Source of the DNA: Flavobacteriia bacterium
GTDB lineage: Bacteria > Bacteroidota > Bacteroidia > Flavobacteriales_D > Crocinitomicaceae
NCBI GenBank assembly: GCA_009924735.1
Contig: RFQZ01000010.1
Coordinates: forward strand, 1-64,000
DNA length: 64,000 nt
Direction of reading: 5' to 3'
Shown piece after piece: positions 1-64,000 of the stretch. The position numbers and the translations under genes were made by a program. Under the pieces are notes generated by a model that ran no database searches, was not told the DNA's origin, and was given only the letters and a program-made list of their open reading frames with translations. The first letter of the stretch is position 1. Every line of letters begins with the position of its first letter.

Positions 1-61
1 TTTTTACGATTTGGACTTCTGAGAATTTTGATTTTTTCATAACTAAAACAATTTAAATTTA

Positions 62-1237
62 ATGATTTTAAATTGTCTGAAAAACGGGGAAGTTTACCAT
101 TGGAATAAAGAACGGTTCAAAGCTTCAATAAATTTTTCTTGGATTGCAGAAGATGGAAATTTGTTTCCTGCACCAAATGCACAACTTATACTCTACCCTA
201 AATATCCCGAAGTTAGATTTTCAGGATTTTTGGCGAGATGCCAAAATCCACCGTCAGCATTAATGACACAAAGACTTGCTGACAGGCTTTTATTCTTTTC
301 AGTAGCAAAAAACGGAACTATTTTGGGTTACGTTGCAGACCCAAATTCTGAAATTGCAAATGAATTTGCAAACCAACAAAATATAACAAAACACGGAGTT
401 TTTGAAATTATTGAATTGCCACAAATAGCAAACAATAAAGCTGATTTAATTAATGAATTGCTTCGTATTCATCAATTGGGTTGGATAAAATCAAAACGAC
501 TTGACCGACTTGGAAATATTATGGATTGTGAAGCACCAAATTGTGGCGGTTACACTTTAGAAGCTGAATTAGGAATTACACCAAATGGATATTCAGAGCC
601 TGACTTTTTAGGATGGGAAGTAAAACAATTTGGCGTTGCCAATTTTGCAAGAGTGAACTCTGCAATTATAACTTTAATGACACCCGAACCAACTGACGGA
701 ATTTATCGAACTGAAGGAGCTGTAGCCTTTTTAAGGCAATATGGTTATGCAGATAGAACAGGAAGAGAAGACCGAATAAATTTTGGTGGTGTTCACAAAA
801 CAGGTATTCGACACCCATTGACAAATTTAGAAATGCAATTAATTGGTTTTGACGCAGAAAGTGGTAAAATCAGAAACACAAATGGACGCATTTCATTGGT
901 TGATATAAAAGGAAATGAAACGGCATCTTGGAGCTTTGCATCATTGCTTTTACATTGGAACAGAAAGCACAATCAAGCTTGTTACGTTCCTTCACTTTCT
1001 GAAACGGTTAACGAAAGACAATACAAATACGGAAACAATATAATTTTAGGAACAGGAACGGATTTTCAACTTTTTCTCGGACAAATGGCGAACGGTAACA
1101 TTTATTACGACCCAGGTATAAAAATGGAAAATGCTTCAACAAAGCCGAAAATTAAAAAACGAAGTCAGTTCAGAATTAAGTCACAGGATTTACCAAACTT
1201 GTATAAAGTAAACGAAGTTTTAGACATAACGAAATAG
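62..1237 (+). CDS. MvaI/BcnI-type restriction endonuclease
   Basis: Predicted type II restriction endonuclease of the MvaI/BcnI family, which cuts short CC(N)GG-like sites in unmethylated DNA; the exact site cannot be read from the protein. The nuclease domain is in the second half. The stretch around residues 160-190 carries an acidic residue in LEAEL, then EPD and WEVKQ, giving D181, E186 and K188 as a PD-(D/E)xK catalytic centre. The first ~130 residues form an extra N-terminal domain I do not recognise; classical MvaI and BcnI are only about 240 residues, so this 391-residue protein is a long version. The ATG follows an AT-rich leader with no clear ribosome binding site. No methyltransferase is visible. 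One may lie upstream of the window edge, where only 61 bases are available. The gene looks more AT-rich than its neighbours and is followed by a palindromic element, suggesting transfer. Confidence 0.8.
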   Translation: MILNCLKNGEVYHWNKERFKASINFSWIAEDGNLFPAPNAQLILYPKYPEVRFSGFLARCQNPPSALMTQRLADRLLFFSVAKNGTILGYVADPNSEIANEFANQQNITKHGVFEIIELPQIANNKADLINELLRIHQLGWIKSKRLDRLGNIMDCEAPNCGGYTLEAELGITPNGYSEPDFLGWEVKQFGVANFARVNSAIITLMTPEPTDGIYRTEGAVAFLRQYGYADRTGREDRINFGGVHKTGIRHPLTNLEMQLIGFDAESGKIRNTNGRISLVDIKGNETASWSFASLLLHWNRKHNQACYVPSLSETVNERQYKYGNNIILGTGTDFQLFLGQMANGNIYYDPGIKMENASTKPKIKKRSQFRIKSQDLPNLYKVNEVLDITK

Positions 1238-1270
1238 ACAAAATAACCGAAAAATAAAGGGCGAAGGCAT

Positions 1271-1394
1271 AACACGGGTTTGGCAAAAGTGGCGGTTCAG
1301 TGCTCCGCAGACACATTTGTGGTTAATCAAAGTTTGGTTCTCCGCATCAACATTTGTGGTGAAAATCGCCACCTTCGCCAAGCCCGAAACCGTT
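1271..1394. repeat. Palindromic intergenic element with internal direct repeats
   Basis: A 20-base left arm (1275-1294) pairs with a right arm (1367-1386) at 17 of 20 positions. All three differences are transitions, so some become G-U or G-T pairs. The arms are bounded by AAC on the left and GTT on the right. The 72-base interior contains two diverged direct copies of a 22-base unit (1303-1324 and 1340-1361, 18 of 22 identical) with the shared core ACATTTGTGGT. It lies just after the restriction endonuclease gene. The AAC...GTT ends and long imperfect stem resemble an integron attC site, but the 7-base core sites (GCATAAC, GTTAACA) fit the attC consensus poorly. It may instead be another mobile palindromic repeat. 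I cannot count copies elsewhere in the genome. Confidence 0.55.
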
Positions 1395-1397
1395 AAC

Positions 1398-1484
1398 AGT
1401 GGCTTAGCTGAAGATTTTGATCCAGAAGAACATTTGAAAATGTTAAAGGCCCGCCCTTCGGTCGGACAGGTAAAAAGAAAGTAA
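1398..1484 (+). pseudogene. Orphan 3' end of an unidentified coding gene
   Basis: An open frame with no usable start runs out of the right side of the palindromic element and reads SGLAEDFDPEEHLKMLKA, then a basic tail ending KRK and a TAA stop. Its composition and codon use look like a genuine protein C-terminus: an acidic helix followed by a lysine-rich tail. The most economical reading is the end of a host gene whose upstream part was replaced or separated when the restriction cassette and palindrome arrived. I do not recognise the family. The frame stays open for some distance back into the palindrome, so it could also be chance. The rest of the 1238-1601 interval holds nothing else I can identify; the minus-strand ORF of the track at 1220-1522 looks spurious. 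Confidence 0.3.
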
Positions 1485-1601
1485 ATGGGAATAACAACAG
1501 AGAGAAACGTAGTTTTATACATTTCAATGAGTTTAGTCAGCGATGTTGCGTTTTAAAAACTCGGTTAATCAATAAAAAATAACCACCTAATTTCAACCCC
1601 C

Positions 1602-2033
1602 TCACCCACAAGCAATCTTCCCTACACGCGTAGCGTGTCTTCCCCCTTCAAATTCGGCAGATAGAAATGCATGTAAGATGTCTATAGCGAGTTCTTCACT
1701 GATAAAACGCGCCGGTAACGACAAAATGTTCGCGTCGTTGTGCTGACGGGCTAAACTGGCAATTTCTGGGGTCCAACACAGGGCACATCGAATGCCTTGG
1801 TGCTTGTTGGCTGTCATGCTAATGCCATTTCCTGAACCACATATGAGTATGCCATAATCCACATTTTTTAATTCAACTGCGCTGGCTACAGGATGGGCGT
1901 AGTCTGGATAGTCAATACTGGCCTCGCTGTCGCAGCCGAAGTCTTTTACCTGATGACCGTTGGATTCTAAAAATGTGATTATTTTTGTTTTCAATGCAAA
2001 ACCTGCATGATCAGACCCTATTGCTATTTCCAT
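1602..2033 (-). CDS. rpiB: Ribose 5-phosphate isomerase B
   Basis: Cytosolic isomerase interconverting ribose 5-phosphate and ribulose 5-phosphate in the non-oxidative pentose phosphate pathway, supplying ribose for nucleotides. At 143 residues it has the normal RpiB length and shows the family landmarks: the N-terminal GSDHAGF (D8, H9), the catalytic cysteine C65 in ICGSGNG, and H98 followed by NDAN. The C-terminal EGGRHATRVGKI segment is also typical. The ATG is followed at once by the conserved hydrophobic first strand, so the start is secure. The gene points leftward, away from the AT-rich gap upstream and toward the orphan gene fragment, from which it is separated by about 120 bases. No operon partner is visible. 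Confidence 0.93.
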   Translation of the reverse strand: MEIAIGSDHAGFALKTKIITFLESNGHQVKDFGCDSEASIDYPDYAHPVASAVELKNVDYGILICGSGNGISMTANKHQGIRCALCWTPEIASLARQHNDANILSLPARFISEELAIDILHAFLSAEFEGGRHATRVGKIACG

Positions 2034-2233
2034 TGTTTTTATGGTAAAATTAATAAATCAATGGACTTTGTAAGCGGTTTTTATGGCCAAAACATATGTT
2101 TACAACTTGGTTAAAACATGGGTGAAACTTTTTATAAAAAGGACTCGGTAAAATCAGATTTTTTTTGCAACCACATTTAGAATGATTAAGACCTAATTTT
2201 TTGTCGGGTATTTCTCGGGTTGATATGAACCGC

Positions 2234-2476
2234 TTATGAACAAAATTTAATTAACATTTTAGGGTTTTACATGTGCATTTTGGGTTATGAACTAAAAAAT
2301 TGCAATCGGTTATTTACCTATGTTCTTATAGGTTTGAGCGCGTTACAATTGTTAACTTTCTTTTCATAAGTCGTTCATAAGTATTGGTTTTTATTTTCAC
2401 GTACTACTTATCAACTTATCAACACCCTTAGTAGTTATAATAAAGATTTATTTTAAAAAAAGATTATTTATTTTAA
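2234..2476. other. Cluster of TTAT(C/G)AAC nonamers plus AT-rich repeats; possible oriC
   Basis: This sits in the 518-base gap between the divergently transcribed rpiB and the DUF4175 gene. Six DnaA-box-like nonamers lie within about 190 bases: TTATGAACA (2234), TTATGAACT (2285), reverse TTATGAAAA (2361-2369), reverse TTATGAACG (2372-2380), TTATCAACT (2408) and TTATCAACA (2416). The last differs from TTATCCACA at one base. They are followed by two AT-only-like repeats, AAAGATTTATTTTAA (2442) and AAAGATTATTTATTTTAA (2459), resembling a DNA unwinding element. A perfect parS lies 4.3 kb away beside mnmG, a gene often near bacterial origins. Against it: no perfect DnaA box and no dnaA gene here. 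An ordinary AT-rich promoter region is the alternative. I see no gene or RNA in the rest of this gap. Confidence 0.3.
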
Positions 2477-2551
2477 TTAACATGTTTGCGTAAAACTTGT
2501 CTAGGGAGATTGTTTTTGATTAATTACCTTTAATGCCTAATAAAGCGCCTC

Positions 2552-5500
2552 ATGTTCGAAAAAGACAACTTGTTGGAATTACATAGAGAAATAGACCAAT
2601 ACATTAAAAAGTATTATCTAAACTTAAGTCTCAAAGGTCTTTTCTTATTTCTTTCTTTTCTATTAGCATCTTATCTGTTTTTCGTACCATTGGCTTTTCT
2701 ATTTGAATTAGGAACATGGGTTAGGCTGGTATTCCTGATGCTTTTTATAGGTTTCAATGCATTGTCTTTCTCCTACCTCATTGCCCTTCCACTACTTCGC
2801 CGTAGTAAACTTATGAAAAGAATGAGCAGGTATGAAGCAAGTACATTGATAGGGAACCATTTTCCGGAGATTGCAGATAGGTTGTTGAATACACTGCAAC
2901 TGTGTGATGCATCCGAACAAAACAATGTAAGCGTTTCCCTTTTAAAAGCATCCATCGCGCAAAAAACGAAAGAGCTTAAAGTATTTACTTTTAGTAAAGG
3001 AATCGATTTAAAACTGAATCGTAAATATGCAAAGTATTTCCTTCCTTTCGCTCTCACGCTCCTTCTATTAGGCGTTTTCATTCCTGGAATGCTCACACAA
3101 GGAACCATACGTATCTTAAATTTTAACGAAACTTTTTTACCCTTTACATTCATTAACCAAGTAACAAACAAAAGCATCGAAGAAGGTAAAAACCTCCCTG
3201 TTTCGGTAAAGCTGAAAGGAGATAAGCTGCCTGATAAGGTTTACTTGATTTCAGACCAAGGCAAATTTCTAATGACAAAAGTACGTCGCAATGAATTTGA
3301 AGGGATCATCAAAAAAGTAAAAAACAATGGCAGTTATTATTATGAAGCCAATGGGTACAAAAGCAATTCATACACTTACAGCGTAACCGGTAAAAGTGTT
3401 CTGGGTAATATGAAACTTGCAATTCACTATCCCGCTTACCTCAACAAGAAAGACGAAGTTATCAATAACATTGGCGACGTTACGGTACCTGAAGGTTCTA
3501 AACTTACCTGGACGGCAGTCGCTAAAAATACTGCTCGCGTAGAGGTAAGCAGCCGAGGCCTACTTAAATCTTTTTTAAACAATGGTCTGCGATTCACAAT
3601 GGTACCCAGAAACAATGAAAAACTCAAATTTGAACTTGTCAATGCATTTTCAGGTAAACACGATTCAAGTTTCCATAACATTTCCGTGCTAAAAGATGCT
3701 TATCCAGTGATTCAAGTAGCGGAGGAAAGCGACAGTATACAAGAAGGCACAAGGTACTTTAACGGAAGCGTAAGCGATGATTACGGTTTAAACACCCTGT
3801 CCTTTCATTATCAGATTCAACGCAACGGAAAAACAATTAAAACAGAGCGAATTCCTATAACTCTCCAAAAAGGTTCCAAGAGTACTTTTACGTTTGCAGT
3901 AGACTTCAGAAGGGAAAAAGTACAATTGGAAGACAAAGTTTCTTATCACTTTACAATTACAGATAACGATGGTGTAAATGGAAGCAAGGCAACAAAGAGC
4001 TACATCGGACAATATGAACTTCCCACTTTAAATGAATTAAACGAAGTTCGTGAGGAACAGCAGACCCAAACCAAGACCGATATCGAGAAAATAATTCAAA
4101 AGACCAAACAGTTTGAAAAGGACATCGAAAAGCTTAAGAAGAATATAAGTGATTCAAAGTCAAGTGATTGGAATAAAAAACAACAAATACAACAACTCAA
4201 GGAAGATCAAAAAAACCTGGAAAAAGAGCTGTCTGACATCAAGGAACAAATGGACCAATCCACCAAAGAAAAAAATGAATTATCGGAAATCGATAAGGAA
4301 ATTTTAGAAAAACAAGAAATGATTGAGAAGATGCTAGAGAAGGTGATGGATGAAGAGTTAAAAAAACTCCTAGATGAAATTGAAAAACTCTTTGATAAGC
4401 AGCAAAAGAATGACTTATTAAAAGACATGGATAAATTGGATAAGTCAGCAGAAAACATGAGTAAGCAATTGGACAGAACCTTAGAAATGCTTAAAAAACT
4501 TCAGGTAAACGAAAAGATTGATGACATTGAGAAGGAGCTTAAAGAAAACGCAGAACAGCAAAAAGATTTAGAGAAAAAGTTAGAAGAGGAGAAAATCAGC
4601 AAAGAAGAAGCTACCAAAAAACAAGAAGAAATCAACAAGCGTTTTGAAGAAATACAGAAAAAACTAGCCGAAACAAAAGAGCTAAATAAAGCTTTAGAAT
4701 CTCCGCTAAATCTGGAAAGCACCGATGCCTTGGAAGAATCAATAAAGGAGCAATTGTCCGAGGCAAAGGAAAATGTGAAAGAAGGTAAGAAAAGCAAAGC
4801 GAAAGAATCGCAAAAGGAGGCGGCAAGCGAAATGGAAGAGTTGGCAGAAATGCTAGACAACCAACAACAGGACGCTAACCAACAACAAAATGAAGAAGAC
4901 ATGGAAATGTTAAGGCAAATATTGGAAAGTTTAATGAAACTAAGCTTTGACCAAGAAAGTCTGATGAACAAGTTTTATAAAGTGGCGACTACGGATCCTA
5001 AGTATAAAAGATTAGGAAGAGAACAAATCCGAATTAACAATGAAACCAAAATCGTTAAAGACAGCTTATTGGCTTTAGCAAAAAGGCAACCGAAGGTCGC
5101 GACCTTCATAGACAAAGAACTTAACAACATTGATTTTGCGCAAGCTGCGGCCATTGAAGCCATCGACGACCACGATAAAAATGACATCTTCCAAAACGAA
5201 CAGCAAACCATGACGGGTTATAACAACCTTGCGCTCCTACTCAATGAATCGCTTCAACAAATGCAGGCCCAAAGCCAGTCACAAATGAAAAGCTCCGGAA
5301 GTTGCAGTAAACCAGGTAATGGAAAGCCTAAACCAGGTAGCAGTATGAACAATGGTGACATGAAAGAAATGTTGAAAAAGCAACTTGAAAAAATGCAAAA
5401 AGGAATGAAGGAAGGGGGAAAGAAACCAGGAGATAAACCGGGGGATAGTCCGGGACAAAAGCCTGGCGGACAGCAGGGCATGGGAATGCTTGGTTTAGGA

Positions 5501-5920
5501 AGCAAAGAGATTGCTAAAATGGCCGCGGAACAAACAGCAATCAGACAACGATTGGAACAACTGAAAAATGAATTGAACAAAGATGGAAATGGCAAAGGAA
5601 ACCAACTGAATCCCCTGTTGAAAGAACTAGAAAAACAAGAAAAAGACCTCATTAATAAGAATTTCAATCAAGAGATGATCAATCGTCAAAAAGACATCAT
5701 GACAAGGCTCTTGGAAAGTGAAAAAGCCCTTATGGAAAGAGGTTTTGAAGAGAAGCGCGAATCAAAATCCGGAACAGACCCGATTAAGAGTAACCTTATA
5801 GAATTACCCTCGTACCATAAAACCAAATTGCAACAAATAGAATTGCTTCGCACCGTAGACCCTGCTTACAACAACTATTATAAAACCAGGGCAGAAGCAT
5901 ATTTTAATTTAGTTGATTAA
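2552..5920 (+). CDS. DUF4175 family giant membrane/coiled-coil protein
   Basis: A 1122-residue protein of the DUF4175 type, common in Bacteroidota and of unknown function. The N-terminus carries two membrane helices (about residues 28-50 and 57-81) and a third at about 160-180. A globular, probably periplasmic region follows up to ~490. Next comes a very long Glu/Lys/Gln-rich coiled coil (about 493-800), a helical region, and a Gly/Pro/Lys/Met/Gln-rich low-complexity stretch near 910-985 (repeated KPGD and QQ motifs). The final part is charged. The topology suggests an inner-membrane anchor holding a long rod. It is the first gene of a tight operon with an RsbW-like ATPase (9-base gap), ybeY and mnmG, an order I recall as common in flavobacteria. 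The minus-strand ORFs inside it are shadows of its biased codons. Confidence 0.8.
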   Translation: MFEKDNLLELHREIDQYIKKYYLNLSLKGLFLFLSFLLASYLFFVPLAFLFELGTWVRLVFLMLFIGFNALSFSYLIALPLLRRSKLMKRMSRYEASTLIGNHFPEIADRLLNTLQLCDASEQNNVSVSLLKASIAQKTKELKVFTFSKGIDLKLNRKYAKYFLPFALTLLLLGVFIPGMLTQGTIRILNFNETFLPFTFINQVTNKSIEEGKNLPVSVKLKGDKLPDKVYLISDQGKFLMTKVRRNEFEGIIKKVKNNGSYYYEANGYKSNSYTYSVTGKSVLGNMKLAIHYPAYLNKKDEVINNIGDVTVPEGSKLTWTAVAKNTARVEVSSRGLLKSFLNNGLRFTMVPRNNEKLKFELVNAFSGKHDSSFHNISVLKDAYPVIQVAEESDSIQEGTRYFNGSVSDDYGLNTLSFHYQIQRNGKTIKTERIPITLQKGSKSTFTFAVDFRREKVQLEDKVSYHFTITDNDGVNGSKATKSYIGQYELPTLNELNEVREEQQTQTKTDIEKIIQKTKQFEKDIEKLKKNISDSKSSDWNKKQQIQQLKEDQKNLEKELSDIKEQMDQSTKEKNELSEIDKEILEKQEMIEKMLEKVMDEELKKLLDEIEKLFDKQQKNDLLKDMDKLDKSAENMSKQLDRTLEMLKKLQVNEKIDDIEKELKENAEQQKDLEKKLEEEKISKEEATKKQEEINKRFEEIQKKLAETKELNKALESPLNLESTDALEESIKEQLSEAKENVKEGKKSKAKESQKEAASEMEELAEMLDNQQQDANQQQNEEDMEMLRQILESLMKLSFDQESLMNKFYKVATTDPKYKRLGREQIRINNETKIVKDSLLALAKRQPKVATFIDKELNNIDFAQAAAIEAIDDHDKNDIFQNEQQTMTGYNNLALLLNESLQQMQAQSQSQMKSSGSCSKPGNGKPKPGSSMNNGDMKEMLKKQLEKMQKGMKEGGKKPGDKPGDSPGQKPGGQQGMGMLGLGSKEIAKMAAEQTAIRQRLEQLKNELNKDGNGKGNQLNPLLKELEKQEKDLINKNFNQEMINRQKDIMTRLLESEKALMERGFEEKRESKSGTDPIKSNLIELPSYHKTKLQQIELLRTVDPAYNNYYKTRAEAYFNLVD

Positions 5921-5929
5921 CTTTAACAC

Positions 5930-6343
5930 ATGAAGCAAAGCTTACAACTTATACACGAAGTAAACCTACCCTCAACAACCACATCGATTACGGAAGTTGA
6001 AACGTTAATTGACAAAGCTTGTGCAGAGTTGAACCTCCACGAGGACCTCTATGGCAACATTTTAATAGCAGTTACTGAGGCCGTAAATAACGCACTCATC
6101 CATGGCAATAAAATGGATGCAAGTCTTATGATTCATGTAGGTGTGTTCGATAACACTGAGTGGGTATGTTTCTCTGTTAAAGACCAGGGGCAAGGTTTTG
6201 ATCCTCTTCAAATTCCAGACCCTACAGCTCCAGAGAATCTTATGAAAGAAAATGGGAGAGGCGTTTTTCTCATGCAAAACTTAGCAGATGAAATGGATTT
6301 TGAAGAAAACGGCACACGGGTAAATATTTACTTTAAGAAATGA
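5930..6343 (+). CDS. RsbW/SpoIIAB-like ATP-binding regulatory protein
   Basis: Small (137-residue) GHKL-fold ATPase of the HATPase_c_2 type, the fold used by anti-sigma factors and switch kinases such as RsbW and SpoIIAB. The N box is EAVNNALIHGN (about 50-60), the G1 box DQGQGFD (85-91) and the G2 box GRGVFLM (109-115), so ATP binding should be intact. There is no histidine-kinase dimerisation domain. It probably controls a partner protein by binding or serine phosphorylation, but no sigma factor, anti-anti-sigma (STAS) or PP2C gene is nearby, so the partner is unknown. It lies 9 bases after the DUF4175 gene, and its stop overlaps the ybeY start by four bases (ATGA), indicating translational coupling. 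Confidence 0.85.
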   Translation: MKQSLQLIHEVNLPSTTTSITEVETLIDKACAELNLHEDLYGNILIAVTEAVNNALIHGNKMDASLMIHVGVFDNTEWVCFSVKDQGQGFDPLQIPDPTAPENLMKENGRGVFLMQNLADEMDFEENGTRVNIYFKK

Positions 6344-6768
6344 TAGACTTTACTTACTTTAATCCTGAGAAGGAGGCAGAGACAAACCTTTTTTTAGTTA
6401 AAACAATCCCATCTTTACTGGCCGAAGAAAACAAAGAAGAAGGAGAGATTTCATTGGTTTTTTGTACCGACGAAGAGTTGTTACAGGTGAACAAAGACCA
6501 TTTAAATCACGATTTTTACACAGACATTATAACGTTTGATTATTGCGAGGGAAATACAATCAGTGGAGATTTGTTTATTTCAACGGAACGCGTAGCTGCA
6601 AACGCAACTGAGTTTGGGGTCGAATTTGAAGAAGAATTGGCACGTGTTGTCTTTCATGGTTTGCTCCACTTATCGGGCTATAACGATAAATCAGAAGAGG
6701 ATAAAGCAATCATGCGCTCAAAAGAAAACCACTACCTAAACAAATTGTTTCACGTGAAACAAGCATAA
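6340..6768 (+). CDS. ybeY: Endoribonuclease YbeY (rRNA maturation factor)
   Basis: Metal-dependent endoribonuclease of the UPF0054 family, involved in 16S rRNA 3' maturation and ribosome quality control. The family signature near the C-terminus reads [11 protein letters not shown]. The two first zinc-binding histidines are H106 and H110, but the usual third histidine (GYDH) is replaced by Asp (D116 or close). I recall this as a lineage variant rather than a defect, since Asp can also bind zinc. The upstream [11 protein letters not shown] strand is also typical. Length (142 residues) is normal. The start overlaps the previous stop. The last codons (LFHVKQA) are built from a perfect parS palindrome, see 6746-6761. 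mnmG follows after 22 bases. Confidence 0.9.
6746..6761. other. parS: parS centromere-like site (ParB binding)
   Basis: The sequence TGTTTCACGTGAAACA is an exact 16-base match to the canonical chromosomal parS consensus (TGTTnCACGTGAAACA), extended by one more base pair to an 18-base perfect palindrome. It sits inside the last codons of ybeY, just upstream of mnmG. Known parS sites are bound by ParB/Spo0J and lie mostly in the origin-proximal part of bacterial chromosomes. An exact 16-mer is not expected by chance in 64 kb, so I regard the site as real. Neither parA nor parB is present in the window. Confidence 0.85.
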
Positions 6769-6790
6769 AAACACCCAACAAAAACTTCTT

Positions 6791-8659
6791 ATGTTACAAA
6801 AATATGACATTATCGTCGTGGGTGCTGGTCACGCTGGCTGTGAGGCTGCTTTAGCTGCAGGTAAGCTTGGAAGTAAGGTGTTGTTGGTGACAATGAATAT
6901 GAACACCATTGCACAAATGAGTTGTAATCCAGCCATGGGCGGAGTGGCAAAAGGACAAATTGTTAGGGAGATAGATGCTTTGGGCGGCGGGTCTGGCATC
7001 GTGAGTGACAAAAGTGCAATTCAATTTAGGATGCTCAATATGTCTAAGGGCCCAGCCATGTGGTCACCCAGAACCCAAAATGACCGGATGATGTTCGCGT
7101 CGGAATGGCGCCTGTTATTAGAACAAAACCAAAACGTTGATTTTTGGCAAGACATGGCAACAGACCTTTTAATTGAAAACAACCGAGCAATTGGCATAAA
7201 AACAAGTTTAGGTATTACCATTTTAGGGAAATCCATAGTATTAACCAATGGCACCTTTTTAAATGGAATTATACACCTGGGAGATAAGCAGTTTGGAGGG
7301 GGACGTGCCGCAGAAAAAGCATCAACCGGTATAACAGAAGCGCTGGTCTCTTTAGGTTTCGAGGCAGGAAGAATGAAAACAGGGACACCTCCCCGTGTGG
7401 ATGGCAGGTCTTTGGATTATGGTAAAATGGAGGTGCAATGGGGAGATGAAAACCCGACAAAATTTAGTTATTGGGACACAAATCCGCTCGTTAAACAGCG
7501 TCCTTGTCACATAACCTATACCAATGAGAAAACACACGACGTACTCCGAACTGGATTTGATCGCTCACCCATGTTTAACGGTGCGATTAAAAGTGTGGGG
7601 CCTCGCTATTGTCCAAGCATTGAAGACAAAATAAATCGCTTTGCAGATCGGGATAGACACCAGGTTTTTGTAGAGCCAGAAGGATGGAGCACCATAGAGA
7701 TTTATGTGAATGGTTTCAGTACTTCGCTACCAGAAGATGTTCAAATGAAAGGACTTCAAACGATCCAAGGTTTTGAAAACGCAAAAATGTTTCGTCCTGG
7801 ATATGCCATTGAATACGATTATTTTCCACCTACCCAACTCAAACATACCCTCGAAACGAAAAACATTGAACACCTCTATTTTGCAGGTCAAATTAATGGT
7901 ACGACCGGTTACGAAGAAGCGGCTTGTCAAGGACTAATGGCTGGAATCAATGCGCACCTGAAAGTTGTTGAAAAAGAACCGTTTATACTTCAAAGAAGCG
8001 AAGCGTATATTGGAGTGCTCATTGACGACCTCATCACCAAGGGAACCAATGAACCTTACAGAATGTTTACAAGCCGGGCTGAATTTAGAATTCTCCTTCG
8101 ACAAGACAACGCGGATCTAAGACTTACCCCAAAGGCATTTGAGTTGGGGATGGTAGGTGAAAATCAAATGAATCAAGTGATGAACAAACGCACAGCTACG
8201 GCCGGGTTAAAAGACCTATTGCGTAAAACAGGAATCACACCTCAATCCGTAAATCCCTTGCTAGAAGGCATAGATTCAGCCCCCATTTCACAGCAAGTAA
8301 AACTAACCAGCATCTTGGTGCGACCCTTTGTTAAGTTAGAAAATCTTGTGGCGCTTTCACCCACACTCGAAGCATATATATCCCAAAACGACATCAATGA
8401 GGAAATTTGTACCCAAACAGAGATACAGTTAAAATACGAAGGCTACATTGAACGGGAAGAGGAAATCGCGATGAAGATGAGTAGATTGGAAAATTTAGCC
8501 ATTCCAGAGGATGTTGTTTATTCCCAGTTGAAAAGTTTAAGTACAGAGGCCGTTGAAAAACTAACAGCCATCGTACCGAAGTCCATTGGACAGGCTGCAA
8601 GAATTTCTGGGGTCTCTCCAAGCGACATTGCGGTATTGTTAATCTACCTGGGGAGGTAA
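6791..8659 (+). CDS. mnmG: tRNA uridine-5-carboxymethylaminomethyl modification enzyme MnmG (GidA)
   Basis: FAD-dependent subunit of the MnmE-MnmG complex, which installs the (carboxymethyl)aminomethyl group at C5 of the wobble uridine in several tRNAs. The N-terminal Rossmann motif [12 protein letters not shown] (9-20) binds [14 protein letters not shown], the [11 protein letters not shown] region and the [10 protein letters not shown] segment are typical of the family. The C-terminal helical domain that docks MnmE and tRNA is present, ending with [12 protein letters not shown]. Length (622 residues) is normal. It closes the DUF4175-ATPase-ybeY operon. The cognate mnmE is not in the window. 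Its location beside a parS palindrome agrees with the frequent placement of gidA near bacterial origins. Confidence 0.96.
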
Positions 8660-8796
8660 ATTGCGTTTTTAGACGTTTTCAGCGCGTTTCACTTGTTTCA
8701 AGGTGTAAACACTAAGACAACATCAAGAAACCCCGAGAAAACAAAACTATAAAAGCCGTTTTTTTCACAAAATTACATTTAAGCGTATTTTATGGC

Positions 8797-8804
8797 TATT
8801 TTCG
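8797..8804 (+). promoter_or_regulatory. Putative -7 promoter element before the dehydrogenase gene
   Basis: TATTTTCG matches the Bacteroidota -7 consensus TAnnTTTG at seven of eight bases and ends only six bases before the ATG at 8811. No convincing -33 TTTG is seen at the expected distance. If used, the transcript would have an extremely short leader. Confidence 0.35.
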
Positions 8805-8810
8805 TAAAGC

Positions 8811-9764
8811 ATGAAAAAGCAGAAAATTTATTTTTTAGATAAGGTGCATTCCGTTCTCGAAAGCCGTTTGGTGAAATCTGGGTTTGAATGTGTTGATGCA
8901 ACCCATTTTAATTTTGAGGATTTGCTCGAACATAAACAAGATGTTTTTGGCATCGTGCTAAGGTCAAGGTTTGTTTTAGATGAAGAGAGACTGTTGCCTT
9001 TGTCAAATTTGAAATTTATTGCCCGCTCAGGATCTGGACTCGAAAACATTGATGTTAATTACTGCAAGCAAAAAAACATCATGGTTTTTAATTCACCTGA
9101 AGGAAATAGGAACGCTGTTGCTGAGCACGCGCTTGGCATGTTGTTGTCTCTGTTGAATCATTTAAACTTTGCTGACCAACAAGTTCGAGAAGGTCTCTGG
9201 CGAAGAGAAGAAAATAGAGGGGAAGAATTGGATGGCAAAACCATCGGGATCGTTGGGTTTGGAAATACAGGAAGTGCTTTTGCAAAAAAACTACGAGGCT
9301 TCGACGTAAAAATACTGGTCTACGATAAGTACAAAACAGGCTTCGGGGATTCCTATGTACAAGAAGCCACCATGGAAGCCATTTGGAAAGAAGCAGATGT
9401 AATTTCATTTCACATCCCTCAAAACAAAGAAACAAAAGGATTGGTCAATAAGGAATTCATCAGAAATTTTAACAAACCCATCATTCTTTTGAATTTGTCT
9501 AGGGGAAAAATCGTCGATACAACTGACGTAATAGAAGCATTGGAATCAGGGAAAATAAAATCGGCAGGGTTTGATGTACTGGCTTATGAATCTAAAGATT
9601 TCGAAAACTTATTTTCACAAACGCTCCCTGCCGATTTTATTAAATTAACCCAAATGAAACAGGTTATACTGTCTCCTCATGTAGGCGGGTGGACCAAAGA
9701 GAGTTATTTCAAACTCAGCAATGTTTTGGCAGATAAAATTTTAGAATGGTCTGATAATCAATGA
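8811..9764 (+). CDS. D-2-hydroxyacid dehydrogenase (SerA-like)
   Basis: NAD-dependent D-isomer 2-hydroxyacid dehydrogenase, related to the catalytic part of phosphoglycerate dehydrogenase. The substrate-binding segment RSGSGLENID lies around 73-81. The Rossmann fingerprint is VGFGNTG (148-154). LNLSRGKIVD supplies the catalytic arginine and SPHVGGWT the catalytic histidine. It is 317 residues long and lacks the C-terminal ACT domain of full-length SerA, as is usual for flavobacterial versions. The substrate could be 3-phosphoglycerate (serine pathway) or another 2-oxoacid; no serC or serB neighbour helps decide. It is a single-gene unit, and its 3' end overlaps the convergent amidase gene by seven bases, with no terminator between. 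Confidence 0.85.
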   Translation: MKKQKIYFLDKVHSVLESRLVKSGFECVDATHFNFEDLLEHKQDVFGIVLRSRFVLDEERLLPLSNLKFIARSGSGLENIDVNYCKQKNIMVFNSPEGNRNAVAEHALGMLLSLLNHLNFADQQVREGLWRREENRGEELDGKTIGIVGFGNTGSAFAKKLRGFDVKILVYDKYKTGFGDSYVQEATMEAIWKEADVISFHIPQNKETKGLVNKEFIRNFNKPIILLNLSRGKIVDTTDVIEALESGKIKSAGFDVLAYESKDFENLFSQTLPADFIKLTQMKQVILSPHVGGWTKESYFKLSNVLADKILEWSDNQ

Positions 9765-12721
9765 ACTATGAGCTTTTTAACCACGCAGTCATTCGATTTT
9801 TTAACCCACACCTGATAAAACCCATTGGCCAAAGAGATTGGAATCCCATCGTTTTGTTGCAGTTTTGATGACATTACGCATTTTCCGTTGGCATCGTATA
9901 CCTCAATTTGAATGGGTTCCGTTACATTGTTAAAGTACAATACAGAACCGTCATTCGGATTCGGATAAATCTCTACATTGTTTAATGAATGGTCTTCTTG
10001 TAAACCTGCGTTTAGGATCAATTTTTGCCCATCCGTAGAGTAAGTGGCAGTAAGCGAGGCATTGTTAAAAGCGCGATTGTTAATGTAATATGTGGTATTA
10101 TAAACCGGCGAAGCGAGCGTATGGCTATATGAGTTGCCATTGTTTACACCCACCCAATTGCTGATGTTTGTACTTCCCGCACTTGTTCCAACGGATACAT
10201 CAAAATAGGAGATTCCAGAATGAGGATCAACGATGTTCCAATTGGAATTAAGGGTAGAAGTGTATACAGTATCAATGTCATTGCCTGCTCCATCGTTGAT
10301 GGCATTTAACTGTGGAGCGGTCCAATCTACTTGTACCAATTGGGATGAGGGAGCGGACCAGTTTCCAGCTGAATCAATGGCAATCATACGAATGTCACCA
10401 GACTGTATTTGTTGATCACTTTGGTACCGGATTTCTTTATTAGCCCCAACAGAAACAATTTCCGTAGGTGAATTTGCCTTGTATACAAAGATGTCATCAA
10501 AATCTATTGTACAGCCTCCAGACCGCAAAGAAACAGAGTTACCGGTAAGCAGAGGGTTCGCATCTTGCCACTGTGCTATGGCAACACCATCTAAATACAC
10601 CTTAATCCATCCATTAGAAGGATTATAATGCGTGTAAACTTTATACCAGACATTTGGCGCCATGATAGCCGTGTCCTCAAATACTACTGTAAATGCGTCA
10701 TTGATAACCTTGTAAATTTGTACCTTATTCGTCTCTTCTCTGAAAAACACGAAATAGGAATTTCCTCTATTGGGTAAGATGGGATCGCTGCAAAAAAAGT
10801 GCATTCCTGCTCGCTGGTTAGCGTTGCTAGAGGTCATGCGTTGTCTCCAGGTGTATAAATAAATGGAGCCGGTGTTTTGGGTTAATTGGGCATACGCATT
10901 GGAGTTGTTTTGGCTTGCATCGTTTAAGGAGAATACTCCAGCGTTTACTTGAAAGGCCCCTGTTTGATTTGTCCATTGAAGGTTGTTTAAGGTAAATTCA
11001 TCTCGTAAAAAGCCATAACTGGGATTACTGTAGAATTTTGCATTCATCGAAGAACGGTCTGAGACATTGTAGTAAGATTTTAAAACACCTGACTGTGCAT
11101 CTGTCGATTGTAACGTGGCAGTGAAATCCTGGGTATTCCAAACTTGAGGCACCGTTGCCACACAAGATGGAGGGGTATTGTCGATGTTGTTTTGAGAGGA
11201 CACATACGTAGCGCTCCAACCGGTTTGGTTGGTAGCACAATCCGAACGAAATTCAATGGTTAAGGCTCCTGTTGTAGAGGTTGCTGTTGCGGGCAAGGTA
11301 CTTCCTGAATAGGACCCAATAATAGGGGCATTAATGTTCGCTCCGTCATAGATAATCATTTTATCAAATACCGGTTCCACATTGAATTGCGTAAAAGTGA
11401 GGGTAATGTTGCTTGCGCCAACGGGTTGTATCACCCACACTTTTCTTTCGTCGTTTGGATAATTTGCACCTGCTCCTCCGGTGTCAAAAAAGCTTCCGCT
11501 GGCGTTCGTGATGAGGGTTGGTGTGTAGGTGTTGTTTATGAGACGGTAGTATTTTTCCCAATTCCAATTAATTCCTGGGTCGGTATGTAATTGACTTGGG
11601 TAATGCTGGTGGCCTTTTATTTTTAAGCAATTCCCAAGCGTTTGGGTGGTTGTTGAGGATGCCCCATGATAGGTCCGAAGGGGGTTAATTCCATAGCCAC
11701 TCTGTGTAATGTCTTTCACTAAGTTGGCGGATCCTTGGTACATAGCGTTGGTATACCATGTCGCATTTGAAACATACCCTTCATGTTCTATTCCAATGGT
11801 GTAAGGATTCTCTGTACCTACATGCCAAGCCTTGTTTGTTTCTAATACCATTTGTGTGGTTTGTCCATCAGAACTTCTTACCACATAATGATAAGAAACC
11901 TGTGAATTACAATTTAAGCCCCAAGAAATTGCTCCGGAATAGGTTCCTTGTACGGTGTGAACGGTAACCGCAGAGATTGCTGTTCCATTTCGCGAACTGT
12001 AATTACAGGTTGGTGCTGCTGTCCACAAGGCAGGACCGTAGTCAGCCGACTTGAGTTGAGCGATTTGAGCATCGTATTTAACACCATCCACATTGGTTAT
12101 GCCCTCGTCAGATAAGGTTAGTTTTTGGGATGAAAGCACAGCATAATTCTTTTCACCAAATTGGGCCTTCATATCTAAAGCATATTGTGGGAATTGATAC
12201 ATAGCGGCATAATACTCATCGTTTAAAAAGGAATAGACTTCGTAAACGCTGCTTTGAAAGGCATATAAGTTGCCTTCATTGTTTTGGGGGAATTCAGTCA
12301 AAACAGCCATGAGACCATATATTTTTTCCGCCTCTGTTTTATGGGTATTTTGGCTTGTTTCCCAAAAGCGTAAAAGCGAATCGCAGGCCTTTGCAAAGGC
12401 AAATATTTGCACAGAAACCTGATCTTTTTGTTCATTTATCCCAATTCGACTGAGTTTTCCAATGAGTTTTCCGTTCTCATTGAAATACCCTTTTCCATCC
12501 GCGAACACCCCCATGATGCCATAAGGCAAAGGCATACCAGAACAAGGCGTTGTTTCTTGCGCATCGATGGGCACCATACGCGTATGTGTATAGGCGTAGG
12601 CCTCCAGGAACCCCTTGGGCACAGAAGGAAACTGTTGATAAGCATGGTTGAAAGATACCGATTGTGCTGTAGTGAAGCCAACAGCAAAAGTAGAGAACAG
12701 AATAAACAAGAATAATCGCAT
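9758..12721 (-). CDS. Secreted N-acetylmuramoyl-L-alanine amidase with CUB and T9SS sorting domains
   Basis: A multi-domain exported protein of 987 residues. A signal peptide (MRLFLFILFSTFAVGFTTAQ) is followed by a region of unknown fold, then an Amidase_2/PGRP-like domain with VHTVQGTYSG, the AWHVG strand, IGIEHEG and KGHQHYPS, which would cleave peptidoglycan stem peptides or bind muropeptides. Next come a CUB-like domain (SFFDTGGAGANYPND...FRSDC), a LamG-like beta-sandwich segment, Ig-like segments, and a C-terminal T9SS sorting domain starting VEIYPNPNDG and ending KKLIVH. It should be exported by Sec, then moved to the surface or medium by T9SS. I chose the ATG at 12721 rather than the track's TTG because it begins the signal peptide. 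A CAAAGTTC box (12746-12753, near-consensus promoter) lies upstream. Confidence 0.85.
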   Translation of the reverse strand: MRLFLFILFSTFAVGFTTAQSVSFNHAYQQFPSVPKGFLEAYAYTHTRMVPIDAQETTPCSGMPLPYGIMGVFADGKGYFNENGKLIGKLSRIGINEQKDQVSVQIFAFAKACDSLLRFWETSQNTHKTEAEKIYGLMAVLTEFPQNNEGNLYAFQSSVYEVYSFLNDEYYAAMYQFPQYALDMKAQFGEKNYAVLSSQKLTLSDEGITNVDGVKYDAQIAQLKSADYGPALWTAAPTCNYSSRNGTAISAVTVHTVQGTYSGAISWGLNCNSQVSYHYVVRSSDGQTTQMVLETNKAWHVGTENPYTIGIEHEGYVSNATWYTNAMYQGSANLVKDITQSGYGINPLRTYHGASSTTTQTLGNCLKIKGHQHYPSQLHTDPGINWNWEKYYRLINNTYTPTLITNASGSFFDTGGAGANYPNDERKVWVIQPVGASNITLTFTQFNVEPVFDKMIIYDGANINAPIIGSYSGSTLPATATSTTGALTIEFRSDCATNQTGWSATYVSSQNNIDNTPPSCVATVPQVWNTQDFTATLQSTDAQSGVLKSYYNVSDRSSMNAKFYSNPSYGFLRDEFTLNNLQWTNQTGAFQVNAGVFSLNDASQNNSNAYAQLTQNTGSIYLYTWRQRMTSSNANQRAGMHFFCSDPILPNRGNSYFVFFREETNKVQIYKVINDAFTVVFEDTAIMAPNVWYKVYTHYNPSNGWIKVYLDGVAIAQWQDANPLLTGNSVSLRSGGCTIDFDDIFVYKANSPTEIVSVGANKEIRYQSDQQIQSGDIRMIAIDSAGNWSAPSSQLVQVDWTAPQLNAINDGAGNDIDTVYTSTLNSNWNIVDPHSGISYFDVSVGTSAGSTNISNWVGVNNGNSYSHTLASPVYNTTYYINNRAFNNASLTATYSTDGQKLILNAGLQEDHSLNNVEIYPNPNDGSVLYFNNVTEPIQIEVYDANGKCVMSSKLQQNDGIPISLANGFYQVWVKKSNDCVVKKLIVH

Positions 12722-12799
12722 AATTAAAAATTTTGTTATCAAACGCAAAGTTCAAAAGAAAAATTTTATTTCGACAATAAATGATTGTTAAGTTCTGGT

Positions 12800-14518
12800 T
12801 TAGAAACGTGCTGTAATTCCTGCAAGAAATTGAATGGGAAGCACGGGATAATTATAAAACCGCAAATACCTTTGAGAGGCAACGTTGTTCACGTTTATAA
12901 AAGCTGACAAACGAGGATTGTAACGGTATTCTAAACCAATGTTTCCATCCACAATGGATCCTATTGAGGTGTAATATTGACCGTTTTCGGCGACCACACC
13001 TTGACCGGGTGCATACATTTTTGCGAAGCGGTTAAAGGACATTTCTAACTCCACATTAACAATAAACTTGTGATAAAGATTATAAGACCCATTTAGTAAA
13101 AACTCAAATTGGGGGAGGTTCCATGCTTTTGCTTCATTTAGGAGCGTATAGGAATGGTAGCGAAGCGTGGTGGCAATGTTCAGTTTGTCGGATTGTTGAT
13201 AAGCAAAGTTCCCTTCAATTTTGGCGTAACTTAAAGAGTCGTAAATCACCGTGAAACGATTTCCCGATGACAATAAAGTGTCGGTAACAAAAAATGCTTT
13301 TTGATTGATTTTACTGAAGTTGGCCATGACACCATAAGAAATGCGTTTGCCCGCCACACCCTTAAAACCTAAGGTAATGTCATAGGGTGCGACTTCGTTT
13401 TTTACAGAAACATTGGTAAGGATGTATGGGTTTACATTGTATAAGGCATACAATGAATTTTGTTTTACCCCGCCACTGATTTTTGCGTAAGGGATAAAAG
13501 CATCGTTGAAGGCCGAAAACTGCATGTAAATGTTCGGAAAAAAGTACGCTTTTGTGGTGCTCCCAACGTCGATGCTCAGTCCAAAACCAACATCTACCAA
13601 TAATTTATTTGCTAACAAATGGGATTTGATGCCGGGAACAAAATCCACAATGGTGTTCTTAACCAACAAACCACTGTCTCCCAACTGAACCATAGAATCC
13701 ATTAATCCATAGGCGTAGTTGTTGTGCCTTACCCCAATGGATGCATAATACAACTCGTGGTTTTTACGATAGTAACCCATGGTACGAAGTGAAAAAGCAC
13801 TTTCTTTAGCGCGCCAATCGACCAAGCTGTCATAGAAGGGTTTTGCATGGTTTAGAAAACGAAAATCCAGCGCAGTTTTGAGGTTAAATACGTTGGTATC
13901 TGCGCGATGATAATCAAATTGAAGGTTCGTGTTAAGCACTTGGAAACGTTGTTTTAAGGAATCGGCATTTGCATTTGGGTTGGTTAATCCATAATAATGG
14001 AATCCATGATTCAGGTAGCTTACGTTAGCACCGAAATCATAGGTTTTTTGAAAGGTGGAAAAGTATCCAAATACATTTGTTTTATCGAAGGTAGCAGGAG
14101 CCATTTTTTGTTTTTCTCGATTTTTCAAAGAACCAAAAAAACTGACATGTTTTACATGAAAGCCGAAGCAATTGTTGCGCGAACGTGTAGAATTCATGTA
14201 AAACTCTCCTAAAGGCATTAAAGAAGAGCCCATTGCGGCTTTTAAGTAGAATGGATAGTATTTTTCCAACAAGGTTTCTGTTTCTATGACCGCGGCTTCT
14301 ATGGTGTCGCTGGTGGCATGGGTTTCGGTTTTCAAACTTAACAGTGGCCGATGGGTCACGGGTGAGGTTTGTATAGAATCATATATTTTTGGGAAAGAAA
14401 CGATGCGGGTAGCACGCTCTATCTCCCGATTGCCCTTTCCATCGGTTTCAAAAACATCAGATTGCGCAAAATGCATTTGCAAAAGAAAAAAGCAGAAAAG
14501 GGAAAAAAGGAATCTCAT
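12800..14518 (-). CDS. Outer-membrane beta-barrel protein (TonB-receptor-like, no plug)
   Basis: A 572-residue protein with signal peptide (MRFLFSLFCFFLLQMHFAQS) and a long series of alternating amphipathic strands with many Tyr, Phe and Asn residues, ending in a C-terminal aromatic strand (FLAGITARF). This is typical of an outer-membrane beta-barrel. It resembles the barrel half of a TonB-dependent receptor, but I see no plug domain or TonB box. The ATG at 14518 starts one base after the stop of the upstream TPR gene (TAATATG), so the two are translationally coupled and probably act together; the track start is 14 codons too early. I recall this TPR/barrel pair beside ftsE as recurrent in flavobacteria. 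The ligand or role is unknown. Confidence 0.75.
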   Translation of the reverse strand: MRFLFSLFCFFLLQMHFAQSDVFETDGKGNREIERATRIVSFPKIYDSIQTSPVTHRPLLSLKTETHATSDTIEAAVIETETLLEKYYPFYLKAAMGSSLMPLGEFYMNSTRSRNNCFGFHVKHVSFFGSLKNREKQKMAPATFDKTNVFGYFSTFQKTYDFGANVSYLNHGFHYYGLTNPNANADSLKQRFQVLNTNLQFDYHRADTNVFNLKTALDFRFLNHAKPFYDSLVDWRAKESAFSLRTMGYYRKNHELYYASIGVRHNNYAYGLMDSMVQLGDSGLLVKNTIVDFVPGIKSHLLANKLLVDVGFGLSIDVGSTTKAYFFPNIYMQFSAFNDAFIPYAKISGGVKQNSLYALYNVNPYILTNVSVKNEVAPYDITLGFKGVAGKRISYGVMANFSKINQKAFFVTDTLLSSGNRFTVIYDSLSYAKIEGNFAYQQSDKLNIATTLRYHSYTLLNEAKAWNLPQFEFLLNGSYNLYHKFIVNVELEMSFNRFAKMYAPGQGVVAENGQYYTSIGSIVDGNIGLEYRYNPRLSAFINVNNVASQRYLRFYNYPVLPIQFLAGITARF

Positions 14519-14519
14519 A

Positions 14520-17500
14520 TTATTCTGGCTTGATTTCAATGGTTTTCTGTGGTTCGTCAACTACTTTTTTCGTTGGGTTTTGAAGTACTTTAATTTGTTC
14601 TGCCAAGGCTTTTGCTTCGACCAGAATTCCGTCTGTTTCTTTTGTGGGATAAAAATCAATTACCGAGGATATGGTTTGTTCCGCTTCAACATAATTCTGT
14701 TGATCTATTTGGATTTTGGTTTGAAGAATTAGGCTTTTTGCAACCCAATAATTGTAACTCGGTTTCATTTTCAACAGCTGCTTGATGTGGGTTAATGCGG
14801 AGTCCATTTCCATCTGGGCATATTTAATATCAGCCAGCGCATATTTTGCCTCTGAAGCCCTCACCGTGGTGGTGTTTTTTACCAACCAACGGAGCGAAGG
14901 ACCCGCATCGTCATAACTTTTTACATAATAAGAACTCATACCCAACACATATTCAGCCTCAATGCGCAAGGGCTGTGTCAATGCGGGATTGTTTTTAACC
15001 TGCAAAGCATGTGTTTTTGCGTTGACATGGTTTTTAAGCAGAAAAGAGCAACGCATCAAACCTAACTTAGCTGCAAATTGATTCGTGGGCTTCTCGGCAA
15101 TTTGATCTAATTTCTGATAGTACTCCAAGGCTTTTTCGAATTGTTTATGATCATAGTAATAAGTTGAAATACGGTAGTACACCCCTTCAAAATATAGCGA
15201 CACAGGACCACTTACATAGGTTTCATAATATTGGATGGCTTGAACGGTATCCTTGGTTTTTAAGAAACTGTTTCCTAAGTAAAAGTTTGCATCTTGAAAG
15301 AACCGGCCTTCGGGAAATTTATTAATGTACTGTTTAAATTTAGGAATTGCATCCTGGTAATTGCTATCTACATAACTCTGTAGGGCAGGGTTGTAATACA
15401 AATTTTCCTTCTCATCAGAGGAGAGATCCGCACAAGCGTATTCGTTTGCCACTGCCTCTGCTTTTTCTGGGCTTTTCATGGCAACATAGACATCCATAAG
15501 TCCCTTTGCGGCCAAGGCACAAATGTCATTTTTATTGCTGAATTCTAGCAAGATGCCTCTATATGCGGATTCGGCTTTAACATAGTTCCATTGTTTGTAA
15601 TACAAATCCGCAATTTCGATTCTACAATTTAAAATTTTAGGAGATTTAGGATAGGTAGAAACAAAGTTTTCAAAAAGTTGAAACGCTTTCTCAAATTCTG
15701 ATTGAGACTTGTAGCTCATGGCAAGCTCAAAACTTGCATTTTGTAGGTATTTGGATCGCGTATATTTTTTTAGCAAGCCTTCCAGCGTATTGATTTTTAG
15801 TGAAGGTTGTTTGTTATAACCATAAGACTTGGCTAAGTAATACGTTGCGCGGTCTGACAAAGCAGAATTTAATTGAAGGATTTGCTTGTAGTATTGTATG
15901 GCTAACTCATCCTTCCCTTGGGCATAATTTCCATCCGCAAGTTGAAACATTGCATCCAAAGATTTCTCTTTATTCAAAGGGTTGGATTGAAGGTAAATTC
16001 CAAAATATTCTAAGGCATCGGTTGCTTGATCCAATTGTAAATAAGCATAACCGATGTTATAATAGGCCTCTGATTTTTCTTCCAAAAGGTTGGCTGAAGG
16101 TGAGCTTAAAAAGGTTTTATACGCAGTAATCGCATTCTTGTAAAGGCCTTTTCGATAATACAATTCCGCTTTCCAAAACTTGGCTTTTGCCATGAGTTCA
16201 GGTTCAAGGTCATATTTATCTACCAATCCAAAAGCGTTCAAAGCGGAGTCTAATTCCGATTTTTGAAACAATTCTACGCCAAAATTATAGGCTACTGTTT
16301 GGTAAACACGCTTTAATTGAGCATCCTTATTGGCAAGCTTGTTTAACGATTCTAAGGCTTTAGCATAGTTGCTTGTGGAGGCGTAAACATTCACTAAGTA
16401 TTGAAAAATATCTTGCTTTCTTTTGGAATTTGGGTACATCGAAAGGTAATGTTCAAAAGCGCGTACCGATTCATCATAGGGATTGATGTCAATGTCAAAT
16501 GAAATTACAGCAAACTGATAGAGCGCATCTTCGGATACGTTGGGCAGGGACTTCATCCGAGAAGCTTTTTCAAATGCATTGCGCGCCGGAACGGGCTTTC
16601 CAAGACTTGAATAACAGGTCCCAATTTGATACATGGCGGTTTGTCCAAGGCTGTCATCTATCCTTGCCACTTTGTCCAAATAGGCAATGGCAGCTTCATT
16701 TTTTTTAGACATCATGAAGGAAAATCCCAATTGATAATCATCCATCCGTGTGGTGTTGGATTTCTCGTCATATTGTGAAAGATACTTTGCTGCGTTTTCA
16801 TAATCCCCAGTCTGGTAATAGGAATCGCCTAACAAATGAACAATGTCTTGGTAATTACTGTATTCAAGCGTATCCACCTGAAGGAGGGCATTGGCGTACA
16901 CAATTACACTGTCGTAAAGTCCCTGTTTGTGATTGATTTGAACAATGTAATAGGGCGCAATTTCAGCATATTCAGCCTTTGATTTAAGTAAATGAAAACC
17001 TTCTTTTGCCGTTTGTAAAGCACCTTTTAAATACCTTAAATGGGAAGCATAATATAGGGCAATAGGGCCATAAGGGTTGATTGAATAGGTAACATTTTGA
17101 AAGTGTTGCAACGCCTTTTCATTGGAGCCCCCTTGGTAATATCCGTACCCCATTTTAAAGTTTACGCTTTCTTTTTCAATACTGTCCAACGCATTTACAT
17201 CCACCTTATCAAACGATAGGTTGGCGTTTTCATAGTCTTCATTTTCAAAATAGCTGTTGCCAATTTCAAAGTAAATGATGTTTTTATAAGTGTTTTCAGG
17301 GTAGGTTCGATTGAAATCATCCAACAAAGCAATCGCATCGGAATGGTATAAGTGCAGCGCGGCCATCCCTCGGTGGTAGGTTGCCATTAAGACAATGGGG
17401 TCATTTTTATCGAGTTTTTGAGCCAAAAATCGTTCATACTCAATCCTCGAGGCAGCAAACTGCGACTTCTCGTAGAGGTCCTCCGCACGGTGATAATCGG

Positions 17501-17591
17501 CATAAACACTTTCAAACTTTTGGGTGTTTTGTGACCATGCGCTGGTAAAAGCAACAGAAGAGAGGATAAAAATGAGCAATCGAGTATACAT
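14520..17591 (-). CDS. Large secreted TPR-repeat protein
   Basis: A 1023-residue periplasmic protein. A signal peptide (MYTRLLIFILSSVAFTSAWS) is followed by tandem tetratricopeptide-like helix pairs over nearly the whole length, with recurrent patterns such as YNIGYAYLQLDQATDALEYF and YYNPALQSY. It is a scaffold that would bind partner proteins under the outer membrane. There is no lipobox at the start. The gene leads a two-gene operon with the outer-membrane barrel (one-base gap) and is divergent from ftsE, sharing a 138-base promoter region. A TACCTTTA element lies upstream on this strand. The alternative, a member of the T9SS accessory TPR group such as SprE/PorW, cannot be excluded, but those are lipoproteins and usually shorter. 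Confidence 0.8.
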   Translation of the reverse strand: MYTRLLIFILSSVAFTSAWSQNTQKFESVYADYHRAEDLYEKSQFAASRIEYERFLAQKLDKNDPIVLMATYHRGMAALHLYHSDAIALLDDFNRTYPENTYKNIIYFEIGNSYFENEDYENANLSFDKVDVNALDSIEKESVNFKMGYGYYQGGSNEKALQHFQNVTYSINPYGPIALYYASHLRYLKGALQTAKEGFHLLKSKAEYAEIAPYYIVQINHKQGLYDSVIVYANALLQVDTLEYSNYQDIVHLLGDSYYQTGDYENAAKYLSQYDEKSNTTRMDDYQLGFSFMMSKKNEAAIAYLDKVARIDDSLGQTAMYQIGTCYSSLGKPVPARNAFEKASRMKSLPNVSEDALYQFAVISFDIDINPYDESVRAFEHYLSMYPNSKRKQDIFQYLVNVYASTSNYAKALESLNKLANKDAQLKRVYQTVAYNFGVELFQKSELDSALNAFGLVDKYDLEPELMAKAKFWKAELYYRKGLYKNAITAYKTFLSSPSANLLEEKSEAYYNIGYAYLQLDQATDALEYFGIYLQSNPLNKEKSLDAMFQLADGNYAQGKDELAIQYYKQILQLNSALSDRATYYLAKSYGYNKQPSLKINTLEGLLKKYTRSKYLQNASFELAMSYKSQSEFEKAFQLFENFVSTYPKSPKILNCRIEIADLYYKQWNYVKAESAYRGILLEFSNKNDICALAAKGLMDVYVAMKSPEKAEAVANEYACADLSSDEKENLYYNPALQSYVDSNYQDAIPKFKQYINKFPEGRFFQDANFYLGNSFLKTKDTVQAIQYYETYVSGPVSLYFEGVYYRISTYYYDHKQFEKALEYYQKLDQIAEKPTNQFAAKLGLMRCSFLLKNHVNAKTHALQVKNNPALTQPLRIEAEYVLGMSSYYVKSYDDAGPSLRWLVKNTTTVRASEAKYALADIKYAQMEMDSALTHIKQLLKMKPSYNYWVAKSLILQTKIQIDQQNYVEAEQTISSVIDFYPTKETDGILVEAKALAEQIKVLQNPTKKVVDEPQKTIEIKPE

Positions 17592-17598
17592 ACCGCGG

Positions 17599-17606
17599 TA
17601 AAGGTA
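17599..17606 (-). promoter_or_regulatory. Putative -7 element (TACCTTTA) of the TPR/barrel operon
   Basis: On the minus strand TACCTTTA matches TAnnTTTG at seven of eight bases and lies seven bases before the ATG of the TPR gene. The same TACCTTTA/G octamer precedes the crotonase gene (36779-36786) and purH (53445-53452). Confidence 0.35.
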
Positions 17607-17729
17607 TTGTGGTTAAATGCGCACGAAGGGCATTGGTAACAAAAGTTTTTAACGAAAATTTGTTAAGTAAAAGTTTCGATTTCCATCCATGTAAAGAATG
17701 CCTTTGTCATCTTTGTAAAAAAGAAACGG

Positions 17730-18401
17730 GTGGATAAAATAATTAACCTTAGTGGCGTAAACCTCTATCAGAGTGGTAAGCTTATTCTCGGCGACGTCAA
17801 CTTTGAAATGGAAGAAGCTGAATTTGTTTATTTAATAGGCAAAACGGGAAGTGGTAAAAGCACGCTATTAAAATCCCTCTATGGCGAAATTCCATTATCA
17901 GAAGGTACTGGCGAAATTGCAGGGTACAACTTACGCAGCATAAAAAACAAAGAAATTCCTTACTTGCGTAGAAAGTTAGGGGTTGTTTTTCAGGATTTTC
18001 AATTATTGATGGACCGCACAGTAATTCAAAACTTGTACTTCGTGCTAAGCGCAACGGGATGGAGAGAAAAGGCGGAGATTCACAAAAGGTCAATGAGTGT
18101 TTTACAATTGGTGGGAATAGAACAGAAGGCGGACAAAATGCCTCACACCTTATCTGGAGGAGAACAGCAAAGGGTATCCATTGCCAGGGCCTTGTTAAAT
18201 GAACCTAAGATCATTCTTGCGGATGAACCCACAGGAAACCTAGACGTTGAAACATCGGAGGAAATCATGGAGCTATTGATGGCTTTGTCAAAGGAAGAGA
18301 AAACAGCTGTATTGATGGCAACCCATGACAATCAAATGGTACAGAAATTTCCATCCAGAACCATACGGGTCATTGATGGCAGTTTAAAGCCACAACTATA
18401 A
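17730..18401 (+). CDS. ftsE: Cell division ATP-binding protein FtsE
   Basis: ABC-type ATPase that with FtsX forms an inner-membrane machine controlling peptidoglycan hydrolases during division. At 223 residues it is the normal size and carries a Walker A motif GKTGSGKST (37-45), a signature LSGGEQQR (about 141-148), a Walker B ILADEPT with D loop GNLD, and the H loop ATHD. The first codon is GTG; no in-frame ATG lies upstream within the short leader, and the N-terminal sequence MDKIINLSGV fits the family. The partner ftsX is not adjacent, as often in Bacteroidota. The 3' end overlaps the convergent phoH-like gene by six bases. A CATCTTTG box at 17709-17716 may be its promoter. Confidence 0.9.
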   Translation: MDKIINLSGVNLYQSGKLILGDVNFEMEEAEFVYLIGKTGSGKSTLLKSLYGEIPLSEGTGEIAGYNLRSIKNKEIPYLRRKLGVVFQDFQLLMDRTVIQNLYFVLSATGWREKAEIHKRSMSVLQLVGIEQKADKMPHTLSGGEQQRVSIARALLNEPKIILADEPTGNLDVETSEEIMELLMALSKEEKTAVLMATHDNQMVQKFPSRTIRVIDGSLKPQL

Positions 18402-19721
18402 TAAATCGTTGGCTAAGTTCGCCAATTCAGACCGTTCACCTTTTTCTAACCGAACATTCGCAAACAAAGGTTGATTGCTAACCTTTTGAATCAAATAGGC
18501 CAAGCCATTACTAAATTCATCCAAATAAGGAGTGTCTATTTGTCTAACGTCGCCCGTAAACACGATTTTAGTATTTTCTCCTGCCCGCGTAATGATGGTT
18601 TTTACTTCATGAGGGGTAAGGTTTTGAGCCTCATCAATGATAAACATGATGTTTGAAAGGCTTCTTCCTCGAATGAAAGCCAAAGGAGTGATGATGATTT
18701 TTTTGTTCTGTTCCATTTCTAAAATGGCCTTGTGCTTTTTCTCATTTTCTCCATATTGGGATTTAATAAATTTCAAATTGTCCCATAATGGCTCCATATA
18801 CGGACCGATTTTGTCGTTTGCATCTCCAGGAAGATAGCCAATTTCTTTATTGGACAATGGAACAATGGGTCTGGCTAAAATGATTTGATTGAATTTTTTC
18901 TCTTGCTCCAATGCGGCCGCCAAAGCCAAAAGGGTTTTCCCTGTCCCTGCCACACCTTGGAGGGCAACCAATTTGATGTTTGGGTTTAGCAAGGCATGAA
19001 AAGCAAAGGCTTGTTCAGCATTTTTAGGTTTAATTCCGTACACAAATTCTTTCTCAATACGTTCCAAGGTATTTTCAAGGTGATTGTAAAAAACCAACGA
19101 AGAGCTCTTCCCGTTTTTAAGGATATAATGACCGTTAATGGTTTTTAAATCCCCTAATATCCCGTTTTCTTCACAAGAACCACGGGTGAAAACTTCACGA
19201 ATGACATCGCTTTCCACTCCGTCAATGACGATTGTAGATTTAGGTTTATCATCAATTTCATACACCTTACCCGTTTCGTAATCTTCAGCAGGTACGCCAA
19301 GCGCCTTTGCTTTGATTCTTAAGTTGATGTCTTTGGTAACTAAAATCACATTTCGACTAGGGTTTTGTTCTTTTAAAACAAGTGCTGAATTAATGATTTT
19401 ATGGTCGTTTTTAGAGGAAGCGTAGACTGTTTCAGCATTAATTCCTTTGAGATCGTGGTCCATTACCACCTTAAAATTACCCAATCCCTTTTCGATGTTC
19501 ACCCATTCCTGTAAACTTCCGCCGCCCGCCATTCTGTCGATGAATCGGATAACCTCCCTTGCAGAAAAGTTTTTCGTATCGTTTCCAATCTTAAACTTGT
19601 CAAGCTCTTCTAACACAGTGATGGGAATGGCAACATCATGAATTTTAAAGTTTATGATCGCTTGATGGTCATGCAGAAGTACAGATGTATCGAGAACAAA
19701 GATTTTTGTTTTTTTCTTCAT
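18396..19721 (-). CDS. PIN-PhoH family protein (PhoH2-like RNase/ATPase)
   Basis: Two-domain protein: an N-terminal PIN nuclease domain (FVLDTSVLLHD, D11; E39; D-rich second half to ~150) and a C-terminal PhoH-type P-loop ATPase with Walker A GVAGTGKT (256-263) and Walker B MFIIDEAQNL. This architecture (PhoH2, YlaK-like) is described as a sequence-specific RNA-unwinding ribonuclease. It has the normal length of 441 residues. It lies two bases after the TIGR01777 gene, so the two are probably cotranscribed, and is convergent with ftsE. A chromosomal stand-alone antitoxin is not seen, so a toxin role is not supported here. Confidence 0.9.
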   Translation of the reverse strand: MKKKTKIFVLDTSVLLHDHQAIINFKIHDVAIPITVLEELDKFKIGNDTKNFSAREVIRFIDRMAGGGSLQEWVNIEKGLGNFKVVMDHDLKGINAETVYASSKNDHKIINSALVLKEQNPSRNVILVTKDINLRIKAKALGVPAEDYETGKVYEIDDKPKSTIVIDGVESDVIREVFTRGSCEENGILGDLKTINGHYILKNGKSSSLVFYNHLENTLERIEKEFVYGIKPKNAEQAFAFHALLNPNIKLVALQGVAGTGKTLLALAAALEQEKKFNQIILARPIVPLSNKEIGYLPGDANDKIGPYMEPLWDNLKFIKSQYGENEKKHKAILEMEQNKKIIITPLAFIRGRSLSNIMFIIDEAQNLTPHEVKTIITRAGENTKIVFTGDVRQIDTPYLDEFSNGLAYLIQKVSNQPLFANVRLEKGERSELANLANDLL

Positions 19722-19723
19722 GG

Positions 19724-20599
19724 TTATTGTTTGAAAAGGGTGTCGGTCATTTCTTTAAATTCTAATTCAAAAGGCAGGGCATATATTTTTTGGGTGGAAA
19801 CCATTAAGGATTTGGTTAATAATTCGCTGCGCTCACCCAAAATAAGTTGTAAAGCAAAAGCCGGCAAATTGGGCAACCTAATTTTTCTTTGTAAGGAGGT
19901 GGCCATTGCGACCATTAGTTCCCTTTGCGTGCAACAACCCGCCACACCATGAACAACACTTTTTTGAGGTTGTTGGCTTAGAAAACATATGAGATTTGAT
20001 ACATCGTCTAAGTGAATCCAAGGGACGTATTGTTCTCCGCTTCCAGGCACTGCGCCTAGGCCTTTTTTAAGGAGGGGTGACAATGATTCATATGCGCCCC
20101 CTTTGTTTGATAAGACCATGCCTAAGCGGATCATGTGAAAACTTGGAAGAAATTCAAAGTCGCGGTGCGCCGATTCCCATTTTTGGATAAGTTGCGAAAG
20201 AAAATCGGTGCCGAAGGCATCTGACTCGTCTCGTGTGATGGTGTTAGAATATCCATAGGCATTCACACCTGAAATCCCAATGTAAGAAGTGAGTTTTGGA
20301 CAATGTTCCTTGCACAAATCAAAGAGGTAATGTGTGGTTTCCACCCGCGATTGGGTTAGCGCTATTTTCCTTGATTCGGTCCACCGTTTGGTTGCAATGC
20401 TCTCTCCCATCAAATTCACAACGTGGGTTACCTCTGAAAGCCTGTCATCACCCTTAAACGGAGCGGAGGGGTTCCATAAAATGTGGTTGGGTTTTGTGGG
20501 GAATCGGCTCAAAACCAAGGACTTAAATCCATGAGCCAAGAACGCTTGTTCTGTTGCTTTTCCTATAAAACCAGTACCCCCTGCGATTAAAACCACCAT
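19724..20599 (-). CDS. TIGR01777 family SDR-type epimerase-like protein
   Basis: NAD(P)-binding short-chain dehydrogenase/epimerase-like protein of the TIGR01777 (YfcH-like) family, 291 residues. The N-terminus shows the Rossmann motif GGTGFIG (8-14). Downstream are VNLMGESIATKRWTESRK, highly diagnostic of the family, SGVNAYGYS, the PWIHLDDV segment and a C-terminal DUF1731-like tail. The physiological substrate is unknown; the related plant and bacterial proteins are linked to cell division or giant-cell phenotypes by homology only. It heads the two-gene unit with the PIN-PhoH gene (two-base gap). Confidence 0.87.
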   Translation of the reverse strand: MVVLIAGGTGFIGKATEQAFLAHGFKSLVLSRFPTKPNHILWNPSAPFKGDDRLSEVTHVVNLMGESIATKRWTESRKIALTQSRVETTHYLFDLCKEHCPKLTSYIGISGVNAYGYSNTITRDESDAFGTDFLSQLIQKWESAHRDFEFLPSFHMIRLGMVLSNKGGAYESLSPLLKKGLGAVPGSGEQYVPWIHLDDVSNLICFLSQQPQKSVVHGVAGCCTQRELMVAMATSLQRKIRLPNLPAFALQLILGERSELLTKSLMVSTQKIYALPFELEFKEMTDTLFKQ

Positions 20600-20706
20600 T
20601 GCTCATTTCTGTTTTCGCGATGAAATTAGGTAAATTATGCAATCATAATTCACTCGTGTAAAAAATTAATATCTTGTTTAAAAACCACTTGATTTGTGGG
20701 GATTTC

Positions 20707-20714
20707 TATTTTTG
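20707..20714 (+). promoter_or_regulatory. Promoter -7 element TATTTTTG, short leader
   Basis: Perfect match to TAnnTTTG, ending nine bases before the ATG at 20724. TTG at 20689 is a possible -33 but the spacing (15) is shorter than usual. The track's upstream TTG start (20694) would lie before this element, which supports the ATG at 20724. Confidence 0.5.
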
Positions 20715-20723
20715 TACCTTACC

Positions 20724-22175
20724 ATGTATAGATTAACATCACTTCTTTTCCTGTTTGTCTGTAGTCATTGCTTTTCCCAAAACTGCAGTTCTTTCGTATT
20801 ACGAACAAAAACAGATGTAATCCAGGAGATGATTTGTCCGGAGTTAATGGTTGAAGACCTAAAAGCGTTATATGCTGAACTCAAATCAACCCATCCAGAC
20901 TTGTATAGAAACGTGGATGTAAAACAACTCGACTCTGCCTATTTTGTGGCCATTTCAAAAGCAACCCAGCCCAAGCGTTTAATAGAATTTACCTTAATTA
21001 TTAATGATTTTCTATCCGAAATCAAAGACTCTCACACCTTTTTAAACTTTAAAGAACTGTTTTACTTTCAACGGTCAAAAAGACATTATCTGCCATTTGA
21101 TTTATATACCGTTGACGGAAAAAAGACAATTACCAGAAGCGGGCTAAACAAACTTCCGATTGGGGCAGAATTACTCAGCATCAACGGTAAATCTCTGCTT
21201 TTTTATGACTCGTTGGTTTACAGATTGACCCCGCAAGAATCATTTGTGGTGGAGGCGAGGAAGGAAATGGCTGATTTAATGTTGGCAAACCTTGTCAATT
21301 TATACCATCCCGCAAAACGAAATGAATATTGTTGGACGCTGGATTCCGATACGCTGCGAAAAACGATAGAAGGCGAAAAGTTTTCACGTTTCACAGATGA
21401 TACAGGAACCGGACACCATAGTCCTGAAATTAACTTTGAGCGTATAGGCCAGCAAGCATTGTTAACCATTTCGACCTTTTCCGCACGCTCTGTAAACCAA
21501 TTTAAACATAAATTGGACGATGTTTTTGAAGCCTTAAAATCAAACCCAGCCCAAAACCTAATCATTGATTTACGCAACAACACAGGAGGGTACATTCTTT
21601 TGCAAGAATACCTAATGAGTTTTTTGAATGTTTCAAACGAGCGTTATGCGGCGAACTATGTGTATAAAAGAAGTAAAAACGACCGTTTTGAACAACTCGG
21701 GAAATGGCAGTTGTGGCGATTTAAAAAAACGGCCGAAAAATTCTATCCAAACGGCGCAATCGCACAAGAATTCGATTTTTATAGAAGCCCCGAAGGAACG
21801 GTAGATACCGTGTTAAATGACGTCAAACTGCACAACCGCAACAATCTTTTGTACGAAGGTCCTTGTACGGTTTTAATTAATGGTATGTCAATGTCTGCTG
21901 CGGTTAATTTTACGGCGTGGTTTCAACAGTCGAGTAGAGGTACGGTATTGGGCACCACGGCCATGGGCACAAATGCTGGGACTTTTGCAAATCCCATCAC
22001 GGTTTTTTTAAAAAACACCTCACTCCCGGTGATGATTTCGACCATGAAAATCAATCCCGTTTGGAACGAAACAGAACCAGAAAAAGCCGTTAAGCCAAAG
22101 GCAAACCACGTCATTTTATTAAAAGACATTAAAGCATCTAAAGACGCATTGTTGGACCAATTATTAGCCCACTAA
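20724..22175 (+). CDS. Exported S41-family peptidase
   Basis: Tail-specific-protease-like serine peptidase of family S41, 483 residues from the chosen ATG. It begins with a signal peptide (MYRLTSLLFLFVCSHCFSQN) and would act in the periplasm or outer membrane. The catalytic region contains LIIDLRNNTGG and then GMSMSAAVNF, where the second serine is the likely nucleophile, followed by GTTAMGTNAGT. An N-terminal helical region (DLKALYAELKSTHPDLY) and a PDZ-like middle are present. It is shorter and different from the CtpA-type enzyme at 59.5 kb. It leads an operon with an aminotransferase (two-base gap) and an omega-amidase, which gives no obvious functional hint. Substrate unknown. Confidence 0.82.
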   Translation: MYRLTSLLFLFVCSHCFSQNCSSFVLRTKTDVIQEMICPELMVEDLKALYAELKSTHPDLYRNVDVKQLDSAYFVAISKATQPKRLIEFTLIINDFLSEIKDSHTFLNFKELFYFQRSKRHYLPFDLYTVDGKKTITRSGLNKLPIGAELLSINGKSLLFYDSLVYRLTPQESFVVEARKEMADLMLANLVNLYHPAKRNEYCWTLDSDTLRKTIEGEKFSRFTDDTGTGHHSPEINFERIGQQALLTISTFSARSVNQFKHKLDDVFEALKSNPAQNLIIDLRNNTGGYILLQEYLMSFLNVSNERYAANYVYKRSKNDRFEQLGKWQLWRFKKTAEKFYPNGAIAQEFDFYRSPEGTVDTVLNDVKLHNRNNLLYEGPCTVLINGMSMSAAVNFTAWFQQSSRGTVLGTTAMGTNAGTFANPITVFLKNTSLPVMISTMKINPVWNETEPEKAVKPKANHVILLKDIKASKDALLDQLLAH

Positions 22176-22177
22176 CC

Positions 22178-23305
22178 ATGAAAGAAACCCCGAAAAAGCA
22201 AGAAACAAGCATCTTTACCAAAATGTCGATGTTGGCAAATGAATACAAGGCCATCAACCTTGCCCAAGGATTTCCTAATTTTCCTATAGACCCTAAGTTA
22301 ATTGAAAACATAAGGGCCTCGGTGGAAAAAAACACCCATCAATATGCCCCTTATCAAGGATTACCATCTTTACGTGAATCCATTTCTTCATTGCTGCTTC
22401 GACATTCGAAGGTTGATGTTTCGCCTGAGAATGTTTTGGTTACAGCGGGAGCCACCCAAGCTATTTTTACCATCATTCAAGCGCACGTTAAAAGAAACGA
22501 CGAGGTCATTTTGCTTGACCCGTGTTATGATTGTTATGAAACCCCGATTTTATTGGTCGGAGCACTGCCTGTTCATGTACCCTTACAAGAAGATTTTACA
22601 CCCAATTGGGACTTGATTTTTGAAAAGACGACCTCGAAAACAAAAATGATCGTTATCAACAGCCCACACAACCCCAGCGGAAAAGTTTGGGATGTAGATT
22701 CCTTTGAAAGACTTATCGAATTGACCCAAAAACACCCAGAATTATTGGTGCTTTCGGATGAGGTCTATGAATATTTATCCTACGAAAAACCCCATTTGAG
22801 CGTGCGTTGTTTTCCCGCCCTCCAAGACCGAGCGTTTGTGGTTTCCTCCTTCGGAAAATCCCTTCAGGCTACGGGATGGAAAATCGGATACGTCACCGCT
22901 TCAACGGATCTATTGAAAGCGGTGTTGAACATTCATCAATACCTGGTTTTTTCTGTAAACTCCTTTCTTCAAGATGCCATCGCAAATTTTCTTCCACAAT
23001 ACAATCCAACAGAAACCCAAAGGCTTTACCAAACAAAAAGAGATTTGTTTGCAATGGAGCTTTCAAACTCTAGGTTTTCCCTGTTGCCTTGTGAAGGAAC
23101 CTATTTTCAGACCGTAAGCTACGCAGGAATTAGTTCAAGATCTGATGTGGATTTTTGTGATTGGATGGTTCAGGAACATGGAATTGCGGCAATTCCCCTT
23201 TCAGTGTTTTATCAAAACAAGACAGACCGAAACCACATTCGGTTGTGCTTTGCAAAAGACGACCACACCCTTGTAAATGCTTTAGAAAAACTATGCAAAA
23301 TTTAA
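22178..23305 (+). CDS. PLP-dependent aminotransferase (YbdL/KAT-like)
   Basis: Fold-type I, class I/II aminotransferase of 375 residues. It resembles methionine aminotransferase YbdL and kynurenine/glutamine transaminase K. Diagnostic segments are NLAQGFPNFP, QYAPYQGLPSLRE, NSPHNPSGK and SSFGKSLQATGWKIGY, whose lysine forms the internal aldimine. The likely reactions transaminate methionine, glutamine or aromatic amino acids with 2-oxoacids. The downstream nitrilase-type omega-amidase begins 13 bases before this gene's stop, in a different frame. Such transaminase/omega-amidase pairs form the glutaminase II and methionine salvage route, so glutamine as amino donor to 4-methylthio-2-oxobutanoate is the best inference. 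Confidence 0.88.
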   Translation: MKETPKKQETSIFTKMSMLANEYKAINLAQGFPNFPIDPKLIENIRASVEKNTHQYAPYQGLPSLRESISSLLLRHSKVDVSPENVLVTAGATQAIFTIIQAHVKRNDEVILLDPCYDCYETPILLVGALPVHVPLQEDFTPNWDLIFEKTTSKTKMIVINSPHNPSGKVWDVDSFERLIELTQKHPELLVLSDEVYEYLSYEKPHLSVRCFPALQDRAFVVSSFGKSLQATGWKIGYVTASTDLLKAVLNIHQYLVFSVNSFLQDAIANFLPQYNPTETQRLYQTKRDLFAMELSNSRFSLLPCEGTYFQTVSYAGISSRSDVDFCDWMVQEHGIAAIPLSVFYQNKTDRNHIRLCFAKDDHTLVNALEKLCKI

Positions 23306-24069
23306 CCGTCGCCCTTTTACAATGTGATTTGCATTGGGAAAACCCAACGAAGAATTTCACAACAATAACGCAATGTTTGGCATCCAACACTGCGTCGTTT
23401 GATCTTTTGGTATTGCCCGAAATGTTCAGCACAGGTTTTACCATGAATTCGGAGGATTTTGCCGAACCGTGGAATCAATCAAAATCCGTTGCTTTTTTAC
23501 AATCACTATCCTTGAAACACAACGCGGCGATTTATGCATCGGTTCCGATATCTGAAGAGGGAAATCATTATAATCGAGGGGTTTTTGTTGAAAACGGAAA
23601 GGTAAAAGCGTATTATGACAAACGAAAATTATTTGCTTTCGCGGGGGAAGAGTTGGCTTATAGCGCAGGCAGTAAAAAGTGCATCGTCAACTGTAAAGGA
23701 TGGAAGATAAACCTGCAAATTTGTTTTGATTTAAGGTTTCCAGAAATTTCCAGAAATACTTTTGACTTCGAAAATGGATACGAACAGGACCTTACCGTTT
23801 ATGTTGCCAATTGGCCTTCCTCACGCATCTCACACTGGAATGCTCTATTGAAAGGGAGGGCAATAGAAAACCAAGAATTTGCAATTGGGGTCAATCGCAT
23901 TGGAACGGACGGGAAAGGCTACGGTTATTCAGGTTCGACTCAAGCGATTCATCCTGGAGGGGAAGTGTTAATGAAAGCCAATGACCATCAAATGGCGTTG
24001 TGTGTTTTAGCGCTTGACTACAAAGACCTTTATGCATATCGATCAAAGTTTCCTTTTTTGAAAAGCTAA
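23293..24069 (+). CDS. Omega-amidase-like carbon-nitrogen hydrolase (YafV-like)
   Basis: Nitrilase-superfamily amidase, 258 residues from the internal ATG at 23293; the track start is 44 codons upstream, inside the aminotransferase. The Glu-Lys-Cys triad is visible: E in LPEMFSTGF, K in YDKRKLFAF and C in LQICFDLRFPE. The close relative YafV/Nit2 hydrolyses 2-oxoglutaramate or 2-oxosuccinamate to the oxoacid plus ammonia. This is the product left when glutamine is used by the preceding transaminase, and the two frames overlap by 13 bases. The MQNLTVALLQCDLHW N-terminus matches the first strand of the fold. There is no signal peptide, so it is cytoplasmic. Confidence 0.88.
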   Translation: MQNLTVALLQCDLHWENPTKNFTTITQCLASNTASFDLLVLPEMFSTGFTMNSEDFAEPWNQSKSVAFLQSLSLKHNAAIYASVPISEEGNHYNRGVFVENGKVKAYYDKRKLFAFAGEELAYSAGSKKCIVNCKGWKINLQICFDLRFPEISRNTFDFENGYEQDLTVYVANWPSSRISHWNALLKGRAIENQEFAIGVNRIGTDGKGYGYSGSTQAIHPGGEVLMKANDHQMALCVLALDYKDLYAYRSKFPFLKS

Positions 24070-24072
24070 AGT

Positions 24073-24102
24073 TTGTGTATTGTTCCATTTTAAGTATATT
24101 TA
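24073..24102 (+). promoter_or_regulatory. Promoter, TTG - 19 bp - TATATTTA
   Basis: A TTTG ending at 24075 and TATATTTA (24095-24102, seven of eight to TAnnTTTG) are 19 bases apart, the spacing expected for Bacteroidota -33/-7 promoters. It lies in the gap before the T9SS cargo gene (ATG 24125). Confidence 0.5.
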
Positions 24103-24124
24103 CTACCCACAAAAAAAATATTTC

Positions 24125-25945
24125 ATGAAAAAAATTTTATTCAGTCTTTTTATGTTGGCAAACCTTATGGTTTTTGGCCAAAGAAACCCTGTGATTCAAA
24201 ACAGTAACATGTTAATGCCTTCTATTCAAGAGGCGCATCAAAGCACAATGGAGCAAACCAAAACATTGGGCGTTACCCTTTGGTCGGATAACTTTACAAA
24301 TGCAGCGAACTGGACCATTGACAACGATGGACAAGCAGGAATCGATTTTGGTTGGAACATTAACAATGTTTCTGACGGATGGTGGGCTGCAAATGGCATT
24401 CTTTCAACAGGCGGTGGAAATTATGCGGAAGTTGTGAACGGAGACCCAACGGTTACACCAGGAACACAAGCATTAGGTGTAACGTATACCATGACCACTG
24501 CAAGCCCGATTAACATTACTGCGCTGGGAGGAAGTAACCAAGTTACCCTTCAGTTTGAGCAATACGGAGCAAGATTCAACGACCTTCAAGAAATCCTAAT
24601 CAGTACAGACGGTGTAACTTTTCAAACCGTTGGAAACAACCTTGACAAAACCGTTTTGTCCCAATCAGGAGGATCGGCATACAACAATCCAGAATTAAAA
24701 AGCATAAACCTTGCAACCATTTTAGCCGCAAATCCAGGAAACGTTTGGATTCGTTTCAGCTGGACGACAAACTATCCTGCCCAAGCAGCAAATGCAAATG
24801 TTTGGATTACCTATGGTTGGTATATTGACAATGTTAAAATTGTTACAAATCCTACAAACGACTTAAGTGTTACGTCAAAATATTGGGGAACAGCAGGTCT
24901 GCCTTACTACCAAATTCCAATTACCCAAACCGCACCTGTTGATTTTCAAATCAAGGCGTTTAATGGCGGAATCAATCCACAAACCAATGTGCAATATAAC
25001 GTCAATGTAAATGCTGGTGCGTTTACGAGTTCAAGTGCAAGCACAAGCATTCCTTCATTGGACACAATGACTTTGACTACCGTTAATTCATTTACCCCAG
25101 CTGCATTGGGAGCGTATACGGTTGTTCATACTTTAACGGCCGATTCAACGGATGACGTCCCTTCGAACAACGCCTTTACCAATACCGTCTTCAATGTAAC
25201 CAATTATGTGTATGCAAGAGACAATACAACCCCAGCCGGATCAACATCAAACGGGACAGATGGTTTTGAAACCGGAAACTTGTACGACATCTGGAATGCA
25301 CAAACGTTAAAAGCAATCGACGTAAGATTGTTAGGGGGTGCCAGTGGTACAACCGTAGGAACTGAAGTTTTTGTTAAATTGTATTCTGTCGATACAACAA
25401 CAGGTGATTTTGTTTTCGAATCTGAATCAGACCCAATCATCGTGGTAGCGGGAGATTTGAATGTTAACAGAACCGTTGCATTGAACGTACCTGTGAACCT
25501 AGTGCCAAACACGACTTACCTGGCGGTTTGTGGAGCGTATTCTCAAGGGTTAAAAGTGGTAAATGCAGGCGCATCTGAGGTGCAAACATCTTTCTTCTTC
25601 GATATGTTTGACAACACATGGTACTACCAAACAGCAACACCTTACGTTCGTCTTAATTTTGACCCAACCATTGGACTTAATGAAAACAGCAATGAAATTC
25701 AAAGCCTTGTGTATCCTAATCCAGCGAACGAAGTTCTTTACATTAAAATGGAAACAAACACGGTTTCAAATGGTACCATTACCTTGTTAGACTTGGAAGG
25801 GAAAGAGGTTAAAACCACAACCATCCAATCAGGAAATGGAATCCAACAATTTACTTTAGACATCGCGTCATTAAGTGCAGGAATGTATACCGTAAGAATA
25901 CAAACCAATGAAGGAATTTCAACACGTAAATTCGTTAAAAAGTAA
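24125..25945 (+). CDS. T9SS-secreted adhesin-like protein
   Basis: Secreted protein of 606 residues. The ATG at 24125 starts a clean signal peptide (MKKILFSLFMLANLMVFGQ); the track start is 15 codons too early. The first domain (WSDNFTNAANWTIDND...GGGNYAEVVNGD...WYIDNVKI) is the choice-of-anchor J / MAM-like jelly roll typical of gingipain-type adhesins. A beta-sandwich middle (VQYNVNVNAGAF..., AYTVVHTLTADSTDDV) follows. The last ~80 residues are a type A T9SS sorting domain: VYPNPANEV, then LSAGMYTVRIQTNEG and a basic KFVKK end. No enzymatic motif is seen; a surface adhesin or ligand-binding role is inferred. It has its own promoter and a strong terminator follows. Confidence 0.85.
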   Translation: MKKILFSLFMLANLMVFGQRNPVIQNSNMLMPSIQEAHQSTMEQTKTLGVTLWSDNFTNAANWTIDNDGQAGIDFGWNINNVSDGWWAANGILSTGGGNYAEVVNGDPTVTPGTQALGVTYTMTTASPINITALGGSNQVTLQFEQYGARFNDLQEILISTDGVTFQTVGNNLDKTVLSQSGGSAYNNPELKSINLATILAANPGNVWIRFSWTTNYPAQAANANVWITYGWYIDNVKIVTNPTNDLSVTSKYWGTAGLPYYQIPITQTAPVDFQIKAFNGGINPQTNVQYNVNVNAGAFTSSSASTSIPSLDTMTLTTVNSFTPAALGAYTVVHTLTADSTDDVPSNNAFTNTVFNVTNYVYARDNTTPAGSTSNGTDGFETGNLYDIWNAQTLKAIDVRLLGGASGTTVGTEVFVKLYSVDTTTGDFVFESESDPIIVVAGDLNVNRTVALNVPVNLVPNTTYLAVCGAYSQGLKVVNAGASEVQTSFFFDMFDNTWYYQTATPYVRLNFDPTIGLNENSNEIQSLVYPNPANEVLYIKMETNTVSNGTITLLDLEGKEVKTTTIQSGNGIQQFTLDIASLSAGMYTVRIQTNEGISTRKFVKK

Positions 25946-25963
25946 TCATTCTTCTTAATCGTT

Positions 25964-25988
25964 AAGGCCGGGCAACCGGCCTTTTTTT
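25964..25988 (+). terminator. Intrinsic terminator after the T9SS adhesin gene
   Basis: Perfect 6-bp GGCCGG/CCGGCC stem (8 bp with the flanking AA/TT), GCAA tetraloop, then seven T. The T tract ends exactly where the ATG of the next gene begins. The core CCGGGCAACCGG is identical to that of the terminator at 38031. Confidence 0.9.
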
Positions 25989-26423
25989 ATGGACTGGATT
26001 CACTGGGGTTATTTGGGATTGTTTGTGGCAAGTTTTCTTGCCGCTACCGTTTTGCCAATTACTTCGGAAGCGCTGCTTTTGAGTATGGTTGCCTATCATT
26101 ACGACCCCTACTACTGCCTTCTTATTGCCACGATAGGAAACAGCGCAGGAAGTTATTTGAATTATTTTATTGGAATGGCAGGAAAACCTGAATGGTTGTC
26201 TAAAATTCGCGTGAAACCTCATCAAATTCTGAAATGGGAGGGTCGGGTGAAAAAACACGGTGTCTATTTAGCCTTCTTTGCTTGGCTGCCCTTCATTGGG
26301 GATGTACTCTCTGTTGCATTGGGTTTCTTTCGGGTGAATTGGAAAGCCTCTTTTCTGTATATTTTTATAGGTAAATTTGTTCGCTATTTGGTCATTTTAG
26401 CCTTCTATTATTATGTTAAATAA
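25989..26423 (+). CDS. YqaA family inner-membrane protein (DedA/VTT-like)
   Basis: Small polytopic membrane protein (144 residues) of the YqaA/SNARE-associated (VTT) family. The first helix GYLGLFVASFLAATVLP is followed by a conserved re-entrant-like region with ITSEALLLSM and later FFAWLPFIGDVLSVALGFFRV. DedA-type proteins are thought to act in lipid carrier or phospholipid flipping; YqaA itself is uncharacterised. The ATG directly abuts the T tract of the upstream terminator, with no space for a ribosome binding site. A later start would remove the first helix, so I keep this one. It overlaps the following polytopic gene by 11 bases. Confidence 0.85.
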   Translation: MDWIHWGYLGLFVASFLAATVLPITSEALLLSMVAYHYDPYYCLLIATIGNSAGSYLNYFIGMAGKPEWLSKIRVKPHQILKWEGRVKKHGVYLAFFAWLPFIGDVLSVALGFFRVNWKASFLYIFIGKFVRYLVILAFYYYVK

Positions 26424-28128
26424 AATCAAAAACCACTGGTTTTTGGGATTGATTTTCTTGCTGGGATGCTGGTTTACCCTCTTTCAGTTTTCTAACCATG
26501 AGCCTTATCCAACGGGGGATGGCATCGAATACATTTTAACCACAGAAGCATGGTTAAACCACGGGTCTCCCGATATTCGCGTCTCGGATTACAACTCCTT
26601 CAAGAAAGATTTTTGTAACCATCAATCTTGGGCTTCAAATTACAAAAGCACTGCGTTTGATGCAATTGAAGCATTCCTTAATCAAAAAAACCAAAAAGAG
26701 TTTGGGGGTTTTTACAGAAATGCTAAAGGAGATGTTTACGGCTATCATTTTCCGTTTTATTCCTTGCTAAACGTCCCCGCGCGAAAACTTTGTGCGCTGA
26801 GAGACGTCCATCCAATGCTCGGATTTACTTACACAAATATTTTCCTTCTGGGGCTGTTTTTATTTGTCGGTTTGTTCCTTTGGAATTCAAGCCTAATGGG
26901 AAAACTCTTCGGTGTGGCTTGCGTTTTTTTTAGTGGGTTGTTTTACTATACAAACTGGACGCACCCAGAATCCTTTACGGCCATTTTCATTGCAATCGCT
27001 TTGATTTTTTGGTGGAATAAACAAATGTATTTAGGCCTTCTCTTTTTGGCCCTTGCTTCCTTGCAGAATCAGCCCTTGGTTTTTTTATTGGGCTGGATGG
27101 CACTCTGCATCTGTATTGATCATCGCTTCCATTGGAAAACCATTCTTAAGGTAGCCGGGGTATGTTCGCTTTTTTTATTTCCCTCATTCTACTTTTTATA
27201 CCTATTCAATACCACAAGCTTAATAAAGGACGCGGGGTATTTAGACCCTCAAAACATCAACTTCCAAAGGGTTTTCGGGTTCTTTTTTGACTTCAACCAA
27301 GGTATGGTTATTGGTTTGGGGTTATTAATGCTCTTTTATGTGCCGCTGTTGGCCGTTCGGTATTACAAAGCAATTAAATTCAAATCTTTCAGCCATTGGG
27401 ATCTTTTACCTTTGGTTATTCTGGCCATGACCCTGATGGTTTCCGCAATGAGCAATTGGAACCATGGCATGGCCATTGTCAATCGTTATTCGGTCTGGAT
27501 TGCCATGCCTCTAATCTTTCATTCGATGAAAATGCTTTTTGAAACCACATCGAAACCTATGTTCATAGGGTTTTGGGCTCCGGTTGTTTTGTCTCAACTT
27601 TTGTTGATAAACATACACCAACCCTATAATCGTTTTGATTGGTCTAATTTAAGCCACATGCCGATTGCAATTTGGTTTTTAGATAACCATGCTGGGTATT
27701 ACAATCCCGACCCTCAAATTTTCATTGGAAGAACCGCTCGACTCTTTAATTTCACCCAACAATCGTCCCCCGTTTTTTACATCTCAACTAAAAACAAGAA
27801 GGTTACCAAAGTTGCCGTTCATCAAAACAACCTAGACACCTTGCGATTTTTTGGTTATCCAGAGACATCATTGCATAAAGCAAAGGTCGTTTACTCGGGA
27901 ACAGAAAAGTGGTATTACATTGATGATTTTGAACAAAAAGCTGCGCTTAGTGGAAAAAAAGTGCTCTCTTTGGTGCGAAAACAGAAGATCGAAGTATTCA
28001 AAAAAGAAATTTTAGAAAACCCTCAATGGATGATCATCGTGAAGGAAAAAGCCAAAAAGGCAGCGATTAAATGGGAGGACCAGGTCTTGCTAGAAGCAGA
28101 ATATTGCTACTATCAGTCGATAAAATAA
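26413..28128 (+). CDS. Polytopic membrane protein, GT-C-like, unknown function
   Basis: A 571-residue membrane protein with a first helix at about 10-27, a long extracytoplasmic loop containing TGDGIEYILTTEAWL and acidic residues, and then around nine to ten further helices. The soluble C-terminal ~130 residues (RTARLFNFTQQ... to YYQSIK) are hydrophilic and charged. An acidic motif in the first outer loop followed by many helices is the layout of GT-C glycosyltransferases using polyprenyl-phosphate sugars. I do not recognise a named family, so this is an inference. It starts inside yqaA (11-base overlap) and ends two bases from a convergent HAD gene belonging to the prenyl-sugar cluster, which supports a glycan role weakly. 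Confidence 0.55.
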   Translation: MLNKIKNHWFLGLIFLLGCWFTLFQFSNHEPYPTGDGIEYILTTEAWLNHGSPDIRVSDYNSFKKDFCNHQSWASNYKSTAFDAIEAFLNQKNQKEFGGFYRNAKGDVYGYHFPFYSLLNVPARKLCALRDVHPMLGFTYTNIFLLGLFLFVGLFLWNSSLMGKLFGVACVFFSGLFYYTNWTHPESFTAIFIAIALIFWWNKQMYLGLLFLALASLQNQPLVFLLGWMALCICIDHRFHWKTILKVAGVCSLFLFPSFYFLYLFNTTSLIKDAGYLDPQNINFQRVFGFFFDFNQGMVIGLGLLMLFYVPLLAVRYYKAIKFKSFSHWDLLPLVILAMTLMVSAMSNWNHGMAIVNRYSVWIAMPLIFHSMKMLFETTSKPMFIGFWAPVVLSQLLLINIHQPYNRFDWSNLSHMPIAIWFLDNHAGYYNPDPQIFIGRTARLFNFTQQSSPVFYISTKNKKVTKVAVHQNNLDTLRFFGYPETSLHKAKVVYSGTEKWYYIDDFEQKAALSGKKVLSLVRKQKIEVFKKEILENPQWMIIVKEKAKKAAIKWEDQVLLEAEYCYYQSIK

Positions 28129-28130
28129 GC

Positions 28131-28730
28131 TCATATCTGTGTGATTGTATCCCCTTCGATAAAATAGCCAAGGCTTGCCGACTTTAACAGGGGTAGGTCA
28201 TCTAAGTTATCAGAGTAGGCAGCACGCAGCGCGTATGACTCAAAATGTGAAGTGAGTCGCTTGATTTTTATTTCGCCCCTACAATTTTCATGAATTTGAT
28301 AGCGTAATTTGCTAGGAATGAGTTCCGTTCCAAGCAGCACATCGGCACCTAGCAGTGAGACGACGGGTTCTAAAAAAAGGGATGGAGAGGCACTCACGAT
28401 GGCAAGTATAACCCCCTCTTGCTTCCAACGAGAAAATTCATCCACTACGTTCGAATTGAACTTTCTTTTACCTGCCCAAAACAAATGTGCAATGCGCAGG
28501 ACCTCTGATTGAGAATCAGAATGAAGGAAACCAATAAAAAGGGATTTGAAACGGGTGGTGGAAATCACCCCCATTTTCCAAACAAGAAATCCAAAACACT
28601 GTAAAAAAACAAACCAAATGCGAAGGGGTTTTTTACGGTAATAAAAAAGACAGAAATCAAAGAGAGAGTCGCCAGCGTAGAGGGTGCCATCAAAGTCAAA
28701 TACGACCACATTCTTGGCTTCAACAGACAT
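28131..28730 (-). CDS. HAD-IB family phosphatase (candidate polyprenyl-phosphoribose phosphatase)
   Basis: Haloacid dehalogenase-type phosphatase, 199 residues, SerB-like subfamily IB. Motif I is VVVFDFDGTLYAGD with nucleophile D11 and acid D13, motif II is IVSASPS, the motif III lysine lies in EIKIKRL, and motif IV is YSDNLDDLPLL. There is no signal peptide, so it is cytosolic. I use ATG 28730, just before the motif I strand; the track start adds 32 residues that overlap the upstream gene. It overlaps the UbiA-type phosphoribosyltransferase gene by 11 bases, so the substrate is probably the 5-phosphate of decaprenylphosphoryl-ribose, the step after DPPR synthesis. This follows from context alone; a generic serine-phosphatase role is possible. 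Confidence 0.82.
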   Translation of the reverse strand: MSVEAKNVVVFDFDGTLYAGDSLFDFCLFYYRKKPLRIWFVFLQCFGFLVWKMGVISTTRFKSLFIGFLHSDSQSEVLRIAHLFWAGKRKFNSNVVDEFSRWKQEGVILAIVSASPSLFLEPVVSLLGADVLLGTELIPSKLRYQIHENCRGEIKIKRLTSHFESYALRAAYSDNLDDLPLLKSASLGYFIEGDTITQI

Positions 28731-29601
28731 AAATCGCGACAAATAAATAAACAAGCCAGCCCGCAATCGTTCCTTGAATAAACCGGTCCTTGTACAAAAT
28801 GGTTGTCGGATCGCCTTCTCCGTCATAAGCTTTTAACTCGCTAATTTGTATAAAGCGCAGGACTCCTAGAAACACAAAAAGGGTACTGTAAATCAAACGA
28901 TTGGTGTGGAGGGTGTCAATCACCTTTGGGTCTATGGAATAAAGTAAATATGCCGTAATCGTAACAGTAGCAGAGATATAAACCAACATGTTTAAAAACG
29001 GAATTGAGTAGCTTGCAAGAACCTTTCGATGCTCAACCGCCTTTTTTTCAAGCATTTGTAATTCAGACTTCCGCTTCACCGAAACCATCAGAAACGACAA
29101 GAAAAAGGTCACCACTAAAATCCAATTGGAAGGCGTGACGCCAATAACAAAACAACCGGCAAGTACCCGCAGTACAAAATTGATAGCAACCACCATTAAC
29201 TCGATTAATGAAACTTGTTTTAACCCAAAAGAATAAGCCAGGTTCAGTAAAAAATAACCAGAAAAAATCCCCATAAACCCAAGGGGTAAACCACTGACAT
29301 ACGAGAGAATAAATGCACTGGCCAAACACAAGACACCAATGAAAACCGCCAGCTTTTTTGATATTTTCCCACTGGCTATGGGACGGTGTTTTTTTCGTGG
29401 ATGCAATGCATCTGAAGCCGCGTCCATGCAATCATTTAAAATGTAAACAGAAGAACTGGTAAGGCAAAAAACAACCACACCTAACAAAGCTTGTATTACA
29501 GAATTTAGGTCCGTTAGTTTGAAGGAGAAAAACAAAGGCAACAGGATGAAACCATTTTTAACCCAACTTTTGACCCTTAATAATTGTGTAAAGGTTTTCA
29601 T
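28720..29601 (-). CDS. UbiA-family decaprenyl-phosphate phosphoribosyltransferase (DPPR synthase-like)
   Basis: Membrane-embedded prenyltransferase, 293 residues with about eight or nine helices. The first Asp-rich motif NDCMDAASDALHP (56-68) is followed by RKKHRPIASG, and the second region reads DGEGDPTTILYKDRF. These features mark the DPPR synthase branch, known from mycobacterial Rv3806c, which transfers phosphoribose from PRPP to decaprenyl phosphate. Ordinary UbiA (quinone) enzymes lack the second motif. The product feeds polyprenyl-phosphate pentose donors for GT-C enzymes. It starts in an ATGA overlap with the GT-C-like gene upstream and overlaps the HAD gene downstream. The track start is nine codons too early; ATG 29601 is preferred for the ATGA coupling. 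Confidence 0.85.
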   Translation of the reverse strand: MKTFTQLLRVKSWVKNGFILLPLFFSFKLTDLNSVIQALLGVVVFCLTSSSVYILNDCMDAASDALHPRKKHRPIASGKISKKLAVFIGVLCLASAFILSYVSGLPLGFMGIFSGYFLLNLAYSFGLKQVSLIELMVVAINFVLRVLAGCFVIGVTPSNWILVVTFFLSFLMVSVKRKSELQMLEKKAVEHRKVLASYSIPFLNMLVYISATVTITAYLLYSIDPKVIDTLHTNRLIYSTLFVFLGVLRFIQISELKAYDGEGDPTTILYKDRFIQGTIAGWLVYLFVAIYVC

Positions 29602-31265
29602 TCTTTTTTGGGGATTACGTATTGCCAATTTGTGCAGTCGTCCCCTGCAAATTTAACCAAGCTATCTTTCGCATCCAATTGATAAACAGGCGAGATGTGA
29701 AATGATTTCAATTTTACTTCGAAAGATTGCATCCAACCCCGACGGATTTTTACCTTTTGATGAGAAAGGGATCGTAAGTCTTTTGTCAACCACTCGTTTT
29801 TCTCTCGAACCCACTGCAGGTTTTTGTATACAACGACGGTTTCGTTAAATATAAAACAGAGGGTAAACAGCACTGTAAAACCCTGAAGAATGCGGTTTTT
29901 GCGCGTGAACATTTCCAAACAGACCAAACCAAAAACCAACATGAGTTGAGGGGCATAGCGAAAATTCCAAAACTCAGGCTGTATAACCATGGTTGCTATG
30001 ACAAGAAAAAAAGCGCCAATGGACCAAGGTTTTTTATTTTTCCAGAAAAAGAGCAGTAAAAACCCAAAGAAAAACAACCACAACTCAGCTCCATACGGAC
30101 CAAGGGGGCTCATTGCAACGGGTTGATGGTTTCTGTAATAATCCCAGTTTTCTTTGCTGTGGTATAGGTTAAAAAGGGGTTTGGCAATGGCGTTGTGGGT
30201 ATGGTCAGTGTACATCGGAATGGCTTGATGCGCAGCATAGAACTTTTCAAAACGGTTCATTTTGAAGAAATTACCAGCATATTGTACCTCAGAAATGGAT
30301 TTCCCCTCGTTGTTTTTCCCCATCAAAGGAAAGAAGGGATGTCCTTTTTCTACAACATTTCGCACATATGTAGGGTATCCGAGCATCCCCACGCCAACGA
30401 ATAAAACAATCACCCACCCAACCACGTAGGGCTTGATAAAGGTTCGTTTGCGCAAGAGGAGGTATAAAAAAACACCAAAGATGAACAGCCCGGCATAAAC
30501 CAATGCAGTGAATTTTAGGTTAATTAAAAAGATAAAACACGCACCCAAAACAATCCAAGAATGTTTTTGACGAGGGTCCATAACCAGCTGAATCAAAAGG
30601 AGAAAAAACAAAAACAGAAAACTCCCAACGAGTCCATCTACATAGAAACTAAACCATTGACCTGAAATAACAGGCGATAAGGCAAGCATCATGACCACCA
30701 ATACACACTGAAACCAAGCAATATTGTACCACCGACGCAGTAAAGGGATTGCCATGAACACCCATGCAAAAAAAGCAATGAAGTGAATCGCTTTTCCTGT
30801 TTCAAGGTTGTGGGTAAGCTTGTAGACAATCGCAGAAACCATCCAAGATGCTTTGGGATAATGGTTTACATAATTGGCATTTAACCCCGAAACCTCTGCG
30901 TTTTTCAGCAAAGGATCATAAAAAGGATTCCAGCCACGGTCTAAAAACAAGATGGCGTCTTGGTGATACCATTGTCCGTCAAAAGAACAATCAAAATACA
31001 ACGAGGACAATTGCAAACAAAGAAAAACAAGAGCAATCGAAAATCCGACAACGAAGAGTATCCAACGATAGTTTCTATCGGCTTTTTTATCCAGAAAAAA
31101 CAAGATAAAGGTTGCAGACAGAATGGCTAAGTAGAAATACACTTGATGGATTGGAAATCCCATTAAAAAGCCTACATTTCCTAGGGCAAACATTGAAAAA
31201 AGAAAAAGCAACAAAAAGGAACCAATTCCGTAAAGCGTTTTGGAAAAAGGGATGGTTGCTGACAT
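29598..31265 (-). CDS. Polytopic GT-C-like glycosyltransferase candidate
   Basis: A 555-residue inner-membrane protein with about 12 predicted helices. The first large outer loop holds an acidic/aromatic patch (FDCSFDGQWYHQDAILFL), and the short C-terminal domain is soluble. This is the topology of GT-C glycosyltransferases, whose catalytic acidic residue lies in the first loop, but I cannot name a family. The stop codon overlaps the DPPR synthase start by four bases, so the two are coupled and probably act in one pathway: the synthase makes the polyprenyl pentose, this protein would use it. The gene is divergent from porZ, sharing about 100 bases of promoter DNA. A TAACTTCG box (31273 region, minus strand) may be its -7 element. 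Confidence 0.6.
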   Translation of the reverse strand: MSATIPFSKTLYGIGSFLLLFLFSMFALGNVGFLMGFPIHQVYFYLAILSATFILFFLDKKADRNYRWILFVVGFSIALVFLCLQLSSLYFDCSFDGQWYHQDAILFLDRGWNPFYDPLLKNAEVSGLNANYVNHYPKASWMVSAIVYKLTHNLETGKAIHFIAFFAWVFMAIPLLRRWYNIAWFQCVLVVMMLALSPVISGQWFSFYVDGLVGSFLFLFFLLLIQLVMDPRQKHSWIVLGACFIFLINLKFTALVYAGLFIFGVFLYLLLRKRTFIKPYVVGWVIVLFVGVGMLGYPTYVRNVVEKGHPFFPLMGKNNEGKSISEVQYAGNFFKMNRFEKFYAAHQAIPMYTDHTHNAIAKPLFNLYHSKENWDYYRNHQPVAMSPLGPYGAELWLFFFGFLLLFFWKNKKPWSIGAFFLVIATMVIQPEFWNFRYAPQLMLVFGLVCLEMFTRKNRILQGFTVLFTLCFIFNETVVVYKNLQWVREKNEWLTKDLRSLSHQKVKIRRGWMQSFEVKLKSFHISPVYQLDAKDSLVKFAGDDCTNWQYVIPKKE

Positions 31266-31366
31266 TGGAAACCGAAGTTAAGGGCTTTTTAAAGAACATT
31301 TATGTTAAAAGTGTTTCATATCATCCCATTTGCGAATATTTTTACATTCAAATCGTTACGAAATTG

Positions 31367-33694
31367 TTGAAAAAACTACTCTTATTTCTCGCCATTGTTA
31401 GCGTGTCAATCTCCATGACTGCGCAAATTCAAACGGGTTCGTGGCGGCTACATGTAGCCACAATGCGGGCAATTGATGTGGCAAAAAATGACGAATTCAT
31501 TTTTACAGCCTATGAAAATGGGTTAATGAAATACCATATCGATTCGAAAGAAAAAAAGTTATTGACTGTTATCAATGGGATTTCAGACATCTTCATTTCA
31601 AAAATCTTTTACGACACACTGACTGAAGCCTTGTTTATTGGGTATAAAAATGGCAACATTGACAAATTGATAAATGACAAAGTCATCAACATTCCAGCAA
31701 TTAAGATGGCCGCCATTTCAGGCTCAAAATGCATTAATAGATTTTACAGAACCGCTAAAGGCCTATATATAGCTACAGATTTTGGGTTGGTTTTGTTAAA
31801 TCCTGAAAAGGAAGAAATCATAGATACGTATTACCCAACCAACGCATTGGAAGGGGTGGTTGATTTAGAAGTAAAAGATGGAATCATCTATGCATTAACA
31901 CCCACAATGATGCTTTTCGCACCTGAGAACTCCGCGCTGTTGCCCGCACCTGAAACCTGGTTGCAAGACCATAGGGTTCCTCCTTTTGCTTTTGGGAAAT
32001 ATGCCGCCATAGAACAAGCCAGCGACACTTTGTTTGTTTTGGCAAAATCTACTGCATTTGGTACTGATTCTGTATATAAGCTCCTCCCTACTGAGCCGGT
32101 GTTTTTTTCCAATTATCCAAGCGATTTGGAAATTAGTAACTTAACCAATCACAATGGATACATCGACGTCCTGGCCGACGGAGCCCTTTTAACCTATAAT
32201 GTTTCAGGCCAAGTGGTTGAAAGCGCCCTTTCCTTCTATTTGGGTTTTTATTTTCGGCCCAATCAAATGGTCATCGCAAACCAATCAAAATGGGTAGCGG
32301 ATGATCTAGGGGGACTGTTCCGGGTGATTGAAAATTTTTCATATCAAAAAATAAATTACCCAGGACCACCAAGCAATGACAGCTATGCGTTGGATTGGCA
32401 AAAAGGGAAATTGGCTGTTGCAAGTGGAAGACTTGAATTTAAAAGCCCTGGTTTTTTGAAAAACGGATACTACATCTTGGAAGATGAAAACTGGATTTAT
32501 GGAAACAACATGACCATTCCCCAATGGCAAGGCATTGATATACACGATTTTATTGACGTATCTATTAATCCTAAGAACCCTGACGAATTCGCGGTTTCTA
32601 CCTATTCGGCCTATCCCGTTTCTGTTTTGAATGCCAAGGAAAACACCTGTACAGTGTACGATAATTCAAACTCATTTCTACAACCCTCATTGGCAGGGAA
32701 TGGCTGGTACTTAGCCTCAGATGTTTGTTATGATGGAAAAGGAAACTTATGGGTGCTTAATGGTTGGACCGACCGCCCCCTGGTAGTTAAAACGTCAGAA
32801 AATGTTTGGTGGGCTTATGATTGTGGGACATCGGCCAGGAACAAATACACAACAAAAATGACATTGGACCAAAACAACAATGTTTGGTTTGCAACAGAAA
32901 CAAGTGGCCTTTTTGGCTATAACTATGGAGGAACCTTTGACAACCTTGGAGATGATAAGATGGTTAATATTTCATCTGCTGAGCTTAATAGTATTGATAT
33001 AAACTCTTCCAATATTACAGCCATTGCCGTTGATTTGGACAATAAAATTTGGATAGGCACCGATGCTGGGTTTGCCGTTTTATACAATCCGTCCGCAGCG
33101 TTTGATGCATTAGCAGGAGAATATAACCCACAACGAATAAAAGTTAATTTCGAAGGAAATGTTGAATACGTGTTAGGCAGCACCCATATTACAGACATTG
33201 AAGTGGATGGAGGCAACCGAAAATGGATAGCCACTGCGAGTGCGGGAATTGTTTTACTTTCTCCGGATGGTTCAGAAGTCATCCAACAGCTTACCACTGA
33301 AAACTCACCACTGCTTTCAAACAATGTGTATGACCTTAAGTTAAATCACGACACCGGAGAGCTTTTTATCATTACAGACAAAGGGCTTGTTTCTTATAGA
33401 ACAGATGCCACGATGGAAGACCCTAATTATGCCACGACGAAGGTTTTTCCAAATCCCGTACGACCTAATTATGAAGGGGTTATTACCATACAAGGCATCC
33501 GTTATGATTCCGATGTAAAAGTAACCGATGCAGCAGGAAATTTGGTTTACAAAACAACCTCCAACGGCGGAACGGCCACATGGGATGGGAAAAACCTGAA
33601 TGGCACGAAGGTGACTTCAGGCGTTTACCTTATTTGGACGGCAAACAACCTTGGGACGGCGAACAAAGTAGGAAAGGTTGTTGTTGTTAATTAA
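31367..33694 (+). CDS. porZ: PorZ-like type IX secretion beta-propeller protein
   Basis: Surface protein resembling PorZ, which with PorU, PorV and PorQ forms the T9SS attachment complex that links cargo to anionic lipopolysaccharide. From a TTG start at 31367 (MKKLLLFLAIVSVSISMTAQ, a good signal peptide) the protein has 775 residues, the usual PorZ length. Features: GSWRLHVATMRAIDVAKND start, many propeller blade strands (LYIATDFGLVLLN, NIWIGTDAGFAVL-like), and a C-terminal VFPNPVRPNYEGVITIQGI domain ending KVVVVN of the sorting type. No in-frame ATG exists between the divergent gene and this position, so a TTG (31364 or 31367) is needed. The 85 extra residues in the track are translation of upstream DNA. 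Confidence 0.75.
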   Translation: MKKLLLFLAIVSVSISMTAQIQTGSWRLHVATMRAIDVAKNDEFIFTAYENGLMKYHIDSKEKKLLTVINGISDIFISKIFYDTLTEALFIGYKNGNIDKLINDKVINIPAIKMAAISGSKCINRFYRTAKGLYIATDFGLVLLNPEKEEIIDTYYPTNALEGVVDLEVKDGIIYALTPTMMLFAPENSALLPAPETWLQDHRVPPFAFGKYAAIEQASDTLFVLAKSTAFGTDSVYKLLPTEPVFFSNYPSDLEISNLTNHNGYIDVLADGALLTYNVSGQVVESALSFYLGFYFRPNQMVIANQSKWVADDLGGLFRVIENFSYQKINYPGPPSNDSYALDWQKGKLAVASGRLEFKSPGFLKNGYYILEDENWIYGNNMTIPQWQGIDIHDFIDVSINPKNPDEFAVSTYSAYPVSVLNAKENTCTVYDNSNSFLQPSLAGNGWYLASDVCYDGKGNLWVLNGWTDRPLVVKTSENVWWAYDCGTSARNKYTTKMTLDQNNNVWFATETSGLFGYNYGGTFDNLGDDKMVNISSAELNSIDINSSNITAIAVDLDNKIWIGTDAGFAVLYNPSAAFDALAGEYNPQRIKVNFEGNVEYVLGSTHITDIEVDGGNRKWIATASAGIVLLSPDGSEVIQQLTTENSPLLSNNVYDLKLNHDTGELFIITDKGLVSYRTDATMEDPNYATTKVFPNPVRPNYEGVITIQGIRYDSDVKVTDAAGNLVYKTTSNGGTATWDGKNLNGTKVTSGVYLIWTANNLGTANKVGKVVVVN

Positions 33695-33725
33695 AAAGAA
33701 AATCTACTTTTCTGCATTCCTTTCT

Positions 33726-33733
33726 TATTTTTG
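33726..33733 (+). promoter_or_regulatory. Promoter -7 element TATTTTTG
   Basis: Perfect TAnnTTTG match followed by TA, ending 12 bases before the ATG of the bacilliredoxin gene. No clear -33 TTTG at 17-19 bases. It lies in the short gap after porZ and would give a very short leader. Confidence 0.5.
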
Positions 33734-33745
33734 TAAAAAAAAACT

Positions 33746-34162
33746 ATGTATCCTTTAGAACTTGTACAACCAATGAAAAACGACCTAATTCAGGTTGGAT
33801 TCAAAGAATTATTGAACGGAAAAGAGGTGGTTGATGCCATTTCTTCCTCGAAAGGAACCATGATTCTGGTGGTGAATTCTGTATGCGGTTGCGCTGCAGG
33901 AAACATGCGTCCCGGGGTTAAAAAATCATTGACCCATACCACCATTCCCAATGAGATGTATACCGTTTTTGCCGGCGTAGACGCTGAAGCCGTAAACCAA
34001 GCTCGACAATACTTTTTACCTTATCCTCCTTCCTCTCCTTGCATCGCCATCTTTCACGACGGTGCTTTGGTTCATTTTCTAGAAAGACACCACATTGAAG
34101 GGGCAACTGCAGATATGATTGCAGATAATTTAAGGGCGGCATACGACGAGTTTTGCAAATGA
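33746..34162 (+). CDS. BrxA/BrxB family bacilliredoxin
   Basis: Small thiol protein (138 residues) of the BrxA/YphP (DUF1094) family with the CGC active-site motif in VNSVCGCAAGNMRPG. Bacilliredoxins remove bacillithiol from protein cysteines in Firmicutes. Flavobacterial homologues are known by sequence, but which low-molecular-weight thiol they serve here cannot be said. The C-terminal HHIEG and AIFHDGALVHFLERHH strands are typical. The start codon lies just after a strong promoter box. The stop overlaps the next start (ATGA) with an ArsC/Spx-like CxxC protein, making a two-gene thiol operon. Confidence 0.9.
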   Translation: MYPLELVQPMKNDLIQVGFKELLNGKEVVDAISSSKGTMILVVNSVCGCAAGNMRPGVKKSLTHTTIPNEMYTVFAGVDAEAVNQARQYFLPYPPSSPCIAIFHDGALVHFLERHHIEGATADMIADNLRAAYDEFCK

Positions 34163-34518
34163 AAAAACTATTCTACTTAAGCACGTGCTCAACCTGTCTA
34201 AAAATTATTAAAGACATTGAGTTTCCTGTTGACATAGAAAAAATAGATATTAGAAACAATCCCATAGACGAGGCTTCTCTAGCCGTTTTGTTTGAACACA
34301 CACAATCCTATGAAAGTTTGTTTTCAAAAAAGGCGCGGAAGTTTCAAGATCCAAACCTTAAAGAAAAGATTCAATCAGATGTCGATTACAAAGGATTGTT
34401 GACAACAGAATACACTTTTTTAAAGCGCCCGGTGGTAATCTATGAAGATTTTATAAGCGTGGGAAGTGAGAAGGCAACCGTAGAAAAGTTAGCCGCTAAG
34501 TTCAACGGATTGGTTTAG
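34159..34518 (+). CDS. ArsC/Spx-family thioredoxin-like protein
   Basis: Thioredoxin-fold protein of 119 residues in the arsenate reductase/Spx (YffB-like) family. The active-site CSTC lies at residues 10-13 and the family-typical FLKRPVVIYED segment is at the C-terminal half. I start at the ATG that overlaps the bacilliredoxin stop (ATGA); the track adds two codons before it. Spx-type transcription control requires RNA polymerase binding and is Firmicute-specific; the flavobacterial group is usually annotated as glutaredoxin-like arsenate reductase, so I only claim the fold. It forms a redox operon with the upstream gene. The 3' end overlaps the convergent flippase by 17 bases. Confidence 0.8.
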   Translation: MKKLFYLSTCSTCLKIIKDIEFPVDIEKIDIRNNPIDEASLAVLFEHTQSYESLFSKKARKFQDPNLKEKIQSDVDYKGLLTTEYTFLKRPVVIYEDFISVGSEKATVEKLAAKFNGLV

Positions 34519-35983
34519 TAATAACCGTACGCTCGTTCAAATAAACATATACGAGGTAAGCGACAGCCATTCCATTTCCCATAAAAAATAGCAAGGGATT
34601 AAAATCTTTGATCGATACTGACATGCTTTGTCTTACCAAACTGAAAACCGAATAAATCGCAATGGCTCCGCCGATGTAAATGAAAAATTTTCGTGTATCA
34701 TAAGGAATGGGATTCTTTTTTTGTCCCCAGTAATACGACAACACCATTTGGATGAAGTAGGCAAAGAAAGTTGCCCACGCACTTGCCATGTAACCGTACA
34801 TAGGTATAAATGCCAAATTGATGAGGATGGTGATGGAGGCGCCCACCAATGAGATGTAGGCCCCATATTTTGTGTTGTTACTTATTTTGTACCAAACACT
34901 TTGGTTGTAATATATACCCAAGCAGACATTAGCAAACAAGAGAATGGGGACCACCTTCAACCCAACCCAATAGGCTTCCTTTCGGATAAAAAACTTAAAC
35001 AAACCTAAATTCATCGAGACGAATAGAAAAGCAAGGCAAACCACTGCCACAAAAACATTCATAACCTTTACAAAGACAACATTTCTATCCTGGTTTTTCA
35101 TTTGCGCAAAGAAAAACGGTTCTGCAGCATAGCGATATGCCTGCAGTAAAATCGTAACCAACATTGCCAATTTATAGCAGGCACTGTAAATACCGACTTG
35201 TGAAGTTGCCTTTTCTAAGGAATCAGCTACGTTTGGGTCGTAAAGAATTTGTTTTAAAAGGATGCGGTCTAAGGTTTCGTTTATGATTCCTGCAAATCCT
35301 GCAATGACAAGGGGAAAGGAATAGAACAGCATTTGTTTCATCAATAGAAAGTCAAATTGAAAGGAAATGGTTCGGATGATGTCAGATACCAAAATCAATT
35401 TTAACGAAGAAGAAAGAATGTTAGCAATAAGGATAAATAGGATACCCTCTTCAGGTCTAGAAGGATCAAAAAAGCCGAGTAGAAAAATCAGATTAAGCAA
35501 GATGTTTAATAAAATCGAACTCATTTGTATCCAAACGAATCTTTTCGATTGGTTTTCTGCCCTAAGTTTTGCCAACGGGAGAGAGGCAATTGCATCTATG
35601 CATACAATTCCACCAATCATCATTATAAACTCGCTGTGGTCCTCATACAACATCCAGCTGGCGATGGTTGAATTCCCTACGAAAAGCAAAAGATAGAAAA
35701 GAATGTTTATGAAGACAATGGGTAGAAGACTGTTCCTAAAGACATGTTCTTTGTCGTCGCTGTTTTGAATAAATCGAAAATACGCCGTCTCCATTCCAAA
35801 AGTCAGTAGTACGACAAAAAAGGCAACGTAGGCATAAAGATCTGAGAGCACGCCATAATCTGCCGTTTTAGCGAAAACATCCGTGTACAATGGAACCAGA
35901 AGGTAATTCAACATCCGCCCAAGAATACTTGGCATTCCGTACATTGCCGTTTGACCGAACAAACGTTTTAATGGAGAGGTCAT
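34502..35983 (-). CDS. Lipopolysaccharide/polysaccharide flippase (MOP superfamily)
   Basis: Inner-membrane protein of 493 residues with 14 likely helices, of the Wzx/oligosaccharide flippase type, which moves lipid-linked glycans across the membrane. The start TSPLKRLFGQTAMYGMPSIL and FGMETAYFRF are typical of the flavobacterial group. Most helices carry the usual Pro and charged residues near the N-terminal half. There are no glycosyltransferase or polymerase genes next to it; its upstream partner is a crotonase gene whose stop overlaps its start by one base (TAATG). It converges with the ArsC-like gene. The exact glycan (LPS, lipid-linked intermediate or capsule) is unknown. Confidence 0.85.
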   Translation of the reverse strand: MTSPLKRLFGQTAMYGMPSILGRMLNYLLVPLYTDVFAKTADYGVLSDLYAYVAFFVVLLTFGMETAYFRFIQNSDDKEHVFRNSLLPIVFINILFYLLLFVGNSTIASWMLYEDHSEFIMMIGGIVCIDAIASLPLAKLRAENQSKRFVWIQMSSILLNILLNLIFLLGFFDPSRPEEGILFILIANILSSSLKLILVSDIIRTISFQFDFLLMKQMLFYSFPLVIAGFAGIINETLDRILLKQILYDPNVADSLEKATSQVGIYSACYKLAMLVTILLQAYRYAAEPFFFAQMKNQDRNVVFVKVMNVFVAVVCLAFLFVSMNLGLFKFFIRKEAYWVGLKVVPILLFANVCLGIYYNQSVWYKISNNTKYGAYISLVGASITILINLAFIPMYGYMASAWATFFAYFIQMVLSYYWGQKKNPIPYDTRKFFIYIGGAIAIYSVFSLVRQSMSVSIKDFNPLLFFMGNGMAVAYLVYVYLNERTVITKPIR

Positions 35984-36759
35984 TAATCCCTAAAGTTAGG
36001 CTTTTGTTTGCTTAAGAAGGCTTGTGTTCCTTTTGCGAAGTCCAATGTTCCAAAACACTTAGCAAATTCCTCAATTTCTACTTCAAAGCCATTTTGCATC
36101 GGATTATATCCTGAATTAACGCAACGAATTGCGGCAGATAGGGCCGAGGGACTGTTTTTAAGAATTTTTTGTGCCATTGTCTCGCAAACTGAGGTCAATT
36201 CTGTCAATGGAACGACATGGTTTACCAAGCCCCAAGCCAGCGCATCTTGCGCAGGAATCATCTCTGCAGTAAAAATCATTTCATTGGCCTTCCCTTTTCC
36301 AACCAACTGGGGCAATCTTTGTGTACCTCCATATCCCGGGATAACGCCAAGGGAGACCTCGGGAAGTCCCATTCTGGCATTTTCTGATGCAACGCGTATG
36401 TGACAAGACATGGCAAGCTCAAGACCCCCTCCTAAAGCAAAGCCATTTACGGCGGCAATGACTGGTTTTGAAAGATTCTCTATGTAATTAAATAATTTTT
36501 CTTGTCCCGAAGCGGCTAATTCCCCTCCTTGCGCAATGGTGAATTCAGAAAACTCTTTGATGTCTGCCCCTGCGACGAAAGACTTTTCTCCACTTCCTGT
36601 AAGGATGATTACGCCAATTTGTGCATTTTCATTTAACGATGAAAAAGCGTTGTGTAATTCTTGGATGGTCTCTTTGTTTAAGGCATTTAAAAAAGAGGGT
36701 CTGTTGATGGTTACCCAAGCAATTTGGTCCTTTTCCTCAACTAAAATATTCGTATACAT
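35983..36759 (-). CDS. Enoyl-CoA hydratase/isomerase (crotonase)
   Basis: Crotonase-family enzyme of about 258 residues, hydrating trans-2-enoyl-CoA (or crotonyl-CoA). It contains VTINRPSFLNALN, the first oxyanion-hole segment SFVAGADIKEF, the second GFALGGGLELAMSC with the catalytic Glu region MGLPEVSLGVIPGYGG, and a C-terminal KQKPNF end. The start is uncertain: MAMYTNILVEE offers Met at 36765 and 36759. I use the latter because NILVEEKDQIAWV matches the family N-terminus; the track's TTG at 36792 adds 11 residues. A TACCTTTA box (36779-36786 minus strand) lies upstream. A role in fatty acid or amino acid breakdown is inferred; the flippase follows in the same operon, without functional link. 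Confidence 0.88.
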   Translation of the reverse strand: MYTNILVEEKDQIAWVTINRPSFLNALNKETIQELHNAFSSLNENAQIGVIILTGSGEKSFVAGADIKEFSEFTIAQGGELAASGQEKLFNYIENLSKPVIAAVNGFALGGGLELAMSCHIRVASENARMGLPEVSLGVIPGYGGTQRLPQLVGKGKANEMIFTAEMIPAQDALAWGLVNHVVPLTELTSVCETMAQKILKNSPSALSAAIRCVNSGYNPMQNGFEVEIEEFAKCFGTLDFAKGTQAFLSKQKPNFRD

Positions 36760-36960
36760 GGCCATAAAATTTGAATGATAAAGGTAATCCAATTTCTTTT
36801 AACCCCGATCAACCCACCCATTTCTATTCAATAAACGACAACAAACGAAAGACATTCGAAAGTAAGTGGAATTTTACCGATTCAATGAAAGTGCCTGATA
36901 GAATTTTGCGGTGTGATTTGGTGACAACGAACCGATCATTTAACCTTAATAACTTAAAAA

Positions 36961-37314
36961 ATGAATACGTTAAAAAACAAGATCAATTTAATTGGCAGAT
37001 TGGGTGTGCAGCCTGAAATTATGAACTTTGATTCAGGCAGAAAGCTCGCCCGATTCACCCTAGCCACCACAGAAAGGTATAAAAACAAGCAAGGTGAATG
37101 GCAAGAGGAGGTAAGCTGGCATGTAATTAACACCTGGGGAAAAACAGCAGAACGCGTAGAGAAAATCCTACAAAAAGGACAAGAAATTCTATTGGAAGGA
37201 AAGCTTGTGTCTCAAAACTATAAAACATCAGAAGGGGTAAAAAGAAATGCCATCATCATTGAAGCGAGTGAATTTATTTTGTTAAATAAACCCTCCACGG
37301 AGGCAAAAAAATAA
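36961..37314 (+). CDS. SSB-like protein 1 (no acidic tail)
   Basis: Single OB-fold protein of 117 residues in the bacterial SSB family. It opens LKNKINLIGRLGVQPEI and contains RFTLATTERYKN, VSWHVINTWGKTAERV and GQEILLEGKLVSQNY, the usual strands of the DNA-binding fold, with conserved aromatic positions. It ends in EFILLNKPSTEAKK. There is no glycine-rich linker and no acidic DDDIPF-type tail, which in housekeeping SSB recruits partner proteins. It is the first of three tandem related genes; SSB2 follows after 10 bases with an AAAGGA ribosome binding site. The short track ORF 36771-37016 across its start is not real. Housekeeping ssb is probably elsewhere. Confidence 0.82.
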   Translation: MNTLKNKINLIGRLGVQPEIMNFDSGRKLARFTLATTERYKNKQGEWQEEVSWHVINTWGKTAERVEKILQKGQEILLEGKLVSQNYKTSEGVKRNAIIIEASEFILLNKPSTEAKK

Positions 37315-37324
37315 TATTAAAGGA

Positions 37325-37636
37325 ATGAATTACGTTACACTCATCGGAAAAATGGCAACAAATCCTGTTTTTACAACCACCTCCAAAGGCATGAATTTAG
37401 CACGTTTCAAATTGGTTACCATTGACAAAACAGTCAACCAAGAAGGTAAAGTCAAAAGTAAAATTGAAAAGCACGAATTGTTCGCTTGGGGAAAGTGGGA
37501 ACAAGTTTTAAGAGCCTATGGGACGGAGGGGCTGCAGCTTGCCATCGAAGGAAAATTGGTTTATCGATTCTGTTCTAACCAAGGAAAACCCATAAAAATA
37601 GCTGAAGTAGAAGTAAATGATCTGATCATTATGTAA
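37325..37636 (+). CDS. SSB-like protein 2 (no acidic tail)
   Basis: Second OB-fold SSB-like protein, 103 residues, more divergent than its neighbours. It begins MNYVTLIGKMATNPVF and contains ARFKLVTIDKTV, HELFAWGKWEQVL and GLQLAIEGKLVYRF. The middle FAWGKW strand and LAIEGKL loop are SSB-like, but the typical SSB Thr/Asn-rich turn is replaced. It ends EVEVNDLIIM, with no tail. AAAGGA precedes the ATG. The gene is one of few in the window with a recognisable Shine-Dalgarno sequence. It is separated from SSB3 by 70 bases that hold a 9-bp inverted repeat. Confidence 0.75.
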   Translation: MNYVTLIGKMATNPVFTTTSKGMNLARFKLVTIDKTVNQEGKVKSKIEKHELFAWGKWEQVLRAYGTEGLQLAIEGKLVYRFCSNQGKPIKIAEVEVNDLIIM

Positions 37637-37645
37637 AACCAACGA

Positions 37646-37686
37646 GGGTTGTCCAAAATGTGCACCTCGAATTATCCGGACAACCC
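37646..37686. repeat. Perfect 9-bp inverted repeat between SSB-like genes 2 and 3
   Basis: GGGTTGTCC (37646-37654) and GGACAACCC (37678-37686) are perfect complements around a 23-base loop, with no T run. It is in the 70-base gap before SSB3. The lack of a U tract makes an intrinsic terminator unlikely. It could be an RNA hairpin that tunes SSB3 expression, an operator, or a structured single-strand site bound by the SSB proteins themselves. Function is inferred. Confidence 0.5.
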
Positions 37687-37706
37687 CACACTATAAATCA
37701 AAAACC

Positions 37707-38024
37707 ATGAATAATTATGTAACCATCGTCGGGAGTATATCCCGAAATCCGAAAATAACGGAATTTGAAAACGGAAATAAGGTCGCCCGTTTCGCCATTA
37801 CAACCCCTAAAGTTTATAGAAAAAACGACGGGAAGTATACTTCTAAACTAGATTGGCATCGTGTCTTTGCCTGGGGCAATATGGCCTCGTTTGTGCATGA
37901 AAATGCGGAACTGGGTAAAAAAGTCGCCATACATGGAAGAGTTGTTCAACGTACCTACCTAGACAAGGAAGGGAAGAAACAGAGCCTTACCGAATTAGAG
38001 CTTCGTCAAATTATTGGTTTGTAA
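37707..38024 (+). CDS. SSB-like protein 3 (no acidic tail)
   Basis: Third OB-fold SSB-like protein, 105 residues, closer to canonical SSB: MNNYVTIVGSISRNPKI, VARFAITTPKVYRKNDG, LDWHRVFAWGNMASFV, LGKKVAIHGRVVQRTYLDKEG and LTELELRQIIGL. Again there is no Gly-rich linker or acidic tail. The WHRVFAWG segment is the clearest SSB signature of the three. The gene is followed by a strong terminator, so the three SSB-like genes form one transcription unit. Short, tail-less SSBs occur in plasmids, phages and competence systems. No phage or plasmid genes surround these, and comF lies 20 kb away, so I cannot assign a system. Confidence 0.8.
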   Translation: MNNYVTIVGSISRNPKITEFENGNKVARFAITTPKVYRKNDGKYTSKLDWHRVFAWGNMASFVHENAELGKKVAIHGRVVQRTYLDKEGKKQSLTELELRQIIGL

Positions 38025-38030
38025 TACATT

Positions 38031-38053
38031 AGCCCGGGCAACCGGGCTTTTTT
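38031..38053 (+). terminator. Intrinsic terminator after the SSB-like genes
   Basis: GCCCGG/CCGGGC 6-bp stem, extended by A-T, with GCAA loop and six T. The core CCGGGCAACCGG equals that of the terminator at 25964, and both run straight into TTTTATGG. Confidence 0.9.
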
Positions 38054-38076
38054 ATGGCCCCTAGAAATAATATAGG

Positions 38077-38084
38077 TATGTTTG
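38077..38084 (+). promoter_or_regulatory. Promoter -7 element TATGTTTG
   Basis: Perfect TAnnTTTG match in the gap after the SSB terminator. It ends 14 bases before the TTG start at 38099 and separates the small membrane-anchored protein gene from the SSB unit. Confidence 0.5.
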
Positions 38085-38098
38085 AGAAAATTTAAGAT

Positions 38099-38614
38099 TT
38101 GAAACAAAGAAACGCTATAATTTTAGGAACAATCCTCTTGCTTATAGGTTTAGTCTTTAACCGTTGCGGTGAAGAAACAGACCAACGAAAGGCATTTGTG
38201 GACGCAAGGTCCTACAATGATTTCATCACAAAAGAAGTGGTTAAAATTGATTCTTTATACCTCCAAGCGATGATGTACCAAAATGAAAAAGTAAGCAGGG
38301 AAAAGACCAAAACCTTAGCAAAGCAAACTGCCATTTCGTTACGACGGCTCAACATTCAGCCCTTTAAAGGTGACAGTACTTTGTGCGTTGCTGCGAAAAA
38401 ATTCATTTTACATTTTAACCGAATTACCGAAAAAACGATGCCCGAATTCTTTCATCTTTGCTATTCGATGTGCCAAAAGGATGCGTTTTCTAAAAGAGCG
38501 TCCCAAATAAACCTTTCAGCAACCTATTTAGACGATGAATATGGCAAACAGTGGAAGGAACTCAGTGCAACACAAAGAAACTTTTCTAAAAAGTTTAACC
38601 TCAAACTTAAATAG
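38099..38614 (+). CDS. Small membrane-anchored periplasmic protein, unknown function
   Basis: A 171-residue protein with an N-terminal hydrophobic segment (NAIILGTILLLIGLVFNRCG) and a mainly helical, charged domain. The cysteine follows a hydrophobic stretch, but the residues before it (FNRC) do not fit a standard lipobox, so a lipoprotein is only possible. Three further cysteines are present. I do not recognise a family. The start is a TTG at 38099, since no in-frame ATG or GTG lies upstream after the promoter box; a downstream start would lose the membrane segment. It has its own promoter element and converges with the second Wzi/RemB-like gene with only five bases between. Proximity to the SSB trio may be fortuitous. 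Confidence 0.55.
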   Translation: MKQRNAIILGTILLLIGLVFNRCGEETDQRKAFVDARSYNDFITKEVVKIDSLYLQAMMYQNEKVSREKTKTLAKQTAISLRRLNIQPFKGDSTLCVAAKKFILHFNRITEKTMPEFFHLCYSMCQKDAFSKRASQINLSATYLDDEYGKQWKELSATQRNFSKKFNLKLK

Positions 38615-38619
38615 AAACT

Positions 38620-40011
38620 TTAATAATTTCTATAATCATTCCAAAGAAAGGTTCGAATCCCGATGAGGGGGGACAGAGTGAAGCTTGAACCCAATGAGTT
38701 TTTCGAGGCCCGCAGAAGAATTTCAGCAAATATTCCAAGGTTTTCAAATCGTTTGAATTGATACCCCAGTTGTAATTGGACATGTATAAAACGGGTGCTC
38801 ACCCCCTGGAAAAAGTACACATTGTAATCTTGCGGTCGCGTTGTATACGGAAGTAAAATGTTGTTCCCATAATTAATGAAGGTGGAATCAACTCCTTTTT
38901 GCCCCACGATAACTGTGGCATTGTAAAAAACAGATTTATACGTTCCTTTTGACTCGAGCAATCCTTCCAGAAAATTAGACCCCATCGGATGGGCAAGCGC
39001 CATGGAACCGTGACTATAACTTAGTTGATCCCCAATATGGGAATACGTATATGGACGTACACCGTTCGTTTCTATACGGTAAAACATTTTCCATTTCCCC
39101 TTGTTTGTGGCGATTTTGTATCCAAGTTGAAAGCCATATTTATTTCCCCAATAGTGGCTATTGTTTTTTAACGCAGAAAGTAAAAACTCATCTAAAACGA
39201 ATTGTGAATACATCAATCCCTTGCCGATTTTCACCGTACCACCTATTCCCATAATCACATTATCCCCAGAGCCAATGGCATATTCCTTAGGACGAATGAA
39301 GGCCAGGGGATTTAAATAGGAGACCTCAAACGGTCGGTTAGAAAGGGTGTCGTGGGAATTAAACACAACGGATTCAAAGAATTGAAAATGAATGCTTTTT
39401 GTGATTTTCCAATCTAAAAAATGCGAAAAATTGAATTTATATTGGAAAGAGGTCGTTTTTAACAGCAGCGCCATTGCCTGATACCTAAGGGGGCCAGCAC
39501 TAAATTTTGTGGAAACAAAAGGACAGGAACGTCCATAATCCGAAAGAAAAAGGGAGCGAAGCCCTTCACCATAAAAATTTCGGTCCCAGCCCATCTGTAC
39601 ATTTAAATAGGTATTTGGTTGGTAGCTAAAGCGGACCATTGGGTCTATCGAAAAACGGGATTTTTTAACAAGCCAATCATTTTGATGGTATAAACTGTCA
39701 AAGGGTGAAAAACCGGCAAGAAACCCTGCCCGAAGGCATCTTTTTTTTGAAGACCTGTAGAAGTTGATTCCCCCTCGTCCTTTATACACAAAGGCGCTTG
39801 TGCCTCCCCCAACCACATCTACCAAAGGAACCAATCCCGATTTTGTTGTGATTTGTTGCAATGGACCTGTAACGGGATAGATAATGGCAGGGGTGCTCGC
39901 AAGGAGGGTGTCCCCGGGAAGGTCTTTGACCAAATAGCCAATGTGGGTTTGCGCATTAAAGCCATAGCTTGCGAAGAGAATTGCAATAAAAAACAAATTT
40001 TTAATATGCAT
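38620..40011 (-). CDS. Wzi/RemB-like outer-membrane barrel protein (copy 2)
   Basis: Outer-membrane beta-barrel, 463 residues from ATG 40011, with signal peptide (MHIKNLFFIAILFASYGFNAQ). The landmark is GWDRNFYGEGLRSLFLSDYG with SCPFVSTKFSAG, resembling the core of capsule-assembly Wzi proteins and of gliding motility protein RemB (GxnxxGDGYRSLLLSD). The rest alternates aromatic strands and ends TLSPLIGIRTFLW. Wzi anchors capsule and RemB supports gliding adhesin movement; I cannot choose. It is the last gene of the long minus-strand block, overlapping the previous barrel by 11 bases. Its converging neighbour is a small membrane protein. The track start (TTG at 40023) is four codons too early. 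Confidence 0.7.
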   Translation of the reverse strand: MHIKNLFFIAILFASYGFNAQTHIGYLVKDLPGDTLLASTPAIIYPVTGPLQQITTKSGLVPLVDVVGGGTSAFVYKGRGGINFYRSSKKRCLRAGFLAGFSPFDSLYHQNDWLVKKSRFSIDPMVRFSYQPNTYLNVQMGWDRNFYGEGLRSLFLSDYGRSCPFVSTKFSAGPLRYQAMALLLKTTSFQYKFNFSHFLDWKITKSIHFQFFESVVFNSHDTLSNRPFEVSYLNPLAFIRPKEYAIGSGDNVIMGIGGTVKIGKGLMYSQFVLDEFLLSALKNNSHYWGNKYGFQLGYKIATNKGKWKMFYRIETNGVRPYTYSHIGDQLSYSHGSMALAHPMGSNFLEGLLESKGTYKSVFYNATVIVGQKGVDSTFINYGNNILLPYTTRPQDYNVYFFQGVSTRFIHVQLQLGYQFKRFENLGIFAEILLRASKNSLGSSFTLSPLIGIRTFLWNDYRNY

Positions 40012-41482
40012 TGTGGGATTCAAATAGTTTTGTTTTTAACCCAAAGTTCAAGATTGAATTCGTAACAGTGCCAGGGGCATTTCTCCAACCATAGGAAGTA
40101 AAAACTTGCAGATTGCTCATTTGATTGACCACAAAACCAAGCTCCACAACACTTTGAAAGACGGTTTCAAAATCGTTCACATACGAAGGTTGCAACAGAA
40201 TTTGCTCCGGTGACCCAACAGAAAAGACATGGGTAAAACTTGAGAGCGTCCATCTATGATAATTCATCATCAGGATAAAAACACCCTCTTTTGTACCATT
40301 CCCCAAAAGACTTCCCATTGGGAGATTGGCATTGCTAAAAGCCAAGTCAAAGGAATTTCCATACAAGGATTCACCCGTGTAATTGAATTCTGAAGCAATG
40401 GTTAGGTTCAACAAGGGTTTGTGTAATGCGTGGCATTTCACGCCCAACTGCGCACCCTGTCCCTTGGCTTGAAATCCCCGCGAAACACATTGCCCATAAA
40501 CAGAGAAGAAGGTATTGATGGAAGTTTGGAAAGTCATCCCAAACATAGGTTTTGAAGCATTTGCATTTTTGAACGCGTCCATGCCCGCAATGGGAATCCA
40601 AAAAAGGGAACTAACCGGTTGATTTCGAACCACGCTTCCCATGGACCAAATGTTTTGGTAGAAAAATCCAAAGGAGGATTTAGGTGTTTGAAAAGTCAAT
40701 AATTGTAAGGAATACGCTTTTGAATAATAATTACTTTCCACACCGGAATAGTAGGGTTTACGTATCAGGTCGAACAAGGCCCCTCTGAGGGTTAACAACT
40801 GCCAATGTTTAGAAATCCGAAGTTGAAAGCCCAGATGTGGAAAGTTCCCAACATCTGACAAGGCGAGCCCCCTATACCCATCACCTAAAAACAGAGAGCC
40901 ATTTCCACCGATAAATGACACCGATTCATTCGGGGAATAGGACATTTCACCGCGCGCATATGCAAAATCGAATGCTTGAGAGAGAAAGGGTTTGGTTCTA
41001 GCGGCACCGGGAATAAACCCATTTTGTTGGTTGAATCCATTGGCCGACGGATAGAATTCCCCATGACTTTTGATAAATTTTGTTTCATAGGTTGAAAACC
41101 TCGCTTGATTCTCACTGATTAAGGCATAGCAGTTAAATTTTTTTGTTTTTGCTAAGAATAGAATTCCTCGGGTGTTTTGAAACAACCTACCTGAATGATT
41201 GAAGTCCTTACCTCCTGAAAAATTCACAAGTGGACAAATACCTAAATGAACCCCTGTGTCTTGGTAATTTAAGAGGTAGCGCTGGTCAAATTTCCGCAAC
41301 AGTTTGTTATTTCTTGTCAAACTTTGTGTGCTGTCTAATTGTAAAAACCCATTCTTCAACGGTTGTGAAGTTGATGCGCTGGTCATTCTTGTCTCAAAAG
41401 AAGTTGCATGATACAAGGTTTGCGCAGCGCTGTTAAACGCATAGAGCAGACAGAGCACCCATAAATACTTGGGGTTTGTCAT
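40001..41482 (-). CDS. Wzi/RemB-like outer-membrane barrel protein (copy 1)
   Basis: Second protein of the same kind, 493 residues, with signal peptide (TNPKYLWVLCLLYAFNSAAQ). Landmark: GGNGSLFLGDGYRGLALSDVG, then PHLGFQLRI, as in Wzi/RemB proteins. The two barrels share architecture but little identity, so they are old paralogues. Starts by ATGA overlap with cysQ and overlaps copy 2 by 11 bases, so all are translationally coupled. The PAP phosphatase link is odd; sulfated or acylated surface glycans could connect them, but this is speculation. No GLD genes are present. Confidence is moderate for the barrel, low for the RemB name. Confidence 0.7.
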   Translation of the reverse strand: MTNPKYLWVLCLLYAFNSAAQTLYHATSFETRMTSASTSQPLKNGFLQLDSTQSLTRNNKLLRKFDQRYLLNYQDTGVHLGICPLVNFSGGKDFNHSGRLFQNTRGILFLAKTKKFNCYALISENQARFSTYETKFIKSHGEFYPSANGFNQQNGFIPGAARTKPFLSQAFDFAYARGEMSYSPNESVSFIGGNGSLFLGDGYRGLALSDVGNFPHLGFQLRISKHWQLLTLRGALFDLIRKPYYSGVESNYYSKAYSLQLLTFQTPKSSFGFFYQNIWSMGSVVRNQPVSSLFWIPIAGMDAFKNANASKPMFGMTFQTSINTFFSVYGQCVSRGFQAKGQGAQLGVKCHALHKPLLNLTIASEFNYTGESLYGNSFDLAFSNANLPMGSLLGNGTKEGVFILMMNYHRWTLSSFTHVFSVGSPEQILLQPSYVNDFETVFQSVVELGFVVNQMSNLQVFTSYGWRNAPGTVTNSILNFGLKTKLFESHNAY

Positions 41483-42276
41483 AGCGTTGGGAAAGAATGA
41501 ATTTTTGCGACAAAAGCGGGGTTAACGAGTTCTTCTTTATTGTAGGACAAAGGAGACCCATTGTCAAAGTTGATAACTTCACCCCCAACAGCTTCGAGTA
41601 AAGCTTGACCTGCGGCAATGTCCCATTCCATGGTCGGTGAAAACCTTGGGTAAATTTGTGCATCTCCTAATACCAGGTCAATGAATTTTAGCGATGATCC
41701 CCGTTGGATAAATTGAAGATTGGAATCAGCCCCTTTGAGGGTTTGAATCATGGTTGAAACGGCCTCTGAATGGTGACTTTTCGAACCAATCATTCTAAGG
41801 GGGTAGTCAAACGGTTTTGGCACAATCAAAGGCCATGTTTTCGCGGAGTCAAAATCTGAAAAAGAAATGTAAAAAACACCAAGGCCCTTGCCTCCAAACA
41901 TTACACGTTGGGAAACGGGCGCTGCAATAATGCCAAAAATCGGTTTGTCTTTTTCAATAAGGGCAATGTTTACGGCGAATTCACCATTTTTCTGTACAAA
42001 CTCTTTGGTGCCGTCCAGCGGATCAACGCACCACCAATGCGCCCAGTTTTTACGAACGGAAAACGATGCGTTTTCACTTTCCTCGTCAACAATGGGGTGC
42101 GGTGTTTTATTGAGATAGGAACGAATGGTTTGCGAGGAACGTAAGTCTGCTTCCGTTAGGGGAGAAGAATCTGATTTGGTAAAAGTTTCGAACGGTGTAT
42201 TATAAATTTCCATGATGGCATTTGCGGCATGAATACTGGCTTGAATGGCCAAATGATATTCAGACGGAAGCCTCAT
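41479..42276 (-). CDS. cysQ: 3'(2'),5'-bisphosphate nucleotidase (CysQ)
   Basis: Inositol-monophosphatase-superfamily enzyme of 265 residues that removes the 3'-phosphate of PAP (and PAPS), clearing a by-product of sulfate activation and sulfotransferases. Signatures: EES in the metal site, WCVDPLDGTKEF and, near the C-terminus, EWDIAAGQALLEAVGG. The start at ATG 42276 is supported by the ATGA overlap with scoB; the track ORF is 62 codons longer and translates scoB DNA in another frame. The N-terminus YHLAIQASIHAANAI is normal for CysQ. No cysDNCH genes are visible. Confidence 0.88.
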   Translation of the reverse strand: MRLPSEYHLAIQASIHAANAIMEIYNTPFETFTKSDSSPLTEADLRSSQTIRSYLNKTPHPIVDEESENASFSVRKNWAHWWCVDPLDGTKEFVQKNGEFAVNIALIEKDKPIFGIIAAPVSQRVMFGGKGLGVFYISFSDFDSAKTWPLIVPKPFDYPLRMIGSKSHHSEAVSTMIQTLKGADSNLQFIQRGSSLKFIDLVLGDAQIYPRFSPTMEWDIAAGQALLEAVGGEVINFDNGSPLSYNKEELVNPAFVAKIHSFPTL

Positions 42277-42932
42277 GCAAGTACCATTTCTGGAACGATG
42301 TCTGGAACAATCAAAGTTCCTTCGGTTTTTTGTATGATTTCCTCCACAGAAACACCTGGAGCCCTTTCTACTAAGTGAAAGGCGCCATTTTTTATTTCCA
42401 GTACGGCGAGTTCTGTGACAATTTTTTTCACGCAACCCACACCTGTCAAGGGTAAGGTGCAAGTTTTCAGTAATTTAGACTCACCAATCTTGTTGCTATG
42501 CATCATGGCTACAATGATGTTTTCTGCGGATGCCACCAAATCCATTGCTCCCCCCATTCCTTTCACCATTCTCCCTGGAATTTTCCAATTTGCGATGTCC
42601 CCATTTTGAGAAACCTCCATGGCTCCTAAAACGGTCAGCTGAACATGTTGACCGCGGATCATGGCAAAGGAAGTTGCAGAATCGAAAAAGGAGGCGCCTG
42701 CCTTTGCCGTAATGGTTTGTTTTCCGGCATTTATTAGATCTGCATCTTCTTCCCCTTCAAAAGGAAAAGGCCCCATTCCCAACACACCATTTTCAGATTG
42801 GAACTCTACACTCATCCCTGCCGGGACATAGTTGGCAACCAAGGTGGGAATTCCTATTCCTAAATTCACATACCATCCATCCTGAAGTTCTTGGGCAATT
42901 CTTTTTGCAATCCCTATTTTATCTAAACCCAT
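42273..42932 (-). CDS. scoB: 3-oxoacid CoA-transferase subunit B
   Basis: Beta subunit of a family I CoA-transferase, converting succinyl-CoA plus acetoacetate (or another 3-oxoacid) to succinate plus acetoacetyl-CoA. The catalytic glutamate is E47 of the SENG motif (FQSENGVLGMGP). Other landmarks are YVNLGIGIPTLVANYVP, GASFFDSATSFAMIRGQH and KGMGGAMDLV. At 219 residues it is the standard length. I use the ATG at 42932, one base after the scoA stop (TGATATG), because MGLDKIGIAKRIAQEL is the typical N-terminus; the track start is 25 codons too early and reads scoA DNA. It overlaps cysQ. Confidence 0.93.
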   Translation of the reverse strand: MGLDKIGIAKRIAQELQDGWYVNLGIGIPTLVANYVPAGMSVEFQSENGVLGMGPFPFEGEEDADLINAGKQTITAKAGASFFDSATSFAMIRGQHVQLTVLGAMEVSQNGDIANWKIPGRMVKGMGGAMDLVASAENIIVAMMHSNKIGESKLLKTCTLPLTGVGCVKKIVTELAVLEIKNGAFHLVERAPGVSVEEIIQKTEGTLIVPDIVPEMVLA

Positions 42933-42933
42933 A

Positions 42934-43632
42934 TCAATTGCGTTTTCTAACGGTTCTTTGCTCAATTCTTTTTTCAAACACCTCTCCTTGAAAGATGCGT
43001 TGTACAAAAATCCCCGGCGTATGAATGTGATTGGGATCTAAGGTACCCAAAGGGACAATTTCTTCAACTTCGGCGATGGTGATTTTTCCTGCCATGGCCA
43101 TCATTGGGTTAAAATTCATGGCTGTTCCTTTAAAAACAAGGTTTCCAGCAGCATCTCCTTTCCATGCTTTTACAATGGCGAAGTCTGCATACAAAGCGGT
43201 TTCTAGCAGATGCGGTTTACCATTAAAAACACGTATTTCTTTCCCTTCAGCTACTTCTGTCCCATAACCCGCGGGCGTAAAAAACGCCGGGATTCCTGCG
43301 CCAGCTGCTCGACAACGTTCAGCCAATGATCCCTGCGGAATTAAATCAACCTCCAATTCTCCCGAGAGCATTTGACGCTCAAATGTATCGTTCTCTCCAA
43401 CATATGAGCTGATCATTTTTTTTATCTGTCTACCTTGAAGCAATAGTCCCAAGCCATAATCATCTACCCCGGCATTGTTGGAAATACAGGTTAGGTTATT
43501 CACCCCCATTTTTACCAATTGTTTTATCGCATTTTCAGGGATTCCACATAAACCGAAACCGCCAAGCATGATGGTCATTCCGCTTTCTATGCCTTCCAAG
43601 GCCTGGGCAACATTTTTTACAGTTTTATTCAT
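42934..43632 (-). CDS. scoA: 3-oxoacid CoA-transferase subunit A
   Basis: Alpha subunit partner of scoB, 232 residues. [13 protein letters not shown] (24-36) is the glycine-rich CoA-binding signature, with [13 protein letters not shown] and [15 protein letters not shown] also typical. The A and B genes together form a heterodimer/heterotetramer for ketone body or amino acid degradation. The gene lies two bases after the PBP1A stop and one base before scoB, in the middle of an operon otherwise devoted to cell envelope synthesis. Such placement probably reflects accretion, not function. Confidence 0.93.
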
Positions 43633-43634
43633 AG

Positions 43635-46106
43635 CTAAAGACCTTCAAAGGGGACATCGGTTTCATCTGCTTCTTCGGGCAAAATGGCTTCGTTACAGTC
43701 ATAGGTTTTTGCGTCATAATCTGCAGGTTCAGGGAAATCAAGTGTGGAAAGCGCTAAAAAATGGTCTTTGTAGGCTTGTTGCATGTAATAACCATAAATG
43801 GGAAGAGCCATTCTTGCACCTTGTCCCCAATTCATTGATTTGAAACGTACGGAACGGTCTTCGGCTCCTACCCAAACCCCGGTAACTAAGTCAGGGGTAA
43901 TGCCAATGAACCAACCATCCGAATTGTTTTGTGTCGTACCCGTTTTTGCTGCTGTAGCAGGCATAGGGCCATATTTTCCGCTTCTAAGACTTCCGGCGGT
44001 ACCTTGAGAGACGACCATTTTCATCATTTTCAAGATTTCATAGGAAACGGTTGAGTTCAGTGCTTGATCACTGTGTTGCATGGCTTCGTAGATAATCTTT
44101 CCATTTCTGTCCTCAATGCGTTCAATGGTTGTAGGACGAATGTAAATCCCATTGTTTGGAAAAATACATTGCGCAGCAACCAATTTAAACAGTGAGAGAT
44201 CCATACTTCCTAAGCACATAGATGGAACGACATCATTTGGGTTTAAGGTGATTTCTGTTTTGTTAAGCAGTTTCTCAATTTGGTAGGGACCCCCCGTTTT
44301 GTTCACAGGATTAAAAGAGCCCATTTTCGCCATGACGGCTACGGTGGTTGGATTTGAAGACAGTGCCAATCCCATTTTTACATTGCTGGCAACATTTCCT
44401 TTTGGACAATATTGTCCAACAACTTTGTTATTGGGGTCTACAAGGTCCACGCAATATTCACCAGAAGAAAAGGACGTGCATGGATTTACAACTTTCATCG
44501 ACAAAGCGGCGGCATACACAAAGGGTTTAATCGTGGAACCCACCTGTCTTTTTCCTTGACGTACATGGTCATAGGCAAAGTGTTTAAAATTCACGCCACC
44601 AACCCATGCCCTGACAAACCCGGTTTGAGGCTCGATGCTCACAAGTCCCGCGTGTAAGAAAGCTTTATAGTATCGAATGGAGTCATTGGGTGTCATCACC
44701 GTATCAATTTCTCCATGCCAAGAAAAAACACGCATTTGCGTTGGCGTATTAAAAGACTTAAGAATTTCATCCGAAGTATAACCGGCCTCCGTCATGGCTT
44801 TGTATCTTCCAGAACCGACCCGAGCCGATTGCATAATTTGGTTGACGGTTTCCTGCTTAATGTCATTGGAGAACGGATAGTTTTTTAAATTTCGGTTGTT
44901 GCTGTTAAATGCGGGCTGGAGTGATTCTTTAATGTGTTTTTCTACGGCCGATTCGGCATATTTTTGCAGACGCGTGTTTAAGGTGGTGTATATTTTTAGC
45001 CCGTCTCTGTAGATGTCGTAAGGTTGACCATCTTCACGCATGTATTTTAGGGTGCCGTCCTCATTTTTCTTCAAGAGGATGTTGGTTACTTCTTGTCGCA
45101 ATGCTTCTCTAAAATAAGGAGCCATTCCTTCTTTGTGGTCAACCGATTGGTACTTAACTGCCACGGGTTTCAAAATCAGGCGGTCGTACTCTTCTCTGGT
45201 CAGTGTGAATTTAAGGGCATCGCTGTTTTTCTCGCTGTTTTTCAACCATTGAAACAACACCTGGTTTCTCCTTGAAACTGCGCGAAGGGAATCTTTCGCT
45301 CTTGCTTCTAAAATTTGTGTTTTGGTAACCGCGGCGACTTGAATCCCTTCTTGGTCAGCGATGACCCGTCTGTAATTTTTAATTTTGAAAGTGTAGGGGT
45401 TGTACAGCGCGGGGTTTTTACACATACCAATAAGCATGGCGGCTTCTTCCTTTTTTAGATCTTTTGGACGTTTATTAAAATATACTTTTGAAGCATTTTC
45501 AATTCCCACGGCATTGTAGAGAAAATCGAACTGGTTCAGGTACATCGTTATGATTTCTTCTTTGGTATAACGTGATTCTAAGCGGGTGGCAATTATGTTT
45601 TCCCGAGCTTTTTCATTTAAGCGGCGAAATTTTCCAATGATTCCTCCTCTGTTTGAAAGCAACGTTTCGCCGTTTGCTCGGGCAAGTTCTTCGCGTTGCC
45701 TTTGTTGTAGGGTAAAAAGAAGTTTAGCCAATTGTTGCGAAATGGTTGAAGCGCCGCCGGAACGTCCCAAAGAAGAAAAGGAACGTGCGATGGAGCGAAA
45801 ATCAACGCCTGAATGATCCATGAATCTTTCGTCTTCCGTAGAAATCAAGGCATCAAAAACAAAGGGAGAAATGTTTTTAAAAGAAGCGCTGGTCCGATTC
45901 ACTTGCCAATAACGCCCTATGGTGTCGCCCGTTTGACCAAGAATCAAAGATGCTTGAAGTTCGGGTGGATTGTCCAACATTGAAACGGGCGGTAAGTCGT
46001 CTTCCGACTGCAGGACCAAAAGGCCAGCTACAAAAAGAAAAGGCAACAATGAAAATCCCCAAAAGATGCGCGTGAATTTTTTCTTTTGGTCTTCGCTTAA
46101 CTCCAT
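43635..46106 (-). CDS. Class A penicillin-binding protein (PBP1A)
   Basis: Bifunctional peptidoglycan synthase of 823 residues from ATG 46106. An N-terminal membrane anchor ([18 protein letters not shown]) is followed by the GT51 transglycosylase domain, with [13 protein letters not shown] and [12 protein letters not shown], and the transpeptidase domain with SxxK in [11 protein letters not shown], SxN in ALSSNPTT and KTG in [14 protein letters not shown]. It polymerises lipid II strands and cross-links them in the periplasm. The gene comes 28 bases after rodA, so the elongation operon continues into it. A TTG six codons upstream is the track start; the ATG is preferred. Confidence 0.92.
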
Positions 46107-46134
46107 GTTAGTGCTTTTATTCAAAATTAATCAA

Positions 46135-47529
46135 TTATCTGAGAACATCTTTACGTTGGCTGTCCAGTTTTAACAGAATGAAGAGCATTATGGTAAAGGA
46201 CAACAAGGAGGATCCTCCATAGCTCATAAAAGGGAGGGGAATTCCAATTACAGGGGCAAGCCCTATGTTCATTCCAATGTTAATCGCAAAATGATAAAAC
46301 AAAATCATTCCCACACAATAGCAATACACCCTAAAGAAGACAGAGCGTTGACGTTCTGCAATAAAGAAGATGCGAAAAAGCAAGAACAAATAAAGTAAGA
46401 CCAGCACCAAAGACCCGACAAACCCCCATTCTTCTGCGAATGGACAAAAGATAAAATCGGTTTCGCTTTCAGGGACATGATTCGTTTTCACACTGGATAC
46501 GGAAGCTTTTTTGTATCCTTTTCCAAGAAATTGTCCCGACCCAACCGAAGCCATCGCTCTGTTTCGGTTGTAATCAGAACCGTTGGGGTCTTCTTTAAGA
46601 CCCAGAACCAATTCGATGCGGTTTTTTTGGTGGGGTGCAGCAAGTTGGTTAAAGAAAATGGAAACGCTTGAAATCAAGAGTACAGCAAATAAGTAGCTGC
46701 CCAGTAAAATAATCAAGTTTTTTACCCTAAACCTTTTAAAACCCCAAAGGAAAACAGCGCCCAGAACCAAAAGCGCCAAACCCGTAACAGCGAAAATCAT
46801 ACCTGCCGTACCTGAAACGACAACGTTTTCTCCAAGCTTCAGGCTCGATTCGCTGGTATATAAGCTGAAGACGCAGAGGATGACCATAAAAAACAAAAGG
46901 GGAATGAAATGGGTACCCACCCACGTAGAAGTAAATTTGAATCGGGTTACGAGCCTTAACAGCCGAAAAACAATTGGGTCGAAAGAAATCCCTTCACGGT
47001 ATAAAACGAAAAGAAAGGAGGTAAAAACGAGCAGCGTACCTGCATCGGGTTGAAGGGCCACAAGGAGAGAGGGAAGCAGAATGATTCCAACCGTTTCTGA
47101 AACCGTTCTCATGTTTTGAAGCTTTATGTTGGTTTGTGCGACCCATTTTGCCATAAGTAGCGCGGTGGAGATTTTCGCGAATTCAGCAGGTTGAATCCCC
47201 AGTCCCCCGAACCCTAACCAAGCCCGTGCGCCGTGCACAGGGGGCATGAACAGCACCAAGACAAGCATTAGAATCGTAAAGACAAAAAGGTATTCAGCAT
47301 ATTTTCTATAAATTTCTGAATTGATTAGCAGGATAAGAAAACCAACAAACAACGATACGCATAACCAAATAAACTGCTTACCATATTTTTCACTTGGGGC
47401 GAACAGCAAGGGATGGTTTGGATTAAAGGAGACCGAATAGACCGTTGCAATGCCAAAAATCATTAGAAGAATCATTGCAAAAAACAAAGGCAAATCGATG
47501 TTCGTAAACACATTTTCGTTCTGTCTCAT
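46135..47529 (-). CDS. rodA: Rod-shape SEDS glycosyltransferase RodA
   Basis: SEDS-family polytopic membrane protein, 464 residues, about ten helices, which polymerises glycan strands in the elongasome with PBP2. PVHGARAWLGFGGLGIQPAEFAK and the C-terminal region SETDFIFCPFAEEWGFVG (with the conserved acidic residues) and GIPLPFMSYGGSSLL are family signatures. It is shape-determining RodA rather than FtsW by its position directly after mrdA: the PBP2 stop and RodA start are contiguous (TAGATG). An unusually long loop after the sixth helix (KFTSTW... region) is seen. Confidence 0.93.
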   Translation of the reverse strand: MRQNENVFTNIDLPLFFAMILLMIFGIATVYSVSFNPNHPLLFAPSEKYGKQFIWLCVSLFVGFLILLINSEIYRKYAEYLFVFTILMLVLVLFMPPVHGARAWLGFGGLGIQPAEFAKISTALLMAKWVAQTNIKLQNMRTVSETVGIILLPSLLVALQPDAGTLLVFTSFLFVLYREGISFDPIVFRLLRLVTRFKFTSTWVGTHFIPLLFFMVILCVFSLYTSESSLKLGENVVVSGTAGMIFAVTGLALLVLGAVFLWGFKRFRVKNLIILLGSYLFAVLLISSVSIFFNQLAAPHQKNRIELVLGLKEDPNGSDYNRNRAMASVGSGQFLGKGYKKASVSSVKTNHVPESETDFIFCPFAEEWGFVGSLVLVLLYLFLLFRIFFIAERQRSVFFRVYCYCVGMILFYHFAINIGMNIGLAPVIGIPLPFMSYGGSSLLSFTIMLFILLKLDSQRKDVLR

Positions 47530-49410
47530 CTATGGATTTGGTTTTGGTTTTGAGATCAAATGCGCAGCTTTCACATAGGCTTCTTTTTCTTTGTTTTGTA
47601 CCAATTTATGAAGGTATTTGTCAATCATAAGTCCAGAAATCGGTGCCGCCCACTCACCGCCAGCACCGGCGTTTTCAACAAAAACAGCAAGGGCGATTTT
47701 AGGGTTTTCCATGGGTGCAAAAGCAATAAAAACAGAGTGATTTTTTTTGTTTTTCCCATTTTGTACGGTTCCGGTCTTTCCACAAACCATAACATTTGAA
47801 AGTCGCGCTTCTTTTCCTGTCCCCCCGGCTTCATTTACTACGCGACGCATGCCTTCAATCACAGGATCGAAGTGTCGGGATTCAATTTTGGAATACTGTT
47901 TTTGTCTATACAAAGGCAAGGGACCCTGTTTGCCTATGGATTTTACGAAATGCGGAAGGTAATACCAACCTCGGTTTGCAATAAGGGCTGCAATGTTGGC
48001 CATTTGAATGGGGGTAAGTTTAATTTCTCCTTGTCCAATTGAGATGGAACGAATGGTCGAAAAAGCCCACTGATGAGGACCTAAATAATGATCGTAATAC
48101 TTTGAATCCGGGATTAAACCGCTTCTTTGCGCATACGAATCAATGTCAACTTCGGGTTTTCTTCCAAGCCCAAATCGCAACATGTAGTCGTGCCAGGTAT
48201 TCAGTCCGATTACAGCGTCTTCATTTAGGTTTTTTCTTTTATTGGGCTGAATTACACGCCGAACTGCTGCATAGAAATAAGGGTTGCAAGAGTATTGAAT
48301 TGCTTTGGTTACACTGGAAGGAGATGGGTGATTGTGGCATCCAACCACCGATTTATTGCAAGAAAAACCAGTATTTGGGGTAATCTTTTTTTCTTGTAAG
48401 CAGATGAGTGCTTGAAGCAATTTAAAAATTGATCCTGGTGGATATTCCGCTTGAAGAGGTCGCGCGAAAAGCGGTAGGTTAAGGTCTGTGGCAAGTTTGG
48501 GGTAGTTTGCGCGAATGTTTTTTCTTCCAGACAAAATGTTAGGGTCATAGCTTGGGGCGGAGATCATGGCGAGGATTTCTCCTGTTTTCGGTTCGATGGC
48601 AACAATGCATCCTTTTTTGTTTCGCATGAGTTCTTCTCCATATTCCTGCAGTCGGATGTCAAGGCCTAGTTTTAATTTAGGGGAGGGCTTTGCAATGGTG
48701 TCATACTTTTTATCTGCGTAGGGCTCAACTTCATTATTCGTAGCGCTGGTTACAATGTACCTAACGCCCTTTTTGCCCCTAAGCACACTTTCATAAGATC
48801 GTTCGAGGCCAGACCTTCCAATGTTCATACCCGGTTTGTAGAATCCATCCGCTTCAATTTCTTCCTGAATAACCTCATTCATGTAACCCAACACATTCGC
48901 ACCATTTGGATAAGGATAAAAACGTGTGCTGGTAGGCTCTTCATAAAATCCAGGGAAATCACCAAGTTTGGCAGCAATTAAACTGATTTCGTCTAATGAC
49001 AATTCCTTCACGAACGGATAAGGGCGATCTTTTCGATAATTTGAAGTGGTAATTCCGGTACTCCTATTTTTGTACTTTCCCTCTTTGTGAATGATTTCTT
49101 TGAAGCGAGCGCGGATTTTTTTTGGACTCCATCCAATAAGTTCTGCAAAGGCAACGGTATCTAGGTGGGTTATTTTGTCCTCTACCATCATGAGGTTATA
49201 AGAAATCTTATTGGTCACGATTTTCTTTCCGGTTCTATCCAGAATTACGCCGCGAGGAGGCAAGATTTCTCTTCTTCTTTCAGCAATCTGTCCAGCGCGA
49301 AGACTCCAGGAATCATCTAAAATTTGCATGTAAAAAAGCCTTCCAAGGTAGACCGAAAAGGTGGCAATTACCAATGCAAAAAGAATGTATTTTCTGTTTT
49401 CGTAGTTCAT
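47530..49410 (-). CDS. mrdA: Penicillin-binding protein 2 (elongasome transpeptidase)
   Basis: Class B transpeptidase of 626 residues. A short cytoplasmic tail and one membrane helix (YILFALVIATFSVYLGRLFY) are followed by the pedestal domain (RREILPPRGVILDRTG) and the transpeptidase domain. The catalytic SxxK is in PGSIFKLLQAL, the SxN in QYSCNPYFYA and the KTG in VCGKTGTVQNG. It works with RodA and MreBCD to insert peptidoglycan along the lateral wall. It follows mreD by two bases and joins rodA without a gap. Length and motifs are normal. Confidence 0.94.
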   Translation of the reverse strand: MNYENRKYILFALVIATFSVYLGRLFYMQILDDSWSLRAGQIAERRREILPPRGVILDRTGKKIVTNKISYNLMMVEDKITHLDTVAFAELIGWSPKKIRARFKEIIHKEGKYKNRSTGITTSNYRKDRPYPFVKELSLDEISLIAAKLGDFPGFYEEPTSTRFYPYPNGANVLGYMNEVIQEEIEADGFYKPGMNIGRSGLERSYESVLRGKKGVRYIVTSATNNEVEPYADKKYDTIAKPSPKLKLGLDIRLQEYGEELMRNKKGCIVAIEPKTGEILAMISAPSYDPNILSGRKNIRANYPKLATDLNLPLFARPLQAEYPPGSIFKLLQALICLQEKKITPNTGFSCNKSVVGCHNHPSPSSVTKAIQYSCNPYFYAAVRRVIQPNKRKNLNEDAVIGLNTWHDYMLRFGLGRKPEVDIDSYAQRSGLIPDSKYYDHYLGPHQWAFSTIRSISIGQGEIKLTPIQMANIAALIANRGWYYLPHFVKSIGKQGPLPLYRQKQYSKIESRHFDPVIEGMRRVVNEAGGTGKEARLSNVMVCGKTGTVQNGKNKKNHSVFIAFAPMENPKIALAVFVENAGAGGEWAAPISGLMIDKYLHKLVQNKEKEAYVKAAHLISKPKPNP

Positions 49411-49412
49411 GA

Positions 49413-49922
49413 TTAAACCCCTCTTTTAAGGAAGAAAAGTTGTATTATGGTTACAAACACTAAGGTGATAAGCAGCGAACTTAATATGTTTCTCAGGATT
49501 AACAGAATTTCCGATAGCCTAAAAAACTCAAGCGTAAAATACCACAAAAGATAAGCGCCGAGCAAAGTAACGAAGGCGGCGTAGAACCAAGAGGTTCCCA
49601 TGTCTTTGATGGTCGGGGTTTTTAAAGAATCATACCCGTCTCGGGGCCGAAACAAATTGAACACTAAGGGACGCAAAAAAGCAAAAAAGACCAAGGAAGA
49701 GGCATTCAAGCCCATCGTATTGGAAAGAACATCTACAGAAATTCCAAGGCCAAAAGCAATGGCCATGAGCACGAGCACATTGGTTTCAAACGGAAGTAAA
49801 AAGAGGTAAAGAGGCAATAAGAAGACCTGTGCACCAAATCCTAAGTCCAGTTTATTAAGTATAAACGTTTGGGCAAGGGAAAAAACAATAAATCGAAAAA
49901 CATGGGTTAGGATGGGATTCAT
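49413..49922 (-). CDS. mreD: Rod shape-determining protein MreD
   Basis: Small polytopic inner-membrane protein of 169 residues with four to five helices, identified mainly by position between mreC and mrdA and by length. FRFIVFSLAQTFILNKL, LFPFET-like segments and a central ISVDVLSNTMGLNASSLVFFAFL pattern fit the MreD family, which is poorly conserved in sequence. It links MreC with the elongasome. The start overlaps the mreC stop by one base (TAATG). Confidence 0.85.
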   Translation of the reverse strand: MNPILTHVFRFIVFSLAQTFILNKLDLGFGAQVFLLPLYLFLLPFETNVLVLMAIAFGLGISVDVLSNTMGLNASSLVFFAFLRPLVFNLFRPRDGYDSLKTPTIKDMGTSWFYAAFVTLLGAYLLWYFTLEFFRLSEILLILRNILSSLLITLVFVTIIQLFFLKRGV

Positions 49923-50761
49923 TACAATTCAGGTTCTAAGGGTATGCTTCGCTCCAAGGCCTGCGTTTCTTTCAAAAATAAGGCATTCACAATATAGGCA
50001 ACTTGAAGCGAACGATAATCTTCGCTGTATTTAATGGTGATGTCCCACAACGCTTGATTTTCTACACGCTTGATTTTGTATACGCTGCCTATAACAATTC
50101 CTTTTGGAAAAATCCCTGATGCCCCAAGTGTTTTTACTTTACTCCATTTTTTAACAACCAAATCATTTGAAACACCGGTTATGGTTCCAAATTTTGCGTG
50201 TTTTCCGCCCCACTTCAAGATTCCATGAATCCCCTTGTTTCCGATGGAAACATCTGTGTTAATGTCTTGACTCAACACACTTTTAACCAATGAAAAGTGT
50301 TTCCCAGATTTAAAAACCACCCCTAATATTCCATTTGGGGTTATGACGCCCATCCCTTTTTTTATCCCTTGTTGATACCCAACATCCACCGTGAAATAAT
50401 TGTCTCTTTTGTTTAATGTGGAATTTACAACTACGCAAGGCGTATAGGTGTATCGCTGAAGAAAGGCCGTGTCGTCTATCGTGAATTGCCCACGTTGTAC
50501 TTTATATGCATCAGAAAAAACGCGCTTCCTTAATTGTATGTTTTCATATTGAAGTTTGCGATTGGTTTCTTGCAAATGCAATTGTTCGGTGAGTGTGTTT
50601 TCAAAAGAATGGAAGGATCCGGAAATTTGATTTGCAGACGAAAGGTATACACTTCTCGGATAATTCATGAATTGAACATAGATAAAAAGGCAGACCAATT
50701 GAAGAAACAGAAAAAAGATGAAAACTCGGAATCTACGCAGAAAAGCGAATAAATTTTGCAT
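49922..50761 (-). CDS. mreC: Rod shape-determining protein MreC
   Basis: Periplasmic elongasome protein, 279 residues. One N-terminal transmembrane helix (RVFIFFLFLQLVCLFIYVQF) is followed by a short coiled coil (LTEQLHLQETNRKLQYENIQLRKRV) and the beta-rich MreC core (PCVVVNSTLNKRDNYFTVDVG, GIKKGMGVITPNGILGVV). MreC forms filaments that activate PBP2. The ATG at 50761 is preferred over the TTG two codons earlier. mreB lies 43 bases upstream, and mreD overlaps the stop. Confidence 0.9.
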   Translation of the reverse strand: MQNLFAFLRRFRVFIFFLFLQLVCLFIYVQFMNYPRSVYLSSANQISGSFHSFENTLTEQLHLQETNRKLQYENIQLRKRVFSDAYKVQRGQFTIDDTAFLQRYTYTPCVVVNSTLNKRDNYFTVDVGYQQGIKKGMGVITPNGILGVVFKSGKHFSLVKSVLSQDINTDVSIGNKGIHGILKWGGKHAKFGTITGVSNDLVVKKWSKVKTLGASGIFPKGIVIGSVYKIKRVENQALWDITIKYSEDYRSLQVAYIVNALFLKETQALERSIPLEPEL

Positions 50762-50804
50762 AGACAAAAATAAGAAAGTCCAATCGAAATGTAACGATCA
50801 GAAA

Positions 50805-51830
50805 TTAATCTCTGATCAAGAATTGATATTTGTCAATGTTCTTCAAAGCAATGCTTGTCCCAAGCGCGACACAGCGCAAAGGGTTTTCCGCAATGTGAAC
50901 AGGAAGTTTGGTTTTATCCGAGATTCTTTTATCCAATCCCCTAAGCATAGAACCTCCACCGGCAAGGTAAATCCCGGTTTTAAAAATATCTGCACTCAGT
51001 TCTGGAGGAGTCATGGCAAGCGCGGAGAGAATGGCCTCTTCGATTTTTGCAATGGTTTTGTCCAGTGCCGCTGCAACTTCGTCGTGTGTAATGTATATTT
51101 CTTTTGGAATCCCCGACATTAAATCTCTTCCGCGTACAGCGAATGGCGGCGGCGGGTCTTCAAGGTCTACGATGGCAGCGCCAACTTCAATTTTAATTTG
51201 TTCTGCAGTACGTTCACCCACCAAGATGTTGTGTTGTCGACGCATGTACTCTTCAATTTCATTTGTAAAGTCATCTCCAGCGATTCGAATGGATTTGTCG
51301 GAAACAATACCACCCAGGGCGATTACTGCAATCTCTGAGGTCCCCCCGCCTATGTCGATGATCATGTTTCCCATGGGTTCTTCAACGTCAATGCCAATTC
51401 CGATGGCGGCTGCCATAGGCTCATGAATTAAGTATACTTCTTTTGCACCTGCATGTTCTGCGGAATCACGCACGGCTCTTTTTTCTACTTCTGTAATCCC
51501 TGAAGGTATGCAAATTACCATGCGCAAGGTTGGGCGAAATAGGGTCCTGCCCGGATTGATCATTTTAATCATCCCGCGAATCATTTGCTCTGCGCTTTGG
51601 AAGTCTGCGATTACGCCGTCCTTTAGAGGCCTAACGGTTTCGATAAGACGGTGCGTCTTTCCATGCATTTGTTGCGCTTTTTTTCCGATGGCAACAATTT
51701 GTCCAGTTTGAATGTCTCGAGCGACAATGGAGGGTTCGTCCACCACAACTTTGTCGTTCCAGATGATGAGCGTGTTTGCTGTGCCCAAGTCAATTGCAAT
51801 TTCTTGCGTTAAAAAGCTGAATAAGCCCAT
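50805..51830 (-). CDS. mreB: Rod shape-determining actin MreB
   Basis: Bacterial actin of 341 residues, which polymerises under the membrane and guides the elongasome. The phosphate 1 loop (IDLGTANTLIIW), phosphate 2 loop (IDIGGGTSEIAVIALGG) and adenosine loop (IYLAGGGSMLRGLDKRI) are all present. The N-terminal amphipathic start MGLFSFLTQEIA is typical. It begins 58 bases after the purH stop in the same direction. The 5' region contains no visible terminator, so mreB may be read from the purH promoter; I see no strong promoter box of its own. Confidence 0.97.
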   Translation of the reverse strand: MGLFSFLTQEIAIDLGTANTLIIWNDKVVVDEPSIVARDIQTGQIVAIGKKAQQMHGKTHRLIETVRPLKDGVIADFQSAEQMIRGMIKMINPGRTLFRPTLRMVICIPSGITEVEKRAVRDSAEHAGAKEVYLIHEPMAAAIGIGIDVEEPMGNMIIDIGGGTSEIAVIALGGIVSDKSIRIAGDDFTNEIEEYMRRQHNILVGERTAEQIKIEVGAAIVDLEDPPPPFAVRGRDLMSGIPKEIYITHDEVAAALDKTIAKIEEAILSALAMTPPELSADIFKTGIYLAGGGSMLRGLDKRISDKTKLPVHIAENPLRCVALGTSIALKNIDKYQFLIRD

Positions 51831-51888
51831 TCTTAAAGGTGATTAAAAAAGCGTAATGAATTCCGAAGGTATGTAAAAACTTTCAAAA

Positions 51889-53409
51889 TTAATGTTTAAA
51901 ATGTCGAAATCCCGAAAAAACCATCTTTAAGTCATGCGTGTTGCAGTAATCAATAGAAAGTTGGTCCTTAATGGAGCCTCCAGGCTGTATAATGGCGGTG
52001 ATTCCCGCTTGATGTGCAATTTCAGCACAATCAGGAAAAGGAAAAAATGCGTCGCTTGCCATGACGGCTCCCGCTAAATTGAATCCGAATGATTTCGCCT
52101 TATGAATGGCTTGTTGCAGAGCATCAACCCGAGAGGTTTGTCCCGTTCCGCAGGCAAGCAATTGGTTGTTCTTCACGAGGGCAATGCCATTGGATTTTGT
52201 ATGTTTCACCACTTTATTTGCAAAAATTAAATCCTCCAACTCTACTGGGCTGGGCGCCGAGTTTGTTCTTACGGTAATGTCATTTACCCCTACGCATTTT
52301 TCATCGCTGTCTTGCAACAAAAATCCATTTAGGGCACTTCTGACTTTTTTGTTTGGAAATGAAAAGGTCAACTGTTTAAGAAGGATGCGGTTCTTCTTTT
52401 GGGTTAACAATTCAATGGCTTCGGAATCGAATTCAGGTGCAATGAGTATTTCAAAAAACAAATCGTTTAACAAGGTAGCGGTGTCTAAATCAATGCTTGC
52501 GTTGGCAATCAAGACGCCTCCAAAAGCGCTTACAGGATCGGCCGCAAGTGCCAGAGAATAAGCCTTTGCTACAGAATCCGCAATGGCAATTCCACAGGCA
52601 TTGTTGTGTTTTAAAATCGCGAAGGTACATTTAGATTTGTTGAAGTCGCTCATTAAATGAACGGCGGAATCTACATCCAATAAATTATTGTACGACAATT
52701 CCTTTCCAGAAAGTTTGTCAAAAAAACCTGCTAAATCTCCAAAAAAGAAGCCTTGTTGATGTGGATTTTCTCCATATCTTAAGGTGTGTTTGTTTGCATT
52801 GTGAATGCTAAGGGAGGAAATTTCACCCGTGTGTAGGTAATTCTGAATGGCGGAATCATAACCAGATGAAACGGAAAAAGCTGCGGCAGCAAGTTGCTTT
52901 CTTTGGTCTGCGTTCAAAGCCCCCTCTTGGTTACCAAAGTTCTCCAAGAACGAGCTGTATTGGCTCTTTGAAGAAAGCACCGCAACATCGTTATGGTTTT
53001 TGGCGGCAGCACGAATTAAGGAAATGCCACCGATGTCAATCTTTTCAATGATTTCTTTAGCGTCCTGGGTTTGTTTAACGGTTTCTTCAAAAGGGTAGAG
53101 ATCCACAACCACAAGGTCAATGGGAGGGATGTTGTGTTGTGTAACCGTTTCTGTGTCAGTGGGTAGGTCGCGTTGAAACAAAATACCACCAAAAATTACA
53201 GGGTGCAGTGTTTTGACACGTCCGCCCAAAATTTCAGGAAATTGCGTAAGTTCCTCAACCGGTACAGCGGGTATGCCGATTTCTTTAAGGTGTGTTAAGG
53301 TTCCCCCTGTGGAATAGATTACAACCCCTTTGTTTATGAGGGCTTGCGCAAGTTCTGCCAGGCCTTCTTTGTTATAAACGGATAAGAGTGCGGAATGAAT
53401 TTTTTTCAT
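51889..53409 (-). CDS. purH: Bifunctional AICAR formyltransferase/IMP cyclohydrolase PurH
   Basis: Final two steps of purine synthesis, 506 residues. The N-terminal IMP cyclohydrolase (MGS-like) domain carries ALLSVYNKEGLAELAQAL, YSTGGT and EILGGRVKTLHP. The C-terminal AICAR transformylase domain carries LRYGENPHQQGF, ELSYNNLLDVDSA, ILKHNNACGIA and ASDAFFPFPD. The first gene of the long minus-strand block and the only nucleotide-synthesis member. It is preceded by a perfect TACCTTTG promoter element. Confidence 0.96.
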   Translation of the reverse strand: MKKIHSALLSVYNKEGLAELAQALINKGVVIYSTGGTLTHLKEIGIPAVPVEELTQFPEILGGRVKTLHPVIFGGILFQRDLPTDTETVTQHNIPPIDLVVVDLYPFEETVKQTQDAKEIIEKIDIGGISLIRAAAKNHNDVAVLSSKSQYSSFLENFGNQEGALNADQRKQLAAAAFSVSSGYDSAIQNYLHTGEISSLSIHNANKHTLRYGENPHQQGFFFGDLAGFFDKLSGKELSYNNLLDVDSAVHLMSDFNKSKCTFAILKHNNACGIAIADSVAKAYSLALAADPVSAFGGVLIANASIDLDTATLLNDLFFEILIAPEFDSEAIELLTQKKNRILLKQLTFSFPNKKVRSALNGFLLQDSDEKCVGVNDITVRTNSAPSPVELEDLIFANKVVKHTKSNGIALVKNNQLLACGTGQTSRVDALQQAIHKAKSFGFNLAGAVMASDAFFPFPDCAEIAHQAGITAIIQPGGSIKDQLSIDYCNTHDLKMVFSGFRHFKH

Positions 53410-53444
53410 GTAAAAAGAATAAATGGCTTAAAAAAAGCAAGCCC

Positions 53445-53452
53445 CAAAGGTA
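53445..53452 (-). promoter_or_regulatory. Promoter -7 element TACCTTTG of the purH-mre block
   Basis: Perfect match to TAnnTTTG on the minus strand, 35 bases upstream of the purH ATG. A TTG (CAA at 53475-53477 on the plus strand) is 22 bases further, longer than ideal. It probably drives purH and perhaps the whole elongasome block. Confidence 0.45.
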
Positions 53453-53475
53453 AAGTTTTAGTTGCGTTCTACTAC

Positions 53476-53505
53476 AAAAAAAAGCCGGCTTTTTGGCCGA
53501 CTTTT
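53476..53505 (-). terminator. Terminator of the nrdB-nrdA operon (near-bidirectional)
   Basis: In the minus-strand RNA the AAAAGUCGGC and GCCGGCUUUU arms pair fully if one U-G wobble is allowed, with a short C/A-rich loop and a tract of eight U. It lies 20 bases after the nrdA stop. On the other strand the same hairpin has one mismatch but also ends in T residues. It separates nrdA from the purH promoter. Confidence 0.85.
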
Positions 53506-53525
53506 CGAGTTTTTGGAGGACGGTA

Positions 53526-55886
53526 CTATCCTGAGCAGCTTTCGCACGCATCAGGGTTGTCCAACGAACAAGCGATTTCAGCCTGACGTGTAGCGATTAA
53601 GTCTTCGGGCTTTTCATCAACAATTGACTTGTCTAAGGTAAATTTGATGGCATCCGTAGCTGCTTTTGTTCTTAGGTAATACATGCCTGTTTTTAAACCT
53701 TTCTTCCAGCCATAAAAGTGCATGGACGTAAGTTTGGCAAAATTTGCGTTTTCCAAGAAAATGTTAAGCGATTGGCTTTGGCAGATGAATGCCCCACGAT
53801 CTGCGGCTTGGTCAATGATTGCACGTTGTGGAATTTCCCACGCCGTTTTATAAAGTTCTTTTAGTCTTTTTGGTATTTCAGGTATTTGTTGAACGGAACC
53901 ATTGGCGGACATGATTTTTTGACGCATCCCCATGTTCCATAAGCCTTCTTTAACCAAATCTTTCAGTAAGTGTTTATTCACAATGATGAATTCACCTGAA
54001 AGTACCCGGCGGGTATAAATGTTAGATGTGTAGGGTTCAAAACACTCGTTGTTTCCTAAAATCTGTGCGGTGGAAGCCGTTGGCATAGGGGCCAACAATA
54101 AACTGTTCCTCACACCGTGTTTCTTAACTTCAGATTTAAGTTCGCTCCAATCCCAACGTTTGGATGGCGTAACCCCCCACATGTCAAATTGGAAAATCCC
54201 TTTTGAAACGGGAGAGCCTTTAAACGTTGTGTAGGCTCCAAGCGTTTTGGACAAGTCTTTGGACGCGGTCATCGAAGCGAAGTAAATGGTTTCGAATATC
54301 TCCTGGTTTAAGGTTGCCGCCTCTTTGGATTCAAATGGATATCCCATTAAAATGTAGGCGTCTGCCAACCCTTGTACACCCAGTCCAATCGGTCTGTGAC
54401 GAAGGTTTGAGTTTTTCGCTTCTTCAACAGGGTAGTAGTTTTCGTCAATGATTTTATTTAGGTTCAACGTTGCTTGATACGTGACTTCAAACAGTTTTTC
54501 GTGGTCAAAAGTACCTTTATCCGTTACATATTTTGGCAAAGCCAAAGAAGCCAAGTTACAAACAGCAACTTCATCAGGGGCTGTATATTCAATGATTTCT
54601 GTACACAAGTTCGATGACTTGATGGTTCCGAGGTTCTTTTGGTTTGATTTTGAGTTTGCAGCATCTTTGTATAACATATACGGGGTGCCTGTTTCAATTT
54701 GCGACTCCATAATTTTAAACCAAAGGTCTTGCGCTTTAATGGTTTTACGTCCTTTTCCTTCAGATTCGTATTTTGTATACAAGGCTTCAAAAGCTTCGCT
54801 ATGTGTATCAGCCAATCCAGGACATTCGTGTGGGCACATGAGGGTCCATAAACCATTTTCTTCTACCCGTTTCATGAACAAGTCTGGTATCCAAAGTGCG
54901 TAGAAAAGGTCACGCGCTCTTTGTTCTTCTTTTCCGTGGTTTTTCTTTAGGTCAAGAAAGTCGAATACATCTGCATGCCAAGGCTCAATATAGATGGCAA
55001 ACGACCCTTTTCTTTTTCCTCCTCCTTGGTCAACGTATCTTGCGGTATCATTGAAAACACGGAGCATTGGAACGATGCCATTGGAAGTTCCATTCGTTCC
55101 TTTAATGTAAGTTCCTGTTGCGCGGATGTTATGAATAGACAAGCCTATTCCTCCTGCCGATTGAGAAATTTGTGAGCAAGATTTCAGTGTATCATAGATG
55201 CCTGAAATACTGTCCTCTTTCATGGTTAGCAAGAAACATGAAGACATTTGTGGTTTTGGCGTACCTGCATTGAATAGCGTCGGAGTTGCGTGGGTAAACC
55301 ATCCTTCAGACATTAGGTTATAGGTCTCAATGGCAGATTTCACATCGGTTTTATGGATACCCAAAGAAACACGCATAAGCATGTGTTGAGGTCGTTCTGC
55401 GATGTTGTTTTCAAGCTTCATTAGGTAGGACCGTGTTAGGGTTTTAAATCCGAAGTAATCGTATCTAAAATCGCGGTCATAGATGATGCTAGAATCTAAC
55501 AGTTCTTTGTTTTCTTGTATGATTTGGTATACATCATCAGCCAATAAAGAGGCTGGCTGTCCTGTCTTTGGGTCAATGTAATGGTAAAGATCAGCCATCA
55601 CATCAGAAAACAGCTTTTTGGTTTCTTTATGAAGGTTAGAAACAGCGATGCGGGAAGCAAGCAAGGCATAGTCTGGGTGCTCAATCGTTTTTCCTGCCGC
55701 TACCTCAGCCGCCAAATTGTCTAAATCCGTAGTAGAGACACCATCATAAATTCCTTCAATTACCTTCATCGCTACCGCTTCTGGAGAAACCAAAGGGTCT
55801 AAACCATAACACATTTTAATAATCCTAGCGGTGATTTTGTCAAATTTTACCGCTTCTTTTCTTCCATCTCTTTTTACAACGTACAT
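53526..55886 (-). CDS. nrdA: Ribonucleoside-diphosphate reductase alpha subunit (class Ia)
   Basis: Large catalytic subunit of aerobic ribonucleotide reductase, 786 residues. The N-terminal ATP-cone ([19 protein letters not shown]) gives overall activity control by ATP/dATP. The catalytic core shows SSCFLL and VCNLASLAL cysteine segments, the [19 protein letters not shown] specificity region and [19 protein letters not shown]. The C-terminal tail ends CESCSG, the redox pair re-reduced by thioredoxin or glutaredoxin. It reduces NDPs with the NrdB radical. The nrdB gene lies 23 bases upstream. Confidence 0.96.
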
Positions 55887-55909
55887 AATTACTCCTAAAT
55901 TAAAAATTC

Positions 55910-56887
55910 TTAAAACTCTTCATTCAAACTAAACGTTTGGTCTTCCTTGCTGGAAAGAACCCCCGCTTTTTGATACTCACCAACCCTTCTTTCAAAGAAA
56001 TTTGCCTTTCCTTGAATAGAAATCATCTCCATAAACTCAAATGGATTGGAAGCGTTATACAAACGGTCGTTTCCAAGTTCCAGCAACAAACGGTCAGCAA
56101 CAAACTCTATGTACTGTGCCATGAGGTCGCTGTTCATGCCAATTAGTTTTACGGGCAATGCATCTAAAATAAATTCCTTCTCTATTTCTACCGCATCCAT
56201 GATAATGTTCTGAACCTGTTCTTTGGAAAGTTTGTTCACCAAGTGCTGCGTATATAACAAACATGCAAAGTCACAATGTAAACCTTCATCGCGCGAAATC
56301 AATTCATTCGAAAATGCAAGACCAGGCATAAAACCTCTTTTCTTTAACCAGAAAATCGAGCAAAAAGAGCCTGAAAAGAAGATTCCCTCTACCGCTGCAA
56401 AAGCAACCAAACGCTCAGCAAATGAACCGTTTTCAATCCAACGCAAGGCCCAATCCGCTTTTTTACGGACGCAATCCATCGTATCAATCGCATTGAAAAG
56501 GCTGTTCTTGTCAGCCGTATCCTTGATGTATGTGTCAATTAGCAGGGAATATGTTTCGGAGTGGACATTCTCCATGGCAATTTGAAAACCATAAAAGAAT
56601 TTTGCCTCCGTATACTGTACTTCCGAAAGGAAATTTTCCGCAAGGTTTTCATTAACAATGCCATCAGAAGCAGCAAAAAATGCCAAAACATGTTTGACAA
56701 AGTGACGCTCGTCGTCGTTTAATTTACTCTCCCAATCAATTTGATCCGCAGACAAATCTATTTCTTCTGCGGTCCAAAAACTTGCCTCTGCTTTCTTGTA
56801 GAATGACCAAATGTCGTCATGTTGAATCGGAAATAAAACAAATCTGTTTTTGTTTGGATTTAAAATAGGTTCAATTTGCTTACTCAT
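55910..56887 (-). CDS. nrdB: Ribonucleoside-diphosphate reductase beta subunit
   Basis: Small radical-generating subunit (325 residues), first gene of the nrdBA operon. The iron-site ligands and radical tyrosine lie in the helices around [17 protein letters not shown], the [11 protein letters not shown] pair (Glu, His and Tyr) and [16 protein letters not shown] with [11 protein letters not shown]. The C-terminal tail ([11 protein letters not shown]) should insert into NrdA. The order B-then-A is common in Bacteroidota. A long AT-rich leader of about 300 bases separates it from comF. A weak single NrdR-like box was considered and not accepted. Confidence 0.95.
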
Positions 56888-57186
56888 ATGATTTAGTTTT
56901 AAAATTCTATCCGTAAAAAATGCTTGCGCTATATTTTACATAACGTGTTCATTTTCTTTAAAAAACAATGTTTCCTTTCCTTAATGGGAGCAACTTTCGT
57001 GGTTCACGTGCCGCTTGTTTCAGTGTAAAAAGGCCTACAAATTTTGTCAAAAAAAAGCATCCTACACAATTAAAGAAATTAACAATAAACACCCGTTTTC
57101 AACATCCACAATCTATACCCCATGTCAGCGTTGATATGCACTAATTATCAACACCGTTTAAAAGTTATTAATATAACAGTAACAAT
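56888..57186. promoter_or_regulatory. Divergent intergenic region between nrdB and comF
   Basis: AT-rich 299-base gap. It contains an AAATTTG box (57038-57045 reverse) as a possible -7 element for nrdB, and TTATCAACA (57143-57151), ACATCCACA and TTTTCAACA, which are isolated imperfect DnaA-like nonamers. No hairpin terminator or RNA gene is recognised. dATP- or DnaA-dependent nrd control is conceivable but not shown. Confidence 0.4.
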
Positions 57187-57228
57187 TTGTTTACCCGCTT
57201 GATTTTCAAAGCTTTGAGTAATAAACAA

Positions 57229-58038
57229 ATGTTATGGAATAAAGGTACATCGAAACGCACCATGCAATTTTTTAAAAGTCAATTCCTTTTTAACAAGCAA
57301 GTGTTTAATACCTCCCTCAACCTTTATGCGTCGGGGTCAAGATCTTGGCATCAAATAAAAAAATCATTTTATCATTGGGTGTATCCGTCACGTTGCACGC
57401 ATTGTGGCCTCGAGCTAATCGAAAGTGAATTGTTTATATGCGGATTTTGTGAAGCAGACATAAAACATACCCATTATGAAAACTTCCCAATGAACAGTGA
57501 ATTAGATGACAAATTCAACCCTACCTTCGATCGAAAGATTCGAGCCTTTGCTTTGTTTTATTATTCTGTTGACAACGTTAGTCAAGCCATTTTACATAAC
57601 CTAAAATACAAACACAACCAAGCCATCGGGCACGTGTACGGATTTAAGATGGCGGTTACATTTACCCATCATTCAAAAGACATTGAATGTCTAATGCCTG
57701 TTCCCATTCACCCAAGGAAAAAATTTAAGAGGGGGTATAATCAAAGCGAGTGCATTGCCGCTGGAATGAAAAAAGCATGGGGGGTTCCGGTAGACTTAAA
57801 CTGTATTACCCGAACAAAGCACACAGAAAGCCAGACAAAAAAGAACAGCTTGAATCGTCGGGAAGCGGTCAAGAATGTCTTTCAAGTAAACGCCAACCAA
57901 CTTCGCAAATACCACCACATTGGCTTAGTTGATGACGTCATAACCACAGGAGCCACCTTAGAAGCCATCGTTTCCCGCATTAAGGAGGTACACCCAGAAG
58001 TCCGAATTACTATATTTGCCCTCGGATACACTGCTTAA
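57229..58038 (+). CDS. comF: ComF family phosphoribosyltransferase-like protein
   Basis: Competence-associated ComF/GntX-type protein. A zinc-finger-like four-cysteine segment (SRCTHCGLELIESELFICGFC) precedes the phosphoribosyltransferase fold, with the PVPIHPRKKFKRGYNQSE strand, RTKHTESQTKK and the PRPP loop VDDVITTGATLEAI. ComF is needed for DNA uptake/transformation in some bacteria, and its exact activity is unknown. The start is uncertain: ATG at 57229 gives 269 residues, an ATG at 57262 gives 258, and the track uses TTG at 57187. The N-terminal ~45 residues before the first cysteine are longer than in typical ComF. It is cotranscribed with the FAD oxidoreductase (stop/start overlap TAATG). 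Confidence 0.82.
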   Translation: MLWNKGTSKRTMQFFKSQFLFNKQVFNTSLNLYASGSRSWHQIKKSFYHWVYPSRCTHCGLELIESELFICGFCEADIKHTHYENFPMNSELDDKFNPTFDRKIRAFALFYYSVDNVSQAILHNLKYKHNQAIGHVYGFKMAVTFTHHSKDIECLMPVPIHPRKKFKRGYNQSECIAAGMKKAWGVPVDLNCITRTKHTESQTKKNSLNRREAVKNVFQVNANQLRKYHHIGLVDDVITTGATLEAIVSRIKEVHPEVRITIFALGYTA

Positions 58039-59081
58039 TGAACAAAGAACAAGTTTCCCCCAAAAAAATATTAATTGTAGGTGCTGGCATAGCAGGGATT
58101 ACCTTGGCCCATCAACTTAAGCGCAAAGGTGCCGTTTGCACTTTAATCGACGACCAAAAAAACGCATCGTCTATGGTCGCCGCGGGAATGGTGAATCCGA
58201 TGTCTTTTCGAAGAACCCTCTTCTCATGGAACGCAGATCAGTATTTTGATTATGCCCACGATTTCTACAAGGGACTCGAATCAGCGCTTTCGGTTCGGTT
58301 TTTAAATGAGCTTGTCATTCGTAGGTTATTCACCACCGTTGAAGAAGCAAGCAATTGGCAGTCCAAATGTACCCAAGTACCTTTTCGAGATTTTTTCCTT
58401 CAGCAAACAGAGGCAGATAAAAACCACCCTCCTTTTGGAGCGGGTCGTTTGCGTGGATTTTGGATAGAAGCAAAGACTTTTGTACTCGAAAATCAACGGT
58501 TTTTTCAAGAAAAAGATGCGCTCATCTCTTCGCCCTTTTGCGATGAATTGTTTTCCCCTGAAACCGGAACCTATCATGAAAAATCCTACGACGCCATCGT
58601 TTTTTGTACAGGTTACAAAAACAAGGAACAACCGTATTTCCGAGATGTGCCCGTTGATACAACAAAAGGTCAAACACTGACCGTGAAATGGGACAAGGGA
58701 ACGGAGGAACATTCACTGCATCAAAAGTGTTTTGTATTGCCCATTGGGGAGAAACATTTTCGTGTAGGTGCTACCTATGAATGGAAGAATGACAGCTTAG
58801 ACATCACAGAAAGCGCTAGAGATAACCTCTTGGAAAGATTTAAAAACCTAACAAATGACGAGGCCATTGTAGTGGACCAGGCCGCGGGGATACGTCCTAC
58901 AACACCCGACCGAAAACCGCTGATGGGACAGCATAAGGACTACAAGAAACTTTATTTGTTTAATGGTCTGGGTGCTAAGGGTTATTTAATAGCGCCCAAT
59001 GTATCGTTGCTTATGGCCGATCTTATCCTAAATGAAACCCAATTACCCAAGGAACTGGACCTATATCGTTTTTCGAATTAA
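58038..59081 (+). CDS. FAD-dependent amino acid oxidase-like protein (DAO family)
   Basis: FAD-binding oxidoreductase (347 residues) with GAGIAGITLAHQL near the N-terminus, then MVAAGMVNPMSF, AAGIRPTTPDRKPLMG and NGLGAKGYLIAP at the C-terminus. These are hallmarks of the D-amino acid oxidase/glycine oxidase (DAO) family and of the oxidase domain of MnmC. No methyltransferase domain and no thiamine genes are nearby, so the substrate is not known. It lies in a TAATG overlap with comF and is followed after nine bases by the dCMP deaminase, which has its own promoter box. Confidence 0.85.
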   Translation: MNKEQVSPKKILIVGAGIAGITLAHQLKRKGAVCTLIDDQKNASSMVAAGMVNPMSFRRTLFSWNADQYFDYAHDFYKGLESALSVRFLNELVIRRLFTTVEEASNWQSKCTQVPFRDFFLQQTEADKNHPPFGAGRLRGFWIEAKTFVLENQRFFQEKDALISSPFCDELFSPETGTYHEKSYDAIVFCTGYKNKEQPYFRDVPVDTTKGQTLTVKWDKGTEEHSLHQKCFVLPIGEKHFRVGATYEWKNDSLDITESARDNLLERFKNLTNDEAIVVDQAAGIRPTTPDRKPLMGQHKDYKKLYLFNGLGAKGYLIAPNVSLLMADLILNETQLPKELDLYRFSN

Positions 59082-59086
59082 ATTTG
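59079..59086 (+). promoter_or_regulatory. Promoter -7 element TAAATTTG just before the deaminase ATG
   Basis: Perfect TAnnTTTG match. It overlaps the stop region of the oxidoreductase gene and ends four bases before the ATG at 59091. Such a close position would give a leaderless mRNA; the alternative is simple read-through from comF. Confidence 0.4.
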
Positions 59087-59090
59087 TACC

Positions 59091-59528
59091 ATGTATGATT
59101 TAGAAAAACAAGCTAGGTATGACAGGGCTTACCTGCGACTGGCGAAAAGTTGGGCCATGTTATCCCACTGTGCCAGAAAAAAAGTAGGGGCAATCATTGT
59201 CAAAGACAAAGTGATTATTTCTGATGGATACAATGGCACGCCAACAGGGTTCCCAAACCAATGTGAGGATATAAAAGGGGAAACGATGTGGTATGTGCTT
59301 CATGCTGAGGCAAATGCAATCTTAAAAGTTGCTAAGTCAACCAATAACATGGAAGGAGCCACGCTTTATCTTACCCATTCCCCTTGCAAAGATTGCAGTA
59401 AACTCGTTTTACAATCGGGAATTAAAAGATTGGTTTTTCAGGAAAATTATAAGGACCAAAGCGGTGTGGATTTTTTAAAAAGTGCTGGAATCATTATTCA
59501 ACAAATAGAAAACATAGACGATGTCTGA
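59091..59528 (+). CDS. Deoxycytidylate (dCMP) deaminase
   Basis: Zinc-dependent deaminase, 145 residues, producing dUMP for thymidylate synthesis. The first zinc ligand and catalytic glutamate are in LHAEANAI, and the two cysteine ligands in HSPCKDC. The N-terminus SHCARKKVGAIIVKD and DGYNGTPTGFPN region are typical of dCMP deaminase (ComEB-like). Allosteric dCTP/dTTP residues are not obvious. It overlaps the next gene by eight bases. The dCMP deaminase/C-terminal protease pair is a familiar flavobacterial arrangement. Confidence 0.92.
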   Translation: MYDLEKQARYDRAYLRLAKSWAMLSHCARKKVGAIIVKDKVIISDGYNGTPTGFPNQCEDIKGETMWYVLHAEANAILKVAKSTNNMEGATLYLTHSPCKDCSKLVLQSGIKRLVFQENYKDQSGVDFLKSAGIIIQQIENIDDV

Positions 59529-61074
59529 AAAAAATAAATTTTTAATTCCCATAGGTGTTTCTTTGGTCTTTATTCTTGGATTGATTGGCGGCTATGTCTT
59601 TCATCCCGATGTTCCAGCAGGTCGATCTCAAAAACTTGAAGAAATACTTTCCTTGTTAGACAAAAATTATGTTGATACCATCAACAAGGAGGAAGTGTTC
59701 ATAGGGTCGATTCAAGAAATGCTTCATCAATTAGACCCCCACTCAAGGTACATCACACGCGAAAGCCTAGCCCAGGAAAACGAATCCATCAATGGCAGTT
59801 TTGGAGGGATAGGAGTGCGTTTTCAGCTCATTAGAGATACCATTTGCATAACCCATGTCATTGACAATGCGCCTGCCCGGACTTCTGGTGTGTTAAGTGG
59901 CGATAAAATTGTTGCCATAAACGGAAAGTCATTTGTTGGAAAAACGGTTACCAACGAAAAAATCATGAAAAATTTGAAGGGGGAAATGGGAACCGAAGTC
60001 TCGGTCACCTTGTACAGAAACCATTCAAAAAAAGAAGTAACGATTACCCGTGATCAAATTCCTGTTGCGACCATTTTAGCCGCTTATATGATACAGCCAA
60101 AAACGGGATTTATTAAAATAGAGCAGTTTTCTGTTCCTACCGCTGATGAGTTTCACATTGCCGCTCAAAAGCTCGTTGGCCAAGGAATGACTAAGCTTAT
60201 CCTAGACCTTAGGGGAAACCCAGGTGGGGTGCTCGAGTGTGCTACTAAAATTGCAGATGAATTCATAAAACCCGGAAAAACCATCCTGACAACGAAGGGA
60301 AAAAACGTAGGGACAGAAGTCATAAAATCCACCGATTTTGGGATCCTTGAAAATGTGGAATTGGTTGTGTTGATTGATCAAGGTTCTGCTTCCGCAAGTG
60401 AAATTCTTGCAGGTGCATTGCAAGACAATGACCGAGGAACCATTCTCGGAAGGAGATCCTATGGAAAAGGATTGGTACAACAAGATAAAATTCTGGCGGA
60501 CGGAAGCAGTGTTCGGATGACCATCGCGAGGTATTATACCCCAAGCGGGCGTTGCATTCAACGCGAATACAATGGAGATTACCAAGCGTATTTAAGGGAT
60601 GAAGAACGCTATGAAAAAGGAGCCCTCTTTCACGAGGAAACACAAAAAAACGACCCGAAACAAAGATTTAAAACCGTTAAAGGAAAAACAGTCTATGGCG
60701 GCGGCGGAATTTCCCCTGACGTCTTTATCCCTTTGGACACCGCCTTTAATTATTTTTATTACCAGAATTATAATGTAAATGAAGCCATCAGCTCCTTTGG
60801 GTTTGATTACCTAGAACATACCCGTAAAAAATGGAATAAAATAAGTGATTTAAAAAGGCTGGAGATTAATGCTCAAATGATGTTGCAATTTCAGGCGTAT
60901 GCAAAGAAAAACCACCAAATGAACATGGATGAAGCTGCGTGGCTGAAATTCTCACCCCACTTAAAACACCGCATCAAGGAAGAAATTGCCCGACAATTGT
61001 TTCAAGAAGAAGGGTATTATGAGGTTGCGAATGAATATGACCAGGAAGTACAAAAAGCCTTGAAAATCCGATAA
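59521..61074 (+). CDS. S41 C-terminal processing peptidase (CtpA-like)
   Basis: Membrane-anchored or exported tail-specific protease, 517 residues. A single N-terminal hydrophobic helix (LIPIGVSLVFILGLIGGYVF) precedes a PDZ domain (GGIGVRFQLIRDTI, DKIVAINGKSFVGK) and the protease core: KLILDLRGNPGG, DQGSASASEILAGAL with the nucleophile serine, and GRRSYGKGLVQ with the lysine general base. The C-terminal ~150 residues are an extended helical domain. It would degrade or process periplasmic proteins with apolar C-termini. It overlaps the deaminase gene by eight bases and converges with the RND exporter after four bases. Confidence 0.92.
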   Translation: MSEKNKFLIPIGVSLVFILGLIGGYVFHPDVPAGRSQKLEEILSLLDKNYVDTINKEEVFIGSIQEMLHQLDPHSRYITRESLAQENESINGSFGGIGVRFQLIRDTICITHVIDNAPARTSGVLSGDKIVAINGKSFVGKTVTNEKIMKNLKGEMGTEVSVTLYRNHSKKEVTITRDQIPVATILAAYMIQPKTGFIKIEQFSVPTADEFHIAAQKLVGQGMTKLILDLRGNPGGVLECATKIADEFIKPGKTILTTKGKNVGTEVIKSTDFGILENVELVVLIDQGSASASEILAGALQDNDRGTILGRRSYGKGLVQQDKILADGSSVRMTIARYYTPSGRCIQREYNGDYQAYLRDEERYEKGALFHEETQKNDPKQRFKTVKGKTVYGGGGISPDVFIPLDTAFNYFYYQNYNVNEAISSFGFDYLEHTRKKWNKISDLKRLEINAQMMLQFQAYAKKNHQMNMDEAAWLKFSPHLKHRIKEEIARQLFQEEGYYEVANEYDQEVQKALKIR

Positions 61075-61078
61075 CCGC

Positions 61079-63709
61079 TTACTCCCCGATTGCTTTGATG
61101 ACTTCCACTTGAAGTTTTTCGGTGTCATAATCCGTCTCTTCATCAAAAATCTCGAAGAAAGGCTCCTCGAAAGATTTAGACATTACCCTTTTTTGTAAAG
61201 AAAGCAGTAAAGCAGGCAAAACGACTAAGTTGGTAACCATCCCAACGAGAATGGTAATGGAAACCAGCAGCCCCAATCCTTTTGTTCCTCCAAATTGAGA
61301 AAAAACAAACATGATGAACCCAAAGAAAAGGATCACGGAAGTATAAAAAATACCCAGTCCTGTTTCGCGCAAAGATTTTAGGATGGCATAATTCATATCG
61401 TGGGAATGTAGTTTTAACTCCTGACGATACTTCGCTAAGAAGAGAATGGCATTATCTACAGTAATACCAAGGGCAATTCCAAAAACCAATAGGGTAGAAG
61501 GCTTCAATGGTATTTTAAAATACCCCATAATTCCGGCGGTGATCAATAAAGGAATGATGTTGGGAATCATCGATATAAGAATAATCTTTAACGATCTGAA
61601 AAGAACGGCCATTAGCAATGCAATGGATAATATGGCAAAGATTAAGCTTTGTATCAAATTGATGAACAGGTATTTGGTTCCTTCAGAAACCACGACCGAG
61701 ACCCCCGTAAATGTTACATCATAGTATTGTTCGTCTATGGCTTTTCGTATTTTTTGCAGTGTTCCCTGTTTGTTTTTGTATTTGAGCATAAAGCTTTGAT
61801 CTAAATCAAATTGATACAGCATCGCGGTGTCTCCTTTTGAGATTTGCTGTGCAAGTGAGTTGTAAATCGCAGGGTTCTCCATTACGATTGAGTCAAACAT
61901 CCCTTTTTTCCCATTCTTTAATTGCGCAAATTGTCTTTCCATTATTCCTTTGTCCGGATTCATGATCTGGTCCACTTTGAAGCGCAAAGTATCCACCTTT
62001 TGAGAAACACTGTAGGACCCTAAATCTTTCATTTGGGTTCTAATGCGCAAGGTTGTGTGGGAAGTATCAATCAAATCTTTTAAAGAAATATTGCCCCCGT
62101 TCACAGAACTAAAATCGAACTTATCCATGTAGGATTTTAATCGAAGTTTGTCTCTTTTGTTAATCAGTTTGTAATAATTTGGATCGTTTCCATGGTAAGC
62201 CATGTTTATGGTTTTCAAGAAATCGAGGTAGGTTAAACTTTTGGAGAACAAGGTGTCGTGTTCAAAGGTTTCTTGAACGGCCTCAACTCGTTCCATGGTT
62301 GTTTGGTCAAAAAGATTCCCTGGTTTTTTATAATTAACGGTAATTTCAAAAGGAATGGATCCACCAAAGTTTTTTTCTAAAAACCTCAAATCAACAGCAA
62401 TAGGGTCGTTCTTAGGAATGTCTCCTGTTACATTTCCTGTCGCAATGATTTTTGTCATACCATAAAGCCCAACAATAACCAAGACAATCGAAACTGAATA
62501 AATCAAAGGTCTATGCTTCGAGATAATTTTTATTATTCCCTCGATAAATCCTTGGGAATAAACCCTGTTTAGGTGTCGTAAATGTCTCTCAAGGGGCGGT
62601 TTACTAAACGAAGCCATGATGGGCACGATGCATAAAGACAACACAAAAACCACCATGATGTTAATGCTGGAAATAATTCCGAATTCAGCAAGGCGCTCAC
62701 TGCTTGTAAAGGTTACGAAACCTACAGCCGTTGTGAGGTTTGTAAGAAAGGTTACCGGGCCAATCCTACGAATCATCGTGAACAATGCCTTTGTTTTGTT
62801 TTGTAAACGCACATATTCCTGGTGGTATCGGGTCACGATAAAAACGCAGTTCGGCACCCCAATTACGATGAGTAACGGTGGGATTAGAGCCATCATGACG
62901 GTCAATGAGTAATTGAACAAAGCAACCATTCCCAAGGCCCAGATTACGGAAATGAAAACCACTAAATTACATTGGAAAACAATTCGTAAGGAACGGAAAA
63001 AGATATACAACAAAAGAGAGGATGCCAATACAGATAATCCTAAAAAGATGTACATCTCGTTAAGGATACGTTTGGCAACAAGTACGCGAATGTGTGGCAA
63101 TCCCGCGAAGTGTGGTTTGCCAAAATATTGCTTGTAGTTTTCCGCGATTTCTTCTATTTCGAATACAACTTTGGATTTTTTTCGGTCTTCCAATATCTTT
63201 TCATCCAGGCCAATCATTAACAGCGAAACCTTACTGCTGTCGTTAAACAAAACCCGATTGAATAAAGGATTTATTTTTATTTCCTTTCGAATGGAGTCAA
63301 TGCCTTTTTCCCTAAAAGTCGTGTCATAAAAAATGCGATGAACTTCAAATTTCTCCTCCTGCTTGTTGTTGCTAATTGAAAATAAAGTGGCTTCAGAGAT
63401 GACATTTTGAACTCCTTTACAAGCTAAAATTTTATTGCCTAACTCCTTCCATTTTTTAAAATTACGCTCCGTATACAAAGAGTCCGAATGAATGGCTATG
63501 ACCAAGGTAGAGCCATCTTCGCCAAATTGTTCCTTAAATTTATGGTAGTCTAATTGCGTTGGGTTGTCCTTTGGCAACATAATGCCAAAACGATTGTCAA
63601 CCCGTAAAGATGTTACAGCAAAATACCCAAAAAACAACGTAATTAGAAAAATTAAGGTTAAAATATATAACCGATTTCTAAGAATTATACTTGCAATTTT
63701 ACTCCACAT
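61079..63709 (-). CDS. RND superfamily exporter (HAE3/MMPL-like)
   Basis: Polytopic RND transporter of 876 residues with two repeats of one helix, a large extracytoplasmic loop and five helices (first helix near 10-31; helices 210-350; second repeat from ~400). Helix 4 motifs with acidic residues include GIALGITVDNAILFLAKYR, the proton-relay type seen in MMPL/HAE3 proteins. Related proteins export lipids, hopanoids or sterol-like molecules; the substrate here is unknown. No periplasmic adaptor or TolC gene lies nearby, consistent with the HAE3 type. The ATG at 63709 has a perfect TAACTTTG box 30 bases upstream. Confidence 0.88.
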   Translation of the reverse strand: MWSKIASIILRNRLYILTLIFLITLFFGYFAVTSLRVDNRFGIMLPKDNPTQLDYHKFKEQFGEDGSTLVIAIHSDSLYTERNFKKWKELGNKILACKGVQNVISEATLFSISNNKQEEKFEVHRIFYDTTFREKGIDSIRKEIKINPLFNRVLFNDSSKVSLLMIGLDEKILEDRKKSKVVFEIEEIAENYKQYFGKPHFAGLPHIRVLVAKRILNEMYIFLGLSVLASSLLLYIFFRSLRIVFQCNLVVFISVIWALGMVALFNYSLTVMMALIPPLLIVIGVPNCVFIVTRYHQEYVRLQNKTKALFTMIRRIGPVTFLTNLTTAVGFVTFTSSERLAEFGIISSINIMVVFVLSLCIVPIMASFSKPPLERHLRHLNRVYSQGFIEGIIKIISKHRPLIYSVSIVLVIVGLYGMTKIIATGNVTGDIPKNDPIAVDLRFLEKNFGGSIPFEITVNYKKPGNLFDQTTMERVEAVQETFEHDTLFSKSLTYLDFLKTINMAYHGNDPNYYKLINKRDKLRLKSYMDKFDFSSVNGGNISLKDLIDTSHTTLRIRTQMKDLGSYSVSQKVDTLRFKVDQIMNPDKGIMERQFAQLKNGKKGMFDSIVMENPAIYNSLAQQISKGDTAMLYQFDLDQSFMLKYKNKQGTLQKIRKAIDEQYYDVTFTGVSVVVSEGTKYLFINLIQSLIFAILSIALLMAVLFRSLKIILISMIPNIIPLLITAGIMGYFKIPLKPSTLLVFGIALGITVDNAILFLAKYRQELKLHSHDMNYAILKSLRETGLGIFYTSVILFFGFIMFVFSQFGGTKGLGLLVSITILVGMVTNLVVLPALLLSLQKRVMSKSFEEPFFEIFDEETDYDTEKLQVEVIKAIGE

Positions 63710-63738
63710 GAATCATCGTTTACCTAAAAAAATCGAAG

Positions 63739-63746
63739 CAAAGTTA
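63739..63746 (-). promoter_or_regulatory. Promoter -7 element TAACTTTG of the RND exporter gene
   Basis: Perfect TAnnTTTG match on the minus strand, ending 29 bases before the exporter ATG. No good -33 box at the expected spacing. Confidence 0.45.
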
Positions 63747-63871
63747 CAAAAATCAATGGGTTTAGAGGTTTCTCATTGGAAGTTGCGCTGAATACAAGTT
63801 TTTTAGGGAAACAAATGAGCAATGAGGTTGACCTAAAGTTTAACCAGGGAAAGAAAATGTGTGGATAAGAG

Positions 63872-63925
63872 AAAAAAAACCAGAGTTCGGGACCTTGCAT
63901 TCGCGTGGTATCTTCTCTGGTTTTT
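63872..63925 (-). terminator. Terminator downstream of tRNA-Leu
   Basis: CCAGAG (63880-63885) and CTCTGG (63915-63920) flank a 29-base loop; with the A/T flanks the stem extends to 11 bp. In the minus-strand RNA it ends in a run of eight U. It starts one base after the mature tRNA 3' end, so it probably terminates the tRNA transcript. Confidence 0.75.
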
Positions 63926-63926
63926 G

Positions 63927-64000
63927 TACTCGAGGCGGGACTTGAACCCGCACGGGCTAATGCCCACAGGATTTTAAGTCCGGCGTGTCTACCATTCCAC
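63927..64000 (-). tRNA. tRNA-Leu (UAA anticodon), 5' part cut by window edge
   Basis: Read on the minus strand the segment has the T arm GCGGGTTCAAGTCCCGC, acceptor 3' strand CTCGAGT plus discriminator A, a long class II variable arm (GGGC-ATTA-GCCC) and anticodon loop CTTAAAA with anticodon TAA. The variable arm and anticodon give tRNA-Leu. The sequence ends inside the D arm at the window edge, so the 5' acceptor strand is missing. CCA is not encoded after the discriminator. Confidence 0.93.

Follow-up and report, generated by a model that had tools for sequence, protein, structure and literature searches.

A predicted parS centromere lies in the 3' end of ybeY beside mnmG in a Flavobacteriia chromosome

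Sites of the parS type that lie inside genes and close to replication origins are known from other bacteria. Gut species of Bacteroidetes were searched with the canonical 16-bp parS consensus (Livny et al. 2007, as cited in PMC10197239); there, in the sections of PMC10197239 considered here, parS clusters together with skew define the origin, which, placed in this way, does not always coincide with dnaA. The Noc-binding site (NBS) is a palindrome of related sequence to which a ParB paralogue binds (PMC7383237). In ParB orthologues the counterparts of Caulobacter R173 and G201 are reported to be absolutely conserved, while position 184 is lysine or arginine in about 28% of ParBs (PMC7383237).

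We analysed a stretch of 64,000 nucleotides from a Flavobacteriia bacterium (contig RFQZ01000010.1), hereafter the window, in which TGTTTCACGTGAAACA occurs exactly at 6746-6761. The earlier note had equated this 16-mer with the canonical parS consensus, and the match is indeed exact. It had also placed the site in the ybeY/mnmG junction; strictly, it lies wholly inside the ybeY tail rather than in the junction, and mnmG starts (6791) 29 bases past it. Similarly, the residues LFHVKQ, described in that note as the last of YbeY, are encoded by the site, but one Ala still precedes the stop, the C-terminus reading ...NKLFHVKQA. The features of the locus are as follows.

5930 to 6343, plus strand: gene for a HATPase_c_2 protein directly upstream of ybeY, given for context only (Pfam PF13581, E=7e-24).
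6340 to 6768, plus strand: ybeY, endoribonuclease of 142 aa, its last codons overlapping parS (Pfam PF02130 YbeY, E=3.1e-29, match ending at residue 136).
6746 to 6761, no strand: parS, a perfect 16-bp palindrome and predicted ParB nucleation site, exact and unique in the genome up to 2 mismatches, with orthologous sites beside mnmG across Bacteroidota.
6769 to 6790, no strand: ybeY-mnmG gap of 22 bp, which holds a second parS in many same-genus relatives and none in the window.
6791 to 8659, plus strand: mnmG/gidA, 622 aa, flanked by parS throughout the phylum in class, order and phylum samples (Pfam PF01134 GIDA, E=1.6e-159).

At the contig edge, the window also carries a gene for a MvaI/BcnI-family restriction endonuclease (62-1237, plus strand).

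The site is rare. It was the sole match in the window at up to three mismatches to TGTTTCACGTGAAACA, and the sole match at up to two mismatches in the whole genome (2,504,476 bases, 99.45% complete, 74 contigs), so the 16-mer is not common away from this locus. By chance, 0.0009 (zero-order base model) to 0.002 (first-order) exact copies would be expected genome-wide. A parB is also present: one ParB exceeds the family cut-off in this genome (TIGR00180, E=3e-54), directly adjoined by a ParA reading frame that contains the Walker-type motif KGGVGKTT, on a contig other than that of parS. Alignment to solved ParB structures revealed that this ParB keeps R and G at the equivalents of R173 and G201 (within KSR and SMGHAR) and has a lysine at the position matching 184. 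By the rule in PMC7383237, its recognition residues are of the parS type.

Comparison with relatives disclosed a close association of the site with mnmG. Within the genus, 34 of 37 genomes (the window's own counted) carry the site with at most one mismatch, nearly all at mnmG and with one to three sites per genome; the three genomes that lack it are 66-88% complete. Most members have a pair of copies separated by tens of bases, the first over the ybeY end and the second in the gap before mnmG, and single copies occur in the window, in the close relative L052, and in the group G001/G004/G007/G025. L052 (CAMCWF010000003.1) has a YbeY 91% and an MnmG 99% identical to those of the window, and the label Chryseobacterium gleum of this MAG is doubtful. 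In the genus members G030 (L044) and G014 (L045), mnmG has a parS-type site on each flank, the first 6 bases ahead of its start and the second immediately past its stop. Similar two-sided layouts were seen in several other families.

Outside the genus, mnmG loci were chosen irrespective of whether they carried parS. A site within one mismatch of TGTTYCACGTGRAACA was present at 50 of 57 order- and class-level loci and at 25 of 28 further loci from the phylum. The order- and class-level loci, 265 kb in total, held 93 such sites, and a reversed-pattern control found none in the same 265 kb. When 39 sampled order- and class-level genomes were scanned in full, 57 perfect TGTTYCACGTGRAACA sites were recovered, of which 53 lie no more than 1.3 kb from mnmG (median distance 17 bp). 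Two of the four exceptions are in G080, on a contig where mnmG was not found, and G074 and G094 have one each, 88 and 43 kb from mnmG, respectively. As a separate observation, G097 (L262, one 3.9 Mb contig) has no parS-like site at mnmG, though its mnmG is about 15 kb from dnaA; genome-wide it shows only two degenerate sites, both far from mnmG.

The genome to which the window belongs is split into 74 contigs, and its parS is probably origin-proximal judging from relatives, two of which show this placement and a third roughly so. In G038 (a single contig of 3.98 Mb) the GC-skew minimum in sampled stretches falls at the contig junction (about 3.98/0 Mb), with parS at 17 kb; in G054 (a single contig of 4.10 Mb) the skew, again from sampled stretches, changes sign between 3.50 and 3.69 Mb, with mnmG at 3.64 Mb. 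G017, the closest of the three and a member of the genus, has a broad minimum at about 0.95-1.03 Mb on a 2.2 Mb contig, with parS at 1.12 Mb, i.e., 90-170 kb off.

We rejected dnaA as an origin marker, since it lies about 445 kb (G038), 570 kb (G017) and 1.66 Mb (G054) from parS. Both parB and dnaA are far from parS in G038 and G054, unlike the textbook layout. On G054:C1, parB (1.970 Mb) and dnaA (1.983 Mb) are about 13 kb apart, and mnmG/parS at 3.639 Mb is about 1.66 Mb away; in this genome parAB and dnaA appear separated from the centromere and the skew origin. A DnaA-box cluster near parS was sought in the window and not found. In G017, the 5 kb or so upstream of parS (G017:C1:1113608-1117968, L051) contain four TTATNCACA DnaA boxes, the surrounding 420 kb having about one per 21 kb, and this group is a possible oriC.

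Taken together, a sole genomic site where about 0.002 would be expected, the presence of one parAB pair, the clustering of sites at mnmG phylum-wide, and a position of mnmG/parS at or near the skew origin in three relatives argue that the 16-mer is the single parS centromere, of the ParABS type, of the window chromosome, as the earlier note had proposed for the site; we put the probability of this reading, drawn from sequence comparison, at roughly 94%. From established family knowledge (review PMC7333895), we infer ParB binding, spreading and segregation at 6746-6761. Specifically, a dimer of ParB, whose gene lies elsewhere in the genome, would bind the 16-mer, load in a CTP-dependent manner and slide into ybeY/mnmG and neighbouring DNA. 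ParA would then move the ParB-parS complex, so that the origin region segregates first.

The copies of parS lie on either or both flanks of mnmG and hop between flanks, frames and gaps within tens of bases, even where parAB and dnaA are distant. This distribution raises the idea that the Bacteroidota centromere is tied to mnmG itself, perhaps by a functional link such as a coupling of ParB loading to mnmG transcription rather than by shared origin ancestry. We consider such a tie conceivable, if rather unlikely.

The site can be read in any of the three frames at the end of ybeY. One frame gives FHVKQ/H, seen in the lineage of the window and in three further families (G042, G055, G071), four families in all at the class level; another gives VSRET in most of the genus; and the third gives SFT and then a stop at the TGA within the site itself in G067, a genome of the same family whose site has one mismatch. 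YbeY ends ahead of the site in G027, G030 and G014, and elsewhere among relatives the site is intergenic or just past the mnmG stop. Parsimony on quick MnmG trees, in which many forks are weakly supported, counted six changes of state within the genus and eight for the class-level sample. By an AU test (p=0.82), a single origin of the FHVK frame in the genus was not rejected, and two separate origins there gained no support.

An excess of conservation at the nucleotide level, suggested earlier as a check, was borne out: among the six genomes with the FHVK frame, identity over the 16 bases is 100%, whereas the rest of ybeY is 65% identical between pairs, and there the residues that agree use the same codon in only 53% of cases. 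The accompanying claim, that the same YbeY C-terminus recurs under double selection, was not supported, as relatives keep the DNA but read it as VSRET, stop within it, or carry it outside ybeY. Were the C-terminal FHVKQ itself functional and conserved along with the centromere, its retention in all six FHVK-frame genomes and its occurrence, as FHVKQ/H, in three other families would follow; however, FHVK is the forced encoding of the palindrome in that frame, other same-genus genomes do without the peptide, one same-family genome terminates ybeY at the TGA, and the Pfam YbeY match stops at residue 136, short of the full tail. We therefore consider a doubly selected coding site very improbable. 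Since the DNA site is kept through all three frames, selection is demonstrable on the DNA rather than on the protein tail, and the tail peptide is a by-product of the predicted centromere. The locus clearly illustrates how an element in the DNA can overwrite a protein tail that is dispensable.

Another possibility is that the palindrome works as RNA: within the ybeY-mnmG transcript it would fold into a hairpin or act as a terminator and so control mnmG expression. A hairpin with a 6-bp stem and a 4-base loop could form, and the upstream copy is often about 8 bases ahead of the mnmG start. Yet the frequent variant TGTTCCACGTGAAACA disrupts a stem pair (C5-A12), sites are found equally directly past the mnmG stop or hundreds of bases off, and no T-run follows the palindrome in the window, which leaves this explanation with scarcely any credit. 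An operator for a transcription factor recognising CACGTG is the least credible alternative, to the point of being negligible: the palindrome does have a CACGTG core and lies upstream of a gene, but the full 16-bp match to parS, the one to three sites per genome in the genus, the position at or near the skew origin, and the fitting ParB residues all speak for ParB.

With the parS reading, a single predicted centromere is identified for an uncharacterised Bacteroidota lineage. The combination of mnmG and parS could serve as a practical origin marker where dnaA misleads, and the locus offers a clean natural case of one DNA element passing through all three frames of a gene end, separating DNA-level from protein-level selection. 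In the literature searched, which did not include the main survey (Livny et al. 2007), we found no description of a strict mnmG-parS tie across Bacteroidota or of the use of all three frames, and we claim no priority for either.

Compared with the described systems, the window site is distinct from NBS, which differs from parS at two positions where the window site matches parS, and at the switch positions the window-genome ParB carries R and G rather than Q and R (PMC7383237). With the gut-species sites of Bacteroidetes it shares the consensus, whereas the sections of PMC10197239 considered here do not name mnmG as a flanked gene or discuss reading frames. Chromosomal ParABS parS (review PMC7333895) is alike in its identical consensus, an origin-side position in relatives, one parAB pair, and few sites per chromosome; it is unlike in that here a single site sits in the ybeY tail, and the parAB pair is on a different contig and lies far from parS in relatives with contiguous sequence. 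The window site is thus a further predicted chromosomal ParABS centromere, a member of an already known class.
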